DNA from: Candidatus Nitrospira nitrificans
GTDB taxonomy: Bacteria; Nitrospirota; Nitrospiria; Nitrospirales; Nitrospiraceae
DNA: 64,000 bases
Reading direction: 5' to 3'
Assembly (NCBI RefSeq): GCF_001458775.1
Contig: NZ_CZPZ01000031.1
Span: 124,001 to 188,000 of the forward strand
Of this stretch, positions 1 to 64,000 are shown piece by piece. The translations under genes were made by a program, and so were the position numbers. The first letter of the stretch is position 1; each line of letters starts with the position of its first letter. The notes beneath the pieces are model-generated. The model saw nothing but the letters and a program-made list of their open reading frames with translations, was not told the origin of the DNA and did not search any database.

Positions 1-740
1 GCAATCATGAGCAATTCATCGTGACCGTGTGGATAGGCGTATTTGACACAGCCGTCCATCCGAAACTTCAATGGTGCCGTATGGACTTGGACTCCTTGCC
101 TGATTTCGATCCCTTCGTCCGTCTGATCCGCAGGCCGATCACCGAACTTAGTGAAACAGACGATGTTGACGCCGACCTGATAGATATCCATTGCTTTGAC
201 CGGTTTGGCCTTCGGCGCAAAGTACATTGTAAAGGTGGCGATGACGTCCTTCGTGGGAGGGGCCCCGTGATAGAACGCGACCACCGTCATTAACTTATCG
301 GTTGCCGAAAGTTGGACGCCGTATCCATCGGGGAATTGGGTTTCCGACATTTCGAGTCCGGCCCCACCGAAGAAGAGCGGCTCACCGGGGCAGGACACGC
401 TGGGCTTGGTGTTGTTGATCATCAAAATATGATGCAGGTAATTTCTCGGCAATTCCTTCCCGTCGACTGTGGAAAGGGCCGATTTGAAGCCGATCAAATA
501 TTTGTCTTCCGGCAACTGGAAATTGAATCGCGGCATGGAATCGCCCATATCGCCTTCACCATGGCCGGTCGGAAGGTCGATGGGGCCGAAGGTTAAAACA
601 GCGGTGTTTTCTCCATAGGTGATTTTTGAGCCCACCTGTTTTTTCAGGGTGGGAATGGCGTGATGCTCATGCCCCCCGTCGGCGTAGGCCGATGAGATCA
701 TGAAGAAGAGAGAGAAAAACAGAGTGAGGGATCTGCGCAT
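1..740 (-). CDS. Exported protein, possible copper-monooxygenase-like fold (3' end outside window)
   Basis: The frame is open from an ATG at 740 to the window edge, giving 246 visible residues with the C-terminus missing. A GGAGG box lies 4 nt before the ATG. Residues 1-20 form a clear Sec signal peptide ending AYA, followed by a His-rich stretch (HEHH). Beyond it is a beta-rich domain with an HH pair at residues 103-104 (YLHHIL), a Cys at 117 (SCPGEP), and a later VNIVCF segment. The HH pair followed by a Cys-Pro-Gly segment loosely recalls the PHM / SURNod19-type copper fold, but this is a resemblance from memory and not an assignment. The protein is probably periplasmic. The next gene upstream is on the same strand and is also exported. 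Confidence 0.75.
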   Translation of the reverse strand, partial: MRRSLTLFFSLFFMISSAYADGGHEHHAIPTLKKQVGSKITYGENTAVLTFGPIDLPTGHGEGDMGDSMPRFNFQLPEDKYLIGFKSALSTVDGKELPRNYLHHILMINNTKPSVSCPGEPLFFGGAGLEMSETQFPDGYGVQLSATDKLMTVVAFYHGAPPTKDVIATFTMYFAPKAKPVKAMDIYQVGVNIVCFTKFGDRPADQTDEGIEIRQGVQVHTAPLKFRMDGCVKYAYPHGHDELLMI

Positions 741-819
741 AAGACCTCCAGAGGAAGTGAAGCGGTGATGTTTGAACCGGACTCCGATGTCTTGGTATGA
801 CTGGAAGCAACAGGCCAGC

Positions 820-1695
820 TCATTGGCCACTGGCTGGTGATGAGGTCACCTTCTTCCAGTGATAGGTGCCGCCATGTTCCTTCGGTGGAATATTTTTCCT
901 CGTATCGACCCGCGTGTACCACCAAATTCCCTTCGCCTGCGTGCCGTCTTCCGACAGGAGTACCTCAAACCCGCCTTCGCGATCGTTGCCGGGCTGGTGC
1001 CAGGTGCCTTGCCACAGTCGGTTCTCGATTTTTGTCGTGGTAAACCGTCCGCCCTGTTGCGTGTAGGGGCCGTTCCCGCTCTTATCGAGCGTCGCCTTGT
1101 AGCGTTTGTCGTCTTCGACTTCGAGAATATCCCATTCCCCGCTCACATCCGGCAGCGCGACAGCCGCGCTGCTGACGAGCTTTTGCGACCCCGCAGCCGG
1201 GGACGGCGAGGCAAGAGGTCCCCCAGGTTGAGCCGATCGGAACGATTCGTGCCACGACAATAATTGCCAACGTCCGGCACGCCGTTCGAGGACGCCGGTT
1301 TCCCTCAAGGGCAGGACCGTGCGCTTCACGGCGGATCCTTCGCCGACATAACGAGTATAGTCGAGTTCCATCGTAAACCAGGCCAGGTCGCCTTTCGTCC
1401 AGACTTTGAGCTCCGTAATCGGAATCTCGATCTTTTGGGTGTTGATAAATTCTTCACGCATTTCCCGTTCAAACTCAGGCCAGCCGATGTATTTGCGACC
1501 ACCGACTGTGTAACTGACGATATCGGCATCGTGGGCCATGAGGCGAGACAGTGTCGGGAGGTCTTTTTCCGCGTTGGCCCGGACCATTTGACGAATGGCC
1601 GTTTCTGGATCGAGTGGGTCACCGGCGCTCGCGACCGTAGCAAAACCGATCAGGAGCAAGAGGCTTCCACAGGCGAATGATCCCCGACGGGGCAT
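820..1695 (-). CDS. Exported SnoaL/NTF2-like protein with C-terminal lipocalin-like domain
   Basis: The protein has 291 aa. In-frame ATGs also exist at 1707 and 1713, but only the ATG at 1695 has a well placed GGAG (8 nt upstream), and it puts a signal peptide (MPRRGSF to VASA) exactly at the N-terminus. Residues ~28-150 look like the SnoaL/NTF2 cone fold used by DUF4440-type proteins: an AIRQMVRANAEKDL helix, SRLMAHDADIV, then a strand-rich part with WFTMELDYTRYV and WQLLSWHES. Residues ~175-291 form a separate beta-rich domain (SGEWDILEVEDDK, WQGTWHQPG, GTYHWKK) with a lipocalin or avidin-like pattern. The substrate is unknown. No catalytic residue can be named, and the gene may encode a ligand-binding periplasmic protein. 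Confidence 0.8.
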   Translation of the reverse strand: MPRRGSFACGSLLLLIGFATVASAGDPLDPETAIRQMVRANAEKDLPTLSRLMAHDADIVSYTVGGRKYIGWPEFEREMREEFINTQKIEIPITELKVWTKGDLAWFTMELDYTRYVGEGSAVKRTVLPLRETGVLERRAGRWQLLSWHESFRSAQPGGPLASPSPAAGSQKLVSSAAVALPDVSGEWDILEVEDDKRYKATLDKSGNGPYTQQGGRFTTTKIENRLWQGTWHQPGNDREGGFEVLLSEDGTQAKGIWWYTRVDTRKNIPPKEHGGTYHWKKVTSSPASGQ

Positions 1696-1786
1696 AAGAG
1701 TCTCCATGCGCATGACAAGGTTCAAAAGGTTAGAATGATCCGAAAAGCTACACGGCCTGAGGGGCCATGTCAACAACGAAGTAGAG

Positions 1787-2542
1787 TCAAGCGGAGCGCG
1801 GGGCCACCGCAATCACGGTGACGTTATCTTCGCCTCCCCGATCGAGCGCCGCCGTGATGAGACGGCGGCAGATTTGAGCCGGGTCGGGCTCACCTGCAGC
1901 GAGCAGGGTGCGGATATCCTCGTCCTCCAACATCTTGGTCAGCCCATCCGAGCAGAGCAGGATCAGATCCTCCGGCAGGAGCGGATAGGCCGTGATGGTG
2001 GGTTTCACCGTCAATCCCACTCCTAAGGCGCGTGTCAACACATGTCGTTCCGGATGAGTTTTGGCCATGTCTGCCGTGAGGATGCCGCGCTCCAGGTATT
2101 TTTCGATCAACGTATGGTCTTTAGTCAAGGGAGTCAATGTGCCGGATCGAAATCGATAGGCGCGACTGTCGCCGACATGGGCGAGGTAGGCAATCGGAGC
2201 GGGACCGGAGACGATCGCCAGGATCACGATGGTTGTGCCCATCCCTTTCAGCTTGGATTTTGATCGAGCCCGATTGAGGATCGCATTATGTGCTCGGCTG
2301 ATCATGTCTGTTAACACATCCACGGGTGAGGCTTGACCGCCAGAAAGCAGACCGCCCGCTGTTCTTGCTTCGGCTTGTACGGTGGCGATAGCCGTTTGCG
2401 CGGCGACTTCACCGCCGACATGCCCGCCCATTCCATCTGCGACGGCCCAGACACCTGCCTCATCGAGGATCGCGAACGCATCTTGGTTGACGGTGCGAAC
2501 GTGTCCGATCTCGCTCCGACCGGCGCCGATCCAGGTGCTCAT
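1787..2542 (-). CDS. PP2C-family serine/threonine protein phosphatase (Stp/PrpC type)
   Basis: The protein has 251 aa, the usual length for bacterial PP2C (PPM) phosphatases. The metal-binding motifs are in order: VNQDAF near residue 20, VADGMGGHVGG near 35, HVGDSRAYRF in the middle, LCSDGLT near 195 and GGEDNVTVI near the C-terminus. These aspartates bind the two Mn/Mg ions that hydrolyse phospho-Ser/Thr. There is no membrane segment or sensor domain, so it is cytoplasmic and free-standing. Its ATG overlaps the stop of the upstream nuclease gene by 4 nt, so the two are probably co-translated. No Hanks-type kinase partner is in the window. Confidence 0.93.
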   Translation of the reverse strand: MSTWIGAGRSEIGHVRTVNQDAFAILDEAGVWAVADGMGGHVGGEVAAQTAIATVQAEARTAGGLLSGGQASPVDVLTDMISRAHNAILNRARSKSKLKGMGTTIVILAIVSGPAPIAYLAHVGDSRAYRFRSGTLTPLTKDHTLIEKYLERGILTADMAKTHPERHVLTRALGVGLTVKPTITAYPLLPEDLILLCSDGLTKMLEDEDIRTLLAAGEPDPAQICRRLITAALDRGGEDNVTVIAVAPRSA

Positions 2543-3330
2543 TGGGAAGAGGTCGGTTGAAGGGTGGTCGACAATAAGGACGGCCCGAAGCGCGACACCA
2601 TGTCCTCATAGAAACGGTCGGCAAGGTGCACGAGGTTTTCGGTATCCGCTCGGTTGTAGCTCAAGAGAGTCTCACGGGCGATTGTGTCACCTCGGCGCCA
2701 CTGGAACCACAGGCGAACCGCATCCAATCCGTCGAGGCCACTGATGGTTGCATCGCGGTCGATCCCCATTTCTTGTTCGATGCGCTTCAGCCCCCCGCGT
2801 AACGAAAGCCGACGGGCGACAAAGCAAAGGTCGACGTGGAATAGGGGAAATCGGAGATTCGGAAACTCGGCACAGAGGTAGGGGACATCGAAGACCGATC
2901 CGAAAAAAGTCACGAGGAGGTCACACTGGTCGAGCTCCGCCTGCAACCGCTCTGTCGTCAGATTTTCACCGCGAACCAGGCTTGTCGTTGTCCCTCCGCG
3001 ATGAAGTCCAACGACTGTGACCGCTCCGGATTCGGGTGATGCGCCGGTCGTTTCGATATCAAGATACCCGGTCCGAGAGCGGTAGGTGTTGTATAGTCGC
3101 CAATGTTCTCGACGCGGAAGGCGGGAGCCAAACATATGAAGCTGTTCCCTCGCTACCAGCGATTGCGCCTCGCGGAGCTCTTCATCATACCAGTTCTTGC
3201 GTTGTTGAGAGAGGCCGGCGACGGACGGTCGATCCAGGAAACTTTGCCAATCGAGCAAGCCCTCTTGCCACCAGCGCCGTTCCGTGACTGGTCCGATACC
3301 CGGGAGGAAGATGAAGCTGGAGGTCAGCAT
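2539..3330 (-). CDS. RNase H-fold exonuclease-like protein (YprB type)
   Basis: The protein has 263 aa from the ATG at 3330. A longer frame starts at 3384, but the shorter start begins with the family-like segment TSSFIFLPGIGPVTE and leaves a normal gap to the divergent gene at 3426. No strong ribosome binding site decides between them. The N-terminal ~60 residues resemble the helix-hairpin-helix-like lead of YprB proteins. The rest is a DEDD-type RNase H-like domain: YLDIETTGASPESG (acidic DxE) near residue 90, then a DLLVTFFGSVFDVPYL segment, and SYNRADTENLVHLADRFYE near the C-terminus. It is probably a 3'-5' exonuclease of unknown substrate. The stop overlaps the start of the phosphatase gene. 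Confidence 0.8.
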   Translation of the reverse strand: MLTSSFIFLPGIGPVTERRWWQEGLLDWQSFLDRPSVAGLSQQRKNWYDEELREAQSLVAREQLHMFGSRLPRREHWRLYNTYRSRTGYLDIETTGASPESGAVTVVGLHRGGTTTSLVRGENLTTERLQAELDQCDLLVTFFGSVFDVPYLCAEFPNLRFPLFHVDLCFVARRLSLRGGLKRIEQEMGIDRDATISGLDGLDAVRLWFQWRRGDTIARETLLSYNRADTENLVHLADRFYEDMVSRFGPSLLSTTLQPTSSQ

Positions 3331-3425
3331 CTCGCGGATTGTAGCCTTGATTTCGTATAGGAGACAAGCTACAGTTCGCAACATCGCGAAGAACGCAGTG
3401 AAGAAACGGGTGGGCCATCGATCGC

Positions 3426-3809
3426 ATGACCGCGCCGGCGAAACGAATTCGTATTATCATTGGCGGAGTTCGGCTGGAAGCGGAACTCAGAAAGACGAAG
3501 ACGGCAGACGAAGTGTATGCGGCGCTTCCGGTCACGGCTGCGATCAGCACGTGGGGAGAGGAATTCTACTTCCCGATTTCAGGAGTTCGCGACTACCGGG
3601 AAACCGCGACGACCCAGGTGAAGGTCGGAGACATTGCCTTCTGGGGCGCCGGGAAGGTTTTGGCGATCTTTTTTGGGCGAACTCCCATGAGCGTAGGGAT
3701 CGATCCGGTTCCGGCTGATCGCGTAAATATCATCGGGACGATCATAGGGGATGCGACCAAACTTCGGCAGGTCATGGATGTCGCGACCATTCAACTCGAA
3801 CCGGTGTAA
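3426..3809 (+). CDS. Cyclophilin-like fold protein (TM1367 family)
   Basis: The protein has 127 aa. It shows the small cyclophilin-like barrel pattern known from TM1367-type proteins: RIRIIIGGVRLEAELRKTKTADEVYAALP, then GEEFYFPISG, then VGDIAFWGAGKVLAIFFGRTP and a final beta hairpin. These proteins resemble cyclophilin but lack the FHRVIPGFMIQGGD catalytic segment, which is indeed absent here, so isomerase activity should not be assumed. It is cytoplasmic and ends 5 nt before the first DUF507 gene, in the same direction, so it probably heads that operon. Confidence 0.8.
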   Translation: MTAPAKRIRIIIGGVRLEAELRKTKTADEVYAALPVTAAISTWGEEFYFPISGVRDYRETATTQVKVGDIAFWGAGKVLAIFFGRTPMSVGIDPVPADRVNIIGTIIGDATKLRQVMDVATIQLEPV

Positions 3810-3814
3810 ACGTC

Positions 3815-4096
3815 ATGCGGCTGTCCAAAGAGCGTGTGCGGCATATGGCCGAGAACCTCATCGGTCGTCTCCACGAGGAAGGGCACATCGAATTCATCGG
3901 AGACCGGAAGGGGTTCGTCGAGGTATTGGATCAGGCCATCACGCATGAATTATCCGTTGAAGATCGTGTGAATGCGGAAGTGCGGCAGTTGCTGAAGGCC
4001 TACGAACAGCAAATTGCGCAAGGGCAGGTCGATTATCAAAAGATGTTCCAGATGGTGAAACAGAAGTTGGTTCGTGAGCGGGGAATTATTTTGTGA
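3815..4096 (+). CDS. DUF507 family protein, copy 1
   Basis: The protein has 93 aa, small and mostly helical. It starts MRLSKERVRHMAENLIGRL and runs to KLVRERGIIL, a typical DUF507 layout: a helix with hydrophobic heptads, a charged middle (VEDRVNAEVRQLLKAYEQQI) and a C-terminal QMVKQKLVRERG helix. The function of DUF507 is unknown. It lies 5 nt after the cyclophilin-fold gene and 105 nt before a second DUF507 gene, so the pair looks like an old tandem duplication. There is no signal peptide or membrane segment. Confidence 0.88.
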   Translation: MRLSKERVRHMAENLIGRLHEEGHIEFIGDRKGFVEVLDQAITHELSVEDRVNAEVRQLLKAYEQQIAQGQVDYQKMFQMVKQKLVRERGIIL

Positions 4097-4201
4097 AGGT
4101 CATTGGGCGATGATCATGGGTCATCGGCGAGAAACGAATTGGTTGTAGAGAGTTTTTCCGGCCATTGACCAGTGCCGAGTGACCATTGACTTGGACCCAA
4201 A

Positions 4202-4471
4202 ATGTTGAGCGAAGACAAGGCGAACCATCTGGCACATGTCATCCTCACAGCCGTCAAGAGCTATACCGGAGCGAAAGTTACGGGCAAGGATGAACGGGTA
4301 TTAAAAGCGATTAAACAGGTAGTGGTCGCTGAGTTGATGCAGGAACAGGAGATCGACCGAAGGGTGAAAGCCAAGTTGGCATCGTATTCTCGAGGGATCG
4401 TTGATGGAAGCGCGGAGTGGGATATCTTGTATCGAAAAACCTTCGAAGAAGAGACGCGCAAACAGACGTAG
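4202..4471 (+). CDS. DUF507 family protein, copy 2
   Basis: The protein has 89 aa and is homologous to its upstream neighbour in layout: MLSEDKANHLAHVILTAV, then a charged central helix with EIDRRVKAKLASYSRGI, then DILYRKTFEEETRKQT. The two copies share the pattern but are clearly diverged, so the duplication is not recent. The function is unknown. The ribosome binding site is weak (TTGGA-like). The next gene, a TPR lipoprotein, starts 24 nt downstream and may be in the same transcript. Confidence 0.85.
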   Translation: MLSEDKANHLAHVILTAVKSYTGAKVTGKDERVLKAIKQVVVAELMQEQEIDRRVKAKLASYSRGIVDGSAEWDILYRKTFEEETRKQT

Positions 4472-4495
4472 GTCTGACCGTCGAGGTTGTTTTAC

Positions 4496-4945
4496 ATGAG
4501 AAAAACCATACCACTATTGGCGATGTGGGGTCTCGTGTTGTTGCTGGTTGGGACGACGGCCTGTATGCAGAAACGCAAACCGCTTGTACCGCTTGCCCTT
4601 GATGGCGAGGTCAAGGCTCAGGCCACGGCGCTGACCGACCAAGGAACGCAAGCCTATCAGGCGCAACAGTACGAGGAGGCCAAACGGTATTTCGAGCAAG
4701 CCGTCGCGGCGGCTCCGCAATCCGGGCCGGCCCATTACAACTATGCGTTGGCCTTGAACGCACTGGGCGATTCAGCAGTCGCCAGACAGCATTTTCTGGA
4801 AGCAGCCAACCTGTCTCCCGGAGACAAGACCATCTGGGACTCGCCGGCGCTTTCAGCGTATGGGAATCCCGAGAACAAGAACCGCACCAAGGATCGTCCC
4901 TATGGGACCCATCGGCCGAACTTCGGCGGAATGCCGAGATATTGA
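4496..4945 (+). CDS. TPR-containing lipoprotein
   Basis: The protein has 149 aa from the ATG at 4496, preceded by CGAGG at 9 nt. The N-terminus MRKTIPLLAMWGLVLLLVG ends in TTAC, so Cys 23 is a probable lipidation site, although Thr at -3 is not ideal. Residues ~45-110 hold about two tetratricopeptide repeats: ALTDQGTQAYQAQQYEEAKRYFEQA and SGPAHYNYALALNALGDSAVARQHFLEAA. The tail is Pro/Asn/Arg-rich and low in complexity. TPR lipoproteins of this size usually scaffold envelope complexes, but no partner is obvious here. It is followed 13 nt later by the peroxiredoxin gene. Confidence 0.85.
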   Translation: MRKTIPLLAMWGLVLLLVGTTACMQKRKPLVPLALDGEVKAQATALTDQGTQAYQAQQYEEAKRYFEQAVAAAPQSGPAHYNYALALNALGDSAVARQHFLEAANLSPGDKTIWDSPALSAYGNPENKNRTKDRPYGTHRPNFGGMPRY

Positions 4946-4958
4946 AAAGGATGGATCT

Positions 4959-5426
4959 ATGAGCAAAGAACTTGCGGTCGGAGATAACGCGCCGGAACTT
5001 GCGATTCCGGACCAGCATGGGAAATCCGTGACCTTGAAGAGTTTCAAGGGGAAACAGATCGTCCTCTACTTCTATCCGAAAGACGATACCCCGGGCTGCA
5101 CGAAAGAGTCCTGTGATTTTCGCGATGTGGAGTCGCAGATCATCCGGGCGGGAGGCGCCATTGTCGGAGTGAGTTTGGATGGGAAAGAATCGCACCAGAA
5201 GTTCATCAAGAAATTCGGACTGCCGTTCCCGCTTCTCAGCGATGAAGATGCGGCGATTTCCAAGGCCTACGGCGTGTACAAAGAGAAGAACATGTACGGG
5301 AAAAAGTACTGGGGGATCGAGCGCAGCACGTTCGTCATCGATCTCGAAGGCAAGCTCAAGGCGATCTTTCGGAAGGTGAGCGTCGACGGCCACGCGGACG
5401 AAGTGCTCAAAGCCCTGAAAGCCTAG
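4959..5426 (+). CDS. bcp: Thioredoxin-dependent thiol peroxidase (BCP/PrxQ peroxiredoxin)
   Basis: The protein has 155 aa, the normal size for BCP. The start is the ATG at 4959 behind AAAAGGA. The active site TPGCTKESC carries the peroxidatic Cys 47 and the resolving Cys 52, which is the C-x4-C arrangement of alpha-helical BCP/PrxQ. The flanking FYPKDDTPGCT, GVSLDGKESHQKF and the C-terminal WGIERSTFVID pattern fit the family. It reduces H2O2 and organic hydroperoxides with electrons from thioredoxin in the cytoplasm. It follows the TPR lipoprotein closely. Confidence 0.95.
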   Translation: MSKELAVGDNAPELAIPDQHGKSVTLKSFKGKQIVLYFYPKDDTPGCTKESCDFRDVESQIIRAGGAIVGVSLDGKESHQKFIKKFGLPFPLLSDEDAAISKAYGVYKEKNMYGKKYWGIERSTFVIDLEGKLKAIFRKVSVDGHADEVLKALKA

Positions 5427-5474
5427 CGTCCACACATCAATTCGTGATCCGTTCTTTTCTTGGCCGGTAAGGCG

Positions 5475-6341
5475 ATGCGGCAGACCATGAGCCAAACCCG
5501 CGAAGCCTGTTTCGCTCTCTTCCTTCTCATCGTTGTCTCACCGAGTCTATTGTTCGCCGCGGAGAAAAGTTCCGCCGCGATTCTCGTCAGAGACGCGCTG
5601 ACGGCTCCGGGCCAGGCAACCACCGTAGAAGCCAAACTTATCTCGAAACGACTCATGCTCATTGCCGCATTGGGCGGGGAGCCACTTGAACTCGTGGTGG
5701 ATGGGAAGGTTGTCGCCACGGCGTTGACCGGCGGTGATGGCCGGGCGTTCTTCACCTATACTCCAAAGGCGCAAGGTCTCGCGCCGGTCCAAGTCCGCGT
5801 CGGCAACAGCCCACGAGTCGACCAGGCGGAAGGCCAGGCGAATCTCGCGGTGTGGGAGAGGCGGCAGCCAATCCTCGTGATCGAACTGTCGTCCTTGATC
5901 GAGGAACCGACGCCGAGTCGAATCCCTCCCATCGGAATCATCCTTGAATCGGAACGGAAACCGATAGCCGAGGCAGTGAATGAGCTTGGGAAGCTCACGC
6001 AGTTTTATTACAAGGTTGTGTATGTGGTGAATGTACCCGTGGGGATAGACGGATTTCAGCGGAGCGCAGAGGTCAGGGATTGGTTGAAGAAACACAAGTT
6101 TCCAACCGGCTATGTGTTGGCGCTGCCCGCTGACACAATGGCCTTGGGGACAAAGATTGACGAGCTCCATGCCTCGGGCTGGAAGACCATCAAAACCGGG
6201 GTCGGCCGATCCAAAGCATTTGCCGAGGCATTTCTGCAGCGTCGTCTCGACGCGATCATGGTGCCGGAACCCGCGAAGGGCGAGGCGCCGCGCAAGGCCA
6301 AGGTGGCGAAGGATTGGAAGGATGTGAGGAGGAAACTGTAG
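5475..6341 (+). CDS. Exported protein with N-terminal Ig-like region and possible LNS2/HAD-like C-terminal region
   Basis: The protein has 288 aa from the ATG at 5475; an ATG at 5487 is also possible and neither has a perfectly spaced ribosome binding site. The signal peptide runs to LLFAAEK. Residues ~30-125 look like a beta-sandwich that binds or decorates (LVVDGKVVATALTGGDGRAFFTYTP). From about residue 155, the segments VVYVVNVP, GFQRSAEVRDWLKKHKFPTGYVLAL and IKTGVGRSKAFAEAFLQRRLDAIMV recall LNS2/App1-type HAD-like domains, but the DxDGT catalytic motif is not visible. Function is therefore unknown and catalysis doubtful. Confidence 0.75.
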   Translation: MRQTMSQTREACFALFLLIVVSPSLLFAAEKSSAAILVRDALTAPGQATTVEAKLISKRLMLIAALGGEPLELVVDGKVVATALTGGDGRAFFTYTPKAQGLAPVQVRVGNSPRVDQAEGQANLAVWERRQPILVIELSSLIEEPTPSRIPPIGIILESERKPIAEAVNELGKLTQFYYKVVYVVNVPVGIDGFQRSAEVRDWLKKHKFPTGYVLALPADTMALGTKIDELHASGWKTIKTGVGRSKAFAEAFLQRRLDAIMVPEPAKGEAPRKAKVAKDWKDVRRKL

Positions 6342-6367
6342 CAGGTGTCCCGATTGGTTTAGCGCAG

Positions 6368-6563
6368 GTGTTGGAATACTTCGATGCACCTCATCGGCCT
6401 CATCGCCCTACCCAGCAAGCGGCCTTCGGCTTCTTCAATCAAAACCTTGTCATGGATACAAGCAGGCCATGGCCGACGGCGTCAACGTCAACTACGACGT
6501 GTACGCATCCGCATCGCCATTACCGCGGGCCGCTCCAAGGTTGAAGCAGATGTGTATGTCCAG
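6368..6563 (+). pseudogene. Decayed type I restriction endonuclease subunit R (hsdR) fragment
   Basis: There is no usable reading frame, but hopping between the three plus frames gives successive pieces of an HsdR helicase region: VLEYFDA (6368-6388), HLIGLIALPSK (from 6387), QAAFGFFNQNLVM, YKQAMADGVNVNYDVY, then IRIAITAGRSKVEA. These follow one another in the order found in EcoKI-like and EcoEI-like R subunits (helicase motif III surroundings). At least four small indels separate them within about 170 bp, so this is an old relic and not a sequencing error. No hsdM or hsdS lies in the window. The match is from memory of the family and needs a search. Confidence 0.7.
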
Positions 6564-6716
6564 CGATCGGAGAACAACCCTCAAACTCTCTCCCATTGAA
6601 CGGAAGCGGCCGAGAAACTGATCGTCAGCCGCGATGAGCTTCCGGATACCGATGGAGAGCGGGCGGGATCTGTTCTCGATAAATGTGAGATTGTTCCTTA
6701 GCGGAGGAGGGTGTGT

Positions 6717-8245
6717 ATGGGTAAGAAATGCGTTCTCAATGTAGATCTGGCAGATGTGTGGGAGCAAAAGGGTCGAAAGAAATTTATCCGGACGGTTGCT
6801 TGGGGTGACGAAGTGTCGGTTGTGAAGGAAACCAGCAGCCATATTGAAGTCGGCACGACGGTCTTTCGCCAACGATCGGATGGCAGTATCTTGCCGGAAT
6901 CCATCACGGGCTATATCGAGCCGAGCAAGTCCTCCGGCATCAAGATCGAGACGATCACGAGGCCGCTCAAGGACAACAGGGTGCTCAAGGTCAATGTCGT
7001 CGATGTCCAGCAGGGAGACGGCACCGTCATTGAATCTCCGGATGGAAAAATCATCCTTGTCGACGGCGGCGACAACCAAATGTTCGCTCGCTATTTGGCC
7101 GGCCGCTTTCGTGGCACGACGATCACGAACCCCCGGGAAGTCGAGTGCATCATTGTCACCCATGGAGACGCCGACCATTTCGCCGGCCTCACCGAGATCT
7201 TTACGTCGGAAACCAACAAGGAGAAGCGAAAGAGGCTGTTCATGCAGCCGAAGCGTGTCTACCACAACGGCATTGTCAAACGCCCGACCACGGTCAACAA
7301 GATGAATGTCCCCGAAACCAAACAACTCGGCCCAACCAAAACAGTGGACGGCCGACTGTTCCTCGTCGGCTTGGAAGACGATCTCCTGGCAGTAGCCGAT
7401 GCGGACATGAACGAGCCGTTCCGGAAATGGAAGCAAGCCCTGTCTCAGTACAACAGTAGAAAGAATGTCGAGATCCGGCGATTGCAGTTCGGCGACGACA
7501 ACGCCTTTGCCTTTTTCAATAATGGAGACCTGCGAATTGAGGTGCTTGGCCCCCTCGTGACCACCATGAGTGAAAAACCGGCATTGCGATTCCTCGGCAA
7601 TCCTCCCAAGGGGCCAAGAATCGGTCATGAATCGTTGAGCGTCAAAGAGGCGGGCTTCAAAGGACATTCGGCATCGCACACGATCAACGGACACTCCATC
7701 GTCTTTCGCCTAATATATGGAGGGTTCAGTTACCTGTTCTCTGGTGATCTCAATGACGAAGCCGGCCGGTTCCTTGCCCGTGAGCACAATCGCGGCAGCC
7801 TCAACCTGAAATCGGAAGTATTCAAAGCGCCTCATCATGGTTCGGCCGATTTTTCCGGGGCATTCTTCCAGGCTGTCTCGCCGGTCGTGAGCGTGGTCTC
7901 GAGCGGAGATGAAACGCGAGGAAAGAATACATCCATCCCCGGGCGACATTGATGGGGGCGTTAGGAAAATGGGCAAGGGGCCCTGAGCCGCTGATCTTGG
8001 TGACGGAACTGGTGGCCTTCTTCAAAGAAGAGAAGTGGTGCCGTTCCGTGGATGACCAGGAATATAAACGACGCGGCCCATTTTACGGATTCAGCCGTAC
8101 GTCCTATGGAATCGTGAAGACACGCACCGACGGCAAGCGACTCTTCGTGTATACGGATAGCGGTAACATCAAAATGAAAGAGGCCTATGCCTACAGGCTC
8201 GACTCCTCAGGGGCGCCGCAGCCGGCCGAGGTAATACGTGCGTGA
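6717..8245 (+). pseudogene. ComEC-like metallo-beta-lactamase-fold hydrolase, broken by one missing base
   Basis: The start is the ATG at 6717 behind GGAGGAGG. The first frame runs to a stop at 7952 (412 aa). The C-terminal part continues in another frame to 8245. Adding one A to the GAAA run at 7911-7914 restores a single frame of 509 aa through GDENARKEYIHPRATLM, with the total length then divisible by three. The N-terminal ~80 residues are SH3-like. The MBL domain follows with THGDADHFAG, SGDLND and KAPHHGS, the zinc ligands typical of ComEC/Rec2-type hydrolases. There are no membrane segments, so it is a soluble relative and not a DNA channel. It may be a real pseudogene or an assembly error. 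It sits beside the hsdR relic. Confidence 0.82.
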
Positions 8246-8296
8246 CCGATAACGATGAAATGGTTAATGGCTAAATCGTTGTCGTCATACTCCAGT

Positions 8297-8323
8297 GAAG
8301 AGTCCTCTGTGACGGGGCTCTTC
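8297..8323. terminator. Hairpin downstream of the MBL gene
   Basis: GAAGAGTCC pairs with the nearly complementary GGGCTCTTC about 8 nt later (one T-G wobble), some 50 nt after the stop at 8245. No T-run follows, so it could be a transcript-end hairpin or a weak terminator only. Confidence 0.3.
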
Positions 8324-8399
8324 GCGCCGTGATTGAGAGAACCGCATAGATTCATGGAAAGCAATCGTGCGACGCCTCGCCTTGATCACGAGATCGGAC

Positions 8400-8475
8400 G
8401 GTGTCAATCACCGCATTCAACTCCACGACTGACCAGACCGGATAGTTGCCGACGGCTTGGATAGACCGTTGGATA
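8400..8475 (-). pseudogene. Remnant of a third HD-GYP gene copy
   Basis: Read on the minus strand this piece gives IQRSIQAVGNYPVWSVVEL followed by NAVIDT. It aligns with VQQFIHVVGVYPAGSVVEL in the C-terminal part of the intact HD-GYP gene at 9012-10232. The DNA also matches directly: ATTCAACTCCACGACTGA occurs here and near 9231-9248. The remainder of that gene is missing, so only a short scrap is left. The rest of the 8246-8547 gap holds no gene I can support. Confidence 0.6.
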
Positions 8476-8547
8476 GGATCCCGCTAGCCAGCCGTGGCTG
8501 CCGCTCGGTCCCTGCGGGCTCGAGACCAGGTCCCGAGCAGTAGGATC

Positions 8548-8721
8548 CTACCGGGTGGCGACGGTCTGTGACTCTCGAGCCGCCAGACTCTTTCTTCGAT
8601 TGTTGGAAATGGTACGGTCGATGATCGCGCCGCAGTTGAGGCATTTCCATGCATAGAAGACCAGAAAGAAATCCGAGAACCGCTCCAACATCAGCATCCC
8701 GTTACATTTCGGACATTCCAT
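8548..8721 (-). CDS. Small zinc-ribbon protein
   Basis: The protein has 57 aa from the ATG at 8721, preceded by GGAGG 5 nt upstream; the open frame extends further upstream without a usable site. Two Cys pairs, MECPKCNG at residues 3-6 and WKCLNCGA near residues 25-28, form a probable zinc ribbon with a hydrophobic stretch (FSDFFLVFYA) between them. The tail is basic and polar. Such mini-ribbons may bind nucleic acid or protein. It stands alone between the HD-GYP remnant and the HD-GYP pair. Confidence 0.7.
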   Translation of the reverse strand: MECPKCNGMLMLERFSDFFLVFYAWKCLNCGAIIDRTISNNRRKSLAARESQTVATR

Positions 8722-9011
8722 CGATCCCTCCTCGGTGGTTGTGTGCACAGCTGCTGATGAACTCAAGCAAGAGCCGCGCCACATGGTCCCCATGTCGGTA
8801 GTGCAAGGATTTGACGAGTACGTAGTTACGCGGGGTACGGAATGTTCAGAATATTGACGGTGCAAGAGGGCTCAGTCCGTCAATATGTTGTCGGTTTCTG
8901 TTCAAATGGGGTCGGGAGTCTTTGACGATGTGGTTCTGTCACGAGATCTCGGAAATAGGTGTTGATAGCCGCATGATTAAAGTTGCGAATGTATTCCTGC
9001 GGCGAGAGGGC

Positions 9012-10232
9012 TCATGCCGCTTTCTTGTCGAGGTAGTCGGTCGGATCAATGCCGGACCGCCGGGGATCCAGAATGGCTGTGATCTTGCGATGCGGTGTGG
9101 CTATCTGTGCGACCAGGTCCAGCTCATAAGGCTTGGAGAGCAACGTATTCCCCGCACTTTTGACCAAGAGCACCACCGGCGTCAGCGGCGCATGGTGGTG
9201 GATCTGTTTGACGATGGCGACTTCTCCCGTATTCAACTCCACGACTGAACCTGCCGGATAAACCCCCACCACGTGGATGAATTGCTGGACCAAGGTGGCG
9301 TCCAAATGTCCCTCCAGCGCCAAGCGATAGAGAAACCGTAGAGCCTCATGCGGCACATGTCCCTTGTGGTAGCAGCGATCGCTGGTGATCGCATCGTAGA
9401 TGTCGACGACTGCGGCGATGAGGCCGAATTGGCTGAGTTCGCTTCTGACTCGTCGGTGTGGATACCCGGTGCCGTCTACCCGTTCGTGATGCTCGAGTGC
9501 GGGGCGTAGGTAAGAATCACCCAATCCGGTAGTCGTGGTGAGCACCTCCACTCCCCGTAGGACATGCTGCTTCATGATCTCCATCTCATGCGGTTCAAAC
9601 CGGCCTGGTTTGTTCAGGATTTCCGGAGGGATCTTGGTTTTTCCGATGTCATGCAGCAACGTGCCGACTCCGATCTGATGCAGGGCGGTTCGTTCAAATC
9701 TCAGAGCGCGTCCCAGGGACATGGCCAAGATCGAGGTATTGATGGAGTGGTAGAAGGTGTATTCATCGAACTTCTTGAGTCTCGATAAGCTGGTCAGGGC
9801 ATCGAGATTTCTGAGCACGCTGCCGGTCATGTCGGAGACGACCCGATTGACTTCATTTATATTGATCGCCCGTCCAAGCCTTGTGTCATGCATGGCGTTC
9901 TGCACGATCGTCTTGGCGGCGTGATACACGCGCCTGGCCTCCGGCAGTTCCTCCTCGAATGGGATAGGGGGAGGGACCGATGCCGGTTCTTTTGCTGCCG
10001 CGAACAGGGGATCCGTGGCGATGTCCGGTTCCGCTTCCGGCGTATCCGGAATGTCCTCCGCGTCGAGATTCACCACCAGCGTTCGTACTCCGCTGGCTTT
10101 TAATTGCGCGATTTGCTCGAAGGATGTGACCGTCATTCGGTGTCGAAAAAACGGTGTATCCAGCCAGGACCGATCTAACTTGTCGATCCGCATACCCGGC
10201 TGTAATTCGTCGATGGGGATCCGCTTTTTCAT
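9012..10232 (-). CDS. HD-GYP domain cyclic-di-GMP phosphodiesterase, copy 1
   Basis: The protein has 406 aa from the ATG at 10232. Residues 1-60 match the DUF3391 lead (IPIDELQPGMRIDKLDRSWLDTPFF). The HD-GYP domain covers ~150-330: HD at 194-195, HHERVDGTGYP at 248-258, all catalytic and metal positions present, so c-di-GMP hydrolysis is likely. There is no receiver domain or membrane segment, so DUF3391 is the probable input module. It lies 130 bp downstream of its paralogue, on the same strand and of exactly the same length, which suggests tandem duplication. The Pro-rich linker (65-95) is the least conserved part. Confidence 0.92.
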   Translation of the reverse strand: MKKRIPIDELQPGMRIDKLDRSWLDTPFFRHRMTVTSFEQIAQLKASGVRTLVVNLDAEDIPDTPEAEPDIATDPLFAAAKEPASVPPPIPFEEELPEARRVYHAAKTIVQNAMHDTRLGRAININEVNRVVSDMTGSVLRNLDALTSLSRLKKFDEYTFYHSINTSILAMSLGRALRFERTALHQIGVGTLLHDIGKTKIPPEILNKPGRFEPHEMEIMKQHVLRGVEVLTTTTGLGDSYLRPALEHHERVDGTGYPHRRVRSELSQFGLIAAVVDIYDAITSDRCYHKGHVPHEALRFLYRLALEGHLDATLVQQFIHVVGVYPAGSVVELNTGEVAIVKQIHHHAPLTPVVLLVKSAGNTLLSKPYELDLVAQIATPHRKITAILDPRRSGIDPTDYLDKKAA

Positions 10233-10362
10233 GGCAACAGGAAGGTGAATCGGACTCTCCAGTACACGATATCGGACCCTCTCTTGCAAACCTTGAGACT
10301 CAAGGAGGCGCAGCGGTGCCGTGTCGCGCGGGCGAGCGAGGCTCGATGTTCCTATGACGGAC

Positions 10363-11583
10363 TTATGCGGCTTTCTTATCGAGATAGAGGGTCGGGTCAA
10401 GGCCGGCTTGTTGAGGGGAGAGAACGGTCGTAATGCTCCGACGCGGCGTCTCCGTTTGCCCGGAGAGATCCTGTTCGCGAGGGCTTGAGAGCAGGGTATT
10501 TCCCGCGCTTTTCACGAGGAGCACGACCGGCGCCAATGGCGCCTCATGGTTGATCTGTTTGACGATGCCGGTCTCGCCTGTAGTCAACTCCACGACCGAC
10601 CCGACAGGGTAGACTCCCACGACCTGGATGAATTGCTGGACTAATGCCGGGTCAAGATGGCCTTCGAGCGAGAGGCGATAGAGCAACTGAAGGGCTTGAT
10701 GCGCAGGTTGCCCCTTGTGGTAGCACCGATCGCTCGTCATCGCGTCATAGATATCGACGATGGCCGTGATGAGGCCGAACTGGCTGATGTCTTTCCGAGC
10801 GCGCCGATGCGGATATCCGGCTCCGTTCACCCGTTCATGGTGCTCAAGCGCGGGCTGGACGTATGAATCTCCTAAGTCGGTCGTGCCGGCCAAGACCTCA
10901 ACCCCCCTGAGGACATGTTGCTTCATAATCTCCATCTCGTGCGCTTCAAACCGGCCGGGTTTGTTCAGGATGGCGAGGGGCACTTTCGTTTTTCCGATGT
11001 CATGCAGCAAGGTGCCGACTCCGGCTAAATGCAACATCGACCGGTCGAATCCGAGGCTCTTGCCCAAGGACATGGCCAGCAGGGCGGTATTCACGGAATG
11101 ATAAAAGGTGTATTCGTCGAATCGCTTGAGCCTCGACAGACTGGATAAGGCGTCCGGATTCCGAAAGACGCTGTCGGTCATGTCGGTCACGACCGCCCTC
11201 ACGGCCTCGACGTTGAGCGCTCGTCCCAGCCGCGCGTCATGCATGGCCTCTTGAATGACGGTCTTCGCAGCCTGATATACCTGTCTGGCGACAGCCAGCT
11301 CTTCTTCGAAGGGGACAACCGGCGGCGCCGACACCGATTCCTCCACGACCGGGACATTGGAATCGTCGGCAAGACTCTGCTCCGGTGCCGGCGCTTCTCG
11401 GACCGCTTCCGCATCAATGCGGACGACCAGTGTCCGGACTCCACAGGCCTTCAGCTGCGCGATTTGTTGTGGCGAGGTGATCGTCATTTTGTGCCGAAAA
11501 AAAGGCGTGCTCAGCCAGGAGCGATCGAGCTGTTCGACCAGCATGCCCGGCTGTAGTTCGTCGATTCCGATTCGCTTTGTCAT
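10363..11583 (-). CDS. HD-GYP domain protein, copy 2 (altered HHExxN motif)
   Basis: The protein has 406 aa and aligns with copy 1 without a gap across the N-terminal DUF3391 and HD-GYP domains. HD is at 194-195. The second motif reads HHERVNGAGYP, so residue 253 is Asn where copy 1 has the usual Asp. GYP itself is intact. This may weaken or change catalysis, though HD-GYP proteins tolerate some variation. It is cytoplasmic. The sigma-54 activator gene lies 150 bp downstream on the same strand. Confidence 0.92.
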   Translation of the reverse strand: MTKRIGIDELQPGMLVEQLDRSWLSTPFFRHKMTITSPQQIAQLKACGVRTLVVRIDAEAVREAPAPEQSLADDSNVPVVEESVSAPPVVPFEEELAVARQVYQAAKTVIQEAMHDARLGRALNVEAVRAVVTDMTDSVFRNPDALSSLSRLKRFDEYTFYHSVNTALLAMSLGKSLGFDRSMLHLAGVGTLLHDIGKTKVPLAILNKPGRFEAHEMEIMKQHVLRGVEVLAGTTDLGDSYVQPALEHHERVNGAGYPHRRARKDISQFGLITAIVDIYDAMTSDRCYHKGQPAHQALQLLYRLSLEGHLDPALVQQFIQVVGVYPVGSVVELTTGETGIVKQINHEAPLAPVVLLVKSAGNTLLSSPREQDLSGQTETPRRSITTVLSPQQAGLDPTLYLDKKAA

Positions 11584-11733
11584 AGGATCAGTGGGTGGCG
11601 TGGCTCCTTCTGCTCCGGAGCACTATCGGTCTGCCGTCAGCAAATCTTAAGGCGCACGCGACTGCACCAGAGCCCATATGACGGCGCCAACGCGACCGGG
11701 GTGGATGTGGTGGCTGAAGCGAGGGATGGTTCT

Positions 11734-13071
11734 TCAAGACAGGTGATACTTCGCCATGCGGTAGCGGAGCGTATTGCGGGTCATCTTGAGAAGACGGCTG
11801 GCTTCCGAGATATTGCCGGATGCCTTTCGAAGCGCTTCTTCGAGCATGCGCCTTTCCATGTCCTGAAACGACAGTCCGAAGGCCAGCAACGACGGCTTGG
11901 GACTTTGGTTCGGGCAAGTCGTTGAGGAAGCGGTTCGCACGGATGCCGGTAAATGGGCAGGCTGAATAGTCTCTGCCTTGCATGTGATGGTCAGCCATTC
12001 GACGACATTGTGGAGCTCGCGGACGTTTCCAGGCCAATCGTGGCGTTGAAGCACGGCAAGGGCTGCCGGGTCGATAGCCCGAATGCGGCATCCGCGCTCC
12101 TGTGTGGCTCGCTCCAAGAAAAGCAAGAGAATCGGTTCGATGTCTTCGAGCCGTTCGCGCAGCGGTGGAATGCGCAGCTGGTACACGTTCAGCCGATAGT
12201 AGAGATCGAGGCGGAAACGACCGGCTTTGATGTGGGCGAGGAGATCTTCATTTGTGGCGGCGATGATGCGGATGTCGACCTTGTGGCTGCGGGTATCGCC
12301 CAAGGGATCGATCGTGTGGTTTTCCAGCACACGGAGGAGCTTGGCTTGAGCGGCCGAACTCATTTCTCCGATCTCGTCGAGAAACAATGTTCCTCCCTCC
12401 GCCAGTTGGAATCGTCCTGGTTTGGCCCGCTTGGCGTCGGTAAAGGCTCCCGATTCATAACCGAATAACTCCGACTCCAAGAGATTCTCCGGAATGCCGG
12501 CACAATTCAGCGCGATCAGCGGGCCTTTGGCTCGTGGACTATAGTGGTGAATCGCCTCGGCAAACAGTTCCTTGCCGGTTCCACTGTCCCCGGTGATGAG
12601 GACGGTCGCATCCGTGACCGCCACTTCTTTGGCCAGTTGCTTCATGAGATTCATTTGCGGCGAGACACTGATGATGGATGCGAACGGATCGTGCGGCGAC
12701 GAGGATGGCGCTGGACCGGGATGGTGAAGGGCGCGGGTGATGGCGGGCAACAGATCCTCAAGCAGAATCGGTTTGGCTAGGTAATCCGCGGCCCCGGCGC
12801 GCATGGTTTCTACAGCGTCTTTGAGGGAATGGCGGTCTCCGATCGCAAGGAGGGGTGGGGAGTGGGGCGCCTGACGGGCATATTCAAGGAGGGGCGCCAG
12901 GGTATGGGCATTCCCCTCGGCAACGACCAACGTGGGTGAAATATCAGACCAGAGAGCGAGTCCTCCAGCTATCGTACCGGCTGCGTGAATGTCGGTTTGA
13001 GGCGAAGCTGCGTGGAGGAGTTGCTTGAGCTCGGAGTCTTTGGAGATGAGTAGAAACGTGTGAGGGTTCAT
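11734..13071 (-). CDS. NtrC-family sigma-54-dependent activator with degenerate receiver
   Basis: The protein has 445 aa in three parts. Residues 1-115 form a receiver-like domain that lacks the phosphoacceptor: the strand reads LVVAEGN, with Glu 52 where Asp is expected, while the KP pair at 100-101 is kept. Residues ~133-360 are the AAA+ domain: Walker A GDSGTGKE (161-168), the sigma-54 loop as GAFTDA (208-213) instead of GAFTGA, Walker B LFLDE, and RLNVYQLRIPPLRER. The C-terminus is a Fis-type HTH (NISEASRLLKMTRNTLRYRMAKYHL). It probably works without phosphorylation. Targets are unknown; the HD-GYP pair lies downstream and a cytochrome gene upstream. Confidence 0.92.
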   Translation of the reverse strand: MNPHTFLLISKDSELKQLLHAASPQTDIHAAGTIAGGLALWSDISPTLVVAEGNAHTLAPLLEYARQAPHSPPLLAIGDRHSLKDAVETMRAGAADYLAKPILLEDLLPAITRALHHPGPAPSSSPHDPFASIISVSPQMNLMKQLAKEVAVTDATVLITGDSGTGKELFAEAIHHYSPRAKGPLIALNCAGIPENLLESELFGYESGAFTDAKRAKPGRFQLAEGGTLFLDEIGEMSSAAQAKLLRVLENHTIDPLGDTRSHKVDIRIIAATNEDLLAHIKAGRFRLDLYYRLNVYQLRIPPLRERLEDIEPILLLFLERATQERGCRIRAIDPAALAVLQRHDWPGNVRELHNVVEWLTITCKAETIQPAHLPASVRTASSTTCPNQSPKPSLLAFGLSFQDMERRMLEEALRKASGNISEASRLLKMTRNTLRYRMAKYHLS

Positions 13072-13286
13072 CGGAAGACTCCTTTGTCCAGAGCTCCTGT
13101 AGAACCATCGAAATCAACAATAGCCTATACCTTTTTATGCAAAGAAAGAAAGGGGGGTGAGACAACAGAAGGCACGCCGACAGTCGACGGTGGCGTGGAC
13201 GCTGAATCAGCGAGGCCTTGTCATGAATGCGAACGTACGGTTCAGCTTCTTGCGCGGCACGCTTGGCGGCTGAGGGTAACGAGAAA

Positions 13287-13323
13287 ACGGGCCGTCAGTC
13301 GAAATTCTTGACCGACAGCCCGT
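13287..13323 (-). terminator. Rho-independent terminator of the cytochrome c gene
   Basis: On the minus strand ACGGGCTGTCGGTC pairs with GACTGACGGCCCGT around a 9-nt loop, followed by a TTTTC tract. It lies about 35 nt after the cytochrome stop at 13356, so it closes the nirK-haemoglobin-cytochrome run. Confidence 0.75.
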
Positions 13324-13355
13324 ATCCATATCGCAGAGTGAACGTCCTTCAGCCG

Positions 13356-13814
13356 CTAGTCCTTGTCCTTGCAGAAACTTCGTTCGTAGGCGATGATCGT
13401 CCAGGCTTCTTCCTCGGTGAGCACGCCGCCCTTTACGAGGGCCGGCATACCGGTGCCGGGACTTCCATTCTTCACAACCCAGAAGAGTTCCCCGTCGTTC
13501 CGCTTTTTATGGAACTTGCAATTCGTAAGGTTTCGTGGACCTGGCGTGAGCAGCATTCCACCCGCGCCATCGCCCTCGCCACCCTGACCATGACAGTTTG
13601 CGCAGGTGCCCTTGCCTTCATAGAGCTCCTTGCCCTTGGCGATGATGTCAGGAGTTACGGTGATCGGGCTCTTCACTTTTCGCGCTTCCCCACGTTCAGC
13701 GTCCGGAACACGCGGCTTCAGTGGGTCGGACTCGGGGCCAGACCAACCTGCCGTACTCCACAAGGCAACGGCGATGAAACTACACAACGTCACGATCAAA
13801 CGCTTCCCTCTCAT
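13356..13814 (-). CDS. Small periplasmic c-type cytochrome
   Basis: The protein has 152 aa. The signal peptide spans residues 1-26 (MRGKRLIVTLCSF to GWSG). A single haem-binding site CANCH lies at 71-75, and TGMPAL (Met 123) is the likely axial ligand, giving a class I monohaem cytochrome domain of ~90 residues. LTEEEAWTIIAYERSFCKDKD is the typical C-terminal helix. It could carry electrons to NirK, whose gene lies two places upstream on the same strand, but this is inference from position only. Confidence 0.9.
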   Translation of the reverse strand: MRGKRLIVTLCSFIAVALWSTAGWSGPESDPLKPRVPDAERGEARKVKSPITVTPDIIAKGKELYEGKGTCANCHGQGGEGDGAGGMLLTPGPRNLTNCKFHKKRNDGELFWVVKNGSPGTGMPALVKGGVLTEEEAWTIIAYERSFCKDKD

Positions 13815-13997
13815 GGTTCCTCCTTGGTGATTGCCACTGATGTCCTGCCGGATGGCTACTCGCGCCCCGTGCGCCGAGCCGCATCAAAATCGATACATGA
13901 TAACATTAACATTGTCCTAAGTGGCAGTGCCCATGTCTGGTGGAAATAAGCAGGTTCAGCGCTTGAAAGAAGGTGGGTCTACCAGCATGAGGACCTC

Positions 13998-14027
13998 GTC
14001 AGCCAGGACCGGTGGGCCCTGGCTGAC
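13998..14027. terminator. Perfect 10-bp-stem hairpin after the haemoglobin gene
   Basis: GTCAGCCAGG and CCTGGCTGAC are perfect complements around a 10-nt loop, starting 44 nt past the haemoglobin stop. No T-run follows on either strand, so it may protect a transcript end or attenuate read-through. Confidence 0.4.
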
Positions 14028-14071
14028 GGAAGCTAGCGGGTGACTCGGACAGTGGTCACCACTGCGCGTCG

Positions 14072-14515
14072 TTATGGAACTTCGACAATATCGCTCTTCA
14101 TCGGTCCGAGGACGGCGAGCAACTCGCCCTTTTCTTTCGCCGGCACGTTGAAGGTATCCAAGGCGCTGACCAAGTCTTCCACGAGCGCGTTGAAGGCAGC
14201 GGTGGTGACCTTCATGCCCTTATGCGTCGTCTTCATATCACGGCCCGAGTAGGTGCAGGGACCGCCGCTCGCCGCGCACACCTGCTCGACTAAGAGCTTG
14301 TTGAGCTTCTTGAGGTCGGTCGTCGCGAAAAAGCCGTTGATGCGCTTGTCTGCGCCCACATTGCCGATGAACTTGGTGACCACGGCTTGAATAGCGCCCT
14401 GTCCGCCGAGCCGCTCATAGAGCGACGCATCCGCGGCAAAGGACGTCGCGCTGCTCAACGTCCACGTGGCTGCTATGGCCACTACCATGCTCATAATCTT
14501 CTTGCTCAATGACAT
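14072..14515 (-). CDS. Exported group 1 truncated haemoglobin
   Basis: The protein has 147 aa. The signal peptide ends at about residue 28 (ATSFAAD). The rest matches the truncated haemoglobin TrHb1 fold: SLYERLGGQGAI at the B-helix start, FFATTDLKKLNKLLVEQ, then GRDMKTTHKGMKVT, whose His 98 is the proximal haem ligand. Two Cys (80 and 87, in CAASGGPC) could form a disulphide in the periplasm. TrHbs bind O2 and NO. The gene lies 61 bp downstream of nirK on the same strand, so NO scavenging next to the nitrite reductase is plausible. Confidence 0.9.
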   Translation of the reverse strand: MSLSKKIMSMVVAIAATWTLSSATSFAADASLYERLGGQGAIQAVVTKFIGNVGADKRINGFFATTDLKKLNKLLVEQVCAASGGPCTYSGRDMKTTHKGMKVTTAAFNALVEDLVSALDTFNVPAKEKGELLAVLGPMKSDIVEVP

Positions 14516-14576
14516 ATCGTCTACTCCTTTGTGTGAGAATGAATTGACTGCAAGACCTCCGTACCCCGCTCATTCA

Positions 14577-15530
14577 TTACGGGTTCCAGGGGGTGTTCGG
14601 CATCAACTGACCTTTATAGTCTTTTGGATTTTGGTTGGCGATCACCACGGCAATCGCACCACGCAAGGCGCCCGTTAAGGAGTGGGTCACCACTGGATAG
14701 GCTCCCGGCGACTCCGCGATCATATCGAAGGTGGCTGCGCTGCCCGGACCGACCACATAGGTCTGGACGCCGACGAACTTGTTGGCCGGATTGCCGCTTT
14801 CATAGACGTTGTCCCAGATTTCGGCGATCGGATGGAGCGCGGAAAACTCGTTCGGACCGGCGTTCACGAAATAGATGCGTACCCGTTCACCGACCTTGAC
14901 TTCCAACGGCTCTCCCCCCGGGAAGAACGGATGGTACTTGAAGATCCCGCCGTTGAAAATCGTATTGTCCCACTTCCGGTCGAACATCGCCTGCACGTTG
15001 TCCGGATTCTTCCAGAACTCTGACTGGACCAAGACGAATTCACGATCAGCCTTCGGCCACGCATTGGCATCCTTCGGATCCACGATGATGGCTCCGAACA
15101 TGCCACGGGCGACGTGCTGGATCATGGGGCCCGCGCCGCAGTGGTAGAAAAACACGCCGGGCTTCTTCGCCACGAAGGAGAATTTGTGTGTTTCGCCCGC
15201 TGAAACGGTCTTGTGGTAGTTCTTCAAGAAGTCGAGCTCGGCCGCATGAAAGTCCATCGAATGGGGGAAGGTATTATTCTTGTCGCCGATCAGGGTGAAG
15301 TTGACGGTATCACCCTCTGTGACCCGGACGACCGGGCCCGGCATCTGACCGTTAAAGGTCCAAGCCTTGTATTTCGTCCCGTTCCCGTCGATGACGATTT
15401 CCGTTTCCATCGCTGTGAACGTAACATCATGGACCTTCGCCCCTGCGGACCCCGGCATGGTGATACAGCCGCTGGCCCCCAAGAGAACGGCAAGTCCTAA
15501 TGTAGCTGTGAGCACACGAAACCTCTGCAT
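14577..15530 (-). CDS. nirK: Copper-containing nitrite reductase NirK
   Basis: The protein has 317 aa with two cupredoxin domains. All copper ligands are visible: type 1 copper His 90, Cys 131, His 139 and Met 144; type 2 copper His 95, His 130 and His 283. The catalytic pair Asp 93 (in HSMDFH) and His 233 (ALHPIAE) is present. It reduces nitrite to NO. The N-terminus ends LLGASGC, so Cys 22 may be lipidated and the enzyme anchored facing the periplasm. The haemoglobin and cytochrome genes follow in the same direction. In nitrite oxidisers NirK is often expressed strongly; regulation here may involve the inverted repeats upstream. Confidence 0.96.
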   Translation of the reverse strand: MQRFRVLTATLGLAVLLGASGCITMPGSAGAKVHDVTFTAMETEIVIDGNGTKYKAWTFNGQMPGPVVRVTEGDTVNFTLIGDKNNTFPHSMDFHAAELDFLKNYHKTVSAGETHKFSFVAKKPGVFFYHCGAGPMIQHVARGMFGAIIVDPKDANAWPKADREFVLVQSEFWKNPDNVQAMFDRKWDNTIFNGGIFKYHPFFPGGEPLEVKVGERVRIYFVNAGPNEFSALHPIAEIWDNVYESGNPANKFVGVQTYVVGPGSAATFDMIAESPGAYPVVTHSLTGALRGAIAVVIANQNPKDYKGQLMPNTPWNP

Positions 15531-15697
15531 AGTAGCCTCCCTTTAGATTTTGATGGAACAGAGACGCTGCACTGACGAGCGTGGCGAATTGATCCCCCTC
15601 CCACCCTTCGTCGACAAACGCCCAGTGAACTATGTACCAAATTCAGAAGAAAAAATACAAAGAAAAAATCCGGTTGCGTGCTCAACTGGGCCTAGAT

Positions 15698-15724
15698 GGC
15701 CTTGGCTCAGCCGGAGCCGAGGCC
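15698..15724. promoter_or_regulatory. GC-rich hairpin in the nirK upstream region
   Basis: GGCCTTGGCT and AGCCGAGGCC are complementary with one mismatch around a 7-nt loop, about 170 nt before the nirK start. It could be a leader hairpin or part of a terminator; on the minus strand a T-rich tract follows only some 25 nt later. Confidence 0.35.
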
Positions 15725-15889
15725 ATTTGGGATCGTGTACAGCACAATACATTCCGCGCGAGTTGTGATGGAGGTGGATAACTATAACTTCTGTGCGAAG
15801 TGAATGATCTATCAGGTAGTTAGTAGCGATTGTGAGGCACTGTCGGGAAGATATCGATGTCGTGAATCAAGCCGTCAGGGTCAGGGAAA

Positions 15890-15926
15890 GAATCGAATTA
15901 GATACATTTTGTATCCAATTCGATTC
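15890..15926. promoter_or_regulatory. Long near-perfect palindrome upstream of nirK
   Basis: GAATCGAATT and AATTCGATTC are perfect complements and extend inward as AGATAC / GTATCC with one mismatch, around a 5-nt ATTTT loop: 16-nt arms. It lies between the end of queG (15994) and nirK. It could terminate queG or bind a dimeric regulator. Confidence 0.5.
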
Positions 15927-15993
15927 ACTCAAAACGCTCTCCACGTGCGTAAGGGACAACAACTCATGTGTGAGGAGGAAAGGTGTGGAATGG

Positions 15994-17001
15994 TCACGAG
16001 GGCTTCAAGTTCCGTTGCGCGATGGCGACGTTCCGGAGAAACCCCTGGTGTTTTGCGCGTCGAATCGGGCTGTGTTGAAAAACCGTGGCGAAGGTCCGTT
16101 CATCCAGCTGAGACAGTTCGTTGAGGCGAGGCGAAAGGCTCCAGCGTGAAGGTTGAAACGCCTGTTCCTGAGTCGGCTCGGCTCGGAGATTGAAGGGGCA
16201 CACGTCGAGGCAATCATCGCATCCGAATATTTTGTTTCCCATGCCACCCTGCAACTCATGAGAAATGGCGGTCTCATCACCCCGCAGTTCGATGGTCAGG
16301 TATGAAATACAACGAGTGGCATCGACAACATAGGGCTCCGTGATGGCTCCGGTGGGGCAAGCCTGAAGGCAGAGCGTGCAGCTGCCACAGAGGTCGGTCG
16401 CCGGCTCATCAGCTTCCAGCTCCAATGTGGTCAAAACTTCTCCCAGCAGCAGCCACGAGCCATGCTCCGATGAAACGAGATTGGAATGTTTTCCGATCCA
16501 ACCCAGGCCCGCCTGTTCGGCCCAGGCTTTCTCCATGATGGGGCCGGTATCCGAGTACGAACGGGTTTGAGCGCCGGGCGCCATCCTATGAATCGCCTGT
16601 TCCAGTTGCGTGAGCCTGGAATCAAAAATCTTGTGGTAGTCCTTCCCCCAGGCGTATCTCGCGATGCGGCCATACCCAGGTTGTTCATTCGCGCGATGCT
16701 CAGTGAGGTAGTTGATCCCCAGGGAGATGATCGACCGACAGCCGGGAAGCACCAGGCAGGGATCGGCGCGCTTGTCTGGAGCCCGTTCCATCCAGGCCAT
16801 GGCGCCGTGATGGCCTCGCTGGAGCCATTCGGTGAGGCGGGTGAAGAGGCGTTGCGTGGCGGAGGTCTCGGACTGGGGCGAGGAATGTTTTTGATGGCCG
16901 TCGGCCGCCGACCCTGTCCGTTCGCGGGACACCTGCGTCATCCCAACCGCGTCGAATCCCAGCGCGCGGGCTTCTTGTTTGATGGCGGCCGTGAGGGACA
17001 T
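15994..17001 (-). CDS. queG: Epoxyqueuosine reductase QueG
   Basis: The protein has 335 aa. It converts epoxyqueuosine to queuosine in tRNA with a cobalamin and two 4Fe-4S clusters. Both cluster motifs are present: CGSCTLCLQACP (Cys 205, 208, 211, 215) and CDDCLDVCP (Cys 261, 264, 268). The segment YSDTGPIMEKAWAEQAGLGWIGKH (Asp 151) matches the catalytic part of the family. The length between AGMTQVS and the first cluster is slightly larger than usual because of a Ser/Gln-rich insert at residues 28-50. The enzyme is cytoplasmic. It starts 15 nt after a small exported Cys-rich protein gene. Confidence 0.95.
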   Translation of the reverse strand: MSLTAAIKQEARALGFDAVGMTQVSRERTGSAADGHQKHSSPQSETSATQRLFTRLTEWLQRGHHGAMAWMERAPDKRADPCLVLPGCRSIISLGINYLTEHRANEQPGYGRIARYAWGKDYHKIFDSRLTQLEQAIHRMAPGAQTRSYSDTGPIMEKAWAEQAGLGWIGKHSNLVSSEHGSWLLLGEVLTTLELEADEPATDLCGSCTLCLQACPTGAITEPYVVDATRCISYLTIELRGDETAISHELQGGMGNKIFGCDDCLDVCPFNLRAEPTQEQAFQPSRWSLSPRLNELSQLDERTFATVFQHSPIRRAKHQGFLRNVAIAQRNLKPS

Positions 17002-17016
17002 GGGATATCCGTGAAC

Positions 17017-17391
17017 TTAGTGTTGGGTCGAGCAATCAAACCGAACGCTGAAGTGGGCCGAACATCGGACCGATCGGCATCGGTCGCAGGTGCCGACGAT
17101 GGTTGTCTTCCAATCGGTCTTGGTTTCGTCAAACCGGCACTGCAGGCGGCCGCCTTTCGAGATCGTGGTCCAGGGGCGCTTGGTTCCGGGAATGGAGGCG
17201 ACCAGGCATCCTTGTGGAAAGGGAACGTGGCAAGGGCGTCCGGTTTCACCTTTTTCCATCGTGAAGCTGCAGGAGAGTTCCGTCGTGGCGGTTGAGTCTT
17301 CCGAGTCCTGCGCGCCGGCGTCGGAGGACATCACGACTCCCGGCATCAGAAGTGAGATGAATAGGGCAAACTTGCACCATTGTGAGATCAT
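17017..17391 (-). CDS. Small exported Cys-rich protein
   Basis: The protein has 124 aa from the ATG at 17391. The frame stays open far upstream on this strand, but that part lies antisense to the DGQHR gene and has no protein-like character. The N-terminus MISQWCKFALFISLLMPGVVM is a signal peptide. The mature part has eight cysteines, including CDRC and LSCSF / GRPCHVPFPQGC, and probably folds with disulphides. I do not recognise the family. It precedes queG by 15 nt. Confidence 0.65.
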   Translation of the reverse strand: MISQWCKFALFISLLMPGVVMSSDAGAQDSEDSTATTELSCSFTMEKGETGRPCHVPFPQGCLVASIPGTKRPWTTISKGGRLQCRFDETKTDWKTTIVGTCDRCRSVRCSAHFSVRFDCSTQH

Positions 17392-17487
17392 CGGTGTAGG
17401 ATCGTAGCACAGGAGCTTGTCTTGCGGCCATGGAGAGGGCCGCGTAGAATCCTCCCGCCGGCTTCTATTCAAACCAATGGAGGCGCC

Positions 17488-18600
17488 ATGCTCGCGACGC
17501 GGATCACGCAAAAAGAAGGCACGTTCTATTTCATCGCCTACAAAGCCAGTGAGCTGTTGAAGAAGGTCCGGTTCACCAGCCGGTATTATTTCGAGGGTGA
17601 AGAGATCGCACAGGCCAAGATTTCCGACCATGACGACGTGGCGCAGTTTATCGCGGGCATCGAGCGGAGCGAGAAGGGATTCCAACGGGTCTTGAATCGG
17701 CAGAAGATCAAGCAGATCGTCAATTTTTACGAGACCGTCGTGGCCCAACCGATGATTCCAGGCACCGTGCTGCTCTTTACCGACGAAACCCTTCGCTTCC
17801 AAAAGACGGACGGCTCGGATTCGATCGGCCACTTGAGCGAGCCGAAAGGAAAATATCTGGTGATCGACGGGCAACACCGTCTCGCCGGGCTTCACTTCTT
17901 CCACGAGAAACATTCCGATCAGAGCGCGCAGGTGGAAGTGCCCTGTTTGTTGTTCGACGGACGCAGCGCCGATTTCGCGACCGAGATGTTCGTCATCATC
18001 AATTCGACCCATACGCGAATCAACCGGTCGCATTTGGTCGACCTCTATGAGAAGGTCTCGTGGGAAAGTCCTGAAAAGAAATTCGCCGCCAAGGTCGTGA
18101 ACCTCCTGTACGGCGAGCCGGACTCGCCGTTGCGGTACAAGATCAATCGCCTTGGGGGACGGAGCAAACAGGAAAAATGGATTCTACAGTCCGAGGTGTT
18201 CAACGAGCTGTTGAAAGTCGTGACGGTCCATAAGCACTGGATGGAGTCACACTTGGGGATGAAGCCTGATCGCTGCTACGCCTTGGTGCGCGACTATCTG
18301 AAGGGAGTGAAGGAGGTCATGGGCGAGGTGTGGGGACAGAACGAGCGGTATATGTTTACTCGCGATGTGACGCTCAAGGCGCTGATTCGAGTGTTGGACG
18401 ATGTGATCGTGGATCGCAAGCTCATCAACGACTGGGATGAACAACGCTCGCACAAGCCGTTTGCCGAGATCGTCAAGCCCTGGGCCCCTTTGACGAAAGA
18501 GTTCCGCGCCGACGGCTTCTACGAGCGGTTTCCCGCCAAAGGACAACTTGAACGGGTGCGGAAGATTCACCAACGGCTGTTGGATGCGATTGTCGGATAG
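17488..18600 (+). CDS. Orphan DGQHR-domain protein (DndB/DbpB-like)
   Basis: The protein has 370 aa from the ATG at 17488, preceded by GGAGG. The namesake motif IDGQHRLAG lies at residues 126-134, and the NRQKIKQIVNFY, VVIINSTHTRINRSHL-like segment and C-terminal helical part fit the DndB/DGQHR family. In phosphorothioation systems DndB is the transcriptional regulator of dndCDE, but no dndA-E or ssp gene is nearby, so this is an orphan. Such orphans are known, and their role is unclear. It has the same base composition as its neighbours. The next gene overlaps its last 17 nt. Confidence 0.9.
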   Translation: MLATRITQKEGTFYFIAYKASELLKKVRFTSRYYFEGEEIAQAKISDHDDVAQFIAGIERSEKGFQRVLNRQKIKQIVNFYETVVAQPMIPGTVLLFTDETLRFQKTDGSDSIGHLSEPKGKYLVIDGQHRLAGLHFFHEKHSDQSAQVEVPCLLFDGRSADFATEMFVIINSTHTRINRSHLVDLYEKVSWESPEKKFAAKVVNLLYGEPDSPLRYKINRLGGRSKQEKWILQSEVFNELLKVVTVHKHWMESHLGMKPDRCYALVRDYLKGVKEVMGEVWGQNERYMFTRDVTLKALIRVLDDVIVDRKLINDWDEQRSHKPFAEIVKPWAPLTKEFRADGFYERFPAKGQLERVRKIHQRLLDAIVG

Positions 18601-19177
18601 ACGAGCTCCGGCGTCACAGAGCCTCGTCCTCTGGTTGGCCGTCCCTATCCTTCTATCCATGTCCCCATGGGAGGTAGATGCTCGGGCCGCGGCTGATGCG
18701 GACGGGTTGGAGGTGAAGACGGAGTCCGGCGGGGGAATCCGCGCGACGGCGCATCCGCTTTTCCCGGCCAAGCCGGAAGTGATACAAGCGTTGTTGGCGG
18801 ATTACGCGCATTGGCCGGACCTCTTCGAGGTTCAGATGAGAGTGGCTGAATTGAACATTCATGAGGGGGTGGCCACGATCGATCTTCGCATCGACCATCC
18901 GGTGATGCCTGGTGAACGCCGGTTGGTGACGGAGTCCAGGATCTTGCCGAGCGGTGGTCTTGTGACCGACCTGAAGGGCGGTGACTTCAAGCGCTATCAT
19001 CGGGTCTGGAAGCTTCAGCCGGCCGGGGAGGGGGATCACACGCGCGCCGAGTTTGAACTCATCGTCGAGCTGGATTCGCTCGTGCCGAATTGGGTAGTCG
19101 CGATGGTCACGCGGCAAGAGTTGGCCACCCACTTCCGTATCGTCAAACAGAAGGCGTTGGAGCATTCCAAGCGGTAA
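18584..19177 (+). CDS. Exported SRPBCC/START-like protein
   Basis: The protein has 197 aa if the ATG at 18584, which overlaps the end of the DGQHR gene, is used; no strong ribosome binding site is visible, so translational coupling is likely. The signal peptide spans ~35 residues (LVLWLAVPILLS to DARA). The rest has the SRPBCC (START-like) pattern: LFPAKPEVIQALLADYAHWPDLFEVQMRVAEL, then three antiparallel strands (VATIDLRIDHP, ERRLVTESRILP), then a long C-terminal helix (VTRQELATHFRIVKQKALEHSKR). These fold around hydrophobic ligands. The substrate is unknown. Confidence 0.8.
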   Translation: MRLSDRRAPASQSLVLWLAVPILLSMSPWEVDARAAADADGLEVKTESGGGIRATAHPLFPAKPEVIQALLADYAHWPDLFEVQMRVAELNIHEGVATIDLRIDHPVMPGERRLVTESRILPSGGLVTDLKGGDFKRYHRVWKLQPAGEGDHTRAEFELIVELDSLVPNWVVAMVTRQELATHFRIVKQKALEHSKR

Positions 19178-19182
19178 CTGAG

Positions 19183-20602
<1,420 letters not shown>

Positions 20603-20608
20603 TCACTG

Positions 20609-20638
20609 GTCATTAGTCAATGACTGATGACTAATGAC
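20609..20638. repeat. Perfect inverted repeat between the SDR gene and bioD
   Basis: GTCATTAGTCA and TGACTAATGAC are perfect 11-bp complements around an 8-nt spacer. It lies in the 113-bp gap between two minus-strand genes. No T-run follows. Confidence 0.5.
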
Positions 20639-20658
20639 TTATTGATTCACGCTTCACG

Positions 20659-21435
20659 TTATAGGTTCCTGCTGTCGCAGTTCCACACCTGTCCTGATAT
20701 GTCCTTGAGTTGGGTGAGGTGGACGATGGTCCCCACGACTTCGTCGAGAGCCGCCGGCCGGTGTAGGGCGTGGTCGAGCCAACCCTGTCCTTCTGGAAAC
20801 AGGCCCTCGGTCAAGCCGGTCTTTTGCCAACCCGGCAGTACGAGATTGACGCGAATATTCTTGGGTCCCCATTCCAGCGCGGCCGTTCTCACGAGTCCGA
20901 TCAGTCCGGCCTTCGACGTCGCGTAGGCGCTCTGACCGGTTGCCCCATGGAACCCTGTGTGGGACCCGAGCACAATGATGGAGCCTCCGCCGCGAGCGAG
21001 CAGAGTCGGCGCCATGGCTCGCAGGCAGTGAAATGTCCCTGTGAGATTCGTGGCGATGACGTTATCCCAGATCTCGTCTGCATGACGCGCGAGTAACTCG
21101 CTCTGTCCGATTCCGGCGTTGCAGACCAATGCCAATGGGCCGGAGGTACAGCAGGAGAAGCGGTCGACCATGCGTCGAACGGATTCAGCTTCTCGAATAT
21201 CGGCGGAGTAGGGGGCGCCGCTGCCACCATCTTTGAGGACGTGATTCAAGGTCGCTTCGGCCGCCGGTTTATTCCGATAGTAATGGACTCCCACGTACCA
21301 TCCGATTTTTCCGAAGGCGTGACTGATCGCGCGCCCGATCCCTCCGGATGCTCCCGTAATGAGGACAGCCGGACGATCAGACTGGTTCGTCGATCGATCC
21401 TTCGCGGGAGGTATCGGCGGGATGGGAGGTTCCAT
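20659..21435 (-). CDS. Short-chain dehydrogenase/reductase (FabG-like)
   Basis: The protein has 258 aa from the ATG at 21435. The Rossmann glycine motif is TGASGGIGRAI, followed by CNAGIG and the catalytic Ser...Tyr-x3-Lys (IIVLGSHTGFHGATGQSAYATSKAG). The NAD(P)H cofactor is expected. FabG-like sequences act on 3-oxoacyl-ACP, but many SDRs have other substrates. It lies upstream of bioD on the same strand, so a fatty-acid or pimelate-related step for biotin synthesis is possible, which is inference. The N-terminal ~20 residues are Pro-rich and unusual. Confidence 0.85.
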   Translation of the reverse strand: MEPPIPPIPPAKDRSTNQSDRPAVLITGASGGIGRAISHAFGKIGWYVGVHYYRNKPAAEATLNHVLKDGGSGAPYSADIREAESVRRMVDRFSCCTSGPLALVCNAGIGQSELLARHADEIWDNVIATNLTGTFHCLRAMAPTLLARGGGSIIVLGSHTGFHGATGQSAYATSKAGLIGLVRTAALEWGPKNIRVNLVLPGWQKTGLTEGLFPEGQGWLDHALHRPAALDEVVGTIVHLTQLKDISGQVWNCDSRNL

Positions 21436-21566
21436 ATCGGACAGAATTATGCGGGGAGAAGCGGGCCAAAACAAGCAGGTATCCAAACTCCGCCCGATAT
21501 CGATCGGCTTGCCGCTCCCTCGACTCCTATGGTACCGTCACAACAATCGTATCTGGAGTTGGGATA

Positions 21567-22463
21567 ATGGCAAAGCTTCACGGTGCTGTGCGATTCGTAT
21601 CGGCGGTGGGATTGTGCGCATTCCTGGGTCTTTACCCGTGGCCTGTGGCATTCGGAGCGGAGGAGCCGGTCACGATTTCAAAGTCCGAGGAGTATTTCCC
21701 CGATACGGTCGGGAGTCGCTGGACCTATCGTGGCCAGATCAGCGAGGGGCCGCTCCAAACTGTCGAACTGAAATTGTTCACGAATGTGTCGACGGTCACG
21801 GGAACCAAGGCCATCAATGGTGTCACGGTAACCGTATTCCATGATACCAACCCGGGAAATCACGGAGCGTCGGATAGTTTTTATCGGCGCGACGCGGTCG
21901 GCATTGTGTACTATGGGTCGGAGCCAGGAACACCGTTGGAGAAACACATTACGCCTTACCAGATTTTCCGATTTCCACTGCGAGTTCCGTCATCCTTCCA
22001 ACAGTTCGACCGAATAGGGGTTGATTTCGGCAACGATATGGATCGCGATCAAACCGATGAGACGGTCGATACTCAGGGCTGGAGCAAGGTGATCGGTCGA
22101 GAAACCATTACGGTCCCAGCCGGTACGTTCCAGGAGGCTGTCAAGGTTGAAGCGCGGATGAACATGAAGATCCACTTGTCCGGGAGCCGTCGAACCGTGA
22201 CCGGAATCGACGTGATGACGGCGTGGTTCGCCAAGGGGGTCGGGCTCGTGAAGTATTCGGAGCGGCAGGAATTAGCCGCCGTCAAGGAGGATCGCGGCGT
22301 GGTCACGGAGATCACGGAAGAGCTTGAAGAATACGACATCAAAGCGGCCAAGGCCTCATTGAGTCGACTCGAATCCCCGGCGAAGGGTGTTCTCGCTGAT
22401 GACCCTGGCGATCATGAACTGGGCCAGATAGTCTTCCCCGCCCGCTTTCGCACCAATCCCTGA
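21567..22463 (+). CDS. Exported protein of unknown function
   Basis: The protein has 298 aa. The signal peptide ends at PVAFGAEE (about residue 31). The mature part is beta-rich and contains EEYFPDTVGSRWTYRG, WSKVIGRETITVPAGTFQEAVKVE and WFAKGVGLVKYSE. This pattern occurs in secreted proteins of unknown function that are often annotated as hypothetical. Its 3' end overlaps the convergent putA gene by 108 bp, which is unusual. Both reading frames look real in the overlap, since the putA end is a normal C-terminus. I cannot name the family. Confidence 0.8.
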   Translation: MAKLHGAVRFVSAVGLCAFLGLYPWPVAFGAEEPVTISKSEEYFPDTVGSRWTYRGQISEGPLQTVELKLFTNVSTVTGTKAINGVTVTVFHDTNPGNHGASDSFYRRDAVGIVYYGSEPGTPLEKHITPYQIFRFPLRVPSSFQQFDRIGVDFGNDMDRDQTDETVDTQGWSKVIGRETITVPAGTFQEAVKVEARMNMKIHLSGSRRTVTGIDVMTAWFAKGVGLVKYSERQELAAVKEDRGVVTEITEELEEYDIKAAKASLSRLESPAKGVLADDPGDHELGQIVFPARFRTNP

Positions 22464-25304
22464 AAAGCGATGTCCTCCGAATGGTTGACGGGCGACCAAG
22501 GCGCCGGTGATCGGTCGGTTCAGGTACAGATTTCCCACGTCAAACTGCTCTCGAGCCATCGCAAGATAAGTGGGACTCCTGGCGTAGACCCCTCCGGTCA
22601 AGGCATACTGGGTTCCGTTGGCCAAGCGGATCGCATCGGTAAAATCGTCGGCCTTCATGACCGACAACACCGGTCCGAAGATTTCCTCTTGTGCCAAACG
22701 GTGATGCGGTTGGATATCGACAAATACCGTCGGCCCGACAAAATACCCGGTCTGATCCACGGGTCGTTGCACGAGGAGCCGGCCTTCTTCGAGGCCGAGT
22801 GAAACATAGCGTTGTATGCTCGCTTGGGCTCGGGCATCGATCACCGGTCCCATCCTGGTGGACGGGTGTACGGGATCGCCGACCTCCACGCTCAGCACCG
22901 CCTCACGCAGGCGGGACACGAAGGAGTCATGGATGGCGCGATGCACGATGACTCTGGAGCAAGCCGAGCATTTCTGTCCCGCATAGCCGGTAAACGATGC
23001 GACGACGCCGGCGATGGCCTCGTCGAGATCGGCCGTCTCATCGACAATGATGGCATTTTTTCCGCCCATCTCGGCAATCACCCGCTTGACCATCGGCTGT
23101 CCGGGGGCCATGCGGGCTGCCTCGGTTAAGATGTGGAGTCCCACGGTCTTCGATCCGGTAAACGCGATCGTCACGACCTGGGGATGTGTGATGAGCGCTT
23201 GGCCGATCTCCGGCCCACCTGGGAGGCAGGTCACACAACCGCCCGGGACACCTGCTTCGATGAAGATGTCGGTGAGCAGAGTGCCTAAGCCGGGCGCGCG
23301 TTCCGACGGCTTAAACAGGACCGGATTGCCGGTCACAAGGGCCGCGGAAATCATTCCGGCGGGGATGGCGAGCGGAAAGTTCCATGGGGCGATGACGGCG
23401 GTCACACCGCGCGGCGCATAGGTGCGCTGGTTGAGTTCTCCCGGACAGTTGCCGAGCCGTACCGGTCCGGCCAGACGGTCCATTTCATCCGCATAGTAAC
23501 GGAGGAAGTCGATCGCTTCGGCGACATCGGCGTCGGCCTCCCGCCATGGCTTGCCGACTTCAAAGATCTCCCACGCGGCCAGCTCGTATCGACGACGGCG
23601 TAGTTCAGATGCGGCCTTCCTTAGAATTGCAGCTCGCGCTTCCGGAGCGTTTCGCCGCCAATGGTTCCATTGTGCGAGCGCCTGTTCGATGATGTGGTCC
23701 AGATCGGATACCGCGGCGCTCCGAACCTGGGTCACGACCTCAGTTGGTCTGCAAGGATTACGGGATTCCAGCCAGGGACCGGTCAGTCTGATACCGGATG
23801 CTCCCCCGTGCCATTGCCGGCCCAGCTGAGATCGGACCGATCCGATGCTTCCTTGCATGGCCTCCCGCGCCGCCGCCTGTGAGAAATCACTATGCGGTTC
23901 ATTGCTGAAAATATTTTTGTCATTCGTCGTGGCGTGCGGGAGCCGGTCCGGCGCTGTCGGAGGAGCGAGGAGCCGGGCCACGGGCTGGGATTCGACGTAC
24001 TCTTTTTTGAGGAACGATTCGTTCGACGTATTTTCCAGGAGTCGCCGAACCAGATAGGCCATGCCGGGAAGCAGCCGTCCCACAGGGCTGTACAACCGCA
24101 CACGGCGGCCTAATTTGACCATGGCCTGCTGGAACGGCTCCGCCATGCCGAAGATCATTTGGTACTCGCGCGCGTCGGCTGCCAGACCCCGCGATTCCGC
24201 ATGGGCTTCGATGGCGGCCAATGTGCGAAGATTGTGCGTGCCGAACGCGGGTCGGATGAGATCGGCCTGTTCAAACAACAGCGAAATCATTCGCTCGTAC
24301 TGCATGTCGGTTTCCGCCTTGTGCTCAAAAAGCGGAACCGGCCAGCCTGCTTGCCGATATCGAACGGTGTCGGAATCCCAGTAGGCTCCCTTGACCAGTC
24401 GGATCGTAATCGGCGCCCCACGTGTTCGCGCCCACGCCACCGCATCATGAATGTCCCGTTCGGTTTCTCGATGATAGGCCTGCAACGCGAGTCCGGCATA
24501 GGGATAGGATCGATAGGCAGGCTCGGCGAAGAGTTGCTTGAATATATGCAGGATCAGGCCTTTTGTTTCCGCCTGTTCCATATCGAAAATCAATCCGGCC
24601 GGCAGCGACTGCGCCAGATCCACCAACGGGCGGAGCCGCGCGGCGACCGACGCGTAACTTCCCTCGGGATCGATCGGATCCAACCGAGATGAAAGAGCCG
24701 AAATTTTGAGCGAAAGCTGCACGCGTGGGAGGGGTCCCAGGTGGTCTCGTTCGAGCAAGGGATTGGAAGGCCAGGTCTTCGTGGCGCGCTCCAGTTCCAT
24801 TAAGGCGTTCAGACAGTGGTCACGATAGCGATCGGCTTCCTGCTCGCTGATGGTGGCCTCGCCCAACAGATCGACAGACCAGGCTCGTCCGTCTTTCCAT
24901 AATTGCGACAACGTCGGAACGGCTTCTTCAATCGAGGCGCCGGCAATGAACGTTTTGGCCATCTCTTCGACCTGTTTCCTGATTGACTTGCCGGTGAGGC
25001 GTGCCCCTATGCCCGTAGAAGTGAGCACCTTCAATCCCCACTGAAGTCCGAACAACTCACTGCTCTCATGGCCGAAATATTCTTCGGCGAGCGAGACGAC
25101 ACGCTCATCGTCTTGAATGACCGGAAGGACATCGATGAAGTGGAACAGTCTGGTCTTAAACGACGCATCCTTCATCGCCAGATTGATCGCCGAATGGGAC
25201 CACCAGCGGCTGTCAAAGATCGAAGGTGAAAGGCCGGCGGAGAGCCGGGCAAGTTGTTCGCCGATCCGGCGAATGGCCGGTTCTAAGGGGGGAGATGGTG
25301 TCAT
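22356..25304 (-). CDS. putA: Bifunctional proline dehydrogenase / P5C dehydrogenase PutA
   Basis: The protein has 982 aa, without the N-terminal RHH DNA-binding domain of trifunctional PutA. The proline dehydrogenase barrel (~residues 120-430) shows ITIRLVKGAYWD and AFGTHNLRTL; it oxidises proline to P5C with FAD. The aldehyde dehydrogenase half (~510-975) shows VTAVIAPWNFPLAIP, EMGGKNAIIVDETADLDEA and the catalytic GQKCSACSR (nucleophilic Cys), then EEIFGPVLSV. It converts glutamate semialdehyde to glutamate with NAD+. Substrate channelling between the halves is the family rule. Confidence 0.96.
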   Translation of the reverse strand: MTPSPPLEPAIRRIGEQLARLSAGLSPSIFDSRWWSHSAINLAMKDASFKTRLFHFIDVLPVIQDDERVVSLAEEYFGHESSELFGLQWGLKVLTSTGIGARLTGKSIRKQVEEMAKTFIAGASIEEAVPTLSQLWKDGRAWSVDLLGEATISEQEADRYRDHCLNALMELERATKTWPSNPLLERDHLGPLPRVQLSLKISALSSRLDPIDPEGSYASVAARLRPLVDLAQSLPAGLIFDMEQAETKGLILHIFKQLFAEPAYRSYPYAGLALQAYHRETERDIHDAVAWARTRGAPITIRLVKGAYWDSDTVRYRQAGWPVPLFEHKAETDMQYERMISLLFEQADLIRPAFGTHNLRTLAAIEAHAESRGLAADAREYQMIFGMAEPFQQAMVKLGRRVRLYSPVGRLLPGMAYLVRRLLENTSNESFLKKEYVESQPVARLLAPPTAPDRLPHATTNDKNIFSNEPHSDFSQAAAREAMQGSIGSVRSQLGRQWHGGASGIRLTGPWLESRNPCRPTEVVTQVRSAAVSDLDHIIEQALAQWNHWRRNAPEARAAILRKAASELRRRRYELAAWEIFEVGKPWREADADVAEAIDFLRYYADEMDRLAGPVRLGNCPGELNQRTYAPRGVTAVIAPWNFPLAIPAGMISAALVTGNPVLFKPSERAPGLGTLLTDIFIEAGVPGGCVTCLPGGPEIGQALITHPQVVTIAFTGSKTVGLHILTEAARMAPGQPMVKRVIAEMGGKNAIIVDETADLDEAIAGVVASFTGYAGQKCSACSRVIVHRAIHDSFVSRLREAVLSVEVGDPVHPSTRMGPVIDARAQASIQRYVSLGLEEGRLLVQRPVDQTGYFVGPTVFVDIQPHHRLAQEEIFGPVLSVMKADDFTDAIRLANGTQYALTGGVYARSPTYLAMAREQFDVGNLYLNRPITGALVARQPFGGHRFSGIGAKAGGEDYLAQFMIARVISENTLRRGFESTQ

Positions 25305-25534
25305 AGGTCGTCCTGAGAATGATGCGCTTCGCTTGAGTTCAGTATACCTCTCGGACGGACGATGGTCATCGTTCTTTGCTGCCCCGGTCGGCGCATGGAC
25401 GATGGTCCGACCGGCCCATTTCCTTTCAGGCGCCGCATCCCTTATGATGGATGATATTGGGATTTGATGATGCCTCGATCAGAGACGGCATTGTTGAACG
25501 ACGCGGTCGAACCTACCTGAACTGGAGACTCGCT

Positions 25535-26410
25535 ATGGCTGATGAACATGCCCATGGGACGCAGCAGCCCCAGGGAAAAGATAATTTGATTCCCGGCGTC
25601 AAACATGTCGTTGCAATCAGTAGCGGCAAGGGTGGAGTCGGTAAGTCCACCGTGTCGGCGAACCTGGCTTGCGCATTGGCATTGGCCGGCGCGAAGGTCG
25701 GTCTTCTGGACGCGGATCTGTACGGCCCCAATATCCCCATGATGATGGGGTGTACCGCCGGCCCGGAACAGAAGGACGGGAAAATTCTTCCTGTTGAGAA
25801 CTACGGGGTGAAATTAATTTCCATGGCGTTCCTGGTACCGGAAGAAACCGCGCTTGTCTGGCGTGGTCCGATGGTCCACCAATACTTGCAAGCTTTTTTC
25901 CGGGATGTACTCTGGGGCGAGTTGGATTACCTGCTGATTGATTTACCGCCGGGCACCGGTGATGTACAGCTCTCCTTGTCACAAATGGTTCCGTTAGCCG
26001 GGGCGATCACCGTGACCACGCCTCAAGAAGTTGCGCTCTACGATGTGCGCAAGGGCATGACGATGTTCCAAAAAGTAAACGTTCCGCTCCTAGGCCTTGT
26101 CGAGAACATGAGCCACTTTGTGTGTGGCCACTGTGGCGAGCGGACGGAGATTTTCTCCTATGGCGGGGGAGAGCGGGCAGCAGCCAAGGTCGGTGTGCCG
26201 TTCCTTGGCCGGATCCCGATTGATCCGGCCATTCGAGACGGGGGAGATACCGGCCATCCCATCGTCGTGGCCGATCCGGCATCCCCTCAAGCCGAGGCGT
26301 TTCGGAATATAGCAAAGAAACTCATGGAAGCGCTCGGCGATGCCGGGAAAACCGGCTCGTCCATCGATAGTTTGCTCAAGAAGATCAAGCAGCCGTTCAG
26401 TACCAATTGA
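25535..26410 (+). CDS. Mrp/NBP35-family Fe-S carrier ATPase
   Basis: The protein has 291 aa from the ATG at 25535; the frame stays open upstream without a good site. The deviant Walker [11 protein letters not shown] (residues 30-39), DLPPGTGD and the CGHC (Cys 197 and 200) motif are present. The family carries and delivers Fe-S clusters (ApbC/Mrp). The domain of unknown function DUF59 at the N-terminus is missing, so it is a short form. A Rieske protein and lipoyl synthase genes lie downstream in the same direction, and both need Fe-S clusters. Confidence 0.93.
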
Positions 26411-26434
26411 GCGGTCTCAAATCGGAGGGAAGGC

Positions 26435-26746
26435 ATGGGAGAGTTCGTGCGTGTGGCTGCGGCCACGGATATCAAACCCGGGCACGGTATCGTGGCGGAA
26501 GCGAACGGAAAGACGCTGGCCGTCTTTAATGTGGATGGGACGATTCATGCGATCAACAATACTTGTTGCCATCGAGAAGGTCCGTTGGGAGAGGGAGAGT
26601 TGGAAGGTGACATCGTCACCTGTCCCTGGCACGGATGGCGGTTCAATGTCACGACCGGCGCCTGCATGAATAATCCCTCCGCGAAAGTAGAAGCCTACCA
26701 AGTGAAAATCGAGGGCGACGATGTGCAGGTATTGCTGGATGTCTGA
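26435..26746 (+). CDS. Rieske-type [2Fe-2S] ferredoxin
   Basis: The protein has 103 aa. The cluster ligands are in the two Rieske motifs: TCCHREGPLG (Cys 44, His 46) and CPWHGWRF (Cys 63, His 66). It has no membrane segment or signal peptide, so it is a soluble cytoplasmic ferredoxin of the kind found with dioxygenases or nitrite reductase NirD. No oxygenase partner is nearby. It starts 24 nt after the Mrp gene. Confidence 0.93.
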   Translation: MGEFVRVAAATDIKPGHGIVAEANGKTLAVFNVDGTIHAINNTCCHREGPLGEGELEGDIVTCPWHGWRFNVTTGACMNNPSAKVEAYQVKIEGDDVQVLLDV

Positions 26747-26775
26747 AGTCATCTCTCATAGACGGAATCCTAATG

Positions 26776-26905
26776 CCCGCAGGGTGTTCAGAAAGGCCGT
26801 CCAGCAAGGCCGCAGCGAGCGAAGAGGCGAGGCGTACGCTTTGGTACGTTGAGCCTCTGAGCGATGCGAGAACGCCGCTGGCGGACTTTGTCAACAGCCT
26901 GCGGG
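26776..26905. repeat. Dispersed palindromic element, copy 1 (130 bp)
   Basis: The left end CCCGCAGGGTGTTCAGAAAG and the right end CTTTGTCAACAGCCTGCGGG are near-complementary. The element lies between the Rieske gene and the next gene. A second element with the same ends starts at 45583. It has no coding frame of note, so it is probably a miniature repeat. Confidence 0.7.
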
Positions 26906-26939
26906 TTATCTGCCGTTGTCTCAGAAGGAGGGAGAACGT

Positions 26940-27305
26940 ATGCCTGTCTCGACGAACGATCAAACGGATATAGCGGCCGCGCTGGTGCGCCTCTACGTGT
27001 TTTTGACTCAATACCTCGATCGTTGCTTCGATGAAGCAGCTCGGAAGAGCTATCCGGATTCCGAACTCCAAGGGCATCTCGATGAAACGCGACAACAGCT
27101 CATGGAGATTCTGTCGGTGAATCCCGTTGTGAAGAGGAAGCTCGCCGACGAGTGTGACCGGATTCTGGCGCTCGGCGCCTCCTGCCTCAAATCCGGCGCG
27201 GTCGATCCCAAGATTCGAGAGATGATGCAAGCGGAACGGGCCATACTCAAAAACAAGACGATTGCGTTGAGTGATTTGGTTGCCGTGTATCGAGCCTTAG
27301 CATGA
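26940..27305 (+). CDS. Small helical protein of unknown function
   Basis: The protein has 121 aa from the ATG at 26940, preceded by GGAGGGAG. It is helical throughout (ALVRLYVFLTQYLDRCFDEAARKSY, ETRQQLMEILSVNPVVKRKLADECDRIL), with no signal peptide or known motif. Two Cys residues are not arranged as metal ligands. It sits between the palindromic element and another unknown gene that starts 3 nt after its stop. Its place in the Mrp-Rieske-lipA run suggests a shared role with Fe-S or lipoate metabolism, but only by position. Confidence 0.7.
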   Translation: MPVSTNDQTDIAAALVRLYVFLTQYLDRCFDEAARKSYPDSELQGHLDETRQQLMEILSVNPVVKRKLADECDRILALGASCLKSGAVDPKIREMMQAERAILKNKTIALSDLVAVYRALA

Positions 27306-27308
27306 GCG

Positions 27309-27683
27309 ATGGGGCAGACGGGATTCGATAAACACCAACTCGCCGGGTTGGACAACCGGGAACGGGGATTCAGCAGGCCGGTCGAGTTTGAACGGGCCGG
27401 AGAAGGCTACCGAGCTCTTGTACGGTATGAGGCCGTCCGTGTCACGACGGAGGTTCATCCGACCCAGGATGAGGCGCTCACCGTCTTGATCCGGACGTTG
27501 CATGCTCAAGGCTACCGGCAGCTCAAGACTCAACGGAGCTTTCGCGACGGGGTCTATCTGGGTTCACAGGAACTGTGGGTAGAATATCCGGATCCTCCAC
27601 AAACTGAGCCTGACCGACCCGGCCTTTTGGGGAAAGTTCTAAGTTGGTTCCGGACCACCTCTTCGGATGGATCACGGTCATGA
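27309..27683 (+). CDS. Small protein of unknown function upstream of lipA
   Basis: The protein has 124 aa. The middle part (YRALVRYEAVRVTTEVHPTQDEALTVLIRTLHAQGYRQLKTQRSF) looks like an alternating strand-helix mini-domain; the C-terminal 25 residues are Pro/Arg-rich. Its stop overlaps the lipA ATG (ATGA), so the two are probably co-translated. I do not recognise the family. Confidence 0.7.
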   Translation: MGQTGFDKHQLAGLDNRERGFSRPVEFERAGEGYRALVRYEAVRVTTEVHPTQDEALTVLIRTLHAQGYRQLKTQRSFRDGVYLGSQELWVEYPDPPQTEPDRPGLLGKVLSWFRTTSSDGSRS

Positions 27684-28624
27684 GTTTTGTTCCTCTTAAC
27701 CAACTCCGCTCCTCTTCTTCTACTGCCATTCATCACCCATCACCCATCACCCATCAATCATTCCCTATCACCCGACCTCGCCTTCCCTCCTGGTTTAAGG
27801 TTCAGGCCAAGACTGGTCCGGATTATCTCGATATCAAGCAGACCATGGAGCGGCTTGGTCTCCATACTATCTGCGAAGAAGCTCGCTGTCCGAACCGGTG
27901 GGAATGTTGGAATGCCCGCACGGCGACGTTCCTGATTCTTGGCGACATCTGCACCAGGCGTTGTCACTATTGTTCGGTGGAGACAGGACGACCGCACTCG
28001 TTGGACAAGGAAGAGCCAGGCCGTGTTGCAGAGGCAATCCAAGCCCTCGGCCTGCGCCATGCCGTGATCACGTCGGTGAATCGCGATGAATTGCCGGACG
28101 GCGGGGCATGGGCGTTCGCGGAAACGATCCGGCAGACCAAACGGCTGAATCCGACCTGTACGATCGAGGTGTTGATTCCGGACTTCGAAGGTAACGAGGA
28201 AGCGCTTGCAACGGTCTGTGGCGAGAGGCCGGAGATTCTCAATCACAATATCGAAACAGTTCGGCGACTCTTTCCATCGATCCGCCCGCAAGGAAAATAT
28301 CAACGCTCACTCGACGTGCTCGCGACGGCGAAGCAACGTGGGATGAAGACCAAATCCGGCCTGATCCTGGGCATGGGTGAGACGCTTGAGGAGGCGCGCG
28401 AGGTCATGCGCGATCTCCGAATGGTCGATTGCGACATCATCACGATCGGCCAATATCTCCAACCGACGAGAGACCACCCCCCTGTCGCCCGTTTCTACGA
28501 TCCCTCCGAATTCGCCGTGCTCAAGGAAGAGGGCCTTGCGATGGGTTTCAGCCATGTCGAATCCGGTCCGCTCGTCCGCAGCTCCTATCATGCGGAGCAG
28601 CAGGTAACTGGCAAGGAATTGTGA
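27680..28624 (+). CDS. lipA: Lipoyl synthase LipA
   Basis: The protein has 314 aa. It is a radical SAM enzyme that inserts sulphur into octanoyl chains. The auxiliary cluster motif CEEARCPNRWEC (Cys 65, 70, 76), the radical SAM motif CTRRCHYC (Cys 91, 95, 98) and the C-terminal RSSYHA are all present. The start at 27680 overlaps the upstream stop. The first 34 residues contain a 7-bp tandem repeat at DNA level (27731-27751) and are not conserved; no other ATG, GTG or TTG lies between them and the conserved core, so they appear to be translated. Confidence 0.95.
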   Translation: MSFVPLNQLRSSSSTAIHHPSPITHQSFPITRPRLPSWFKVQAKTGPDYLDIKQTMERLGLHTICEEARCPNRWECWNARTATFLILGDICTRRCHYCSVETGRPHSLDKEEPGRVAEAIQALGLRHAVITSVNRDELPDGGAWAFAETIRQTKRLNPTCTIEVLIPDFEGNEEALATVCGERPEILNHNIETVRRLFPSIRPQGKYQRSLDVLATAKQRGMKTKSGLILGMGETLEEAREVMRDLRMVDCDIITIGQYLQPTRDHPPVARFYDPSEFAVLKEEGLAMGFSHVESGPLVRSSYHAEQQVTGKEL

Positions 28625-28706
28625 CCGTGTCTCTATCTGCTGAAGCCGTTGCAAACGGTATGGAATCGCCGTACAGTGGTGGCGGAAGTTCACTGAAAAA
28701 ACCGCC

Positions 28707-28937
28707 ATGCCAAAATCAGTCGCTGAATTAGAACAAGAAGCGAGTCGCCTACCGAAGAAGGATCGTGCGGTCGTGGCGCACCATCTCATTGCCAGTATCG
28801 ACCCCGGAGAAGATGTCGATGCGGAAGCGGTCTGGCTGGAGGAGGCTGAACGTCGCTATTAAGCATACAAACAAGGGAAGTTATCAGGCAAACCCGCCGA
28901 GCAAGTTTTTCGCGAAGCCAAATCTAAACTCGGATGA
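28707..28937 (+). pseudogene. Addiction-module antitoxin with an in-frame stop
   Basis: The first frame gives 51 residues (MPKSVAELEQEASRLPKK to EAERRY) and stops at a TAA at 28860-28862. Reading through in the same frame gives AYKQGKLSGKPAEQVFREAKSKLG and ends at 28937, where the full protein would have 76 residues. This matches the TIGR02574-type addiction module component, normally a single chain. A C-to-T change (CAA to TAA) explains it. The gene overlaps the toxin start. Confidence 0.75.
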
Positions 28938-29235
28938 TGACGGCTATCTTTCTTCCTCCTGCTGAGGAGGAAATGATTGCTGCTGCTCAGTACTACCAAC
29001 AACAATCAGCCGGTCTCGGATCGGAATTCCTCACTGAGGTCGAACGGACGGTAGCCGCTGTCCTGGTCCATCCGGAAGTCGCGCCCAAGGTGAAGAAGAG
29101 CTCAGGCGTCAGCTCCTGAAACGGTTTCCATTTGAGATTCTGTATGCGGTTGCCGCTGATGAAGTAGTCATAGTCGCGGTCATGTATCTTCGACGCCGGC
29201 CTGGGTATTGGGAAGATCGGCTCAATTTTTATTAA
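28934..29235 (+). pseudogene. RelE/ParE-type toxin, frameshifted
   Basis: The N-terminal part reads MTAIFLPPAEEEMIAAAQYYQQQ to HPEVAPKV, and then the frame runs out at 29119. In another frame the chain resumes as EELRRQLLKRFPFEILYAV and ends WEDRLNFY at 29235. One missing base near 29090 explains it. The pattern FEILYAV ... VAVMYLRRRPGYW is typical of ParE toxins. Together with the mutated antitoxin the locus is dead. Confidence 0.75.
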
Positions 29236-29381
29236 AGCCGAGCCGAGAAAACATTCTCCACGCCTAAGCTAATCATATTCTGCGTGCCTTTCACCACCTT
29301 AGGTCTTCAAGCAGACCTGCCTCAACGGCGCTGCGTCACCGTCGTTGCGCCTTCGCATCGACTCTTTCGCTTGTTTGATTG

Positions 29382-29397
29382 ATAGCATATATGCTAT
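29382..29397. promoter_or_regulatory. Perfect 16-bp palindrome upstream of the intact TA pair
   Basis: ATAGCATATATGCTAT is a perfect palindrome 18 nt before the toxin start. XRE-type antitoxins usually repress their own operon through such sites, so it is a likely operator overlapping the promoter. Confidence 0.6.
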
Positions 29398-29415
29398 TTT
29401 CTGACGGAAAAGAGG

Positions 29416-29817
29416 ATGATGCATCCCTCAAGTAAGTCGCCACTAACCCGATTGGTCTATGACGGCAGGGTCCTCCGAATTGAGTTTTACGTTGCTCCGA
29501 ATGGCACCGCACCAGCAGAAGACTGGCTCGAACAGCTTTCGGTCGCAGCCCAGCAGAAGTTCGCAGCTCTGTTTGTGCGGATGGGGGACACTGGAAAGAT
29601 CTGGAATGAGCGTAAGTTTAAACATTTGACCGGGACCGATCAGCTCTTCGAGTTTAAAGTCGAGGCTGATCGCATCCTGTGCTTCTTTTTCGTCGGTCGT
29701 CGGCTGATTTTGATGCATGGATTCAGGAAAGCCGTCGACAAAACACCACAACGAGAAATTGATCGAGCTGAAGCGTATAAAAAGGACTTTGAGGGGAGGG
29801 CTCGATATGAAAACTAA
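29416..29817 (+). CDS. HigB-type (Gp49-like) toxin
   Basis: The protein has 133 aa. The pattern RIEFYVAPNGTAPAEDWLEQL, KFKHLTGTDQLFEFKVEADRILCFFFVGRRLILMHGFRKAVDKTPQREIDRAEAYKKDF matches the phage-derived Gp49/HigB toxin family, a RelE-fold mRNA interferase. The His and Arg in LMHGFRK fit. The antitoxin gene follows and overlaps its end by 11 nt. Toxin-first order is usual for this family. The reading frame is complete. Confidence 0.88.
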   Translation: MMHPSSKSPLTRLVYDGRVLRIEFYVAPNGTAPAEDWLEQLSVAAQQKFAALFVRMGDTGKIWNERKFKHLTGTDQLFEFKVEADRILCFFFVGRRLILMHGFRKAVDKTPQREIDRAEAYKKDFEGRARYEN

Positions 29818-30124
29818 AGCTGTGGGAATGGGCAAAGGCTGGTTGGATAGAAAGCTAGTTAGTTCAAAATTCCGCAAAGGATTCGAAGAAGAGCTGCAAA
29901 AGCTGGCCATCGGCGAGCAGCTCGCTCGGCTGCGCCTGGAGGCAGGATTGACCCAAGCGCAAGTGGCGAAACGTACCGGCACCACAGCATCGGCGATCAG
30001 CCGCTACGAAAATGCGGAATACGATCGCTATGAGCTCCGCACGCTGCAAAAGATTGTCCGTGCCTGTGGCGGTCGACTGGAGATTTCCTTAGAGCCAGGA
30101 CCAAAACCCCATCGAGCTGCATAG
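29807..30124 (+). CDS. XRE-family antitoxin
   Basis: The protein has 105 aa from the ATG at 29807, which overlaps the toxin end and follows GAGGGGAGGG. The HTH region IGEQLARLRLEAGLTQAQVAKRTGTTASAISRYENAEY fits the Cro/C1 type. The N-terminal ~35 residues may bind the toxin. Likely autoregulation is through the palindrome at 29382. It converges with the LuxR gene at 30188. Confidence 0.88.
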   Translation: MKTKAVGMGKGWLDRKLVSSKFRKGFEEELQKLAIGEQLARLRLEAGLTQAQVAKRTGTTASAISRYENAEYDRYELRTLQKIVRACGGRLEISLEPGPKPHRAA

Positions 30125-30187
30125 TGCATGGTTTCGTAACTCAATAGTCAGGCCAGCCCTATTGTCCCGTGCCGAGGTTATCTATCC

Positions 30188-31291
30188 TCATTCCCTGCCT
30201 ATGGATTGTGTGGTGCCTGTGACCATTGCCGCGGCAGCGGTTCGGTTCTCCACTCCCAATTTAATATAGATCCGTTCCAGATGTTTCTGAACGGTGCGGC
30301 GGCTGATCCTCAGAATCATGCCGATCTCGGGATTCGTCTTGCCTTGCGTGACCCATCCCAAGATTTCCGACTCCCGAGGGCTCAGCCCAAGGAACTCACA
30401 ATCTCTTGCCACAGGCGTAGTCCTACGTTCTTCGAGAATTAGTAGATACTCTAACCCCTTCACGATCAGCCGGACGGTCAGGCGGCCCGATTCTCCTTGG
30501 ATCAACAAGGGCTGGAGTTCTGGTTGTACATCGTCTGCTCGGGCTAGTTGCCGTTGATAGTGAGTCAGCCAGTCTCTTAAGCGGGTAGGAAGCCGGTTGG
30601 AATCGGATCGCGTTTGAAGCCCGTATTGCTTCAGCAACCTCTGCGCGTATGGTGTAACAAACCGAACGCCTCCGTCTTGGGTCACTAAAATAAGAGCCTG
30701 CTGTCCCTCTTCCATTGCGTGATTCATGGCTGTCAGCTGATGTTGCATCTGAGTGACCGCCAAGGCGTTCTCCAAAGCGCGCTTGAGATGGGAGCGAATG
30801 GCATTCAAGACGGTTTTGGTGGAATCATGAAACTCCTTGCCGTTACGGTGACGACTGATGGACATCAACCGCCCATTTGCGGCCTTCATCCCAAGAAATA
30901 GCAGATAAGACATCTTGAGCGGCTTGTAGAATTCGTTATGTAATACCGTCTTGTGAAATTGATGAGGCGGCACAAAATCTGAAATGATATGGGCCGAATC
31001 ATCTTGAGTGGTGAGCCAATGGGTGACAACCGGATGCTCATGCACGTTCTGTTGGAGCACGGAGGCATAGTGTAAGGGATCGGGGCAGTACGGAAGTTGA
31101 TCGGACTTGTAGAGGATCGTGCCGTCATCCAACATAAATTCGTTGTACGACGTAAAATCACCTTCCGTGATCGCGGGCAATGCCGTGATCACATGATCGG
31201 TGAACTCCTCGTGCGTCCGCAGTTGATACAGATCAAGTAAGAACTCAGATACCTGCCGCAGTTGCTTCCCTGTTAGACGTTCCATCGTCAT
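30188..31291 (-). CDS. LuxR-family transcriptional regulator
   Basis: The protein has 367 aa. The C-terminal GerE/LuxR HTH is LGLSPRESEILGWVTQGKTNPEIGMILRISRRTVQKHLERIYIKLGV. The N-terminal ~250 residues form a mixed sensor region, possibly with GAF/PAS-like parts, as in other large LuxR proteins; I see no receiver phosphorylation site. It is divergent from the secreted cassette and 332 bp away from it, so it may control that cassette. Start is ATG at 31291 or 31285. Confidence 0.85.
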   Translation of the reverse strand: MTMERLTGKQLRQVSEFLLDLYQLRTHEEFTDHVITALPAITEGDFTSYNEFMLDDGTILYKSDQLPYCPDPLHYASVLQQNVHEHPVVTHWLTTQDDSAHIISDFVPPHQFHKTVLHNEFYKPLKMSYLLFLGMKAANGRLMSISRHRNGKEFHDSTKTVLNAIRSHLKRALENALAVTQMQHQLTAMNHAMEEGQQALILVTQDGGVRFVTPYAQRLLKQYGLQTRSDSNRLPTRLRDWLTHYQRQLARADDVQPELQPLLIQGESGRLTVRLIVKGLEYLLILEERRTTPVARDCEFLGLSPRESEILGWVTQGKTNPEIGMILRISRRTVQKHLERIYIKLGVENRTAAAAMVTGTTQSIGRE

Positions 31292-31622
31292 GCTCCGAAC
31301 AAAGATCCGCTATCTTACTTAGTGCAGTAGTATAAGTACAACACCGTACGTTAGGTGGCGTATTTCTAGCACAGCTTCGGTTTGCTACAAGGGTCATTAC
31401 GTATGAATAGGGGCTGGAGCCACAAAGCAGGCATTGCGGAAGGTGAACGGATATCACATGAGACCGGCGTCGGTCTCGTGGAAGATCGACGCTACAGATG
31501 CGAGGTAGTACAGAGGTTCCTCCTGATTGGAAATCGGTATGTTAGCGCGGGGTAACGGCAATAATTCTTGAAAAGACACATATTCTTTGCACAACGTCAC
31601 TTACACAAAGGAGGTTAGCAAA
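31292..31622. other. 331-bp non-coding region between the LuxR gene and the secreted cassette
   Basis: No gene is supported. An inverted repeat TACTTA / TAAGTA (31316-31338) lies 25-47 nt before the LuxR start and could be a regulator site. The region should hold divergent promoters for the LuxR gene and the cassette, but I cannot place them firmly. Confidence 0.45.
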
Positions 31623-32054
31623 ATGAAGTGGCAAATCTTCATGGGGGTCGCGCTGACTGCTCCATCTTATGTTTTTGCCGCAGGAAATACCGTTCCGATT
31701 GACGTTACGGTGGACACTGGCTCTCATACATGTACGAGTATAGGGCAGGATCATAGGGCCTACAGAGATATATATGCAGGCGATGGCCGATATTTCTTTA
31801 AAGAACAGCTTGCCGAAAAAACAAAGTTTGGAGCGGGAAATTGCGAATACAACTCCGACGGCGGAGGAAACGCCTATGAGACAAGAAGCTTTTGTGTGAC
31901 TGATGCCGATGGTGAGAAGGAATGCTCCCAACGATTAGTTAGAGTCATTGTCAGGGCATACGCAGACTGTACAAACAATCCTGGTAAACTTACTTCCAGA
32001 GTTGGCACAGAGTGCCGTTTTACTGCGACATCAAAAAAGGGGAATCCCCAGTAA
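31623..32054 (+). CDS. Small secreted Cys-rich protein, cassette gene 1
   Basis: The protein has 143 aa from the ATG at 31623, preceded by GGAGG. Residues 1-20 (MKWQIFMGVALTAPSYVFAA) are a signal peptide. The mature chain has six Cys in the segments SHTCTS, GNCEYN, RSFCVT, KECSQR, YADCTN and TECRF, so disulphides are likely. It is rich in Thr, Asp and Gly. No family is recognised. It starts the AT-richer cassette. The next gene follows 203 bp later. Confidence 0.75.
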   Translation: MKWQIFMGVALTAPSYVFAAGNTVPIDVTVDTGSHTCTSIGQDHRAYRDIYAGDGRYFFKEQLAEKTKFGAGNCEYNSDGGGNAYETRSFCVTDADGEKECSQRLVRVIVRAYADCTNNPGKLTSRVGTECRFTATSKKGNPQ

Positions 32055-32257
32055 CGCACCTTTCGATAAGAAACATGTTCGGGCAGGGCTGGGAGGCAGA
32101 GCCGTCCCGCTTCTGGCTGTTTCGAAGAACAAACCTGGGCAGGACCGTTGGAAGTTTTCCTGAGGATACGAGTGTCCAAACACCATGACCTACTGGCGAA
32201 AGAAGTAACATGCGAAGTTTATTGATAGATTCAGATAGACATTCTGCTCAAATTCTC

Positions 32258-33619
32258 ATGAAACGATTTTTTTTGTGCCCATGTGCTGTCCTACTGGGCG
32301 CACTCTTAATACTTGCTGAGCCAGCACACGCGCTCATCACAGAGACAACCATTATGTCTGTGGGACTCAGTGAAGTTCGGTCTACCATTGAGTCATTGTT
32401 GGAATCGGCTCGCCAAAAAGGTGACTACTTGCTCATCCGTGCTGTGATTGAGGCGAAGAATGCAATTGATGCCTGGGAAGCTGCGAATAGTAGGCTATTA
32501 GGAGATGCTTTTAAGAAGCTTGACGATACTGCCAAGAAAAACTTCCAACGAATCGAAGGCCTTGTTGATGACATTAATCGAAAAGGAGCAGCCCGATTAG
32601 ATCAGATTCAAGAGCTTGAAAGCTCAGCTGCGCAGATCGTTAGCATGATCACCCCGGATGGAGATCGACCATATATTCTCAAGCAGCGTCCCCGTGTAAT
32701 TTATAGACAAAAAGAGCCAATCCGTATAACTCTCGGCGGTGCCAATCTTGATACAGCCGAAGCGGAGCTCTTGTTGCCAAATTCCTCCGAAGTGATTAGG
32801 CCATCAGGTGATGGAGAAAAGACCAGGTTAGTGTTCGATGTCCCTGTAGACAGATTTATATTCGATAAGGAGAGCTCAAGCTTAAATAAAATTAAATTAA
32901 GTTATCGAAACCCGCGCATCGGTTTCATAGGTCGGGTCGTGGAGACTTTCTCCAGTGCTCCACGTGTGACAAGAGAAATTGCGATTCTGGCACTACCTCT
33001 CAAGGTGGCTGACCTCGAGCTTGTCACAACAATGAAGGTAAAAAGGAAAATACTAAATAGACAAATCGACTGCCCAGGTCATCAGCAATATTCAGATGGG
33101 AAATGTCCGGGAAGAATGTGGGCCGAATCTGAATTCCGAGGGTATGACACAGATCAGGAGCGTGCAATACGACCTGAGGCAGGATGGAAATTTGATCTGG
33201 AAAAGAAGAACGCTTTTAGCTTCGAGCAGTACGGAGAAGGGAGAGGGAATTCATACTGTATCGGCTGGAAACCAAATGAAATCTCGGAAAATGGTCATGT
33301 CTTCAGAGCTCACGTTGGAAGAGAGAGAGCTATCCCAAGAGACAGGGACGGGGTCGTAAATTGCAAAGTCTTAGTCTATGAATATAAAGAGGAAGAAGGC
33401 ACGATGCCTGGACTAAAAGGGCAATCAATTCTTACCTGGGCAGATCCCACAGTTTTCCCACTTCCCCAAAATCTAGAGTCGTTTACCTTAACTGGAAAAG
33501 TATTTGATGGGCGTGGATTTATTCACACCCAAACTGGAGCCAGTGACAAATTCTTTAAGGTCAAAGTCGACAACAATCTTTTCATGGTAATCCCGCAGGT
33601 CCCAGAGGACATATTCTGA
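32258..33619 (+). CDS. Secreted protein with coiled-coil N-terminus, cassette gene 2
   Basis: The protein has 453 aa if the ATG at 32258 starts it; an earlier ATG at 32210 adds a non-signal leader. The signal peptide is MKRFFLCPCAVLLGALLILAEPAHA. Residues ~30-130 are long helices (EVRSTIESLLESARQKGDYLLIRAVIEAKNAIDAW, FKKLDDTAKKNFQRIEGLVDDI), followed by beta-rich segments (IRITLGGANLDTAEAELLLP) and a C-terminal region with three Cys (DCPGH, KCPGR, YCIGW) and VNCKVLV. No catalytic motif or known family is recognised. Base use is visibly richer in A and T than in the flanking core genes. Confidence 0.75.
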   Translation: MKRFFLCPCAVLLGALLILAEPAHALITETTIMSVGLSEVRSTIESLLESARQKGDYLLIRAVIEAKNAIDAWEAANSRLLGDAFKKLDDTAKKNFQRIEGLVDDINRKGAARLDQIQELESSAAQIVSMITPDGDRPYILKQRPRVIYRQKEPIRITLGGANLDTAEAELLLPNSSEVIRPSGDGEKTRLVFDVPVDRFIFDKESSSLNKIKLSYRNPRIGFIGRVVETFSSAPRVTREIAILALPLKVADLELVTTMKVKRKILNRQIDCPGHQQYSDGKCPGRMWAESEFRGYDTDQERAIRPEAGWKFDLEKKNAFSFEQYGEGRGNSYCIGWKPNEISENGHVFRAHVGRERAIPRDRDGVVNCKVLVYEYKEEEGTMPGLKGQSILTWADPTVFPLPQNLESFTLTGKVFDGRGFIHTQTGASDKFFKVKVDNNLFMVIPQVPEDIF

Positions 33620-33717
33620 GAAATCTATAGAGGCGAGTGTTTTGGTTTAATCATGAGCGAGATCTGGAACTCTCTTTCATGCACTATAGGGTCCGCAAGA
33701 AAATAATGAGAGGCGCA

Positions 33718-34683
33718 ATGACAACACATCTCTTGAGAATGACGGTTCTCTTCTTGTCCTATTCGCTCTGTCTACAAGCCAACGCCGAAGATACTGAGAT
33801 AGTTAAACGTGTTTCATTGTGGGAACAGCATGCTCCCTACTGTGACAGCGCTGACGGAACCCGCTCACCTTCCAAAGAGCATTGTGATGACGGTGATACG
33901 ACACTTTTTAATGGATTGCTCTGTGCCGCAGGTGATGTTCGTGGATGTGATGCGGTTCGAAATGCACAAGAGGCATCAGGGCGATGGTATCGATCGCCAC
34001 GGCTCCGTGTCAATCATCACGCGGCTGAAGGCGCGTCCCTCTCACCGGATATGGCACTTGGCGTCCAGCTCTATCTGGTAACTACTCGCGACACTGCACG
34101 GGCATATCAATGGCTCAAACAGATCGACGATACGGTCCCATGCGTGTTGCATAAACTTTTCTCATCCGACTGCTGGATTCGAAGCATCCCACGATTCTGC
34201 CCTGATTCGGCAAATTGCTCCATCCGCCCGGGAGATGCCGAAGTCTTGGCTGCAACAGTCGATTATCTCCACCAACAAGGCATGCCTCCTTTACCGAACG
34301 GTTCACTCCGTGGGTATCTTGGCACATTTGGCTCGACCTGGATTAATGACCACAATGCACATACGAACAAACTGGGGTACTCTCTCCATCTTGTCGCAGT
34401 AGAAGCCTGGTTGCTCAGGCTTATGGGCCATACAACCTCGTCAATCCAGGAAAGTATAATCACTATCAACAAACGTGACCCTGGGAACCCCTTCTTCGAG
34501 TATCTCCGCGATGGTTCGACTCCCCGCGTCCAGGAGATTCTCCTGAACACCTGTCCAAAAGATGTGGCGTCATTGCCTCAGAAGTATTTTCAATGGACTT
34601 GGGAACGAGAAATGAAAGAACAAGCCTGGAAAGAAACCATGCTGTGGGATTGCATCTTCATGGAAAAATTATTAGAAGGATGA
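33718..34683 (+). CDS. Secreted helical protein of unknown family, cassette gene 3
   Basis: The protein has 321 aa from the ATG at 33718, chosen because of AGAGG 5 nt upstream; an ATG at 33706 is close by. The signal peptide is MTTHLLRMTVLFLSYSLCLQANA. The mature chain has Cys in APYCDS, EHCDDGD, LLCAAGDVRGCDA, VPCVLH, SDCWIR, RFCPDS and NCSIR. The middle has a SPDMALGVQLYLVTTRDTARAYQWLKQI helix pair, and HHAAEG / NDHNAHTNKLGYSLHL segments. A helical toroid-like fold is possible. No family is recognised. It lies 98 bp after gene 2. Confidence 0.75.
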   Translation: MTTHLLRMTVLFLSYSLCLQANAEDTEIVKRVSLWEQHAPYCDSADGTRSPSKEHCDDGDTTLFNGLLCAAGDVRGCDAVRNAQEASGRWYRSPRLRVNHHAAEGASLSPDMALGVQLYLVTTRDTARAYQWLKQIDDTVPCVLHKLFSSDCWIRSIPRFCPDSANCSIRPGDAEVLAATVDYLHQQGMPPLPNGSLRGYLGTFGSTWINDHNAHTNKLGYSLHLVAVEAWLLRLMGHTTSSIQESIITINKRDPGNPFFEYLRDGSTPRVQEILLNTCPKDVASLPQKYFQWTWEREMKEQAWKETMLWDCIFMEKLLEG

Positions 34684-35094
34684 TTTTAGCGCGAAAATTG
34701 ATGAAGTTTTTGTTTATCTCCTGAGGTCGTGGCCCAGCGTCAGAAGTCAGTGGGTCGGATCTTGTACTGTGCATTGTGAAAGCCGATAGAATTCTGAGAG
34801 GTGCTTCTCCCCACAGCGGACCAGGTACTCAGAAGTCAGCAATTTGAACGACATCATATCCAGCATCCCTGCCGGTTTCATGGCAGTTTGTGTTGCCTAA
34901 GTTGCTGACTTCTGAGTAATTGGTCTGTGGCGTAGAGCGGCTGACGTATTTAGATAGGATGCCGGCGATGAGGCTTTGGATGAGGCGCTGCCTGAGTTTA
35001 TAGGTCGTTGAATGTTTAAGCGCAGAGGATCTTGTTATCCAACAGCTGTGGCAAGATATTAACCGGGCCGATGTTTCAGTACAGTCAGTCCGTT
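34684..35094. other. 411-bp non-coding region after the cassette
   Basis: No gene is supported. It contains the 107-bp inverted-repeat element at 34819-34925 and an extra copy of the arm core CAGAAGTCAG at 34741-34750. The tail up to the HigA stop (35095) shows nothing else. Confidence 0.5.
34819..34925. repeat. 107-bp inverted-repeat element (MITE-like)
   Basis: ACTCAGAAGTCAGCAA (34827-34842) and TTGCTGACTTCTGAGT (34902-34917) are perfect 16-bp inverted copies. Outside them GACCA (34819) and TGGTC (34921) are also complementary. The interior of ~59 bp has no coding frame. The arrangement resembles a miniature mobile element. Confidence 0.6.
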
Positions 35095-35400
35095 TTATGC
35101 GGGAACAAAAGGCTCGATCTTGATTTTCCGGGCCTGCTTGCGCATCTTGGTGCTGTCATACCAGGCCTGCATCTGGAGCAGCATCTCCATCTTCAGATGA
35201 AAGGCTTTTTCCAGCCGCAACGCCATTTCTGGAGAGAGCGCTGTCTTTTCATGCACCAAGTCGGAAAAGGTGGCCCGGCGCACACCCAGGATGGCACCGG
35301 CCTTGGTGATGCTGAGACCCAGCTCGTCCAGGATTTCTGTTTTGATGAAGCTGCCCGGATGGGAAGGCGACATGCCGATTTTCATGCCTTTTCGTGCCAT
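35095..35400 (-). CDS. higA: HigA-type antitoxin
   Basis: The protein has 101 aa. The sequence MKIGMSPSHPGSFIKTEILDELGLSITKAGAILGVRRATFSDLVHEKTALSPEMALRLEKAFHLKMEMLLQMQAWYD matches the VapI/HigA antidote family with an XRE HTH. It is intact. The higB gene precedes it on the minus strand and their ends overlap by one base (TAATG). Confidence 0.9.
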   Translation of the reverse strand: MARKGMKIGMSPSHPGSFIKTEILDELGLSITKAGAILGVRRATFSDLVHEKTALSPEMALRLEKAFHLKMEMLLQMQAWYDSTKMRKQARKIKIEPFVPA

Positions 35401-35691
35401 TAGTGATAGTCCTCCAAATCCAAGTCATCCACATACCCATTCTCCTCCGCAAACGTGATCCGCCAGTTGCCGGAGGTTGAAATGCTCCATGCCCCTTTAC
35501 GGTCGCCCGAGAGCTGATGCACCCACCAGCCGGGAGGGGCACTTTCCCGAAACACTCGCATATCCTCGGCGACAATCAAGGCCTATCAGGATATTCCGTA
35601 TCCGGTTCACCAGGTCGGCCCGTAGTTCTTTGATCTGATCGCTCTCAAGCAGACGCTTGAGTCCCCGGTGGCGCACGGATCGAATGATCAT
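35400..35691 (-). pseudogene. higB: HigB toxin gene with one extra base
   Basis: The chain starts MIIRSVRHRGLKRLLESDQIKELR and runs to RIRNILI at about 35585. One extra G near 35582 breaks the frame; the rest continues as ALIVAEDMRVF, PPGWWVHQLSGDRKGAWSIS and GNWRITFAEENGYVDDLDLEDYH in the next frame, ending at the TAA at 35400. The joined chain fits HigB (RelE fold) in length and order. It may be a true inactivation, or an error. higA beside it is intact. Confidence 0.8.
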
Positions 35692-35702
35692 CTGTTTTCA
35701 GA

Positions 35703-35719
35703 GTACGGTATAGGCGTAC
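35703..35719. promoter_or_regulatory. Candidate higBA operator
   Basis: GTACG and CGTAC are complementary around a 7-nt core, 12-28 nt before the higB start. The core contains a TATA-like sequence. The site is weakly supported. Confidence 0.3.
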
Positions 35720-35897
35720 GTGTCTGCAAGAAACTTGTGTTCTCGAAAGCAGGTAAGGTCGCGTCTTGCAATCGGAACGGTTGGTTGGAGTTCTGATGAC
35801 CGCGGTTCGCTCTCAAACGGGGGCCGTTACGTTGGCAACGGTTTCACGGTTTCAATCGATGTTGAGGAGCTTGACGGGGAGTCCGAGGGCAGTTGCC

Positions 35898-36134
35898 TCA
35901 ACTCGCCTTCTTCTGTTCTTCCTTCAATCGCTCGGCGATCCACAGCTTGATCACCGATTGTCTGGTGACGCCTAGACGGCTTGCCTGAGCATCCAGTGAT
36001 TCGATGATCCAACTGGGAAAATCCACATTCACTCGTCTCTGTTCATGCCCAGGACGGCGCGCTCTAGAAAGATCAAGATAAGGCGTCACGCCTTTCCCCT
36101 CATCGAACATCTTCTCGAGATTCTTGGCTTTCAT
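35898..36134 (-). CDS. CopG/BrnA-type antitoxin without a toxin partner
   Basis: The protein has 78 aa. RVNVDFPSWIIESLDAQASRLGVTRQSVIKLWIAERLKEEQ is a ribbon-helix-helix domain. The N-terminal half (LEKMFDEGKGVTPYLDLSRARRPG) resembles BrnA antitoxins. No BrnT gene lies beside it; the 90 bp upstream have no intact frame. It is therefore an orphan, or a former pair. Confidence 0.8.
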   Translation of the reverse strand: MKAKNLEKMFDEGKGVTPYLDLSRARRPGHEQRRVNVDFPSWIIESLDAQASRLGVTRQSVIKLWIAERLKEEQKKAS

Positions 36135-36227
36135 GATAGAGTTCCCCGCAACATCGAACTCAACATACCCATCCTTGTAGAAAATATACCTGCGGAGAGT
36201 TCGTCAATCCAAGAGGATTCAACACTC

Positions 36228-37040
36228 TCAACCTTCGCAACCAGCCTTCGCAGCTCGTTTCCATCCTGAAAGCACACAGCGTTGCGCGATGAGCGGGGTG
36301 AATCGGGTAATGTCTTGCGCGATGTCGGTCATGAATCGGTTGGCGAGGGACTGATCCTCGAAACATTCGTACACGTCGTCGAGAAAGCCGCCACGGAGCA
36401 GCGGGTGATGGAGAAACTCCTGACCGGCGCCAGTTTTTACTTCAAGCGGATACTCGATGGCCTCGACTCGTTCAAGATCGAGTCGTTCAAGCCAACTTCG
36501 TCCGTCCCGCGCCGATGGTCGTTCGAGCAGATAGTCCTGGAATCGCTCTCGCTCGCTGATCAGCCCTTGTCGGGTCATCGCTTGATCCACTCGCTGCCAC
36601 AGTGAATCGAATGTGCCGGAGGACGGAAAGGTCAGGACGAGCTGACCGTCCGGATTGAGATGGTCCACAAGTCCACGGACGGCCTCAAATCGATTGGGGC
36701 GAAAGAACATGACGGAGAGATTGCCTGTGATGCGATCAAATGTCGGCAGCGCGGGAGGCAGGGAACGCATATCCGCACATTCGAATCGAAGCCATGGCAA
36801 TTGCGAGCCCTGAACGGCTCTTGCACGAGCCACCTGACCGGCGCTCGCATCGATCGCCAGCACCGCACCGGTCGGACCGACTTGTTCAGCGAGATAAAAG
36901 GCCGGAATGCCGTGGCCGGATGCGACATCCAGGATCCGTAGACCGGGTCGAAGGTCCAGGTGCTGGAGTAACGAATGCGCGAACGGCGTGGACCAATAGT
37001 CGTGCTTGGGAAGAGGCCAGCGGAGCGTGTGGTCGTTCAT
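36228..37040 (-). CDS. SAM-dependent methyltransferase (class I)
   Basis: The protein has 270 aa from the ATG at 37040. Motif I is ILDVASGHGIPAFYLAEQVG (residues ~31-50), then VLAIDASAGQV, and FDRITGNLSVMFF as the post-motif strand. It lies 13 nt after the phosphoglucomutase stop, in the same direction. The substrate is unknown; UbiE-like small-molecule or quinone substrates are possible. The C-terminal third is specific to this protein. Confidence 0.85.
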   Translation of the reverse strand: MNDHTLRWPLPKHDYWSTPFAHSLLQHLDLRPGLRILDVASGHGIPAFYLAEQVGPTGAVLAIDASAGQVARARAVQGSQLPWLRFECADMRSLPPALPTFDRITGNLSVMFFRPNRFEAVRGLVDHLNPDGQLVLTFPSSGTFDSLWQRVDQAMTRQGLISERERFQDYLLERPSARDGRSWLERLDLERVEAIEYPLEVKTGAGQEFLHHPLLRGGFLDDVYECFEDQSLANRFMTDIAQDITRFTPLIAQRCVLSGWKRAAKAGCEG

Positions 37041-37053
37041 GAAACAAGCGGCA

Positions 37054-38700
37054 TCACATGGCGGCCGCCAGCGCGCTGGAAACGATTGCCTGAGCTTCAT
37101 CCTGGATCTTCTTGAGATGTTCCTTCCCTTTGAAACTCTCGGCGTAGAGCTTGTACACGTCTTCGGTCCCGGACGGTCTGGCGGCAAACCAGCCATTTCC
37201 GGTCACGACTTTCAAGCCGCCGATCGCCGCGCCGTTGCCTGGAGCCTTGGTGAGCATCGCCACGATCTTGTCGCCGGCAAGCTCCGATGCCTTCACTTGC
37301 TCGGGCGAAAGTTTGGAGAGAATGGCTTTCTGCTCCGGCGTGGCCGGGGCGTCGATCCGTTCATAGACCGGCTCGCCCAGCTCGTTCGTGAGGGCTCGGT
37401 ACAACTCGGATGGATCAAGGCCGGTCTTGGCCGTCATTTCGGCAGCCAGCAGGTCCATGATGATGCCGTCCTTATCAGTCGACCAGACTGTTCCATCGCG
37501 TCGTAAGAACGAGGCGCCGGCGCTTTCCTCGCCGCCGAAACCAAGCGAGCCATCGAGCAGACCGCTGACGAACCACTTGAAGCCTACCGGCACTTCCACC
37601 AGTTTCTGTTTCAGTTTGGCCGCGACTCGGTCGATCAAGCTGCTGCTGACCAAGGTCTTGCCGATCCCGGCGTCGGATTTCCAGCCGGGCCGACTGGCAA
37701 AGAGGTAGGCAATCGAGACGGCCAGGTAATGGTTCGGATTCATCAAACCTGAACGAGTGACGATTCCGTGCCGATCGTTGTCGGCATCATTGCCGAAAGC
37801 CACGTCAAAGCGATCTTTGAGCGCGATCAGATTCGCCATGGCATAGGGAGACGAACAGTCCATGCGGATCTTGCCGTCCCAATCCAAGGGCATGAAGCGA
37901 AAGGTTGGATCGACTGCTGGGTTCACAATCTCTATAGGAATCCCATATCGCTCGACAATCGGCTGCCAGTAGGCTGCACCGGATCCGCCGAGGGGGTCGA
38001 TCCCAAGCTTGAGCGCCGCGGCTTTGATGGTGTCCATATCAATCACATGACTCAGATCACTCACATAGGCCCCGATATAGTCGTGCGGATGTGTGGTTGA
38101 TGCGCGTCTGGCCTGTTCAACCGGAAGACGTTTGACTCCTTGGAGTTCGGTGGCGAGAAGAGCGTTGGCTCGATCTTCGATCCACTTCGTAATCTGTGTA
38201 TCGGCCGGCCCCCCGCTCGGCGGGTTGTACTTGATGCCGCCGTCTTCCGGCGGGTTGTGCGATGGCGTGATGACGATGCCATCCGCCAAGCCGGAGGTTC
38301 GGCCATGGTTGTAGGTGAGAATGGCGTGCGAGATGACCGGGGTCGGTGTGAAGCCCCCGTCCTTGTCTATGATGACTTCAACACCATTGGCGGCAAGGAC
38401 CTCAAGAGCAGTGACAAAGGCCGGCTCCGACAGCGCATGCGTGTCTTTCCCCAAATACAGCGGCCCGGTCGTGCGCTGTGCGACCCGGTATTCGCAAATT
38501 GCCTGAGCAATGGCCACGAGATGATTCTCATTGAAGCTTCGCTTGAATGAGGAGCCACGATGCCCTGATGTGCCGAATGATACTCGCTGTTCTCGAACCG
38601 AGACATCCGGTTTCTCAGTCCAGTATGCGGATAAAAGTTTCTCTACATCCACCAGGATTGAGTGGGGCGCCGGTCGGCCTGCAAGAGTATGAATAGCCAT
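37054..38700 (-). CDS. pgm: Phosphoglucomutase Pgm
   Basis: The protein has 548 aa from the ATG at 38700, close to the E. coli Pgm length of 546. The phosphoserine loop [21 protein letters not shown], the Mg loop [11 protein letters not shown] and the sugar loop [11 protein letters not shown] are present. It interconverts glucose 1-phosphate and glucose 6-phosphate for glycogen and cell-envelope synthesis. The methyltransferase gene follows downstream. Confidence 0.95.
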
Positions 38701-38951
38701 GCTACAGATGTAGTTCGATTGTCCGGCCGCTGTCAACTGCGAAAGGCCAGGATCCGTTGCCCGATGACTCACCCTTGTCCCGTATCATAACGTAGTGGTT
38801 ACCTTGGAGGCGCTCTTACGTCTGATGTGCGGCGTCTGATGTACGGATGGTTCTGTTCGGATGGACAGGTGTCTTCAAAACGATGAAATCAAGGAGAGAA
38901 ACCCCTTATAGAATGCCGAGTTCATGGATTTCGAGTGAGTGATCCGGTAAA

Positions 38952-41900
38952 ATGCCAAAAAGGATCCCTCTGTCATCTGAAGGGAGTGGTGTGTCCCGTC
39001 TTCGGCTTGCGCTCCTGATCGTACTCGTCCTTGTGGTGTCGGCCATCGCGTTCCTCTCATTTTCGAGGGAGCTGACCGGCCAAGATTATCTCAAAGATTT
39101 TGTCCTGGAACAGCTGGAGGAGAGCCTGGGAAGAAAGATCGATGTGCATCGTGTCAAGTTTGTGATCTTCCCGCGCATTCGAGCGGAACTCACCGATGTC
39201 AAGATTCACGATCCTGAATCAGAGCAGGTTGTTCTGACGGCCAAGCGCATCGATTTGGTCTTGCGCCTCTTGCCGCTTCTCAAAAAACAAGTGGTCGGCA
39301 AGCGATTGCTGATCGAGGAACCCACCTTGACGCTTCGGCGGAACGAACGCGGCCGCTGGAATATCTCCGACGAATTGAATGGGCAGGCCACGGATGCCGA
39401 TCAGTACACGATGGACATGATGGGGCGAACGCTTATGATCAGAGAGGCGACCCTCGTGAATGGAACGATCACGGTGATCGATGCCGCCAGACCCGACGGC
39501 ATTCGGTCTCTCAAGTTGGAGCACGTCGAGTGTCGGCTGCTGGTCCGGCCTGACCGTGGTTTGGCGGAGGTCCATGTGTCCGCGGCTCATCAAGGAGACT
39601 CAGGGCTCTCTGCTGTGTCACTGAATGGTGTCGTGAAACGAGCAGAGCCATCGGTATCGTTGTCCGGCGAAGAGACGGCTGAATCGGCCACTGGGTTTCA
39701 GTTTGACGGACAGATCGACGCCGCTGATCTCAGGATACGAGACGCGGCCGACTTTCTCGGACCCAGGCCTGTTTCCGAGCATCTTCAAGGAGCGTTGAAT
39801 CTGAAGAGTACCGTTCGCGTGATGCCGGGGGTTGCCGGATACGACATGGTTCTGTCAGGCATGACCGCGCATTTAAATAACATCACCCTAAAAGGCACGG
39901 CCAATCTGGCCGGCCTTCTAACTCCTCAGCCGACGTTTGCGGTCACGTTCAGCAGTTCTCTCGTGGCTCTCCCGCAGCTGCTGAAAACCATTCCCCCCGA
40001 CTGGATCCATTCTCAGCTGCCAGCCCTATTGGTGGATCGTCAGATCGACGGCAAGGTGCAAGTGGTGAATGCGACGCTCACTGGGTCCGCCACGACGGGC
40101 CCCCGACTTTCGACGGTCGGAGAGTTTCATGTCAGCGACGGTCGGGGCTTGATCGGCAGTGATCGGATAGCCGCGAAAGACCTCGCGGCGGTGGTGGTGG
40201 TCGAGACAGGGCGTGTTCGCATTGCGAAGGTTTCCGGCATGTACGGGGCGATGCAAATCACCGGTGGAAAGGCGGAGGTGTCGTTTCTCGACGCAGGCCC
40301 ATGGCTCGAACTGGAGATCACGGGAGAGATGGCGGCGGCGCAGTTTGTAGACTTTCTGGCGAGGACGGTGAAAGCCGAACGCGTCACGCAGTTGCTCGCG
40401 GGTATCCGTGATGCCGAGGGGATGACGCAGTCGACGTTTCGCCTCGTGGGACCGTTGAACCAGTCCGGTGGGATCACGTTTGCCGGTGGGGAAATTACGG
40501 CTCGTCAGGTCAGTCTCACCCATGTGAATTTACCAGAGCGTGTGACCGGGCTGCAGGGAAGATTTGTCTTGTCCGATGGCGCCACACAGTTTGATCAAGT
40601 GGCCGGACATCTTGGGGAAATGGCTGTGCAGGTTCACGGTGCCATCACCGGAGGACCCCAAAGCCAATATCAGGATTTCGTCGTTCGCGCGCGCGGCGAT
40701 GCAGCCCGGATCGTTCGGTGGTTTCGTTCCTCGGGCATTGAACAAACTGTGTCTGAAGGGATGCTCAGCTCGACGGTTGCGTTCTCCGGCTCGACGGCGA
40801 GACCTCATATCCAAGGGTCTGTTGTGTTGGATGAGGCCACAGTCGCGTTTGGGGTGATTGCAAAACCCGCCGGTCCTCATGCCACTGTGCAGTTTGAAGG
40901 GGTGATGCCTCAGTCCACCAGCGTCAAGCTCCAGCGAGTGGAGCTGGTCCTGCCCTCCGTGACTATTCCTGCCAAGGGAACCATGCAGTTCGGCAATGGT
41001 TTTATGATCGATATGGCTGTCACGACCGGCACGTTGTCGGTATCCAGCCTTCCGGAGTGGATATCCAAAGGTGGGCTTGAAGCGGGTAATATCGAAGTCT
41101 CGCTCGATGTCAAAGGAAAGGAGCCGGATTGGAGAACCTGGCGGGTGACCGGCTGGATGGGACTGACGAACGGGCTGATGCAGGCGAAAGGGATGGATGG
41201 GCCACTACAAGACTGCTATGCCCGCGTAAAGTTCGCCCGCAACGAGATCGAACTCAAGCGGCTGTCGTTCAAGATTCAAGGGAGCGATGTCGCCATAGAG
41301 GCCACGGTTCGAAATTGGATGGCGAAGCCGATCATCACCGGCAAGATCGAGTCCAATCAATTGGATTTGAGCCTGGTGATTCCGAAGGGGGAACGGACTC
41401 CGATCCGGGGGTTTCTCGAAACGTTGGCGGCGACCAGCCATGTCACCATGGCGGCGGCCGTTGCCCGTGGCCGATACAAGCATCTGAAATTCGGCTCGCT
41501 TGCCGCTCGAATCAATATTCAGGACGGAGTGCTGGATATCGATCGGCTTTCCGGCGAGTCCCCCCATGGGCATGTGGCCGGGCGGTTCGTCGTGCAACTT
41601 CCCCCCCAAGCGCCGGCGGATTTTGACCTGTCGTTCAGGGCTACCGGAGTCGAGCTTGAAGACCTCTTGCGGCTGACCAAAGCTCAGGTCCATGGCGCAT
41701 CGGGAGAAGTTCGCTTCAGCGGCGTGCTTCGCGGGCATGGGCGCAATCCGCATGGGGTCTATCCTTCGTTGAACGGCAAAGTTGAGTTGTTGTTGGAAAA
41801 TGGGCGCATCCTGAAAACGAATGAGCGGGCAGTCTGGAAGATCATTAGCTTGTTGAACCTCCCGGCTGTGTTGCAGGGGAAGGTCGATCTTGAAAAAGAG

Positions 41901-42353
41901 GGGTTGCCGTACAACAGGATATCCGCGACCGTTATGATTCAAAGTGGGATGTTTCAGACGGAAAATCTGATCATCGACAGCCCAATTCTGAAAATTACGG
42001 CTGCCGGGAATTATGACTTGCCGACAGACCAGCTGGATTTTGCCGTCGCGGTGAGTCCGTTCGGGTCATACTCGCAATTTCTCAAGACGATTCCGCTCTT
42101 TGGGCGAATCGTGGCAGGGGATCGCAAGGGCATCGCCACGGCGATGTTCACCATGAAGGGAGCGATGGAAGATCCCGAAGTCACCTATCTGCCGGTGAAG
42201 TCCTTTGCGTCCGGCCTATCGGGATTGGCTCAACTGGCCGTCGACGTCTTAACGAACACACTCAGCCTGCCTATCGATTTGATGACGCCGGATGAAGAGT
42301 CCGGAGTGCGCCCAAGAGATATGACTCCATCACCGGCTCCCGCCGTGCCGTGA
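38952..42353 (+). CDS. Large AsmA-family membrane-anchored protein
   Basis: The protein has 1133 aa. The start MPKRIPLSSEGSGVSRLRLALL is followed by one transmembrane helix (LIVLVLVVSAIAFLSF, ~22-40), so the rest lies in the periplasm. The first ~150 residues (DYLKDFVLEQLEESLGRKIDVHRVKFVIFPRIRAELTDVKIHDP) match the AsmA/chorein-like N-terminus. Most of the chain is repeating beta-strands, as in bridge-like lipid carriers. The C-terminal part (ENGRILKTNERAVWKIISLLNLPAVLQGK, and FAVAVSPFGSYSQFLKTIPLFGRIVAGDRKG) matches AsmA_2/DUF3971-type ends. A role in phospholipid transport to the outer membrane is inferred from the family. Confidence 0.9.
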   Translation: MPKRIPLSSEGSGVSRLRLALLIVLVLVVSAIAFLSFSRELTGQDYLKDFVLEQLEESLGRKIDVHRVKFVIFPRIRAELTDVKIHDPESEQVVLTAKRIDLVLRLLPLLKKQVVGKRLLIEEPTLTLRRNERGRWNISDELNGQATDADQYTMDMMGRTLMIREATLVNGTITVIDAARPDGIRSLKLEHVECRLLVRPDRGLAEVHVSAAHQGDSGLSAVSLNGVVKRAEPSVSLSGEETAESATGFQFDGQIDAADLRIRDAADFLGPRPVSEHLQGALNLKSTVRVMPGVAGYDMVLSGMTAHLNNITLKGTANLAGLLTPQPTFAVTFSSSLVALPQLLKTIPPDWIHSQLPALLVDRQIDGKVQVVNATLTGSATTGPRLSTVGEFHVSDGRGLIGSDRIAAKDLAAVVVVETGRVRIAKVSGMYGAMQITGGKAEVSFLDAGPWLELEITGEMAAAQFVDFLARTVKAERVTQLLAGIRDAEGMTQSTFRLVGPLNQSGGITFAGGEITARQVSLTHVNLPERVTGLQGRFVLSDGATQFDQVAGHLGEMAVQVHGAITGGPQSQYQDFVVRARGDAARIVRWFRSSGIEQTVSEGMLSSTVAFSGSTARPHIQGSVVLDEATVAFGVIAKPAGPHATVQFEGVMPQSTSVKLQRVELVLPSVTIPAKGTMQFGNGFMIDMAVTTGTLSVSSLPEWISKGGLEAGNIEVSLDVKGKEPDWRTWRVTGWMGLTNGLMQAKGMDGPLQDCYARVKFARNEIELKRLSFKIQGSDVAIEATVRNWMAKPIITGKIESNQLDLSLVIPKGERTPIRGFLETLAATSHVTMAAAVARGRYKHLKFGSLAARINIQDGVLDIDRLSGESPHGHVAGRFVVQLPPQAPADFDLSFRATGVELEDLLRLTKAQVHGASGEVRFSGVLRGHGRNPHGVYPSLNGKVELLLENGRILKTNERAVWKIISLLNLPAVLQGKVDLEKEGLPYNRISATVMIQSGMFQTENLIIDSPILKITAAGNYDLPTDQLDFAVAVSPFGSYSQFLKTIPLFGRIVAGDRKGIATAMFTMKGAMEDPEVTYLPVKSFASGLSGLAQLAVDVLTNTLSLPIDLMTPDEESGVRPRDMTPSPAPAVP

Positions 42354-42476
42354 GAGGCTCGATTCGTGACCGACTATTCTTGACCGACCCCCGCCCCCAT
42401 GTTAGCATCCGCTCAGAATGTTGAATAGGCCGCTCCTCTCACCCGCCATCCCCGCCGTTGTCACGCTGATTCATCT

Positions 42477-43625
42477 ATGAAACGCACGACGACTCCCCAA
42501 GCAGAAGTGGCCACACTGTTTATTGCCGCCAGCGAGCTTGACTCGAATCTGTACTATGCCACACGCTTCATGGCGCCGGACCCGTTCATCTATCTCGAAA
42601 TCAAAGGCGAGCGGGTGATGGTCATGAGCGATCTGGAAATGGACCGCGCCAGGACCCAAGCCTCGGTGGATCGGGTATTGTCCTACTCGGACATTGAACA
42701 GAAGGCGAAGAAACAGGGAATCAAAGACCCGACGGCAGTCGATATCGTCCACGTGGTGTTGAAAGAGTCCAAAATCCGCCGTCTTTCGGTGCCGGCAAAT
42801 TTCCCGATCATCCATGCCGCTCGATTACAAGAGCGGGGATACAGTCTCAAACCAAAGCGGGACCCGTTTTATGAGCAGCGGGTGGTGAAGACGGCTGAAG
42901 AAGTCCGTCATATCGAAGACGCGCAGCGGGCGACGGAAGAAGCCGTGGCCGCAGCCCACGCGATGTTACGCCGGGCCGAGGTCAAGGATGAGCAACTCTG
43001 GCTCGACGGCGCGGTGGTGACCTCGGAACGGATCAAAAAACTTGTCAACGTGAAGCTCATGGAGCGCGACTGCATCGCCCAGCATACGATTGTGGCAGGG
43101 GGGGAGCAAGCCTGTGATCCGCATAATGAAGGGACCGGACCGTTGCCGGCTCATCGCAGCATTATCTTCGACGTATTCCCTCGGTCGGCCACGAGTCGCT
43201 ACTTTGCCGATATGTCGCGCACGGTGATACGCGGGAAGGCAAGCGTGGAACTCAAACGGCTGTATGGCGTCGTGAAGGATGCCCAGGAAGACGCCATCGA
43301 CAAAATTAAGGACGGCGCGGATGGAATGAAGATTCATCAGGGCATCTGCGCGCGGTTTGAAAAGGCCGGATACAAGACCGGTTTGGTGAATGGACGCATG
43401 CAAGGGTATTTTCATGGGACAGGGCATGGAGTGGGGCTCGATATTCACGAGGCGCCTCGGATCAGTCGAACCGGGTCACTCCTCCAAGAGGGCCACGTCG
43501 TCACGGTCGAACCAGGGCTGTATTATCCAGGATTGGGAGCGGTCCGAATCGAAGACATGGTGTTGGTCACCAAGGACGGCTGCCGCAATCTCACCAATTT
43601 TCAAAAAGTCTTCGAGCTCGGATAG
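42477..43625 (+). CDS. M24-family Xaa-Pro aminopeptidase
   Basis: The protein has 382 aa. The creatinase-like N-terminal domain (~1-150) is followed by the pita-bread catalytic domain. The metal ligands are visible: Asp in IIFDVFPRSATSRYFADMSRT (two Asp), His in HGTGHGVGLDIHEAP, Glu in VTVEPGLYY and Glu in VRIEDMVLV. It cleaves N-terminal residues before proline. It is cytoplasmic. The archease gene follows 72 bp downstream. Confidence 0.92.
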   Translation: MKRTTTPQAEVATLFIAASELDSNLYYATRFMAPDPFIYLEIKGERVMVMSDLEMDRARTQASVDRVLSYSDIEQKAKKQGIKDPTAVDIVHVVLKESKIRRLSVPANFPIIHAARLQERGYSLKPKRDPFYEQRVVKTAEEVRHIEDAQRATEEAVAAAHAMLRRAEVKDEQLWLDGAVVTSERIKKLVNVKLMERDCIAQHTIVAGGEQACDPHNEGTGPLPAHRSIIFDVFPRSATSRYFADMSRTVIRGKASVELKRLYGVVKDAQEDAIDKIKDGADGMKIHQGICARFEKAGYKTGLVNGRMQGYFHGTGHGVGLDIHEAPRISRTGSLLQEGHVVTVEPGLYYPGLGAVRIEDMVLVTKDGCRNLTNFQKVFELG

Positions 43626-43696
43626 ACCGCGATCCGGACCAGGGTCCCACATCTCCGCATGTTCCCATCGGGTGAGCACTCCGCTTCGGCACAGAG

Positions 43697-44134
43697 ATGT
43701 CCCACGCATTTCATTTTCTGGACGACATCGCCACAGCTGATCTGGCGTTCGATGCTTCCGGCGATTCGCTTCAGGAAGTCTTTCAAGGAGCGACATGCGC
43801 CGTCATCGAAGCCTTGGCTGACCCTCCAACAGTGGGGGCCACGTGGCGGCAAACGATTGAACGAACAGATGAGGATCCTGCCGAACTGTTGTTCGATTGG
43901 CTCTCGGACCTCGTGTACTGGAAGGATGCGGCGGGGGTAGTATTTAACCGGTCTGAACTCACGCTGACTCACGAGGATCCCGGCTGTTGGAAACTGAGAG
44001 GGGCGCTGTATGGAGAGCCGGTCAATGGCTCAGTGCAGACATTGAGAGCCGATGTGAAGGGAATCACCAAGCATCTTTATCGGCTTGTCCAAGAAGGACA
44101 TCGATGGACTGTTAGAGTCGTGGTGGATGTATGA
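43697..44134 (+). CDS. Archease, RtcB cofactor protein
   Basis: The protein has 145 aa. The N-terminus MSHAFHFLDDIATADLAFDASG and the C-terminus DVKGITKHLYRLVQEGHRWTVRVVVDV fit the archease fold, in which acidic residues bind a metal and help RtcB load GTP. Its last codons overlap the rtcB ATG (ATGA). Such linkage is typical of archaea and less common in bacteria. Confidence 0.92.
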   Translation: MSHAFHFLDDIATADLAFDASGDSLQEVFQGATCAVIEALADPPTVGATWRQTIERTDEDPAELLFDWLSDLVYWKDAAGVVFNRSELTLTHEDPGCWKLRGALYGEPVNGSVQTLRADVKGITKHLYRLVQEGHRWTVRVVVDV

Positions 44135-45582
44135 AGCTCAATACCGCCATGCAGGTCGTTCGGATTACCGATGAACTGTGGGAGATCCCGCCCGGCGAGA
44201 AAGACGGCATGCTCGTTCCTGCGCGGATCTATGCCACGCCGGCCATTCTTCACTCGATGGATGCCGGCGTGTTCGAGCAAGTCACGAACGTGGCCTGCCT
44301 TCCCGGGATCAGACGGTACGCCCTCTGCATGCCGGATGGACATTGGGGTTATGGATTTCCCATTGGAGGCGTGGCCGCCTTTGATGTCCGTACGGGGATC
44401 ATCTCGCCCGGCGGCGTCGGCTATGACGTGAACTGCGGCATGCGGCTCATGAGAACCGATCTAACCCAAAAGGAAGTGCAACCGTCGCTTGAGCGATTGA
44501 TGACGGAATTATTCAGGAGAGTGCCTGCGGGGGTCGGCGCGAGCGGCTTTGTTCGGTTGGACCGCTCTTCGTTGGAAGATGTCATGGTCCATGGGGCCCG
44601 ATGGTGTATTGAGCGGGGGTTCGGTTGGCATCACGATCTGGAAGCGATGGAAGAGAGAGGCTGTATCGCCGGGGCCGACCCATCCAAAATCAGCGACCAG
44701 GCGGTCAGTCGAGGCATCAATCAGTTGGGGACCTTGGGGTCAGGGAACCATTACCTTGAGGTACAGGTCGTATCGAGCGATCGCGTCTTTGATCAAGAGA
44801 TAGCCTCAGCATGGGGCATCACCGGTCAGGACCAGATAGTCGTGATGGTTCACTGCGGGTCTCGCGGGTTCGGTCATCAGATCGCAAGTGATTACCTGAA
44901 AGTATTCGAAAAAGCGATGCGGAGATATGGGATTGCCGTCAAGGACCAGCAACTGGCTTGCGCGCCGTTTGCGTCCGTCGAAGGGCAGGACTATTTTGCG
45001 GCCATGAACTGTGCGGCCAACGTCGCTTTTGCCAACCGTCAAGTCATCACCCATCAGATCAGAGAAGCATTTGCCGCTGTATTCGGCCGATCGGCGGAAG
45101 AGCTGGGTATGGAGCTGGTCTATGACGTGGCGCACAATATTGCCAAAGTCGAACGGTATCCGGAAGGGGAGCTGGTGGTCCATCGAAAGGGTTCAACGAG
45201 AGCATTGGGGCCGGGAAGTCCTGAGCTCCCGCCACGGTATCGAACGACAGGCCAGCCGGTCATCTGCGGCGGTTCAATGGAAACGGGGTCCTATCTGTTG
45301 GCGGGAACGCAGGGAGCGGTGCGTGACACCTTTGCTTCAACGATGCATGGGTCGGGGCGCACGATGTCGCGAGCGCAGGCAAAGAAGGCTGTTCGCGGTG
45401 AACAGGTACAAAAGCAAATGAAAGAGCGGGGTATCCTTGTGAAGGCGGTCTCTATGTCCGGGCTGGCCGAAGAGGCGGGGTTTGCTTATAAGAATATCTC
45501 CGAGGTGGTCGAAGCGGTCGATCGTGCGGGAATCACAAAAACCGTGGCGGAACTTAGGCCGATCGGCAACATAAAGGGCTAG
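44131..45582 (+). CDS. rtcB: RNA-splicing ligase RtcB
   Basis: The protein has 483 aa. It joins RNA 2',3'-cyclic phosphate ends to 5'-OH ends with GTP and Mn. GGVGYDVNCGMRLMRTDL holds metal-binding Asp 99 and Cys 102. MVHCGSRGFGHQ and the catalytic-His segment TMHGSGRTMSR are present (His guanylylated). CMPDGHWGYGFPIGG is a family signature. Together with archease it forms an RNA repair or tRNA-splicing unit. A palindromic element starts right after the stop. Confidence 0.95.
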   Translation: MKLNTAMQVVRITDELWEIPPGEKDGMLVPARIYATPAILHSMDAGVFEQVTNVACLPGIRRYALCMPDGHWGYGFPIGGVAAFDVRTGIISPGGVGYDVNCGMRLMRTDLTQKEVQPSLERLMTELFRRVPAGVGASGFVRLDRSSLEDVMVHGARWCIERGFGWHHDLEAMEERGCIAGADPSKISDQAVSRGINQLGTLGSGNHYLEVQVVSSDRVFDQEIASAWGITGQDQIVVMVHCGSRGFGHQIASDYLKVFEKAMRRYGIAVKDQQLACAPFASVEGQDYFAAMNCAANVAFANRQVITHQIREAFAAVFGRSAEELGMELVYDVAHNIAKVERYPEGELVVHRKGSTRALGPGSPELPPRYRTTGQPVICGGSMETGSYLLAGTQGAVRDTFASTMHGSGRTMSRAQAKKAVRGEQVQKQMKERGILVKAVSMSGLAEEAGFAYKNISEVVEAVDRAGITKTVAELRPIGNIKG

Positions 45583-45804
45583 CAGGCTGTTGAAAAAGTC
45601 CGCCAGCTCGTTCCCCGCCTTGCCGAAGCGGCTTCGCGAGGCAGGTCCCATCGCTTGAAAGTGCGTGAAGCGTATCTGGTGAAACGTGAAGGACAGATGC
45701 AACAACAGGAAAAACCAGCGGGTAGCTGCGGCCTTGCCTGCGGAAAGGCGCGTCTCGGCGCGCCGGGGTGGACGGGTGAAACATTGGCCTTTTGAACAGC
45801 CTGC
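45583..45804. repeat. Dispersed palindromic element, copy 2 (222 bp)
   Basis: The left end GCAGGCTGTTGAAAAAGTC and the right end GGCCTTTTGAACAGCCTGC are near-complementary. The element starts one base after the rtcB stop. The ends match those of the 130-bp copy at 26776; the interior differs. Confidence 0.7.
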
Positions 45805-45822
45805 CGGTTCTTGTGAGAGGGT

Positions 45823-45969
45823 GTGGAAATAGCTTGTCATCAATCCAGATTTTCCCAGGCAGTAGTTCGGTGGTTTCGATCCGGTGGTTTTGGGTGTGAG
45901 TTTGTGAACCTCGGTCCCGACGAATGGGCCAGGCTACATGATGTGGTCAAAGATTTGGAGATGCAGTAG
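45823..45969 (+). CDS. Possible small protein or gene fragment
   Basis: A GTG-started frame of 48 codons reads VEIACHQSRFSQAVV, then RWFRSGGFGCEFVNLGP, then DEWARLHDVVKDLEMQ. GAGAGG lies upstream. The C-terminal part looks like real protein but matches no family I know. It could be the tail of a lost gene. It fills the space between the palindromic element and the convergent transhydrogenase gene, and the 28 bp after it hold nothing else. Confidence 0.25.
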   Translation: MEIACHQSRFSQAVVRWFRSGGFGCEFVNLGPDEWARLHDVVKDLEMQ

Positions 45970-45996
45970 CCTGATTGCCAAGGCCAGGATAAGCCG

Positions 45997-47412
45997 CTAC
46001 GCGGCTTTGGCCGTTCGACGTTTTGCCACTTGGCCCAGGATATCGAGCGCGGCGATGCGATAAGCTTCGGCATAGGTCGGAAAGTTGAACACGTTATCGA
46101 TAAAGGACTCGACTGTTGCGCCGCTCTGAAGGGCTAATTGCCCCAGGTGGACCAGTTCCGTGGCGGAATCCCCGACAACCTGTACCCCGAGTAAGCGCTC
46201 ACCCGCCGGATCAGCCACCATCTTGAGGAGGCCGTGGCTTGCGCCGGATATCTGGGCGCGGGCGATTTCCTCAAACTTTGCCCGTCCGATCAGCGGATCC
46301 TTATACCGTTCTCGCGCGTTCTTCTCATCCAAGCCGATGCCGGCCATTTCCGGGATCGTATAGATGCCGAGTGGAATGGTTGAAGCGGCATCACCCACCG
46401 GGAGGTTGAGCGCATGCCGGACTGCTCGCCGTCCCTGCTCCATGGCCTTGGAAGCCAGTGCCGGACCGCTGACCATATCACCCACGGCGTAGATGTGCGC
46501 GATATTGGTCTGACAATACTGATTGACCGGGATCAGTCCTTTATCCGATATCGTGACGCCGGCTGCCGTGAGCTCCAGGTCTTCGATGTTGGCTTGTCGC
46601 CCAAGGGCGACCAACATCTTTTCACTCTTCACTACGGTTGCGTCGTGCAATGTCGTGACGACATGCGCCACCTGGTCCCACCGAACCTTTGTGATTTGAC
46701 ATCCGCCTCGATAATGGCTGCCGTTCTGTTCGAGACTTTGCACGAACTGATCAACGAGTTCCCGATCCATGAATTGGAGAGGATAGGGCGCGCGGTCGAT
46801 CAGCGTGACCTCAACCCCGAGTAAGGCAAAGATGGACGCATACTCGCAACCGATGACCCCGCCACCGATCACCGTCAGCGATTGCGGCAGGTACATCATG
46901 GAGAGGAGGGAGTCGCTGTCGAGGATATGTTCATGGTCGACGGGAATCTCCTGCGGACTTCTGGGACGTGACCCCGTGGCCACGACGATGGTGCCGGCTG
47001 TCAGTCGTTGCTGTGCGCCATCGACGGTGTGCATCTCGATGGTGTGCTCATCCTGGAAATGCGCTCGGCCGTGCAGCAGGGAAATACCATTGCGTCGAAG
47101 TTGCTGGCTCATGAACGAATCGTGTGCCTGCACGACGTGTTCAAGACGGCTCAAGAGCGTGGCAATGTGCATATCCGGCTTCAGGCTGAATTGGAATGCT
47201 TCTCCTGCCCGCTTGAGTCGATCGAGATGCAGGGCGCTTTCTCGTAACGTTTTGCTGGGAATCGTTCCGCGATAGACGCAGCTGCCTCCGATCCCGCGTT
47301 CCCGCTCGATGAGGGCGACCCGTTTGCTGGCCTTGGCCCCTTGGACCGCTGCTTTCTGTCCGGCTGGACCTGCTCCGATTACAATAATGTCATATGTGCT
47401 GGGTGTGCTCAT
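45997..47412 (-). CDS. sthA: Si-specific NAD(P)+ transhydrogenase
   Basis: The protein has 471 aa. The FAD motif VIGAGPAGQKAA (11-22) is followed by GGSCVYRGTIPSKTLRE. Only one Cys (45) is left of the redox pair of lipoamide dehydrogenase; the second is Thr 50. That absence is a mark of the soluble transhydrogenase, which moves hydride between NADH and NADPH. NAD motif VIGGGVIGCEYASI and the C-terminal dimerisation part (TYAEAYRIAALDIL) are present. The HDOD gene upstream overlaps it by 4 nt. Confidence 0.94.
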   Translation of the reverse strand: MSTPSTYDIIVIGAGPAGQKAAVQGAKASKRVALIERERGIGGSCVYRGTIPSKTLRESALHLDRLKRAGEAFQFSLKPDMHIATLLSRLEHVVQAHDSFMSQQLRRNGISLLHGRAHFQDEHTIEMHTVDGAQQRLTAGTIVVATGSRPRSPQEIPVDHEHILDSDSLLSMMYLPQSLTVIGGGVIGCEYASIFALLGVEVTLIDRAPYPLQFMDRELVDQFVQSLEQNGSHYRGGCQITKVRWDQVAHVVTTLHDATVVKSEKMLVALGRQANIEDLELTAAGVTISDKGLIPVNQYCQTNIAHIYAVGDMVSGPALASKAMEQGRRAVRHALNLPVGDAASTIPLGIYTIPEMAGIGLDEKNARERYKDPLIGRAKFEEIARAQISGASHGLLKMVADPAGERLLGVQVVGDSATELVHLGQLALQSGATVESFIDNVFNFPTYAEAYRIAALDILGQVAKRRTAKAA

Positions 47413-48272
47413 AGGTTCATCGCATTCACGACGGTCAGCACACGATCTTTCATGGTCATGAGCTGATCGATGTCTTTGGGATACAGGTTTAATTCAACGA
47501 AGACGGAATGCTCGCGCAGGGAGTCCTCCGGCATTTCGTCAGGTGTCAGAAGATGACTGGCAAACAGATCGGCCACGCAGGTGAGCAGACACTCCTGACG
47601 GAACTCGGTGGCATGGTCGTAGTCTCCGTAGTACTGAATGGCCACCGCGACTTGTTTGGGGAGGCCCCATTTGTCGGCGATCAGGGCACCCACTTCGGCG
47701 TGATAGCCGGCAATCCAGCCGGACAAGAGGGGTTTCTCGAGAGCGATGCGCTGTTGACTCGCGAGTGTCGTGACAGTCCGCAAGACGACGGGTTTTCCGA
47801 TGGCGTGCAAGAGACCGCAGAGGTAGGCACTTTCGACGTTGACACGCCTCATGCGAGCCACTTCTTTGGCGAAGGCTCCGCTGGCGAGGGAATGGCGCCA
47901 GAGCCGTTTTACATCCTCTTCGTATCCTGGTACTTTGAATGCGCCCGATTTTAATGATGCCGTAAAGGCAATCTCGGACAGCAATGTGATGCCCAACATG
48001 GCCACGGCGTGCTGGAGCGACACAACCGGACTGCGGGGCATGTAGGCCGGCGAATTGGCAATCCGTAGGACGTGCGCGGCGAGTGCTTGATCCTGATGAA
48101 TCAGCGCCGAGAGTTTGGCGGCATCAGCGGACGCATCCGAGGCCAATGCCATGACCTTGCTGGCTGCTTGCGGCAGTAACGGAAGTTCGACGTCACTGGC
48201 TTTGATTTTCTGAACCAAGCCCTGTTCGAGCTGGTCAAGTTGACTCGCGGCCGGCTGGGTTTCAGAAGGCAT
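47409..48272 (-). CDS. HDOD-domain signalling protein
   Basis: The protein has 287 aa. The HDOD domain (~25-230) reads LPLLPQAASKVMALASDASADAAKLSALIHQDQALAAHVLRIANSPAYMPRS and AYLCGLLHAIGKPV; the usual HD catalytic pair is replaced by HAIGK, so it is not a phosphodiesterase. HDOD proteins act as scaffolds in signalling. It overlaps sthA, but a functional link is not obvious. Confidence 0.9.
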   Translation of the reverse strand: MPSETQPAASQLDQLEQGLVQKIKASDVELPLLPQAASKVMALASDASADAAKLSALIHQDQALAAHVLRIANSPAYMPRSPVVSLQHAVAMLGITLLSEIAFTASLKSGAFKVPGYEEDVKRLWRHSLASGAFAKEVARMRRVNVESAYLCGLLHAIGKPVVLRTVTTLASQQRIALEKPLLSGWIAGYHAEVGALIADKWGLPKQVAVAIQYYGDYDHATEFRQECLLTCVADLFASHLLTPDEMPEDSLREHSVFVELNLYPKDIDQLMTMKDRVLTVVNAMNL

Positions 48273-48401
48273 AGGGAGGGCTCCTCAATGAGAATTATCT
48301 TCCGATGACCGTCCTTTGTCGGTTTCTTGCCTCAGAAAGTTGAGTGGTGGTGACTTGGAAAGGGTCACGGACCTGCTGTTGTCTCTTTGGAGAGGGAGGG
48401 G

Positions 48402-48842
48402 ATGATGTATCGACATCCATGCATGATAGCGGTTCTATGGGTGGGGATGGCGGGATTAAGCCTCCTACAGAATGTGGCCGCTGAGTCGAAGACCGGGACA
48501 GAGAAGATCGTCAAAGAGGCCCGGGAGACGATCGAGGCCACCAAGGAGTATACCGTTCAGCAAAAAGAGGCCATTGAGCGTAAGGCGCATGAGGAATTGG
48601 CCGCTCTGCAACGACAAATCGCTGAGTTGCGTGGGAAGGTGGCAAAAGCGTCTGAATCCACGCGCATGGAACTGCAGAAGTCACTGAATGAGCTGGAGAA
48701 GAAGAAAGATGGAGTCAAAGCAAGGCTAGAGGAATTGAAGAACGCCACAGATGCCAAATGGCACGACGTGCAGGAGGGGATGACGACGGCCTTGAACGAG
48801 CTGAAGCAGTCGTACCAGAAACTGTTGTCCCATCTTCCCTAA
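48402..48842 (+). CDS. Exported coiled-coil protein
   Basis: The protein has 146 aa from the ATG at 48402 or 48405, preceded by GGGAGGGG. The signal peptide ends at about residue 27 (NVAAES). The mature chain is one long charged coiled coil (EKIVKEARETIEATKEYTVQQKEAIERKAHEELAALQRQIAELRGKV). It resembles apolipoprotein-like or LEA-type helices. It may bind lipid or the cell wall; no function is known. Confidence 0.8.
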   Translation: MMYRHPCMIAVLWVGMAGLSLLQNVAAESKTGTEKIVKEARETIEATKEYTVQQKEAIERKAHEELAALQRQIAELRGKVAKASESTRMELQKSLNELEKKKDGVKARLEELKNATDAKWHDVQEGMTTALNELKQSYQKLLSHLP

Positions 48843-48877
48843 ATAGCGATCATGCGTCCAGGAATGGAGTATCGAGG

Positions 48878-49198
48878 ATGAAGGTCATTACACTGAAAGA
48901 TCATCAGCAGTTTAGCAGCGACAAGATGAAGAAGAATAACCTGTTTCAGACGGAACGCTTCTTCTGCGATGTGTATTGCTTAGAGCCAGGCCAGGAGCAA
49001 AAAGGGCATGTCCATGGCCATCAGGATAAGGTGTACATCGTCTTAGAAGGGCAAGGGATGTTTCAGGTTGGTGCAGGGCGGCAAGTACTTGAGGCTGGGC
49101 AGGGAACTCTGGCGCCGGCTGGAGAGGAACATGGTGTAAAGAATCATACAAGCAAGAGGCTGAGCCTGCTGGTCTTCGTCTCGCCGAATCCATCCTGA
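48878..49198 (+). CDS. Cupin-domain protein
   Basis: The protein has 106 aa from the ATG at 48878 behind GAGG. The cupin motif GHVHGHQDKVYIVLEGQGMFQVGAGRQVLEAGQGTLAPAGEEHGVKN holds three His and one Glu/Gln for metal binding. A single-cupin fold of this size binds a metal in the cytoplasm. The substrate is unknown. It lies 35 nt after the coiled-coil gene. Confidence 0.9.
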   Translation: MKVITLKDHQQFSSDKMKKNNLFQTERFFCDVYCLEPGQEQKGHVHGHQDKVYIVLEGQGMFQVGAGRQVLEAGQGTLAPAGEEHGVKNHTSKRLSLLVFVSPNPS

Positions 49199-49233
49199 TG
49201 GGTCGTCAGGATGCTCGCGTGTCGTAAAATACG

Positions 49234-49271
49234 AAGGGGAGAAGCGGTGTCCCGCGTTCTCCCCTTGTTCT
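49234..49271. terminator. Rho-independent terminator after the cupin gene
   Basis: AAGGGGAGAA and TTCTCCCCTT are perfect 10-bp complements, followed by GTTCT. It lies 36 nt after the cupin stop and 26 nt before the end of the convergent cytochrome gene, so it may serve both. Confidence 0.7.
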
Positions 49272-49291
49272 GTCGGATCAGAATCCGATGA

Positions 49292-49753
49292 TTATGGCTT
49301 GTAGTCGGAATGGTCGGACGGCTTCCCGTCGTGCGAGTACATGTGCTGATAGGCAATGACCTGCCAAATCTGCTGTTCCGACAACAGCCCCTTCCAAGCC
49401 TTCATCTTCGTCTTCGGGACCCCTTCCGATACACGCCAGAACCAATAGCTGTCCGAGTACCGTGTCGTATTCTTCGGGTCTCGGAGATCGCGCGCCCCCT
49501 TCTTCACCGGCTTGCCGTCCTTACCGTGGCAACTGGCGCAGTTGATGTCGGTATTGAACTCGCCTCGATAAATCTTTCCACCTTCCTCAATGGCTTTGGG
49601 ATCGGTCCATCCGCCCGCGGGCATATGTTTGCCCGCGTAGTCGGCCGGAACCGGGGGTAAGGGCGCGAGATCGTCGGCTGAGGCTGGGCCTCCTGAAAGA
49701 AGCAGGGCGCATCCCATGACCAACACTGACACACATACATTCCTTCTCGTCAT
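49292..49753 (-). CDS. Periplasmic monohaem cytochrome c
   Basis: The protein has 153 aa. The signal peptide ends at PASA (residue 26). The haem motif is CASCH (72-76); Met 117 (KTKMKAW) is a candidate axial ligand. It resembles the class I cytochromes of nitrite-oxidising bacteria and the one at 13356, but the two are not close copies. It is exported. Its redox partner is unknown. Confidence 0.9.
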   Translation of the reverse strand: MTRRNVCVSVLVMGCALLLSGGPASADDLAPLPPVPADYAGKHMPAGGWTDPKAIEEGGKIYRGEFNTDINCASCHGKDGKPVKKGARDLRDPKNTTRYSDSYWFWRVSEGVPKTKMKAWKGLLSEQQIWQVIAYQHMYSHDGKPSDHSDYKP

Positions 49754-50030
49754 TCGTACCTCCTATGAGTTGTAGTGGACGTTCTACCTACTTATTTACG
49801 TGAGTTGATCAAGAGATTACTAGCCTGCAATCGGCGTATCCAACTATATCATAATTTTTTTCGAAAACAGGCTGCAGGCCGACACGTCGGGTTTCTGCCG
49901 AGGTCAACAGATCGTGCCGGTATGGTGACCTGGTGAGTCCGTTGAGGATATACTCGGCGGTTTTGCCGTTCCAGGGGCCTGAAGAAAGGAGTCGGACTGA
50001 GTCCATTGTCGCTCGATAGTCAAGATGGAG

Positions 50031-51896
50031 TTACTTGATGATCCGCTTCGCTGCTTCGACAATGGACCTCACGCCGATCCCGTAGTGATCCACGAGCTCT
50101 TCCGGTTTCCCGCTGTGGGGGATTTCTCGAACGGCGAGCTTGTGGACGGCGAGGCCTTCGGTACTGACCGCGCTGAGAACAGCATCGCCAAGGCCTCCAT
50201 GGGCATAGTGATCTTCCACCGTGAGAATTCTGCGCTGCGTCGCGCGTCCACTCTCCACCAAGGTGGTTCGATCAATGGGCGCGATGCTGTAGAGATCGAT
50301 GATACGGACAGCGATCCCAGCCGTTTTGAGTTGGTCATAGGCTTTCAAGGCTTCAAACAGCGTGACACCTGCAGCCACGATAGTGAGGACATCCGATCCA
50401 CTCTCTCGAAGGATTTTGCTGCCGCCGATGTGGAAGCGCTCCTCCGGCCCGTAGAGGACCGGAGTTTTTGGCCTTCCAGCCCGTATGTAGACCATGCCTT
50501 TATGCTTCGCGGCGGTCTCGACTAATTGATAGGTTGAGTTGCCATCGGAGGGGTAGAGCACCGTCACGTTTGGTTGGGCCGCCATCATCGCGATGTCTTC
50601 CAATCCCATTTGGGACGGCCCATCTTCGCCGATGCTGACACCGACATGGGTCCCGACGAGCTTAATGTTCGAACCACTGATCGCGGCCATACGGATGAAG
50701 TCATAGGCGCGACTTAAGAAACAGGCAAACGTCGCTGCGAAAGGGATTTTGCCACAGGCCGCCAGACCGGCGGCGGCACCCACCATGTTTTGTTCCGCGA
50801 TGAAACTTTCAAAGAACCGATGGGGAAACTTCTTGCCGAATTTGTCGGTGTACGTCGAGTTTTTTACGTCGGCGTCGAGCGCGACGATCGCGGCGTTAGC
50901 GGACCCCAAGGCTTCCAATGCCACACCGAACGCTTCACGCGTTGCGACGGAATCACCGAGTTTATAAGGCGCGGCGGGCATCGGGCTGATGGTGGTGGGA
51001 GCGGTGCTGGGAACCGATGGTTTTGGAATCTGAATCACGGCACCGTTCGGGCTCAATTGCTTTGTGAGTTCATCGATCGCCTTCTGAGCCTCTTCGCCTT
51101 TCTTCAGCGGCTTGCCGTGCCAGTCAGCTCGGTCTTCAATGAACGAAATGCCCTTGCCTTTATACGTTCGAGCCAGCACCACGGTCGGCTGTCCTTTTGT
51201 CTGGGCAGCTTCATCGAAGGCCTTGAGGAGGGCTGAGAGATCATGACCGTCGACGACGATGGCATGCCAACCGAATCCGGCCCACCGGGAACGGTACGCA
51301 TCCATGTCGTGCTGCAACATGGTGGGGTCACTTTGTCCGAGCCTGTTCACATCCACAATGGCGCACAAGTTATCCAACCGACATTGGCGGCCCATCTCGG
51401 CGGCTTCCCAGACCGATCCTTCGACCGATTCTCCATCCCCCATCAATACGTAGGTTCGGTAATCGACTCTGTCGACGAATTTCGCATTCAACGCGATGCC
51501 GATTCCAACGGGAAGCCCTTGCCCAAGGGAACCAGTGGCCATATCGACAAAGGGCAAGCGAGGAGTCGGGTGCCCTTCAAGATCGGACGATAAGGTGCGC
51601 AATTTTAAGAGGTCGCTCTGTGGAAAGAGACCCGCCTCCGCCCATGCCGCATAAAGCAGCGGAGCCGCATGTCCTTTTGAGAGGATAAAACGATCGCCGT
51701 TGGGCGCTTTTGGATTGTGGGGATCGTAGCGCATGACGGAGAAAAACAATGCGGCGACGATATCGGCGGCGGAGGCGCAGCTCGACGGATGGCCGCTGCC
51801 GGCCTCACTGGTGGCCCGAACACTGTTGATGCGAAGTTGAGTGGCCTTGTTGTGTAAGGCGCTGAGCAATTCAGGCGAAGCAGCTAAACCGGCCAT
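50031..51896 (-). CDS. tkt: Transketolase
   Basis: The protein has 621 aa from the ATG at 51896 behind AAAGGA. It carries two-carbon units between sugar phosphates with ThDP. The ThDP-binding GDGESVEGSVWEAAEMG (N-terminal domain) and the central AEQNMVGAAAGLAACG with its catalytic Glu, plus the C-terminal transketolase domain (LYSIAPID), are in one chain. This places it in the pentose phosphate or Calvin-type carbon flow. A Pro/Thr-rich linker (residues ~300-325) joins the halves. Confidence 0.95.
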   Translation of the reverse strand: MAGLAASPELLSALHNKATQLRINSVRATSEAGSGHPSSCASAADIVAALFFSVMRYDPHNPKAPNGDRFILSKGHAAPLLYAAWAEAGLFPQSDLLKLRTLSSDLEGHPTPRLPFVDMATGSLGQGLPVGIGIALNAKFVDRVDYRTYVLMGDGESVEGSVWEAAEMGRQCRLDNLCAIVDVNRLGQSDPTMLQHDMDAYRSRWAGFGWHAIVVDGHDLSALLKAFDEAAQTKGQPTVVLARTYKGKGISFIEDRADWHGKPLKKGEEAQKAIDELTKQLSPNGAVIQIPKPSVPSTAPTTISPMPAAPYKLGDSVATREAFGVALEALGSANAAIVALDADVKNSTYTDKFGKKFPHRFFESFIAEQNMVGAAAGLAACGKIPFAATFACFLSRAYDFIRMAAISGSNIKLVGTHVGVSIGEDGPSQMGLEDIAMMAAQPNVTVLYPSDGNSTYQLVETAAKHKGMVYIRAGRPKTPVLYGPEERFHIGGSKILRESGSDVLTIVAAGVTLFEALKAYDQLKTAGIAVRIIDLYSIAPIDRTTLVESGRATQRRILTVEDHYAHGGLGDAVLSAVSTEGLAVHKLAVREIPHSGKPEELVDHYGIGVRSIVEAAKRIIK

Positions 51897-52072
51897 GGAC
51901 GATCCTTTCAGGATAGAGATCAAAACGCGCGTAGGTGTTGGTTGTACATTCTCGGCAGTGGTCGCTAGAGCGTGAGGCTAACAAATCAGCGAGTAGAGGT
52001 CAATGCGGAGATGGGCTCCCCCGGCGAGAACCAGGGGAGCTCAGAAATACTCATGACTCGGCCAGCGGTTTG

Positions 52073-52702
52073 TTAGCCTTGGGCTGGGGATGAGATCAGT
52101 AGGACCTCATTCGAACAGGGACTTTCTGCTTCGCCTTCTTCGCCTCCAAAGGCACTGATGGCAAAGAAATAGGGCGTATTAGGCTCGAGTCCAGTAATGA
52201 TGGCTGGTGGAGCCTCGACTGATTGGCTTGTCTCATAGGAGCATGAACCTGGTTCCCCGGAAGATTCCTTCCCGTAGTAGACACGATAACCGGCTACAGT
52301 TGGATCAGGGTGTGGTGCCCAGGTCAATCGTGCGGTGGCCTCGGTTGAAATGGAGGGTTCTGATAGCATCGGATTGTCTTCTCCCTCAAGGCCTGTCATA
52401 AGATGTTCAGGATCTGCTTCCGCAAGCTCGCTCGGGAAGGGCTCTATTTCCTCTGTGGGTGTCGCAGAGGCTGTCGGGTCCTCCTGCTCGTTCGCGGTGG
52501 TCTCAGTCGTGTTAAGGGCTGCCTCTGTGTCCTCGTTCGGATGAGTGTCCGTCGGAGTGGAGAGGGAAGAAATACTTGGTCCACTCTGTCCGCCGTCACT
52601 ACACCCGCCAAGGGGGAGGACGGTGGTCACAACTAAAAGAGGGACTAATGCGACCGTGAAACTCCTGAGAGCCAGCATGATCGAATGTATGGGTCTTAGC
52701 AT
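52073..52702 (-). CDS. Lipoprotein with a fibronectin type III-like domain
   Basis: The protein has 209 aa. The lipobox LPLGGC puts lipidation at about Cys 34; a later ATG at 52678 gives a shorter signal peptide. Residues ~38-110 are an acidic, Thr/Glu-rich linker. Residues ~115-205 (ARLTWAPHPDPTVAGYRVYYGKESSGE, ITGLEPNTPYFFAISAFGGEEGEAE) form a FN3 domain. It is a surface or periplasmic lipoprotein; partner unknown. Confidence 0.85.
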   Translation of the reverse strand: MLRPIHSIMLALRSFTVALVPLLVVTTVLPLGGCSDGGQSGPSISSLSTPTDTHPNEDTEAALNTTETTANEQEDPTASATPTEEIEPFPSELAEADPEHLMTGLEGEDNPMLSEPSISTEATARLTWAPHPDPTVAGYRVYYGKESSGEPGSCSYETSQSVEAPPAIITGLEPNTPYFFAISAFGGEEGEAESPCSNEVLLISSPAQG

Positions 52703-52970
52703 ATGAAGTAATCCTCACAAATGAATTGCCACGCGGTTAACTAACTCAAAGTCAACTAGCAAACCCACTAGGTAAGTGGTGGTCCGCTATTAAGCAACTG
52801 TTGTGCCTGCGAAGGACATCCGGTAAGCTACCATTAATCAACAATTTATATATTTTTATGAACAAGAGGAAATACGAGGTGTGAATGGTTCAACCTTCAA
52901 GTACCTACAACACGATAGCCAGATGGGTTTTTCCAGTACAGCCACTGTGACAAGAGGCGATGGGGAGATA

Positions 52971-53819
52971 TCAGTAAGGGGCTTGTCGGGGGTCTGAGCG
53001 CTCTCGAAAAAATCTCAAGAGCAGATAGCCGTTTACGAGGATCACGATTGCTAAGATGCTGTAGGTTGTGATCGACGTGGCAAGATCGAGTTCGACCAGG
53101 ACTCGACACAGACCGAAACCTACGATGAGCCCGTCGAATGCCATGCAAATGCGCCGGAATGTTTCAGGGTCCATCAAGCGAATGAGATACGTCCCAAGCG
53201 GAATGCCGATCATGACGCTGGGAACGATATAGGGAATAATTTCCATGCTGCCGGCGCTGTAGAACCCGATAAACCCGTACGCGATCGCTGTGAGTGAAGA
53301 TTCCGCCAGGCGAATGATTCCCAATGCCGCGCGGAAGTCTTGTTTTGGATAGCCTTGATTGTTGAAGAGGAGCGCCAAGGGGGGGCCGGAAATCGTTGTG
53401 AGAGAGTAGAGAGTGCCGAGCCCTACGCCAAACGGTACGCCTATCGCTTTTTCCGCGCGAATTGGTTTCCGGATGCCCGCGGCCTGGAGAAGAATCAAGG
53501 GCAACAGAAAAAAATAGGTCACGAATTTAATCCAGGCCGGCTGCACCAAAAAGAGAAGATAGCTGCCGATGCCGACTCCGACCGCCAGACCGCCGAGAAT
53601 AGGCGCGACACGCCAGAAGACGTTGGGGATGCTCTTCCGGTTAATGAAGAGCACATATGCGTTGATGACGAGTTCGATGAGTACGAGGGCTGGATTCAAA
53701 ATGCGATTGGTGAAAAACAAGAGAGCGACGGGAACCGTGATGGAGGAGAAACCGTACCCTAGCGCGCCGTTCACTGTGGCGGCGACAAATGTAATGAGGA
53801 CAAGAACGATGGTGTCCAT
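52971..53819 (-). CDS. TauE/SafE-family membrane exporter
   Basis: The protein has 282 aa with about seven to eight membrane helices. The N-terminal ATVNGALGYGFSSITVP and ISGPPLALLFNNQGYP fit the TauE/SafE (DUF81) family, which exports sulphite or organosulphonates. It lies 6 nt after the Rrf2 regulator gene, in the same direction, so it is probably controlled by it. Confidence 0.9.
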   Translation of the reverse strand: MDTIVLVLITFVAATVNGALGYGFSSITVPVALLFFTNRILNPALVLIELVINAYVLFINRKSIPNVFWRVAPILGGLAVGVGIGSYLLFLVQPAWIKFVTYFFLLPLILLQAAGIRKPIRAEKAIGVPFGVGLGTLYSLTTISGPPLALLFNNQGYPKQDFRAALGIIRLAESSLTAIAYGFIGFYSAGSMEIIPYIVPSVMIGIPLGTYLIRLMDPETFRRICMAFDGLIVGFGLCRVLVELDLATSITTYSILAIVILVNGYLLLRFFRERSDPRQAPY

Positions 53820-53825
53820 GAGGGC

Positions 53826-54260
53826 TTAGTCTTTAGGATGGCCGGCGGCAAAATCGGCAAGTGAATAGTGATCGAGGACCCCGGCAATCGCATCGCGGAC
53901 TTTGCCCATGACTTGCTGCACCGGACACCGCGGCTTGTTCGTGTAGGGACAGTCGTTGCATTTTTGGTAGGCCGTCTTGCTGACGCAGCCGATCGGCGCC
54001 AGCGGACCATCGAGTATGCGTATGACGTGACCGAGTGTGATCTCGTTCGGCTGTTTAATCAGGTCATATCCTCCGTTTACTCCACGTCGGCTGGAGACGA
54101 GCCCGGCTCGTTTGAGCGTGAGAAGAATCTGCTCCAAGAATTCAACGGGGATGTGCTGGCGATCGGCCATGTCGCGGCGCTGCAGAGTTGTCTTTCCATG
54201 GGCCAGCGCGAGTTCAAGCAATGCCCGAAGGCCGTATTCACTTTTCTTCGAGAGTTTCAT
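53826..54260 (-). CDS. Rrf2-family transcriptional regulator
   Basis: The protein has 144 aa. The winged HTH (KKSEYGLRALLELALAHGKTTLQRRDMADRQHIPVEFLEQILLTLKRAGLVSSRRGVNGGY) is typical. Four Cys (92, 101, 104, 112) in GCVSKTAYQKCNDCPYTNKPRC could bind an Fe-S cluster, as in IscR or NsrR. It is followed by the TauE gene. It probably senses sulphur or redox state. Confidence 0.92.
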   Translation of the reverse strand: MKLSKKSEYGLRALLELALAHGKTTLQRRDMADRQHIPVEFLEQILLTLKRAGLVSSRRGVNGGYDLIKQPNEITLGHVIRILDGPLAPIGCVSKTAYQKCNDCPYTNKPRCPVQQVMGKVRDAIAGVLDHYSLADFAAGHPKD

Positions 54261-54290
54261 AAATATAGAGTTAGTTTATCAACAATAATT

Positions 54291-54319
54291 ACATAAGGTA
54301 AACCTTAAAGGCTTGTCAA
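54291..54319 (-). promoter_or_regulatory. Sigma-70 promoter of the Rrf2-TauE operon
   Basis: TTGACA (54319-54314) and TTATGT (54296-54291) are spaced by 17 nt. The region downstream is AT-rich with a partly symmetric TTATGTAATTATTGTTGATAA that may bind the regulator itself. Confidence 0.6.
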
Positions 54320-54448
54320 GGTCAAAGTTTTGAGACGGGCGACTTCGGTCATCTCACATGTTGTTCGTGTATCTACTCCCAGCTTTTATTCCCTCCTTGC
54401 ATACATTAAGATACAGCGTCGGTTACCTTCCTCCTCACGAGGCCTTTT

Positions 54449-55810
54449 TTGAAATCCAAGATTGTCTTTTCTTGCCAAACCTGTGGACATCAGGCGCCAC
54501 GGTGGCTCGGCCGCTGTCCTGACTGCGGCGGCTGGAATACGATGAAAGAGGAGCGGCAAGCGGCGACTGGAAAGGGTCGTCCTGCCGCGATCAAGACAGC
54601 TCAGTCCAAGGCCACGCCCATCGGTGAAATCGAAGTCGTGGGAGAGGATCGTCGGTTCACCGGCATTGGTGAATTCGATCGAGTCCTGGGAGGCGGCGTA
54701 ATTCCCGGTGCGGTCATCCTAATCGGAGGCGATCCTGGAATCGGGAAGACGACGCTGCTCTTACAGGCCTTGCCACGGTTGGCGACGAAGGAATCGCCGG
54801 TTCTCTACGTCTCCGGGGAAGAATCTCCCCGGCAGATCAAGATGCGTGGACAACGGTTGGGTATTGAACATCCCCATCTGTTGATTTTGGCCGAAACCTC
54901 CCTTGAACAAATCCTGAAAACGGTGCAGGAAATTGAGCCGGCCGCAGTGGTGGTCGATTCGATCCAAACGGTGTATACGGAACAAATTACCTCCGCCCCC
55001 GGCAGCATCAGTCAGGTTCAGGAAGTGGCGGGACAACTCATGTGGTTTGCCAAGCGGGCCGGCGTGCCGGTCTTCATCATCGGGCATGTCACGAAAGAGG
55101 GGGCGATTGCAGGGCCGCGGTTGCTGGAACATATCGTCGATACGGTGTTGTACTTTGAGGGAGATAAAGGGCACAGCTACCGGATTCTCCGCGCCGTGAA
55201 GAACCGTTTTGGGTCGACGAATGAAATCGGGGTGTTCGAAATGAAAGATGTGGGGCTCGAAGAGGTGAGTAACCCGTCCGAGTTGTTTCTGGCGGAACGT
55301 CCTCAACGAAGCACGGGATCGGTAGTGGTGTCGAGTCTCGAAGGGACGAGGCCGATACTGGTGGAACTGCAAGCGTTGGTGTCCTCAACGACCTATGCCA
55401 TGCCCAAACGAATGGCGAACGGCGTGGAGGTCAATCGGGTGTCGCTGCTGCTGGCGGTTATGGAGAAACGGCTGGGGGTGCATCTTTCCGGACAGGATGT
55501 GTATGTGAACGTTGCGGGAGGGATGCATATCGACGAACCGGCGATCGACTTGGGGATCGTCGCCGCTGTCACATCGAGTCTCCGTGAGGTGCCTGTCGAG
55601 CCGGGGACATTGCTGTTGGGGGAGATCGGTTTGGGCGGAGAGGTACGTGCTGTCAGTCAGGCTGAATTGCGCATTCGCGAGGCCGCGAAGATGGGGTTTA
55701 AACGATGCGTGTTGCCTGAACGAAATTTGACGAAGCTCGATCCCATCGACGGTATGGAACTGATCGGTATTCAAGAAGTGCGAGAGGCGTTGGATGTGGT
55801 GTTGGCGTAG
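54449..55810 (+). CDS. radA: DNA repair protein RadA
   Basis: The protein has 453 aa. The zinc finger CQTCG ... CPDCG (Cys 9, 12, 23, 26), Walker A GGDPGIGKTT (93-102), the RadA motif KNRFG and the C-terminal Lon-like domain are present. It helps branch migration in homologous recombination. The start codon appears to be TTG at 54449 behind CGAGG; no ATG lies near the zinc finger start. Confidence 0.95.
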   Translation: MKSKIVFSCQTCGHQAPRWLGRCPDCGGWNTMKEERQAATGKGRPAAIKTAQSKATPIGEIEVVGEDRRFTGIGEFDRVLGGGVIPGAVILIGGDPGIGKTTLLLQALPRLATKESPVLYVSGEESPRQIKMRGQRLGIEHPHLLILAETSLEQILKTVQEIEPAAVVVDSIQTVYTEQITSAPGSISQVQEVAGQLMWFAKRAGVPVFIIGHVTKEGAIAGPRLLEHIVDTVLYFEGDKGHSYRILRAVKNRFGSTNEIGVFEMKDVGLEEVSNPSELFLAERPQRSTGSVVVSSLEGTRPILVELQALVSSTTYAMPKRMANGVEVNRVSLLLAVMEKRLGVHLSGQDVYVNVAGGMHIDEPAIDLGIVAAVTSSLREVPVEPGTLLLGEIGLGGEVRAVSQAELRIREAAKMGFKRCVLPERNLTKLDPIDGMELIGIQEVREALDVVLA

Positions 55811-55904
55811 AAATAGAGAAGCGAGCGGCGGACAAGGCTCCGTGCTCGCGCAACGCGCACACAAAATGAATCGAATGCTGATCGCAATGGGCGGTGCTCG
55901 TTGC

Positions 55905-56792
55905 ATGCGCGCAGGAGAGCCTTATCCGCCTCTGCTTCCCTGGAAAGGGGAGAGTAGTGGGAAAACAGGATTGCCGCACTTCCTCGGCTTGTGTGTCGCC
56001 ATCTCCATGCTGGCTGGTTGTGCCTTTTTTTCGCCAACGCACGAACAGCCGCTCAAACGAGTCACAGCCGAAGAACTGACCGAACTGTTGCGCCATCGTG
56101 AAGCGGCCATCCAATCCATGAAGGGATTGTTCAGCGCGAAAGTGCGGGGTGGGCTTATTCCGATTGCCTCACGAATCGAGGGCACGGTCTATTACCGTCG
56201 TCCGAACGCGTTGCGGTTGAGAGGGTTTACCTCGCTCGGAAATGAGCTGTTCGACTTCATCCAAGCCGATGATCAGTACAAGCTCCGCTTGCCGTTCGAG
56301 GGAAAGATTTATAGCGGGTACCAGTCCGACATGAAAGAAGCGGGGAAGCTGGCTCGATTCTCTCAGTTGAGTGTATGGGCTGTCGGCGGTGTCTTGGGGA
56401 CGAACTCCGTTGCCGGAGATGAAACGGCTACGGTCGTGGAAGAGAGAAATCGATATCGTCTCGATGTCTATGCGCCGGCAACCGGAGGAACTGGCCCATC
56501 GCGTTCGCCGATCCGCCGCCTATGGTTTGACCGCCGATTGTTCGTCGTGCAAGAAGAGTGGCTTGGGTCGAGTGGGGAGGTGGAGGCAACGATTCAGTAT
56601 GACGACTTTAGACCGCTCGAGGAGGCGGGGAGCATTCCAACACAGGCCGTAGTTGATCCGGATGTTCGGCTATTCCGCCCGTTCAAGATTTCTCTCGAAG
56701 ATGGTCGTGGGCAAGGCACAGTGCATATCATTTTCCACGAGATGCATCACAATCAAACCATACGGGTGGAAGACATGGGTCAGATCTCATGA
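55905..56792 (+). CDS. LolB/DUF4292-like lipoprotein
   Basis: The protein has about 295 aa from the ATG at 55905; ATGs at 55866, 55875 and 55887 and a TTG at 55971 are alternatives, and no ribosome binding site decides. The lipobox SMLAGC marks the mature N-terminus. The rest (AIQSMKGLFSAKVRGGLIPIASRIEGTVYYRRPNALRLRGF, then FDFIQADDQYKLRLPF) matches the LolB/DUF4292 type, which binds lipoproteins or lipids. The tsaB gene starts 7 nt after its stop. Confidence 0.82.
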   Translation: MRAGEPYPPLLPWKGESSGKTGLPHFLGLCVAISMLAGCAFFSPTHEQPLKRVTAEELTELLRHREAAIQSMKGLFSAKVRGGLIPIASRIEGTVYYRRPNALRLRGFTSLGNELFDFIQADDQYKLRLPFEGKIYSGYQSDMKEAGKLARFSQLSVWAVGGVLGTNSVAGDETATVVEERNRYRLDVYAPATGGTGPSRSPIRRLWFDRRLFVVQEEWLGSSGEVEATIQYDDFRPLEEAGSIPTQAVVDPDVRLFRPFKISLEDGRGQGTVHIIFHEMHHNQTIRVEDMGQIS

Positions 56793-56799
56793 ATCGGCA

Positions 56800-57591
56800 A
56801 TGAAAGTCCTCGCGGTGGAAACGGCTACGACGTGGCAGAGTGTCGCGATTCTGGAGGACGACCGTATCCTCGCCACGCATGAGCAAGAGGCTGGTGGTGT
56901 TCAAGGGTCTCTCCTCTTGCCGGCCATCGATCGACTATTCACTCAAGCCGGATTACAGCTGGGTGATCTCGATGGCCTTGCCTGTTCGATTGGGCCTGGT
57001 TCATTTACCGGCATTCGGGTAGGGATTGCAACATGCTTAGGACTTCGGGCGGCCACTGGTCTCCCGCTCGCGCTGGTGCCGACCCTGGAAGCCATGGCGA
57101 GGAGTCTTGAAGCGGCACTCGTTCCGGTCTGCCCGCTGTTGGTCAGTCGTCGTGGGGAAGTGTATTGGGCGATTTTCCGCCGGGCCGGGGATGGGCGATT
57201 AGATCGTATGGTCGATGAACAGGTTGGAACTCCGGAAGCCTTCGCGCGGAGTCTTACTGAACCCACGGTGATATTCGGTGACGGCTGGTCCTCGATGGAA
57301 TCGGAGATTCGAGCGGCATTGCCTGCATCAGTCCCCGTGACGGTGGGACCACGGGATGTCTTCAAGCCATCGGCTCTTCATGTCGCGTGTATGGGGCTGG
57401 AACGTCTTCGCCGCGGTGAAATTGCCGGAAAACTGGTTCTGCCGCTGTATGTCCAGCGGACCGAGGCGGAAATCCAATACGAACGGTCAGGAGGGGTGTC
57501 ACCCGTTGCGAGGCGCCGGCAGCGGGTGGAAACCAAGGTTGCCGAGCGATTGGCTCGGGGGCGCCGACGGTCGCGTCTGGGGGAGCCGTGA
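56800..57591 (+). CDS. tsaB: tRNA t6A modification protein TsaB
   Basis: The protein has 263 aa from the ATG at 56800. VLAVETATTWQSVAIL, ACSIGPGSFTGIRVGIATCLGLRAATG and the later SRRGEVYWAIF fit TsaB, which scaffolds TsaD in adding threonylcarbamoyl to A37 of tRNA. The C-terminal ~35 residues are Arg-rich and unusual. rimI follows closely. Confidence 0.94.
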   Translation: MKVLAVETATTWQSVAILEDDRILATHEQEAGGVQGSLLLPAIDRLFTQAGLQLGDLDGLACSIGPGSFTGIRVGIATCLGLRAATGLPLALVPTLEAMARSLEAALVPVCPLLVSRRGEVYWAIFRRAGDGRLDRMVDEQVGTPEAFARSLTEPTVIFGDGWSSMESEIRAALPASVPVTVGPRDVFKPSALHVACMGLERLRRGEIAGKLVLPLYVQRTEAEIQYERSGGVSPVARRRQRVETKVAERLARGRRRSRLGEP

Positions 57592-57599
57592 GGAAGAAC

Positions 57600-58142
57600 A
57601 TGGTGATGTCCGAGTTTCAAATTGTCCCCGCGACACCGGATATGTTACCGGACATCCTCGCTCTGGAAGAGGCTTGCTTCTCATCCCCTTGGACGCGCAA
57701 AATGCTGGAGGCCGAGTTGACGAACAACCAGTTCGCGCATTTCCTTGTTGCGAGAAAACGAGAGGTGTCTGTCCTACCGGCCGAACCCATGATTATCGGG
57801 TACCATTGCTTCTGGATTGTCTTTGAAGAGTTGCGATTGATGAATCTGGCGGTGCGAGAGTCGACGCGGAGGAGAGGGGTCGGAGGAGCGTTGGTTACCG
57901 AAGCACTTCGCCTGGGAGTAGAACACGCGGCGACTCGGGCGGTCCTTGAAGTCAGAGCCTCGAACAATCCGGCGCGTTCCCTCTATACTCGTATCGGTTT
58001 TGTGCAGATCGGGTGTCGCCCTCGCTACTATACGAATCCCATCGAAGACGCCTTGTTGATGGAACTGCATCCGCTCGCGCTCTTGAGCGGCCGGCGGCAG
58101 GATGCCATAGGAGGTGGATCGGCTTCAACAGACTCACTTTAA
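57600..58142 (+). CDS. rimI: Ribosomal protein S18 alanine N-acetyltransferase RimI
   Basis: The protein has 180 aa from the ATG at 57600 (AGGA 5 nt upstream); GTG at 57588 and ATG at 57606 are alternatives. The GNAT motif VRESTRRRGVGGALVTEALRLG binds acetyl-CoA, and LEVRASNNPARSLYTRIGFVQIGCRPRYYTNPIEDALLMEL matches RimI. The tsaB-rimI order is common. The C-terminal ~25 residues extend past the family end. Confidence 0.93.
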   Translation: MVMSEFQIVPATPDMLPDILALEEACFSSPWTRKMLEAELTNNQFAHFLVARKREVSVLPAEPMIIGYHCFWIVFEELRLMNLAVRESTRRRGVGGALVTEALRLGVEHAATRAVLEVRASNNPARSLYTRIGFVQIGCRPRYYTNPIEDALLMELHPLALLSGRRQDAIGGGSASTDSL

Positions 58143-58157
58143 CCAGGAGGTGTCGTT

Positions 58158-58397
58158 ATGTTGACGGAAGATGCGATTATCGAACAGCTTCGCCACTCCA
58201 ACACCGAATTCCGGGAGCTCGAAGCGTCCCACCATCGCCTGGACATTGAACTGAACGAGCTGCAGAAGCGCCATGTCTTGACCCCTTCGGAAGAAATCGA
58301 GAAAAAGCGGATGCAAAAGGAAAAATTGGCGAAGAAAGACAAGCTTGCAGAACTGATTCGTCTCTACCGCGAGCACAGGCTCGAGCCGGCGCGGTAG
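58158..58397 (+). CDS. DUF465 (YdcH-like) protein
   Basis: The protein has 79 aa behind AGGAGG. The sequence MLTEDAIIEQLRHSNTEFRELEASHHRLDIELNELQKRHVLTPSEEIEKKRMQKEKLAKKDKL is the usual DUF465 helix-turn-helix-like coiled coil. Function is unknown. It may be part of the tsaB-rimI-tatC run. Confidence 0.92.
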   Translation: MLTEDAIIEQLRHSNTEFRELEASHHRLDIELNELQKRHVLTPSEEIEKKRMQKEKLAKKDKLAELIRLYREHRLEPAR

Positions 58398-58442
58398 CAG
58401 GCTGATCGGCCACCGATTCTGCAGGCGGCTGAATCTGTCGAT

Positions 58443-59219
58443 ATGGAACAGGCCATCCATCCGCTTGCCGCCCACATCCAAGCCGTCAAGCGACGACTGC
58501 TCATCATCGGTGCGACGGTCTTGGGCGCGTTGCTGCTGACCTTCTCGTTTTCCGCCGAAATGGTGGCGTGGCTCAACCGACCCTTTTCAAACCAACTGGC
58601 GTTTTATGGCCCAACGGAGGCGCTGTTCGCGTCGATCAAGGTGTCGCTGTTGGCCGCCCTCCTCCTCAGTTTGCCGGTCATTTTCTATCAGTGTTGGAAG
58701 TTCATCGAGCCGGCGCTGTTACCGAAAGAGCAGCGTTGGGCGATCCCGCTGTTCGTGGTGGCCGGAGGGCTGTTCGCGTTGGGGCTGGTCTTCTGCAATG
58801 TGGTGATTTTGCCGCTCGTGATCGATCTGTTCGTGAGTTTTGGACTCGATCGTGATATCACTCCGCAGCTGAGTGTCGGCACCTACATTGATTTCAACGT
58901 GAAATTCCTGCTCATCTTCGGTTGTGCCTTTGAATTGCCGCTGGCGATGACGCTGGCGGCAATGACCGGGATGGCGTCGGCGCATACGTTCGCGCGCTAC
59001 CGTAAACATGCCATTTTAATATGTCTCATCGTCTCCGCCGTCGTCACTCCGGATGCCACGCTCTTTACCATGCTTCTGATGGCGGTGCCCTTGATGGTGC
59101 TGTATGAGATCGGGATTCTCGGCGCCCGGCTATTCGGACGAAAACCGGACTCGGGAGGGATCGATTTGCCGCTTGACCCGGATCTGCCGATCAACACCGC
59201 GGGAACGAGGGTACGATGA
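58443..59219 (+). CDS. tatC: Twin-arginine translocase subunit TatC
   Basis: The protein has 258 aa with six predicted membrane helices. LNRPF, FYGPTEALFASIKVSLLAALLLSLPVIFYQCWKFIEPALLPKEQR and FNVKFLLIFGCAFELPL are family signatures. It binds the twin-arginine signal of folded exported proteins. No tatA or tatB gene is adjacent. The next gene overlaps by ATGA. Confidence 0.95.
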   Translation: MEQAIHPLAAHIQAVKRRLLIIGATVLGALLLTFSFSAEMVAWLNRPFSNQLAFYGPTEALFASIKVSLLAALLLSLPVIFYQCWKFIEPALLPKEQRWAIPLFVVAGGLFALGLVFCNVVILPLVIDLFVSFGLDRDITPQLSVGTYIDFNVKFLLIFGCAFELPLAMTLAAMTGMASAHTFARYRKHAILICLIVSAVVTPDATLFTMLLMAVPLMVLYEIGILGARLFGRKPDSGGIDLPLDPDLPINTAGTRVR

Positions 59220-60289
59220 GACAGGGAGAGACCCGGCGGATACGGGCCATCATGTCCGCGATGCTGGTCTGCGGTGGTCTTCTCGGTACGGCCGGTGCGG
59301 AAAGCCCCGAGACGCTCGATCCGCTGCCGGTATCAGAACCGTCGACGACACCGGGATATTCGGAACAAGCCGCAGCCAGCGTACAGGCCCTGGTGATAGG
59401 CGGCAATGGAGTTCTCTATGCCGGATCCTTCGGGCATGGGATTTTTCGCACCGTGGACCAAGGCGCGACATGGGCTCCCGTAGGCGGTGGCATCACCGAT
59501 CCTTTTATCTTGAGTTTGGCCTCGGCGAAAGACGGAGCGGTCTATGCCGGTACGTTTCGTGGTGGCGTGTTTCGTTCGCGCGATAAGGGAAACAGCTGGC
59601 AGCCCGTCAATGCCGGGCTCAAACGGCTTGAAGTCAAAGCCTTACTGGCGGTAAACCACGAACTGTTTGCCGGTACCGGGGATGGCGTGTATCGCCTGGC
59701 CGGCTCCGAGGATCATTGGACACCCGTGACCTCGGGGTTGGATGATATTCTGGTCCACGCACTCGTTCGTTCAGCTGATGGAACCTTATTCGCCGGGACG
59801 TCCGGTCAAGGCATCTTTCGGTTGAGCCCTCGCTCTACCGGCTGGGTTCGTATGCGGCATGGGCTGAAGGATCACGAGGGAATGATCGAAAATTTCATTC
59901 GTGTTCTTGCCATCGATCAGGATCAAAGTATTTTGGCCGGCACGTTCGACGGCGGAGTCTTTCGGAGCGTCGACGGCGGACTTACGTGGCGACCGATCAG
60001 TCGAGCGCTCCCTAACGATTCTATCAGGGGCATTGTATTCAGTGATCAAGGCGTAGTCGTGGCAACCGGGAACGGGATTTTTAGGACGGTGGACAAGGGC
60101 AAGCAATGGATTCCGGTCAATAAGGGACTCACGAACCTTGCCGTGCAAGTGTTGATCGGGTCGGGTGACAAAGGGCTCTACGCGGGGACGAGCTCAGGGG
60201 TATTTCGCAGCGACGACGGCCTCAGCTGGACGGCCGTCAACCAGGGGTTGGAGGCGGGAATGGCACCTCCTCCGTTTCTCTTTCGCTAA
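59216..60289 (+). CDS. Exported Ycf48-like beta-propeller protein
   Basis: The protein has 357 aa. A signal peptide (ends about AGA) precedes seven repeats of ~40 residues, each like LYAGSFGHGIFRTVDQGATWAPVGGGI. These BNR/Asp-box-type repeats form a propeller, as in Ycf48 and sialidase-like proteins. It overlaps tatC by 4 nt and may be a binding or assembly factor in the periplasm. Confidence 0.85.
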   Translation: MRQGETRRIRAIMSAMLVCGGLLGTAGAESPETLDPLPVSEPSTTPGYSEQAAASVQALVIGGNGVLYAGSFGHGIFRTVDQGATWAPVGGGITDPFILSLASAKDGAVYAGTFRGGVFRSRDKGNSWQPVNAGLKRLEVKALLAVNHELFAGTGDGVYRLAGSEDHWTPVTSGLDDILVHALVRSADGTLFAGTSGQGIFRLSPRSTGWVRMRHGLKDHEGMIENFIRVLAIDQDQSILAGTFDGGVFRSVDGGLTWRPISRALPNDSIRGIVFSDQGVVVATGNGIFRTVDKGKQWIPVNKGLTNLAVQVLIGSGDKGLYAGTSSGVFRSDDGLSWTAVNQGLEAGMAPPPFLFR

Positions 60290-60308
60290 CTTAGAAAGGA
60301 CGTATGTA

Positions 60309-60821
60309 ATGGCTGATATCGGCGCGAAGACACAGGCAACGATAGCCGTGACAAGTAAAGGGCAATCCGTGGGAGAAATCGTCCTTCGGTTTTTCCCCGA
60401 TGTGGCGCCCGGTCACGTCAATAACTTTGTGAAGCTCTCCAAAGATGGGTTTTACAATGGGACGACGTTTCACCGTGTCATTCCCGGGTTCATGATTCAA
60501 GGAGGAGATCCGAACAGTAAGAATTCCGACCGTTCGTCCCATGGAATGGGTGGACCGGGTCATAAAGTAAAGGCGGAGTTCAACAGTACGCCACACAAGC
60601 GAGGTATCGTCTCGATGGCCCGCGCGAATGATCCAGATAGCGCCGGCTCGCAGTTCTTTATTTGCGTCGCTGACGCCAATTTCCTCGATTGGCAATACAC
60701 GGCATTCGGCGAGGTGGTGAGCGGAATGGATGTGGCCGATAAGATCGTCAACATGAAGCGTGACGGGCGGGACAATCCTCTGGAGCGAGCCGAGATGACC
60801 GTCACGATCAGCGAAGGATGA
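60309..60821 (+). CDS. Peptidyl-prolyl cis-trans isomerase (cyclophilin)
   Basis: The protein has 170 aa from the ATG at 60309 behind AAAGGA. FHRVIPGFMIQGGDP, GIVSMARANDPDSAGSQFFI and the FGEVVSGMDVADKI segment are the cyclophilin active site. There is no signal peptide, so it folds proteins in the cytoplasm. Confidence 0.94.
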   Translation: MADIGAKTQATIAVTSKGQSVGEIVLRFFPDVAPGHVNNFVKLSKDGFYNGTTFHRVIPGFMIQGGDPNSKNSDRSSHGMGGPGHKVKAEFNSTPHKRGIVSMARANDPDSAGSQFFICVADANFLDWQYTAFGEVVSGMDVADKIVNMKRDGRDNPLERAEMTVTISEG

Positions 60822-60854
60822 ACGGGAAGACGTACCGAGAAAGAAAGAAGAAGG

Positions 60855-61589
60855 ATGATCCGAACCATCGTTTCACGTTTCATGTTTCACGTTTCATGGG
60901 GCGCACTTGTGTGCGCGATACTGGCCGGTTGTGCCGCGCCTCATGTGCCATCGCGAATTATTTACGAGGATCCGGTCAACTTCGTGCGGTTGGAAGAGGA
61001 TTCCGAAGTGCTTGCGGAATGGCCACCGAGCCACCATGCCCATCCGTTCACGATCGAGCCGGATAGATTGCGGATGATTTTGTCGGGATTGAAGGTGCAG
61101 GAGCATTGGATTGCGCTGCAGCGGTGGATGCGAGGGGAGTCTCCCTTGGTTCCGGCCTTCACGGATGAGGAATTGACTCTCCTGTCTGTGCGGATATCGG
61201 AGGCGCTGGCTGAGGCGAAAGCCAACGAGCGAGTGACCTTTTATTTGAGCCAGCCGCAGACCTTCGCCCGGCGAATTATCACGACGGGCGGATTCTACAT
61301 TCATGGGACGGAGTTGCACATCATTCTGGGGAATTGGAGAATCATTTACGGTATTCCGGCCTATGGGATGATCTATGATCGGCGGTATCCTATGCGGCCG
61401 ACGGCTGCGAAAGGGTTTGACCTGATGTTTGAGCCAGTGCATGCAGTTGTTCCGACGAAGAGCAGCCTGCTGGACCAGATTTTAGCCAATGCGAAGGACG
61501 AACTCATCGTCGATCTGACCAAGCTCAATCCGCCTGATCCGGAGATTTCCCTCATGAGGCCATGTGTGAATCATGAGTTTCTGTGCTAG
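60855..61589 (+). CDS. Lipoprotein of unknown function
   Basis: The protein has 244 aa. The lipobox ILAGC puts lipidation near Cys 26. The signal peptide is built on a 14-bp direct repeat (60871-60898). The mature part (RIIYEDPVNFVRLEEDSEVLAEWPPSHHAHPFTIEPDRLRMIL; YLSQPQTFARRIITTGGFYIHGTELHIILGNW) does not match a family I know. An alternative ATG is at 60882. Confidence 0.78.
   Translation: MIRTIVSRFMFHVSWGALVCAILAGCAAPHVPSRIIYEDPVNFVRLEEDSEVLAEWPPSHHAHPFTIEPDRLRMILSGLKVQEHWIALQRWMRGESPLVPAFTDEELTLLSVRISEALAEAKANERVTFYLSQPQTFARRIITTGGFYIHGTELHIILGNWRIIYGIPAYGMIYDRRYPMRPTAAKGFDLMFEPVHAVVPTKSSLLDQILANAKDELIVDLTKLNPPDPEISLMRPCVNHEFLC
60871..60898. repeat. 14-bp tandem duplication in the signal-peptide region
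   Basis: GTTTCACGTTTCAT occurs twice in direct succession. The unit length is not a multiple of three, so a gain or loss would shift the lipoprotein frame. Confidence 0.7.
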
Positions 61590-61680
61590 CAACCGAGCCT
61601 GGCACGGTTCACGTCTCGATGTGATGCGGGAGTGTTTGCCGGAAGACTGGAAAAACGAAGAGAAGCGTTTTATCGACTAG

Positions 61681-62676
61681 CTATGCCCGCAGATACATTT
61701 TGGGTACTTCCATCAGCGCTTCGACGATGGACTGCCAGCCGAGTTTGCTTTGGCCTTCAATGCGATCGCAAAAGCGGATGGGTAATTCATCGACATCCGC
61801 GCCCAGTTGCACAGCCCGCCAGGCCAGCTCTACTTGAAAGATGTACCCTTTTGCTTGGACGGTGGCGAGGTTCATCCGTGCCAGGAGCTCGCGGCGATAG
61901 CAGCGGAATCCTCCTGTCCAATCGTGGATGGTCGAGCCCAGGAAGAGGCTGACATAGGTATTCCCGCAGCGGGATATGAAACGACGGCGGGCATTCCAGT
62001 TTTCGGTCCCACCCCCGGGCACGTAGCGGCTTCCGATCACCAGGTCGGCCGTGTGGCAGCGGTGCACCAAGCGGGGCAGATCCCAGGGCGCATGACTGAA
62101 GTCACAATCCATTTCAATGATGAGATGGTAATTCCGCTGCAGCGCCCACGCAAATCCTGCGAGATAGGCTGGCCCAAGTCCTTCTTTGTTTGGCCGGTGC
62201 AGGACGTGCACATGCCCATACCGACAACTGAGCTGATCGGCTAACTCTCCGGTCCCATCCGGGGAGTTGTCATCAACGACCACGATATCAGCGACGAGAT
62301 ATCGGCTGATCGCCCGAACAAGCGCCTCAAGATTGGCGCGTTCATTGTAAGTTGGGAGGACGATGACAATCGATCGTTTGAACTCGAATGGTGAGGTGGG
62401 GATGAGTGGTGTACCTGGCGCCGCTTGGGAATATTCTCGAGGCCGGCTTTCAGTAGACTCAGGTGGGCTGATGGCAATGCGCGCGCTGTTAGCGCCATGG
62501 GCAATCAGCTCCTCAGCGAGTTCAAAGTTCGGGACGGCGTAGGCCTCATTTGTGCCCAGCTTCCGGAGAGGCGTTGCCCCGTCATCCTTGCCGATGTGAT
62601 GGAAGGATATGAACGGCATGGGATCTTTATCGAGCGGTGGAGCGATGGATGGGCTACCGGGCATGGAATTGTTCAA
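61681..62676 (-). CDS. Family 2 glycosyltransferase (polyprenol-phosphate mannosyltransferase-like)
   Basis: The protein has 331 aa. The catalytic part begins near residue 100 (VIVLPTYNERANLEALV, VVDDNSPDGTGEL), with EMDCDFSHAPWDLPRLV and DWTGGFRCYRRELL. This fits dolichol/polyprenol-phosphate mannose synthases. The first ~95 residues are an extra, low-complexity N-terminus with no membrane helix. It is a cytoplasmic-face enzyme. Confidence 0.88.
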   Translation of the reverse strand: MNNSMPGSPSIAPPLDKDPMPFISFHHIGKDDGATPLRKLGTNEAYAVPNFELAEELIAHGANSARIAISPPESTESRPREYSQAAPGTPLIPTSPFEFKRSIVIVLPTYNERANLEALVRAISRYLVADIVVVDDNSPDGTGELADQLSCRYGHVHVLHRPNKEGLGPAYLAGFAWALQRNYHLIIEMDCDFSHAPWDLPRLVHRCHTADLVIGSRYVPGGGTENWNARRRFISRCGNTYVSLFLGSTIHDWTGGFRCYRRELLARMNLATVQAKGYIFQVELAWRAVQLGADVDELPIRFCDRIEGQSKLGWQSIVEALMEVPKMYLRA

Positions 62677-62888
62677 TGAATTGTTCGCCTAGGGCATGGC
62701 CCAGCAGGGTGGAGGTTGATCTGTCTGCATACGAAAGATGTGAGGAATATGTCAGATGCGCGGATCTAAATAGGATACGTGAGACGACAGAGCACTCTCC
62801 TTGTTGAAATCGGCGGTATTCTAGTCGACAGCGGAGAGGTGTGCAAGCAAAGATTCAGTCGATCATGTCGGTGCGTTGCCTGCGCGTT

Positions 62889-62918
62889 TTGACAGTGCGG
62901 GAACGGCTATGCTAAAGT
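62889..62918 (+). promoter_or_regulatory. Candidate promoter of the FAD oxidoreductase gene
   Basis: TTGACA (62889-62894) and TAAAGT (62913-62918) are 18 nt apart, about 57 nt before the ATG at 62975. The -10 match is weak. Confidence 0.35.
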
Positions 62919-62974
62919 CCGCGATCCGTTGATATTGCAGGATTTTCTATCACTTAACTCTTAAGGAACACTGT

Positions 62975-64000
62975 ATGAGCGGGACACAGACGCAAGTGAT
63001 TATTGTGGCAGGAGCAGGACCGGCAGGGATGGCTGTCGCCAGCGCGCTCTCGAAAGCCGGCCACGAAATCATTATTCTCAATCGCGATATCAAATTCGGT
63101 GGATTGGCTGAATACGGGATCTTTCCCTCTAAGCTGAAACTCCGTGGCGGGCTCAAGAAACAGTACTGGGAACTTCTTCAGCAGAAGAACGTCCATTATT
63201 TCGGAAATGTCTCCATCGGGAACGGAAAAGACCTCACGGTCGAAGATGTGCGAGGGCTGGGTGCGAATGCGGTAGTTTTCACGATCGGTGCGCAGGGAAC
63301 CAAGGCCATCGGTGTCGAGGGGGACTCAGCTCAGGGCGTGTTTCATGCCAAAGATGTGGTCTATCACTTCAATCGTTTACCCGGCTTCGGCGACCGTCCA
63401 TTTGAAATGGGAAAACATGTTGCAGTAATTGGGGCGGGCGATGTGATGGTGGATATTGCCCACTGGTTGATCCGCTACAAGAAAGTTGAAAGGGTCACGG
63501 CCATCGTCAGGCGGGGACCCGTGGAACGTAAGTACAATCCAAAAGAGATTCGCAGTATCTGTGCCAACATGGATCTCGATGGGATCAAAACTGAGTTTGA
63601 ACGCATCAAGGATCGCCTTGCTAAGGTCGGCCAGAATCCCGATGAGGTCTTGAAGGCATTCACGGACGAATTTACAAAATGTGAGTCGAAGGTATCCGAG
63701 ACAAAGATGGGGTTCCGTTTCCTTGCGTCGCCGAAGCGTATCCTGGTTGACAGCCAGAATCGGGTGCGTGGACTTGAAATGGAAGATAACCGGCTTGACC
63801 CGAAGGGTGAGGATACCGTCGCGGCTGGATTGAAGCAGTATTATGAATTTCCCTGTGATTCTGTCGTGTTTGCGGTTGGCGACAAGGTGGATGAAACCGT
63901 CGGGCTGCCCTATAAGAACGGCATGTTTACCACGAACCCGACCAAGACCGGGAATGACCCCGATGATGCGCTCTTTCAAGCCTATGACGAATCAGAAGGC
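62975..64000 (+). CDS. FAD-dependent NAD(P)H oxidoreductase (FprA-like), 3' end outside window
   Basis: 342 codons are visible from the ATG at 62975 behind AAGGAA to the window edge. The N-terminal FAD motif VAGAGPAGMAVASALSKAG and a second dinucleotide motif VAVIGAGDVMVDIAHWLIRY (~residues 149-168) fit adrenodoxin reductase-type ferredoxin-NADP reductases or glutamate synthase small subunits. VVFAVGDKVDE is the usual late FAD-contacting segment. The C-terminus is missing, so the exact type is open. Confidence 0.88.
   Translation, partial: MSGTQTQVIIVAGAGPAGMAVASALSKAGHEIIILNRDIKFGGLAEYGIFPSKLKLRGGLKKQYWELLQQKNVHYFGNVSIGNGKDLTVEDVRGLGANAVVFTIGAQGTKAIGVEGDSAQGVFHAKDVVYHFNRLPGFGDRPFEMGKHVAVIGAGDVMVDIAHWLIRYKKVERVTAIVRRGPVERKYNPKEIRSICANMDLDGIKTEFERIKDRLAKVGQNPDEVLKAFTDEFTKCESKVSETKMGFRFLASPKRILVDSQNRVRGLEMEDNRLDPKGEDTVAAGLKQYYEFPCDSVVFAVGDKVDETVGLPYKNGMFTTNPTKTGNDPDDALFQAYDESEG

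Follow-up and report, generated by a model that had tools for sequence, protein, structure and literature searches.

Acquired cargo in a Nitrospira insertion hotspot: a mobile, predicted exported protein and its changing neighbours

What do three consecutive genes for putative secreted proteins without a known family do in the genome of a nitrifying Nitrospira, and do the three belong together? They lie in a window of 64 kb (the whole stretch of DNA analysed, from contig C31 of genome G000), in which the original prediction had described an AT-rich cassette of three cysteine-containing proteins beside a divergent LuxR regulator, bracketed by toxin-antitoxin loci, acquired as one system and serving perhaps an envelope or antagonistic function.

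The cassette and the junction that holds it

The ORF positions, the divergence of LuxR and the AT-richness were all recovered in our analysis (Table 1). The three genes are called here A (143 aa), B (453-469 aa) and C (321 aa). Signal peptides were assessed from hydropathy and by eye, and all three N-termini, as claimed, look like signal peptides, in that a hydrophobic stretch leads into an end resembling a signal-peptidase site. Gene A is preceded by a strong Shine-Dalgarno ribosome-binding site, AAAGGAGG. The likely start of gene B is the ATG at 32258, where its signal peptide begins, although the longer listed start at 32210 is possible. Gene C starts most likely at 33718, which has GAGAGG just 5' of it and gives the cleanest signal peptide; the longer listed start, a GTG at 33637 that adds a charged leader, is possible. 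The mature proteins contain 6 (A), 4 (B) and 10 (C) cysteines, so that the "several cysteines" of the original prediction describe A and C best and B less well.

Table 1. Features of the island and of its right-hand border, in window positions
Feature	Position	Strand	Remarks
Island	28625..36227	.	7.6 kb, exactly between convergent lipA (ends 28624) and class I methyltransferase gene
Truncated ParE-like toxin ORF, remnant	28934..29119	+	61 aa, PF05016 E 0.064
HigB/Gp49-like toxin, complete	29416..29817	+	PF05973 E 8e-14
HigA-like HTH antitoxin	29717..30124	+	PF13560 E 5e-13; overlaps HigB-like toxin ORF
LuxR-type regulator, divergent from cassette	30188..31291	-	GerE PF00196 E 2.6e-18
Gene A	31623..32054	+	Orphan, predicted secreted protein, 143 aa, 6 Cys in mature part
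Gene B	32210..33619	+	Predicted secreted; predicted helical N-terminal part and two beta-rich parts
Gene C	33718..34683	+	Predicted secreted, disulfide-rich, alpha/alpha-toroid; conserved cassette member
Lone HigA/Xre-like antitoxin ORF	35095..35400	-	PF01381 E 9.5e-6
CopG-type antitoxin-like ORF	35898..36134	-	PF12441 E 1.3e-4, below curated cut-off
Class I methyltransferase gene	36228-37196	-	Right-hand island border

Composition was compared as the original prediction had proposed, with a result in its favour. GC content is 47.3% across 31623-34683 versus 55.8% in the whole window, the lowest-GC 3-kb stretch of the window begins at about 30750 and overlaps the cassette, and GC3 is 0.43, 0.43 and 0.49 in the three genes versus 0.65-0.67 in the flanking core genes, lipA and a phosphoglucomutase gene. 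A scan of the region for promoter- and terminator-like sites found them at chance level only.

In three relatives (G007, L043; G004, L045; G006, L046) the lipA and methyltransferase genes are convergent and abut or overlap each other, leaving the junction empty, and in a fourth (G012, L042) the same junction carries a different cargo of 8.3 kb, with a patatin-like phospholipase gene (PF01734, E 7e-19) and toxin-antitoxin-like genes. The cassette is therefore one of several alternative cargos, and in Nitrospira the junction of lipA and the methyltransferase gene is a hotspot of insertion. That the cassette was acquired is supported by this empty junction, by its base composition and by relatives carried by plasmids, prophages and a mobile-looking element, described below.

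Toxin-antitoxin genes are indeed present on both sides, but some are remnants or stand alone: on the left a truncated ParE-like ORF and a complete HigB/HTH pair, on the right a HigA-like and a CopG-like ORF. A 99-aa ORF whose start is similar to that of the truncated ParE-like ORF is found at the same place in G012 (L042 2920-3219), and ORFs similar to the lone HigA/Xre-like one occur in the G012 junction and in an element of another Nitrospirota genome (G447, L032). Since the G012 junction combines other cargo with toxin-antitoxin-like genes, these brackets are part of the hotspot and not of the cassette.

The neighbouring LuxR regulator would probably control the cassette. The cassette of Nitrospira sp. 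ACE_NIT7 (NIT7, G069), a relative of the same genus, has three LuxR genes beside it, 35-37% identical to the LuxR of the window. We rejected LuxR as an obligate part of the cassette: such genes are common in Nitrospira, and the genome with the closest relative (G022) has no cassette adjoining it. There (L041 6123-11050) the closest LuxR relatives (64% and 39%) stand in tandem beside fatty-acid desaturase and methyltransferase genes, possibly a small signalling module.

Gene C and its changing neighbours

The original prediction held that the three proteins match no known family, and the profile searches that it had proposed agree: A, B and C have no curated match in Pfam, NCBIfam, PHROGs or PADLOC, and protein D, introduced below, has no usable match in these libraries. 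In particular, none of the four matched a PADLOC model of known anti-phage defence, and no window protein matched a phage structural or lysis profile in PHROGs better than E 0.05. Searches of PDB sequences with B and C, of annotated phages with C, prophage C and Klebsiella B, and of viral contigs with a B profile gave no match.

Relatives were sought in Nitrospirota in several searches, each of 146-395 genomes of the group, in overlapping sets. Adjacent B and C were found in one other genome only, that of NIT7, in the same order and orientation as in the window; B is 25% and C 69-72% identical between the two, and a third predicted secreted gene, D, lies 3' of the pair. Gene A has no relative in 146 Nitrospirota genomes (none in the 145 related genomes searched), in plasmids or in viral contigs. 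Comparisons of A with the D and B profiles, and of D with B, gave no relation. The expectation that the three genes are kept together elsewhere therefore fails, A being without relatives and the third member next to B-C in NIT7 being D; "three-gene system" should be replaced by C with variable partners, here B and perhaps A.

It might be asked whether A, B and C are simply unrelated passengers without a joint function, caught by an integration hotspot that is rich in toxin-antitoxin genes. The orphan status of A, the chance level of promoter- and terminator-like sites and the intergenic gaps of about 100-200 bp all fit this explanation, and the linkage of B and C rests on two genomes, which counts against a joint system. 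However, NIT7 retains B and C in this order although the sequences have diverged deeply, C is conserved (69% identity with silent sites saturated) and secreted neighbours recur, and we consider mere passengers quite unlikely.

Beyond the two cassettes, C occurs by itself in two Nitrospirota genomes. In G059 it forms part of a 696-aa protein with a coiled-coil extension (L008 2567-4657); in G447 it lies in a mobile-looking Nitrospiraceae element, together with genes for a transglycosylase and a HigA-like protein. The gene before it there encodes a 130-aa protein whose N-terminus is hydrophobic and for which comparison with D gave no relation. Four proteobacterial plasmids carry it as well, in Rhizobium leguminosarum (39% identical), Paraburkholderia (37%), Roseomonas mucosa (35%) and Sinorhizobium medicae (27%), and so do four IMG/VR contigs, which represent two kinds of prophage. 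In one of these C lies between a baseplate-hub/tail gene gpD (PF05954, E 4e-17), which it follows, and a DUF4403 gene. In the three others, which are related, C has genes for Mom DNA modification and for ParB-like proteins as neighbours and terminates in a glycine zipper; the C-terminal part of prophage C matches only tape-measure PHROG profiles, and these weakly (E 0.002). The neighbour of C on the Paraburkholderia plasmid is another D protein, and D is also found on Thauera and Burkholderia plasmids. A DUF4403 gene adjoins C again on Rhizobium plasmid pRlX5 (E 5e-64). C is thus usually found beside some predicted secreted gene, whether B, D, a DUF4403 gene or others and, as it recurs on plasmids, prophages and elements with differing neighbours, C is the shared member while the neighbours vary.

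Two details of these loci may be added. The C fusion of G059 adjoins an apparent SOS mutagenesis (UmuC/UmuD-like) gene cluster. In two prophages (L018 3805-6515, L020 3990-6524) the Mom gene (PF25680, E 8.5e-54) is on the strand opposite to the adjoining C relative.

DUF4403 proteins are predicted to be BPI-like tubular (TULIP) lipid-binding proteins at the outer membrane (PMC6791001); they are absent from the window cassette and would be partners of C, not homologues. Their presence suggests an explanation in which C and its partners remodel or protect the envelope or a surface polymer of their own cell, by lysogenic conversion or from a plasmid, for example against the access of phages or predators. 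The position of one prophage C directly after gpD, a typical site of accessory genes, and its carriage as plasmid cargo are consistent with such a role. However, the window cassette has no polymer gene cluster next to it, DUF4403 is found in only 2 of about 10 loci, and a DUF4403 identity of the Roseomonas neighbour of C was not supported; we regard this explanation as possible but somewhat unlikely.

Partner B has a different distribution. Besides NIT7, its relatives are found on 72 Klebsiella/Raoultella plasmid records, on a Bradyrhizobium plasmid (a fragmentary copy) and, alone, in one further Nitrospirota genome (G373); coverage of the query reaches 80% or more in 25-26 of all matched records, and many are truncated at the N-terminus. 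No relative of C was found within 6-10 kb of Klebsiella B in the four loci read. Between the window and NIT7, B has accumulated about 0.97 nonsynonymous changes per site versus about 0.25 for C, suggesting faster evolution of B or its replacement. Each of the two Nitrospira B proteins gives a better score with Klebsiella B than with the other. We therefore considered a swap of B between species, but the tree joining the two Nitrospira proteins was disfavoured and not rejected (AU p 0.08). Most of the Klebsiella/Raoultella plasmids (Klebsiella loci L016, L022, L025) are typed as conjugative, and many of their B copies, which are missing the N-terminal third, have a degraded look.

The divergence of B, far greater than that of C (25% versus 69% identity between the two Nitrospira cassettes), also bears on antagonism, the other function named by the original prediction. 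C might be a secreted antagonistic protein, either a toxin-like enzyme or membrane-active, whose neighbours serve delivery, targeting or immunity in a competition cassette. The mobile contexts of C, the glycine-zipper tail of the prophage proteins and the change of partner genes from locus to locus could all be read in this way. However, no toxin, immunity or defence family was matched in Pfam, NCBIfam, PHROGs or PADLOC, no small immunity-like gene is conserved (A and D are not detectably related), and the beta-rich partners are themselves predicted to be exported, making antagonism unlikely in our judgement.

Conserved residues and predicted fold of gene C

Across ten C sequences eight cysteines are invariant (C42, C56, C69, C77, C161, C167, C279 and C312), together with ten polar residues (D58, D60, R92, S109, D111, D125, D173, H224, N257 and E296). 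This pattern is consistent with a protein that lies outside the cytoplasm, is oxidised and contains a functional site. That C is exported, being either periplasmic or secreted, is predicted from its sequence with moderate confidence.

Structure prediction, also proposed originally, gave a moderate model for C, which resembles toroid enzymes, and little for B. The AlphaFold2 model of C, based on an alignment of 4 sequences, is all helical, with pLDDT 62 and pTM 0.71, and 118 of 321 residues are below 50. That of B is poor (pLDDT 42), usable only for the order of its elements, long helices followed by two beta-rich parts, and its fold matches were therefore not used beyond the helices and Ig-like beta parts.

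Foldseek gave no significant match to the C model (best E 0.23), and nothing significant was found in a viral structure library. In a second look with VIA-align the top 50 matches were mostly alpha/alpha-toroid enzymes such as GH105, GH88, GH8 and GH9; the top matches have Z of 7.9-9.5 over 224-275 residues, at an rmsd of 4-7 A and with a moderate model, and values in the range of 8-9.5 may reflect nothing beyond a shared helical arrangement. In toroid enzymes the face formed by the helix N-termini holds the active site. All ten invariant polar residues of C fall within windows at predicted helix N-termini, versus 39% expected, a placement matched by about 8 in 100,000 randomly drawn sets of polar residues (simulated chance 8e-5). 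The richness of the matches in toroids and the placement of these residues point to a toroid fold, to an enzyme and to a glycan substrate, with decreasing confidence: C probably adopts the toroid fold, is on balance slightly more apt to be an enzyme than not, and its action on a glycan is a lead that we hold with some doubt. Counting against a plain hydrolase are the long C-terminal extensions, coiled-coil or glycine-zipper, of the G059 and prophage proteins, which such an enzyme would not need.

Glycosidases and lyases are the commonest toroid matches, but terpene cyclases and other non-glycan enzymes are in the same list, and linalool dehydratase-isomerase (Ldi, Z 8.0-8.3) and the terpene cyclases are tied with the glycosidases. 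C could accordingly be imagined as a toroid enzyme of small-molecule or isoprenoid metabolism, for which the lipid-binding DUF4403 partners handle a hydrophobic substrate; drimenol synthase and squalene-hopene cyclases are also among its structural matches. However, C has no match to the Ldi family in Pfam or NCBIfam nor to the other families in Pfam, and no terpene pathway genes lie nearby, so that we find this explanation improbable. Sequence relation to the glycoside hydrolases was likewise not detected, as C and two relatives matched none of GH105, GH88, GH8 and GH9 (hmmscan against Pfam-A, E up to 1). C is like these six-hairpin enzymes in its predicted all-helical toroid of about 300 residues and in conserved acidic residues at helix N-termini, but unlike them it has eight invariant cysteines and a C-D-D-G-D motif.

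Possible roles of the cassette

The explanation that we favour, though tentatively, is that the cassette reached a Nitrospira insertion hotspot by horizontal transfer, as cargo with C at its core, an exported toroid enzyme with exchangeable partners. C would be held by about four conserved disulfides and act, in the periplasm or outside the cell, on a glycan or on some other polymer of the envelope or the extracellular space. Its transfer between bacteria would rely on plasmids, prophages and integrative elements, and its secreted partners would change: B, with its long helices and beta-sandwich-like parts, is perhaps a binding or presenting protein, and the others would be a tubular lipid-binding protein (DUF4403) or small cysteine-containing proteins (A, D). 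Antagonism, protection and envelope change are all possible roles.

As island cargo the cassette is ordinary; its core is unusual, being an undescribed, widely mobile family of predicted exported proteins whose secreted partners change. It resembles prophage morons and polymorphic cassettes in being mobile cargo, with a constant core and variable neighbours, at a hotspot, but differs from them in that no recognised toxin, immunity or delivery domain is present here. It is conceivable, if rather speculative, that C founds an undescribed mobile family of exported toroid enzymes, in which a constant C and exchanged partners form a polymorphic extracellular system for conflict or surface alteration in Nitrospirota and Proteobacteria.

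If C is such an enzyme, it names a predicted mobile exported family that has no entry in current libraries, and its eight cysteines and ten candidate functional residues offer a concrete target for studying the effects of mobile elements on the cell surface or on neighbours. Soil bacteria, plant-associated bacteria and others carry it on plasmids and in prophages, while partner B is also present on clinical Klebsiella plasmids. Among the plasmids with C, the conjugative one of Sinorhizobium (L014 4334-7845) has a type IV coupling-protein gene directly followed by genes for two predicted exported proteins, one of 1025 aa that belongs to no family and one of 145 aa, and then C.
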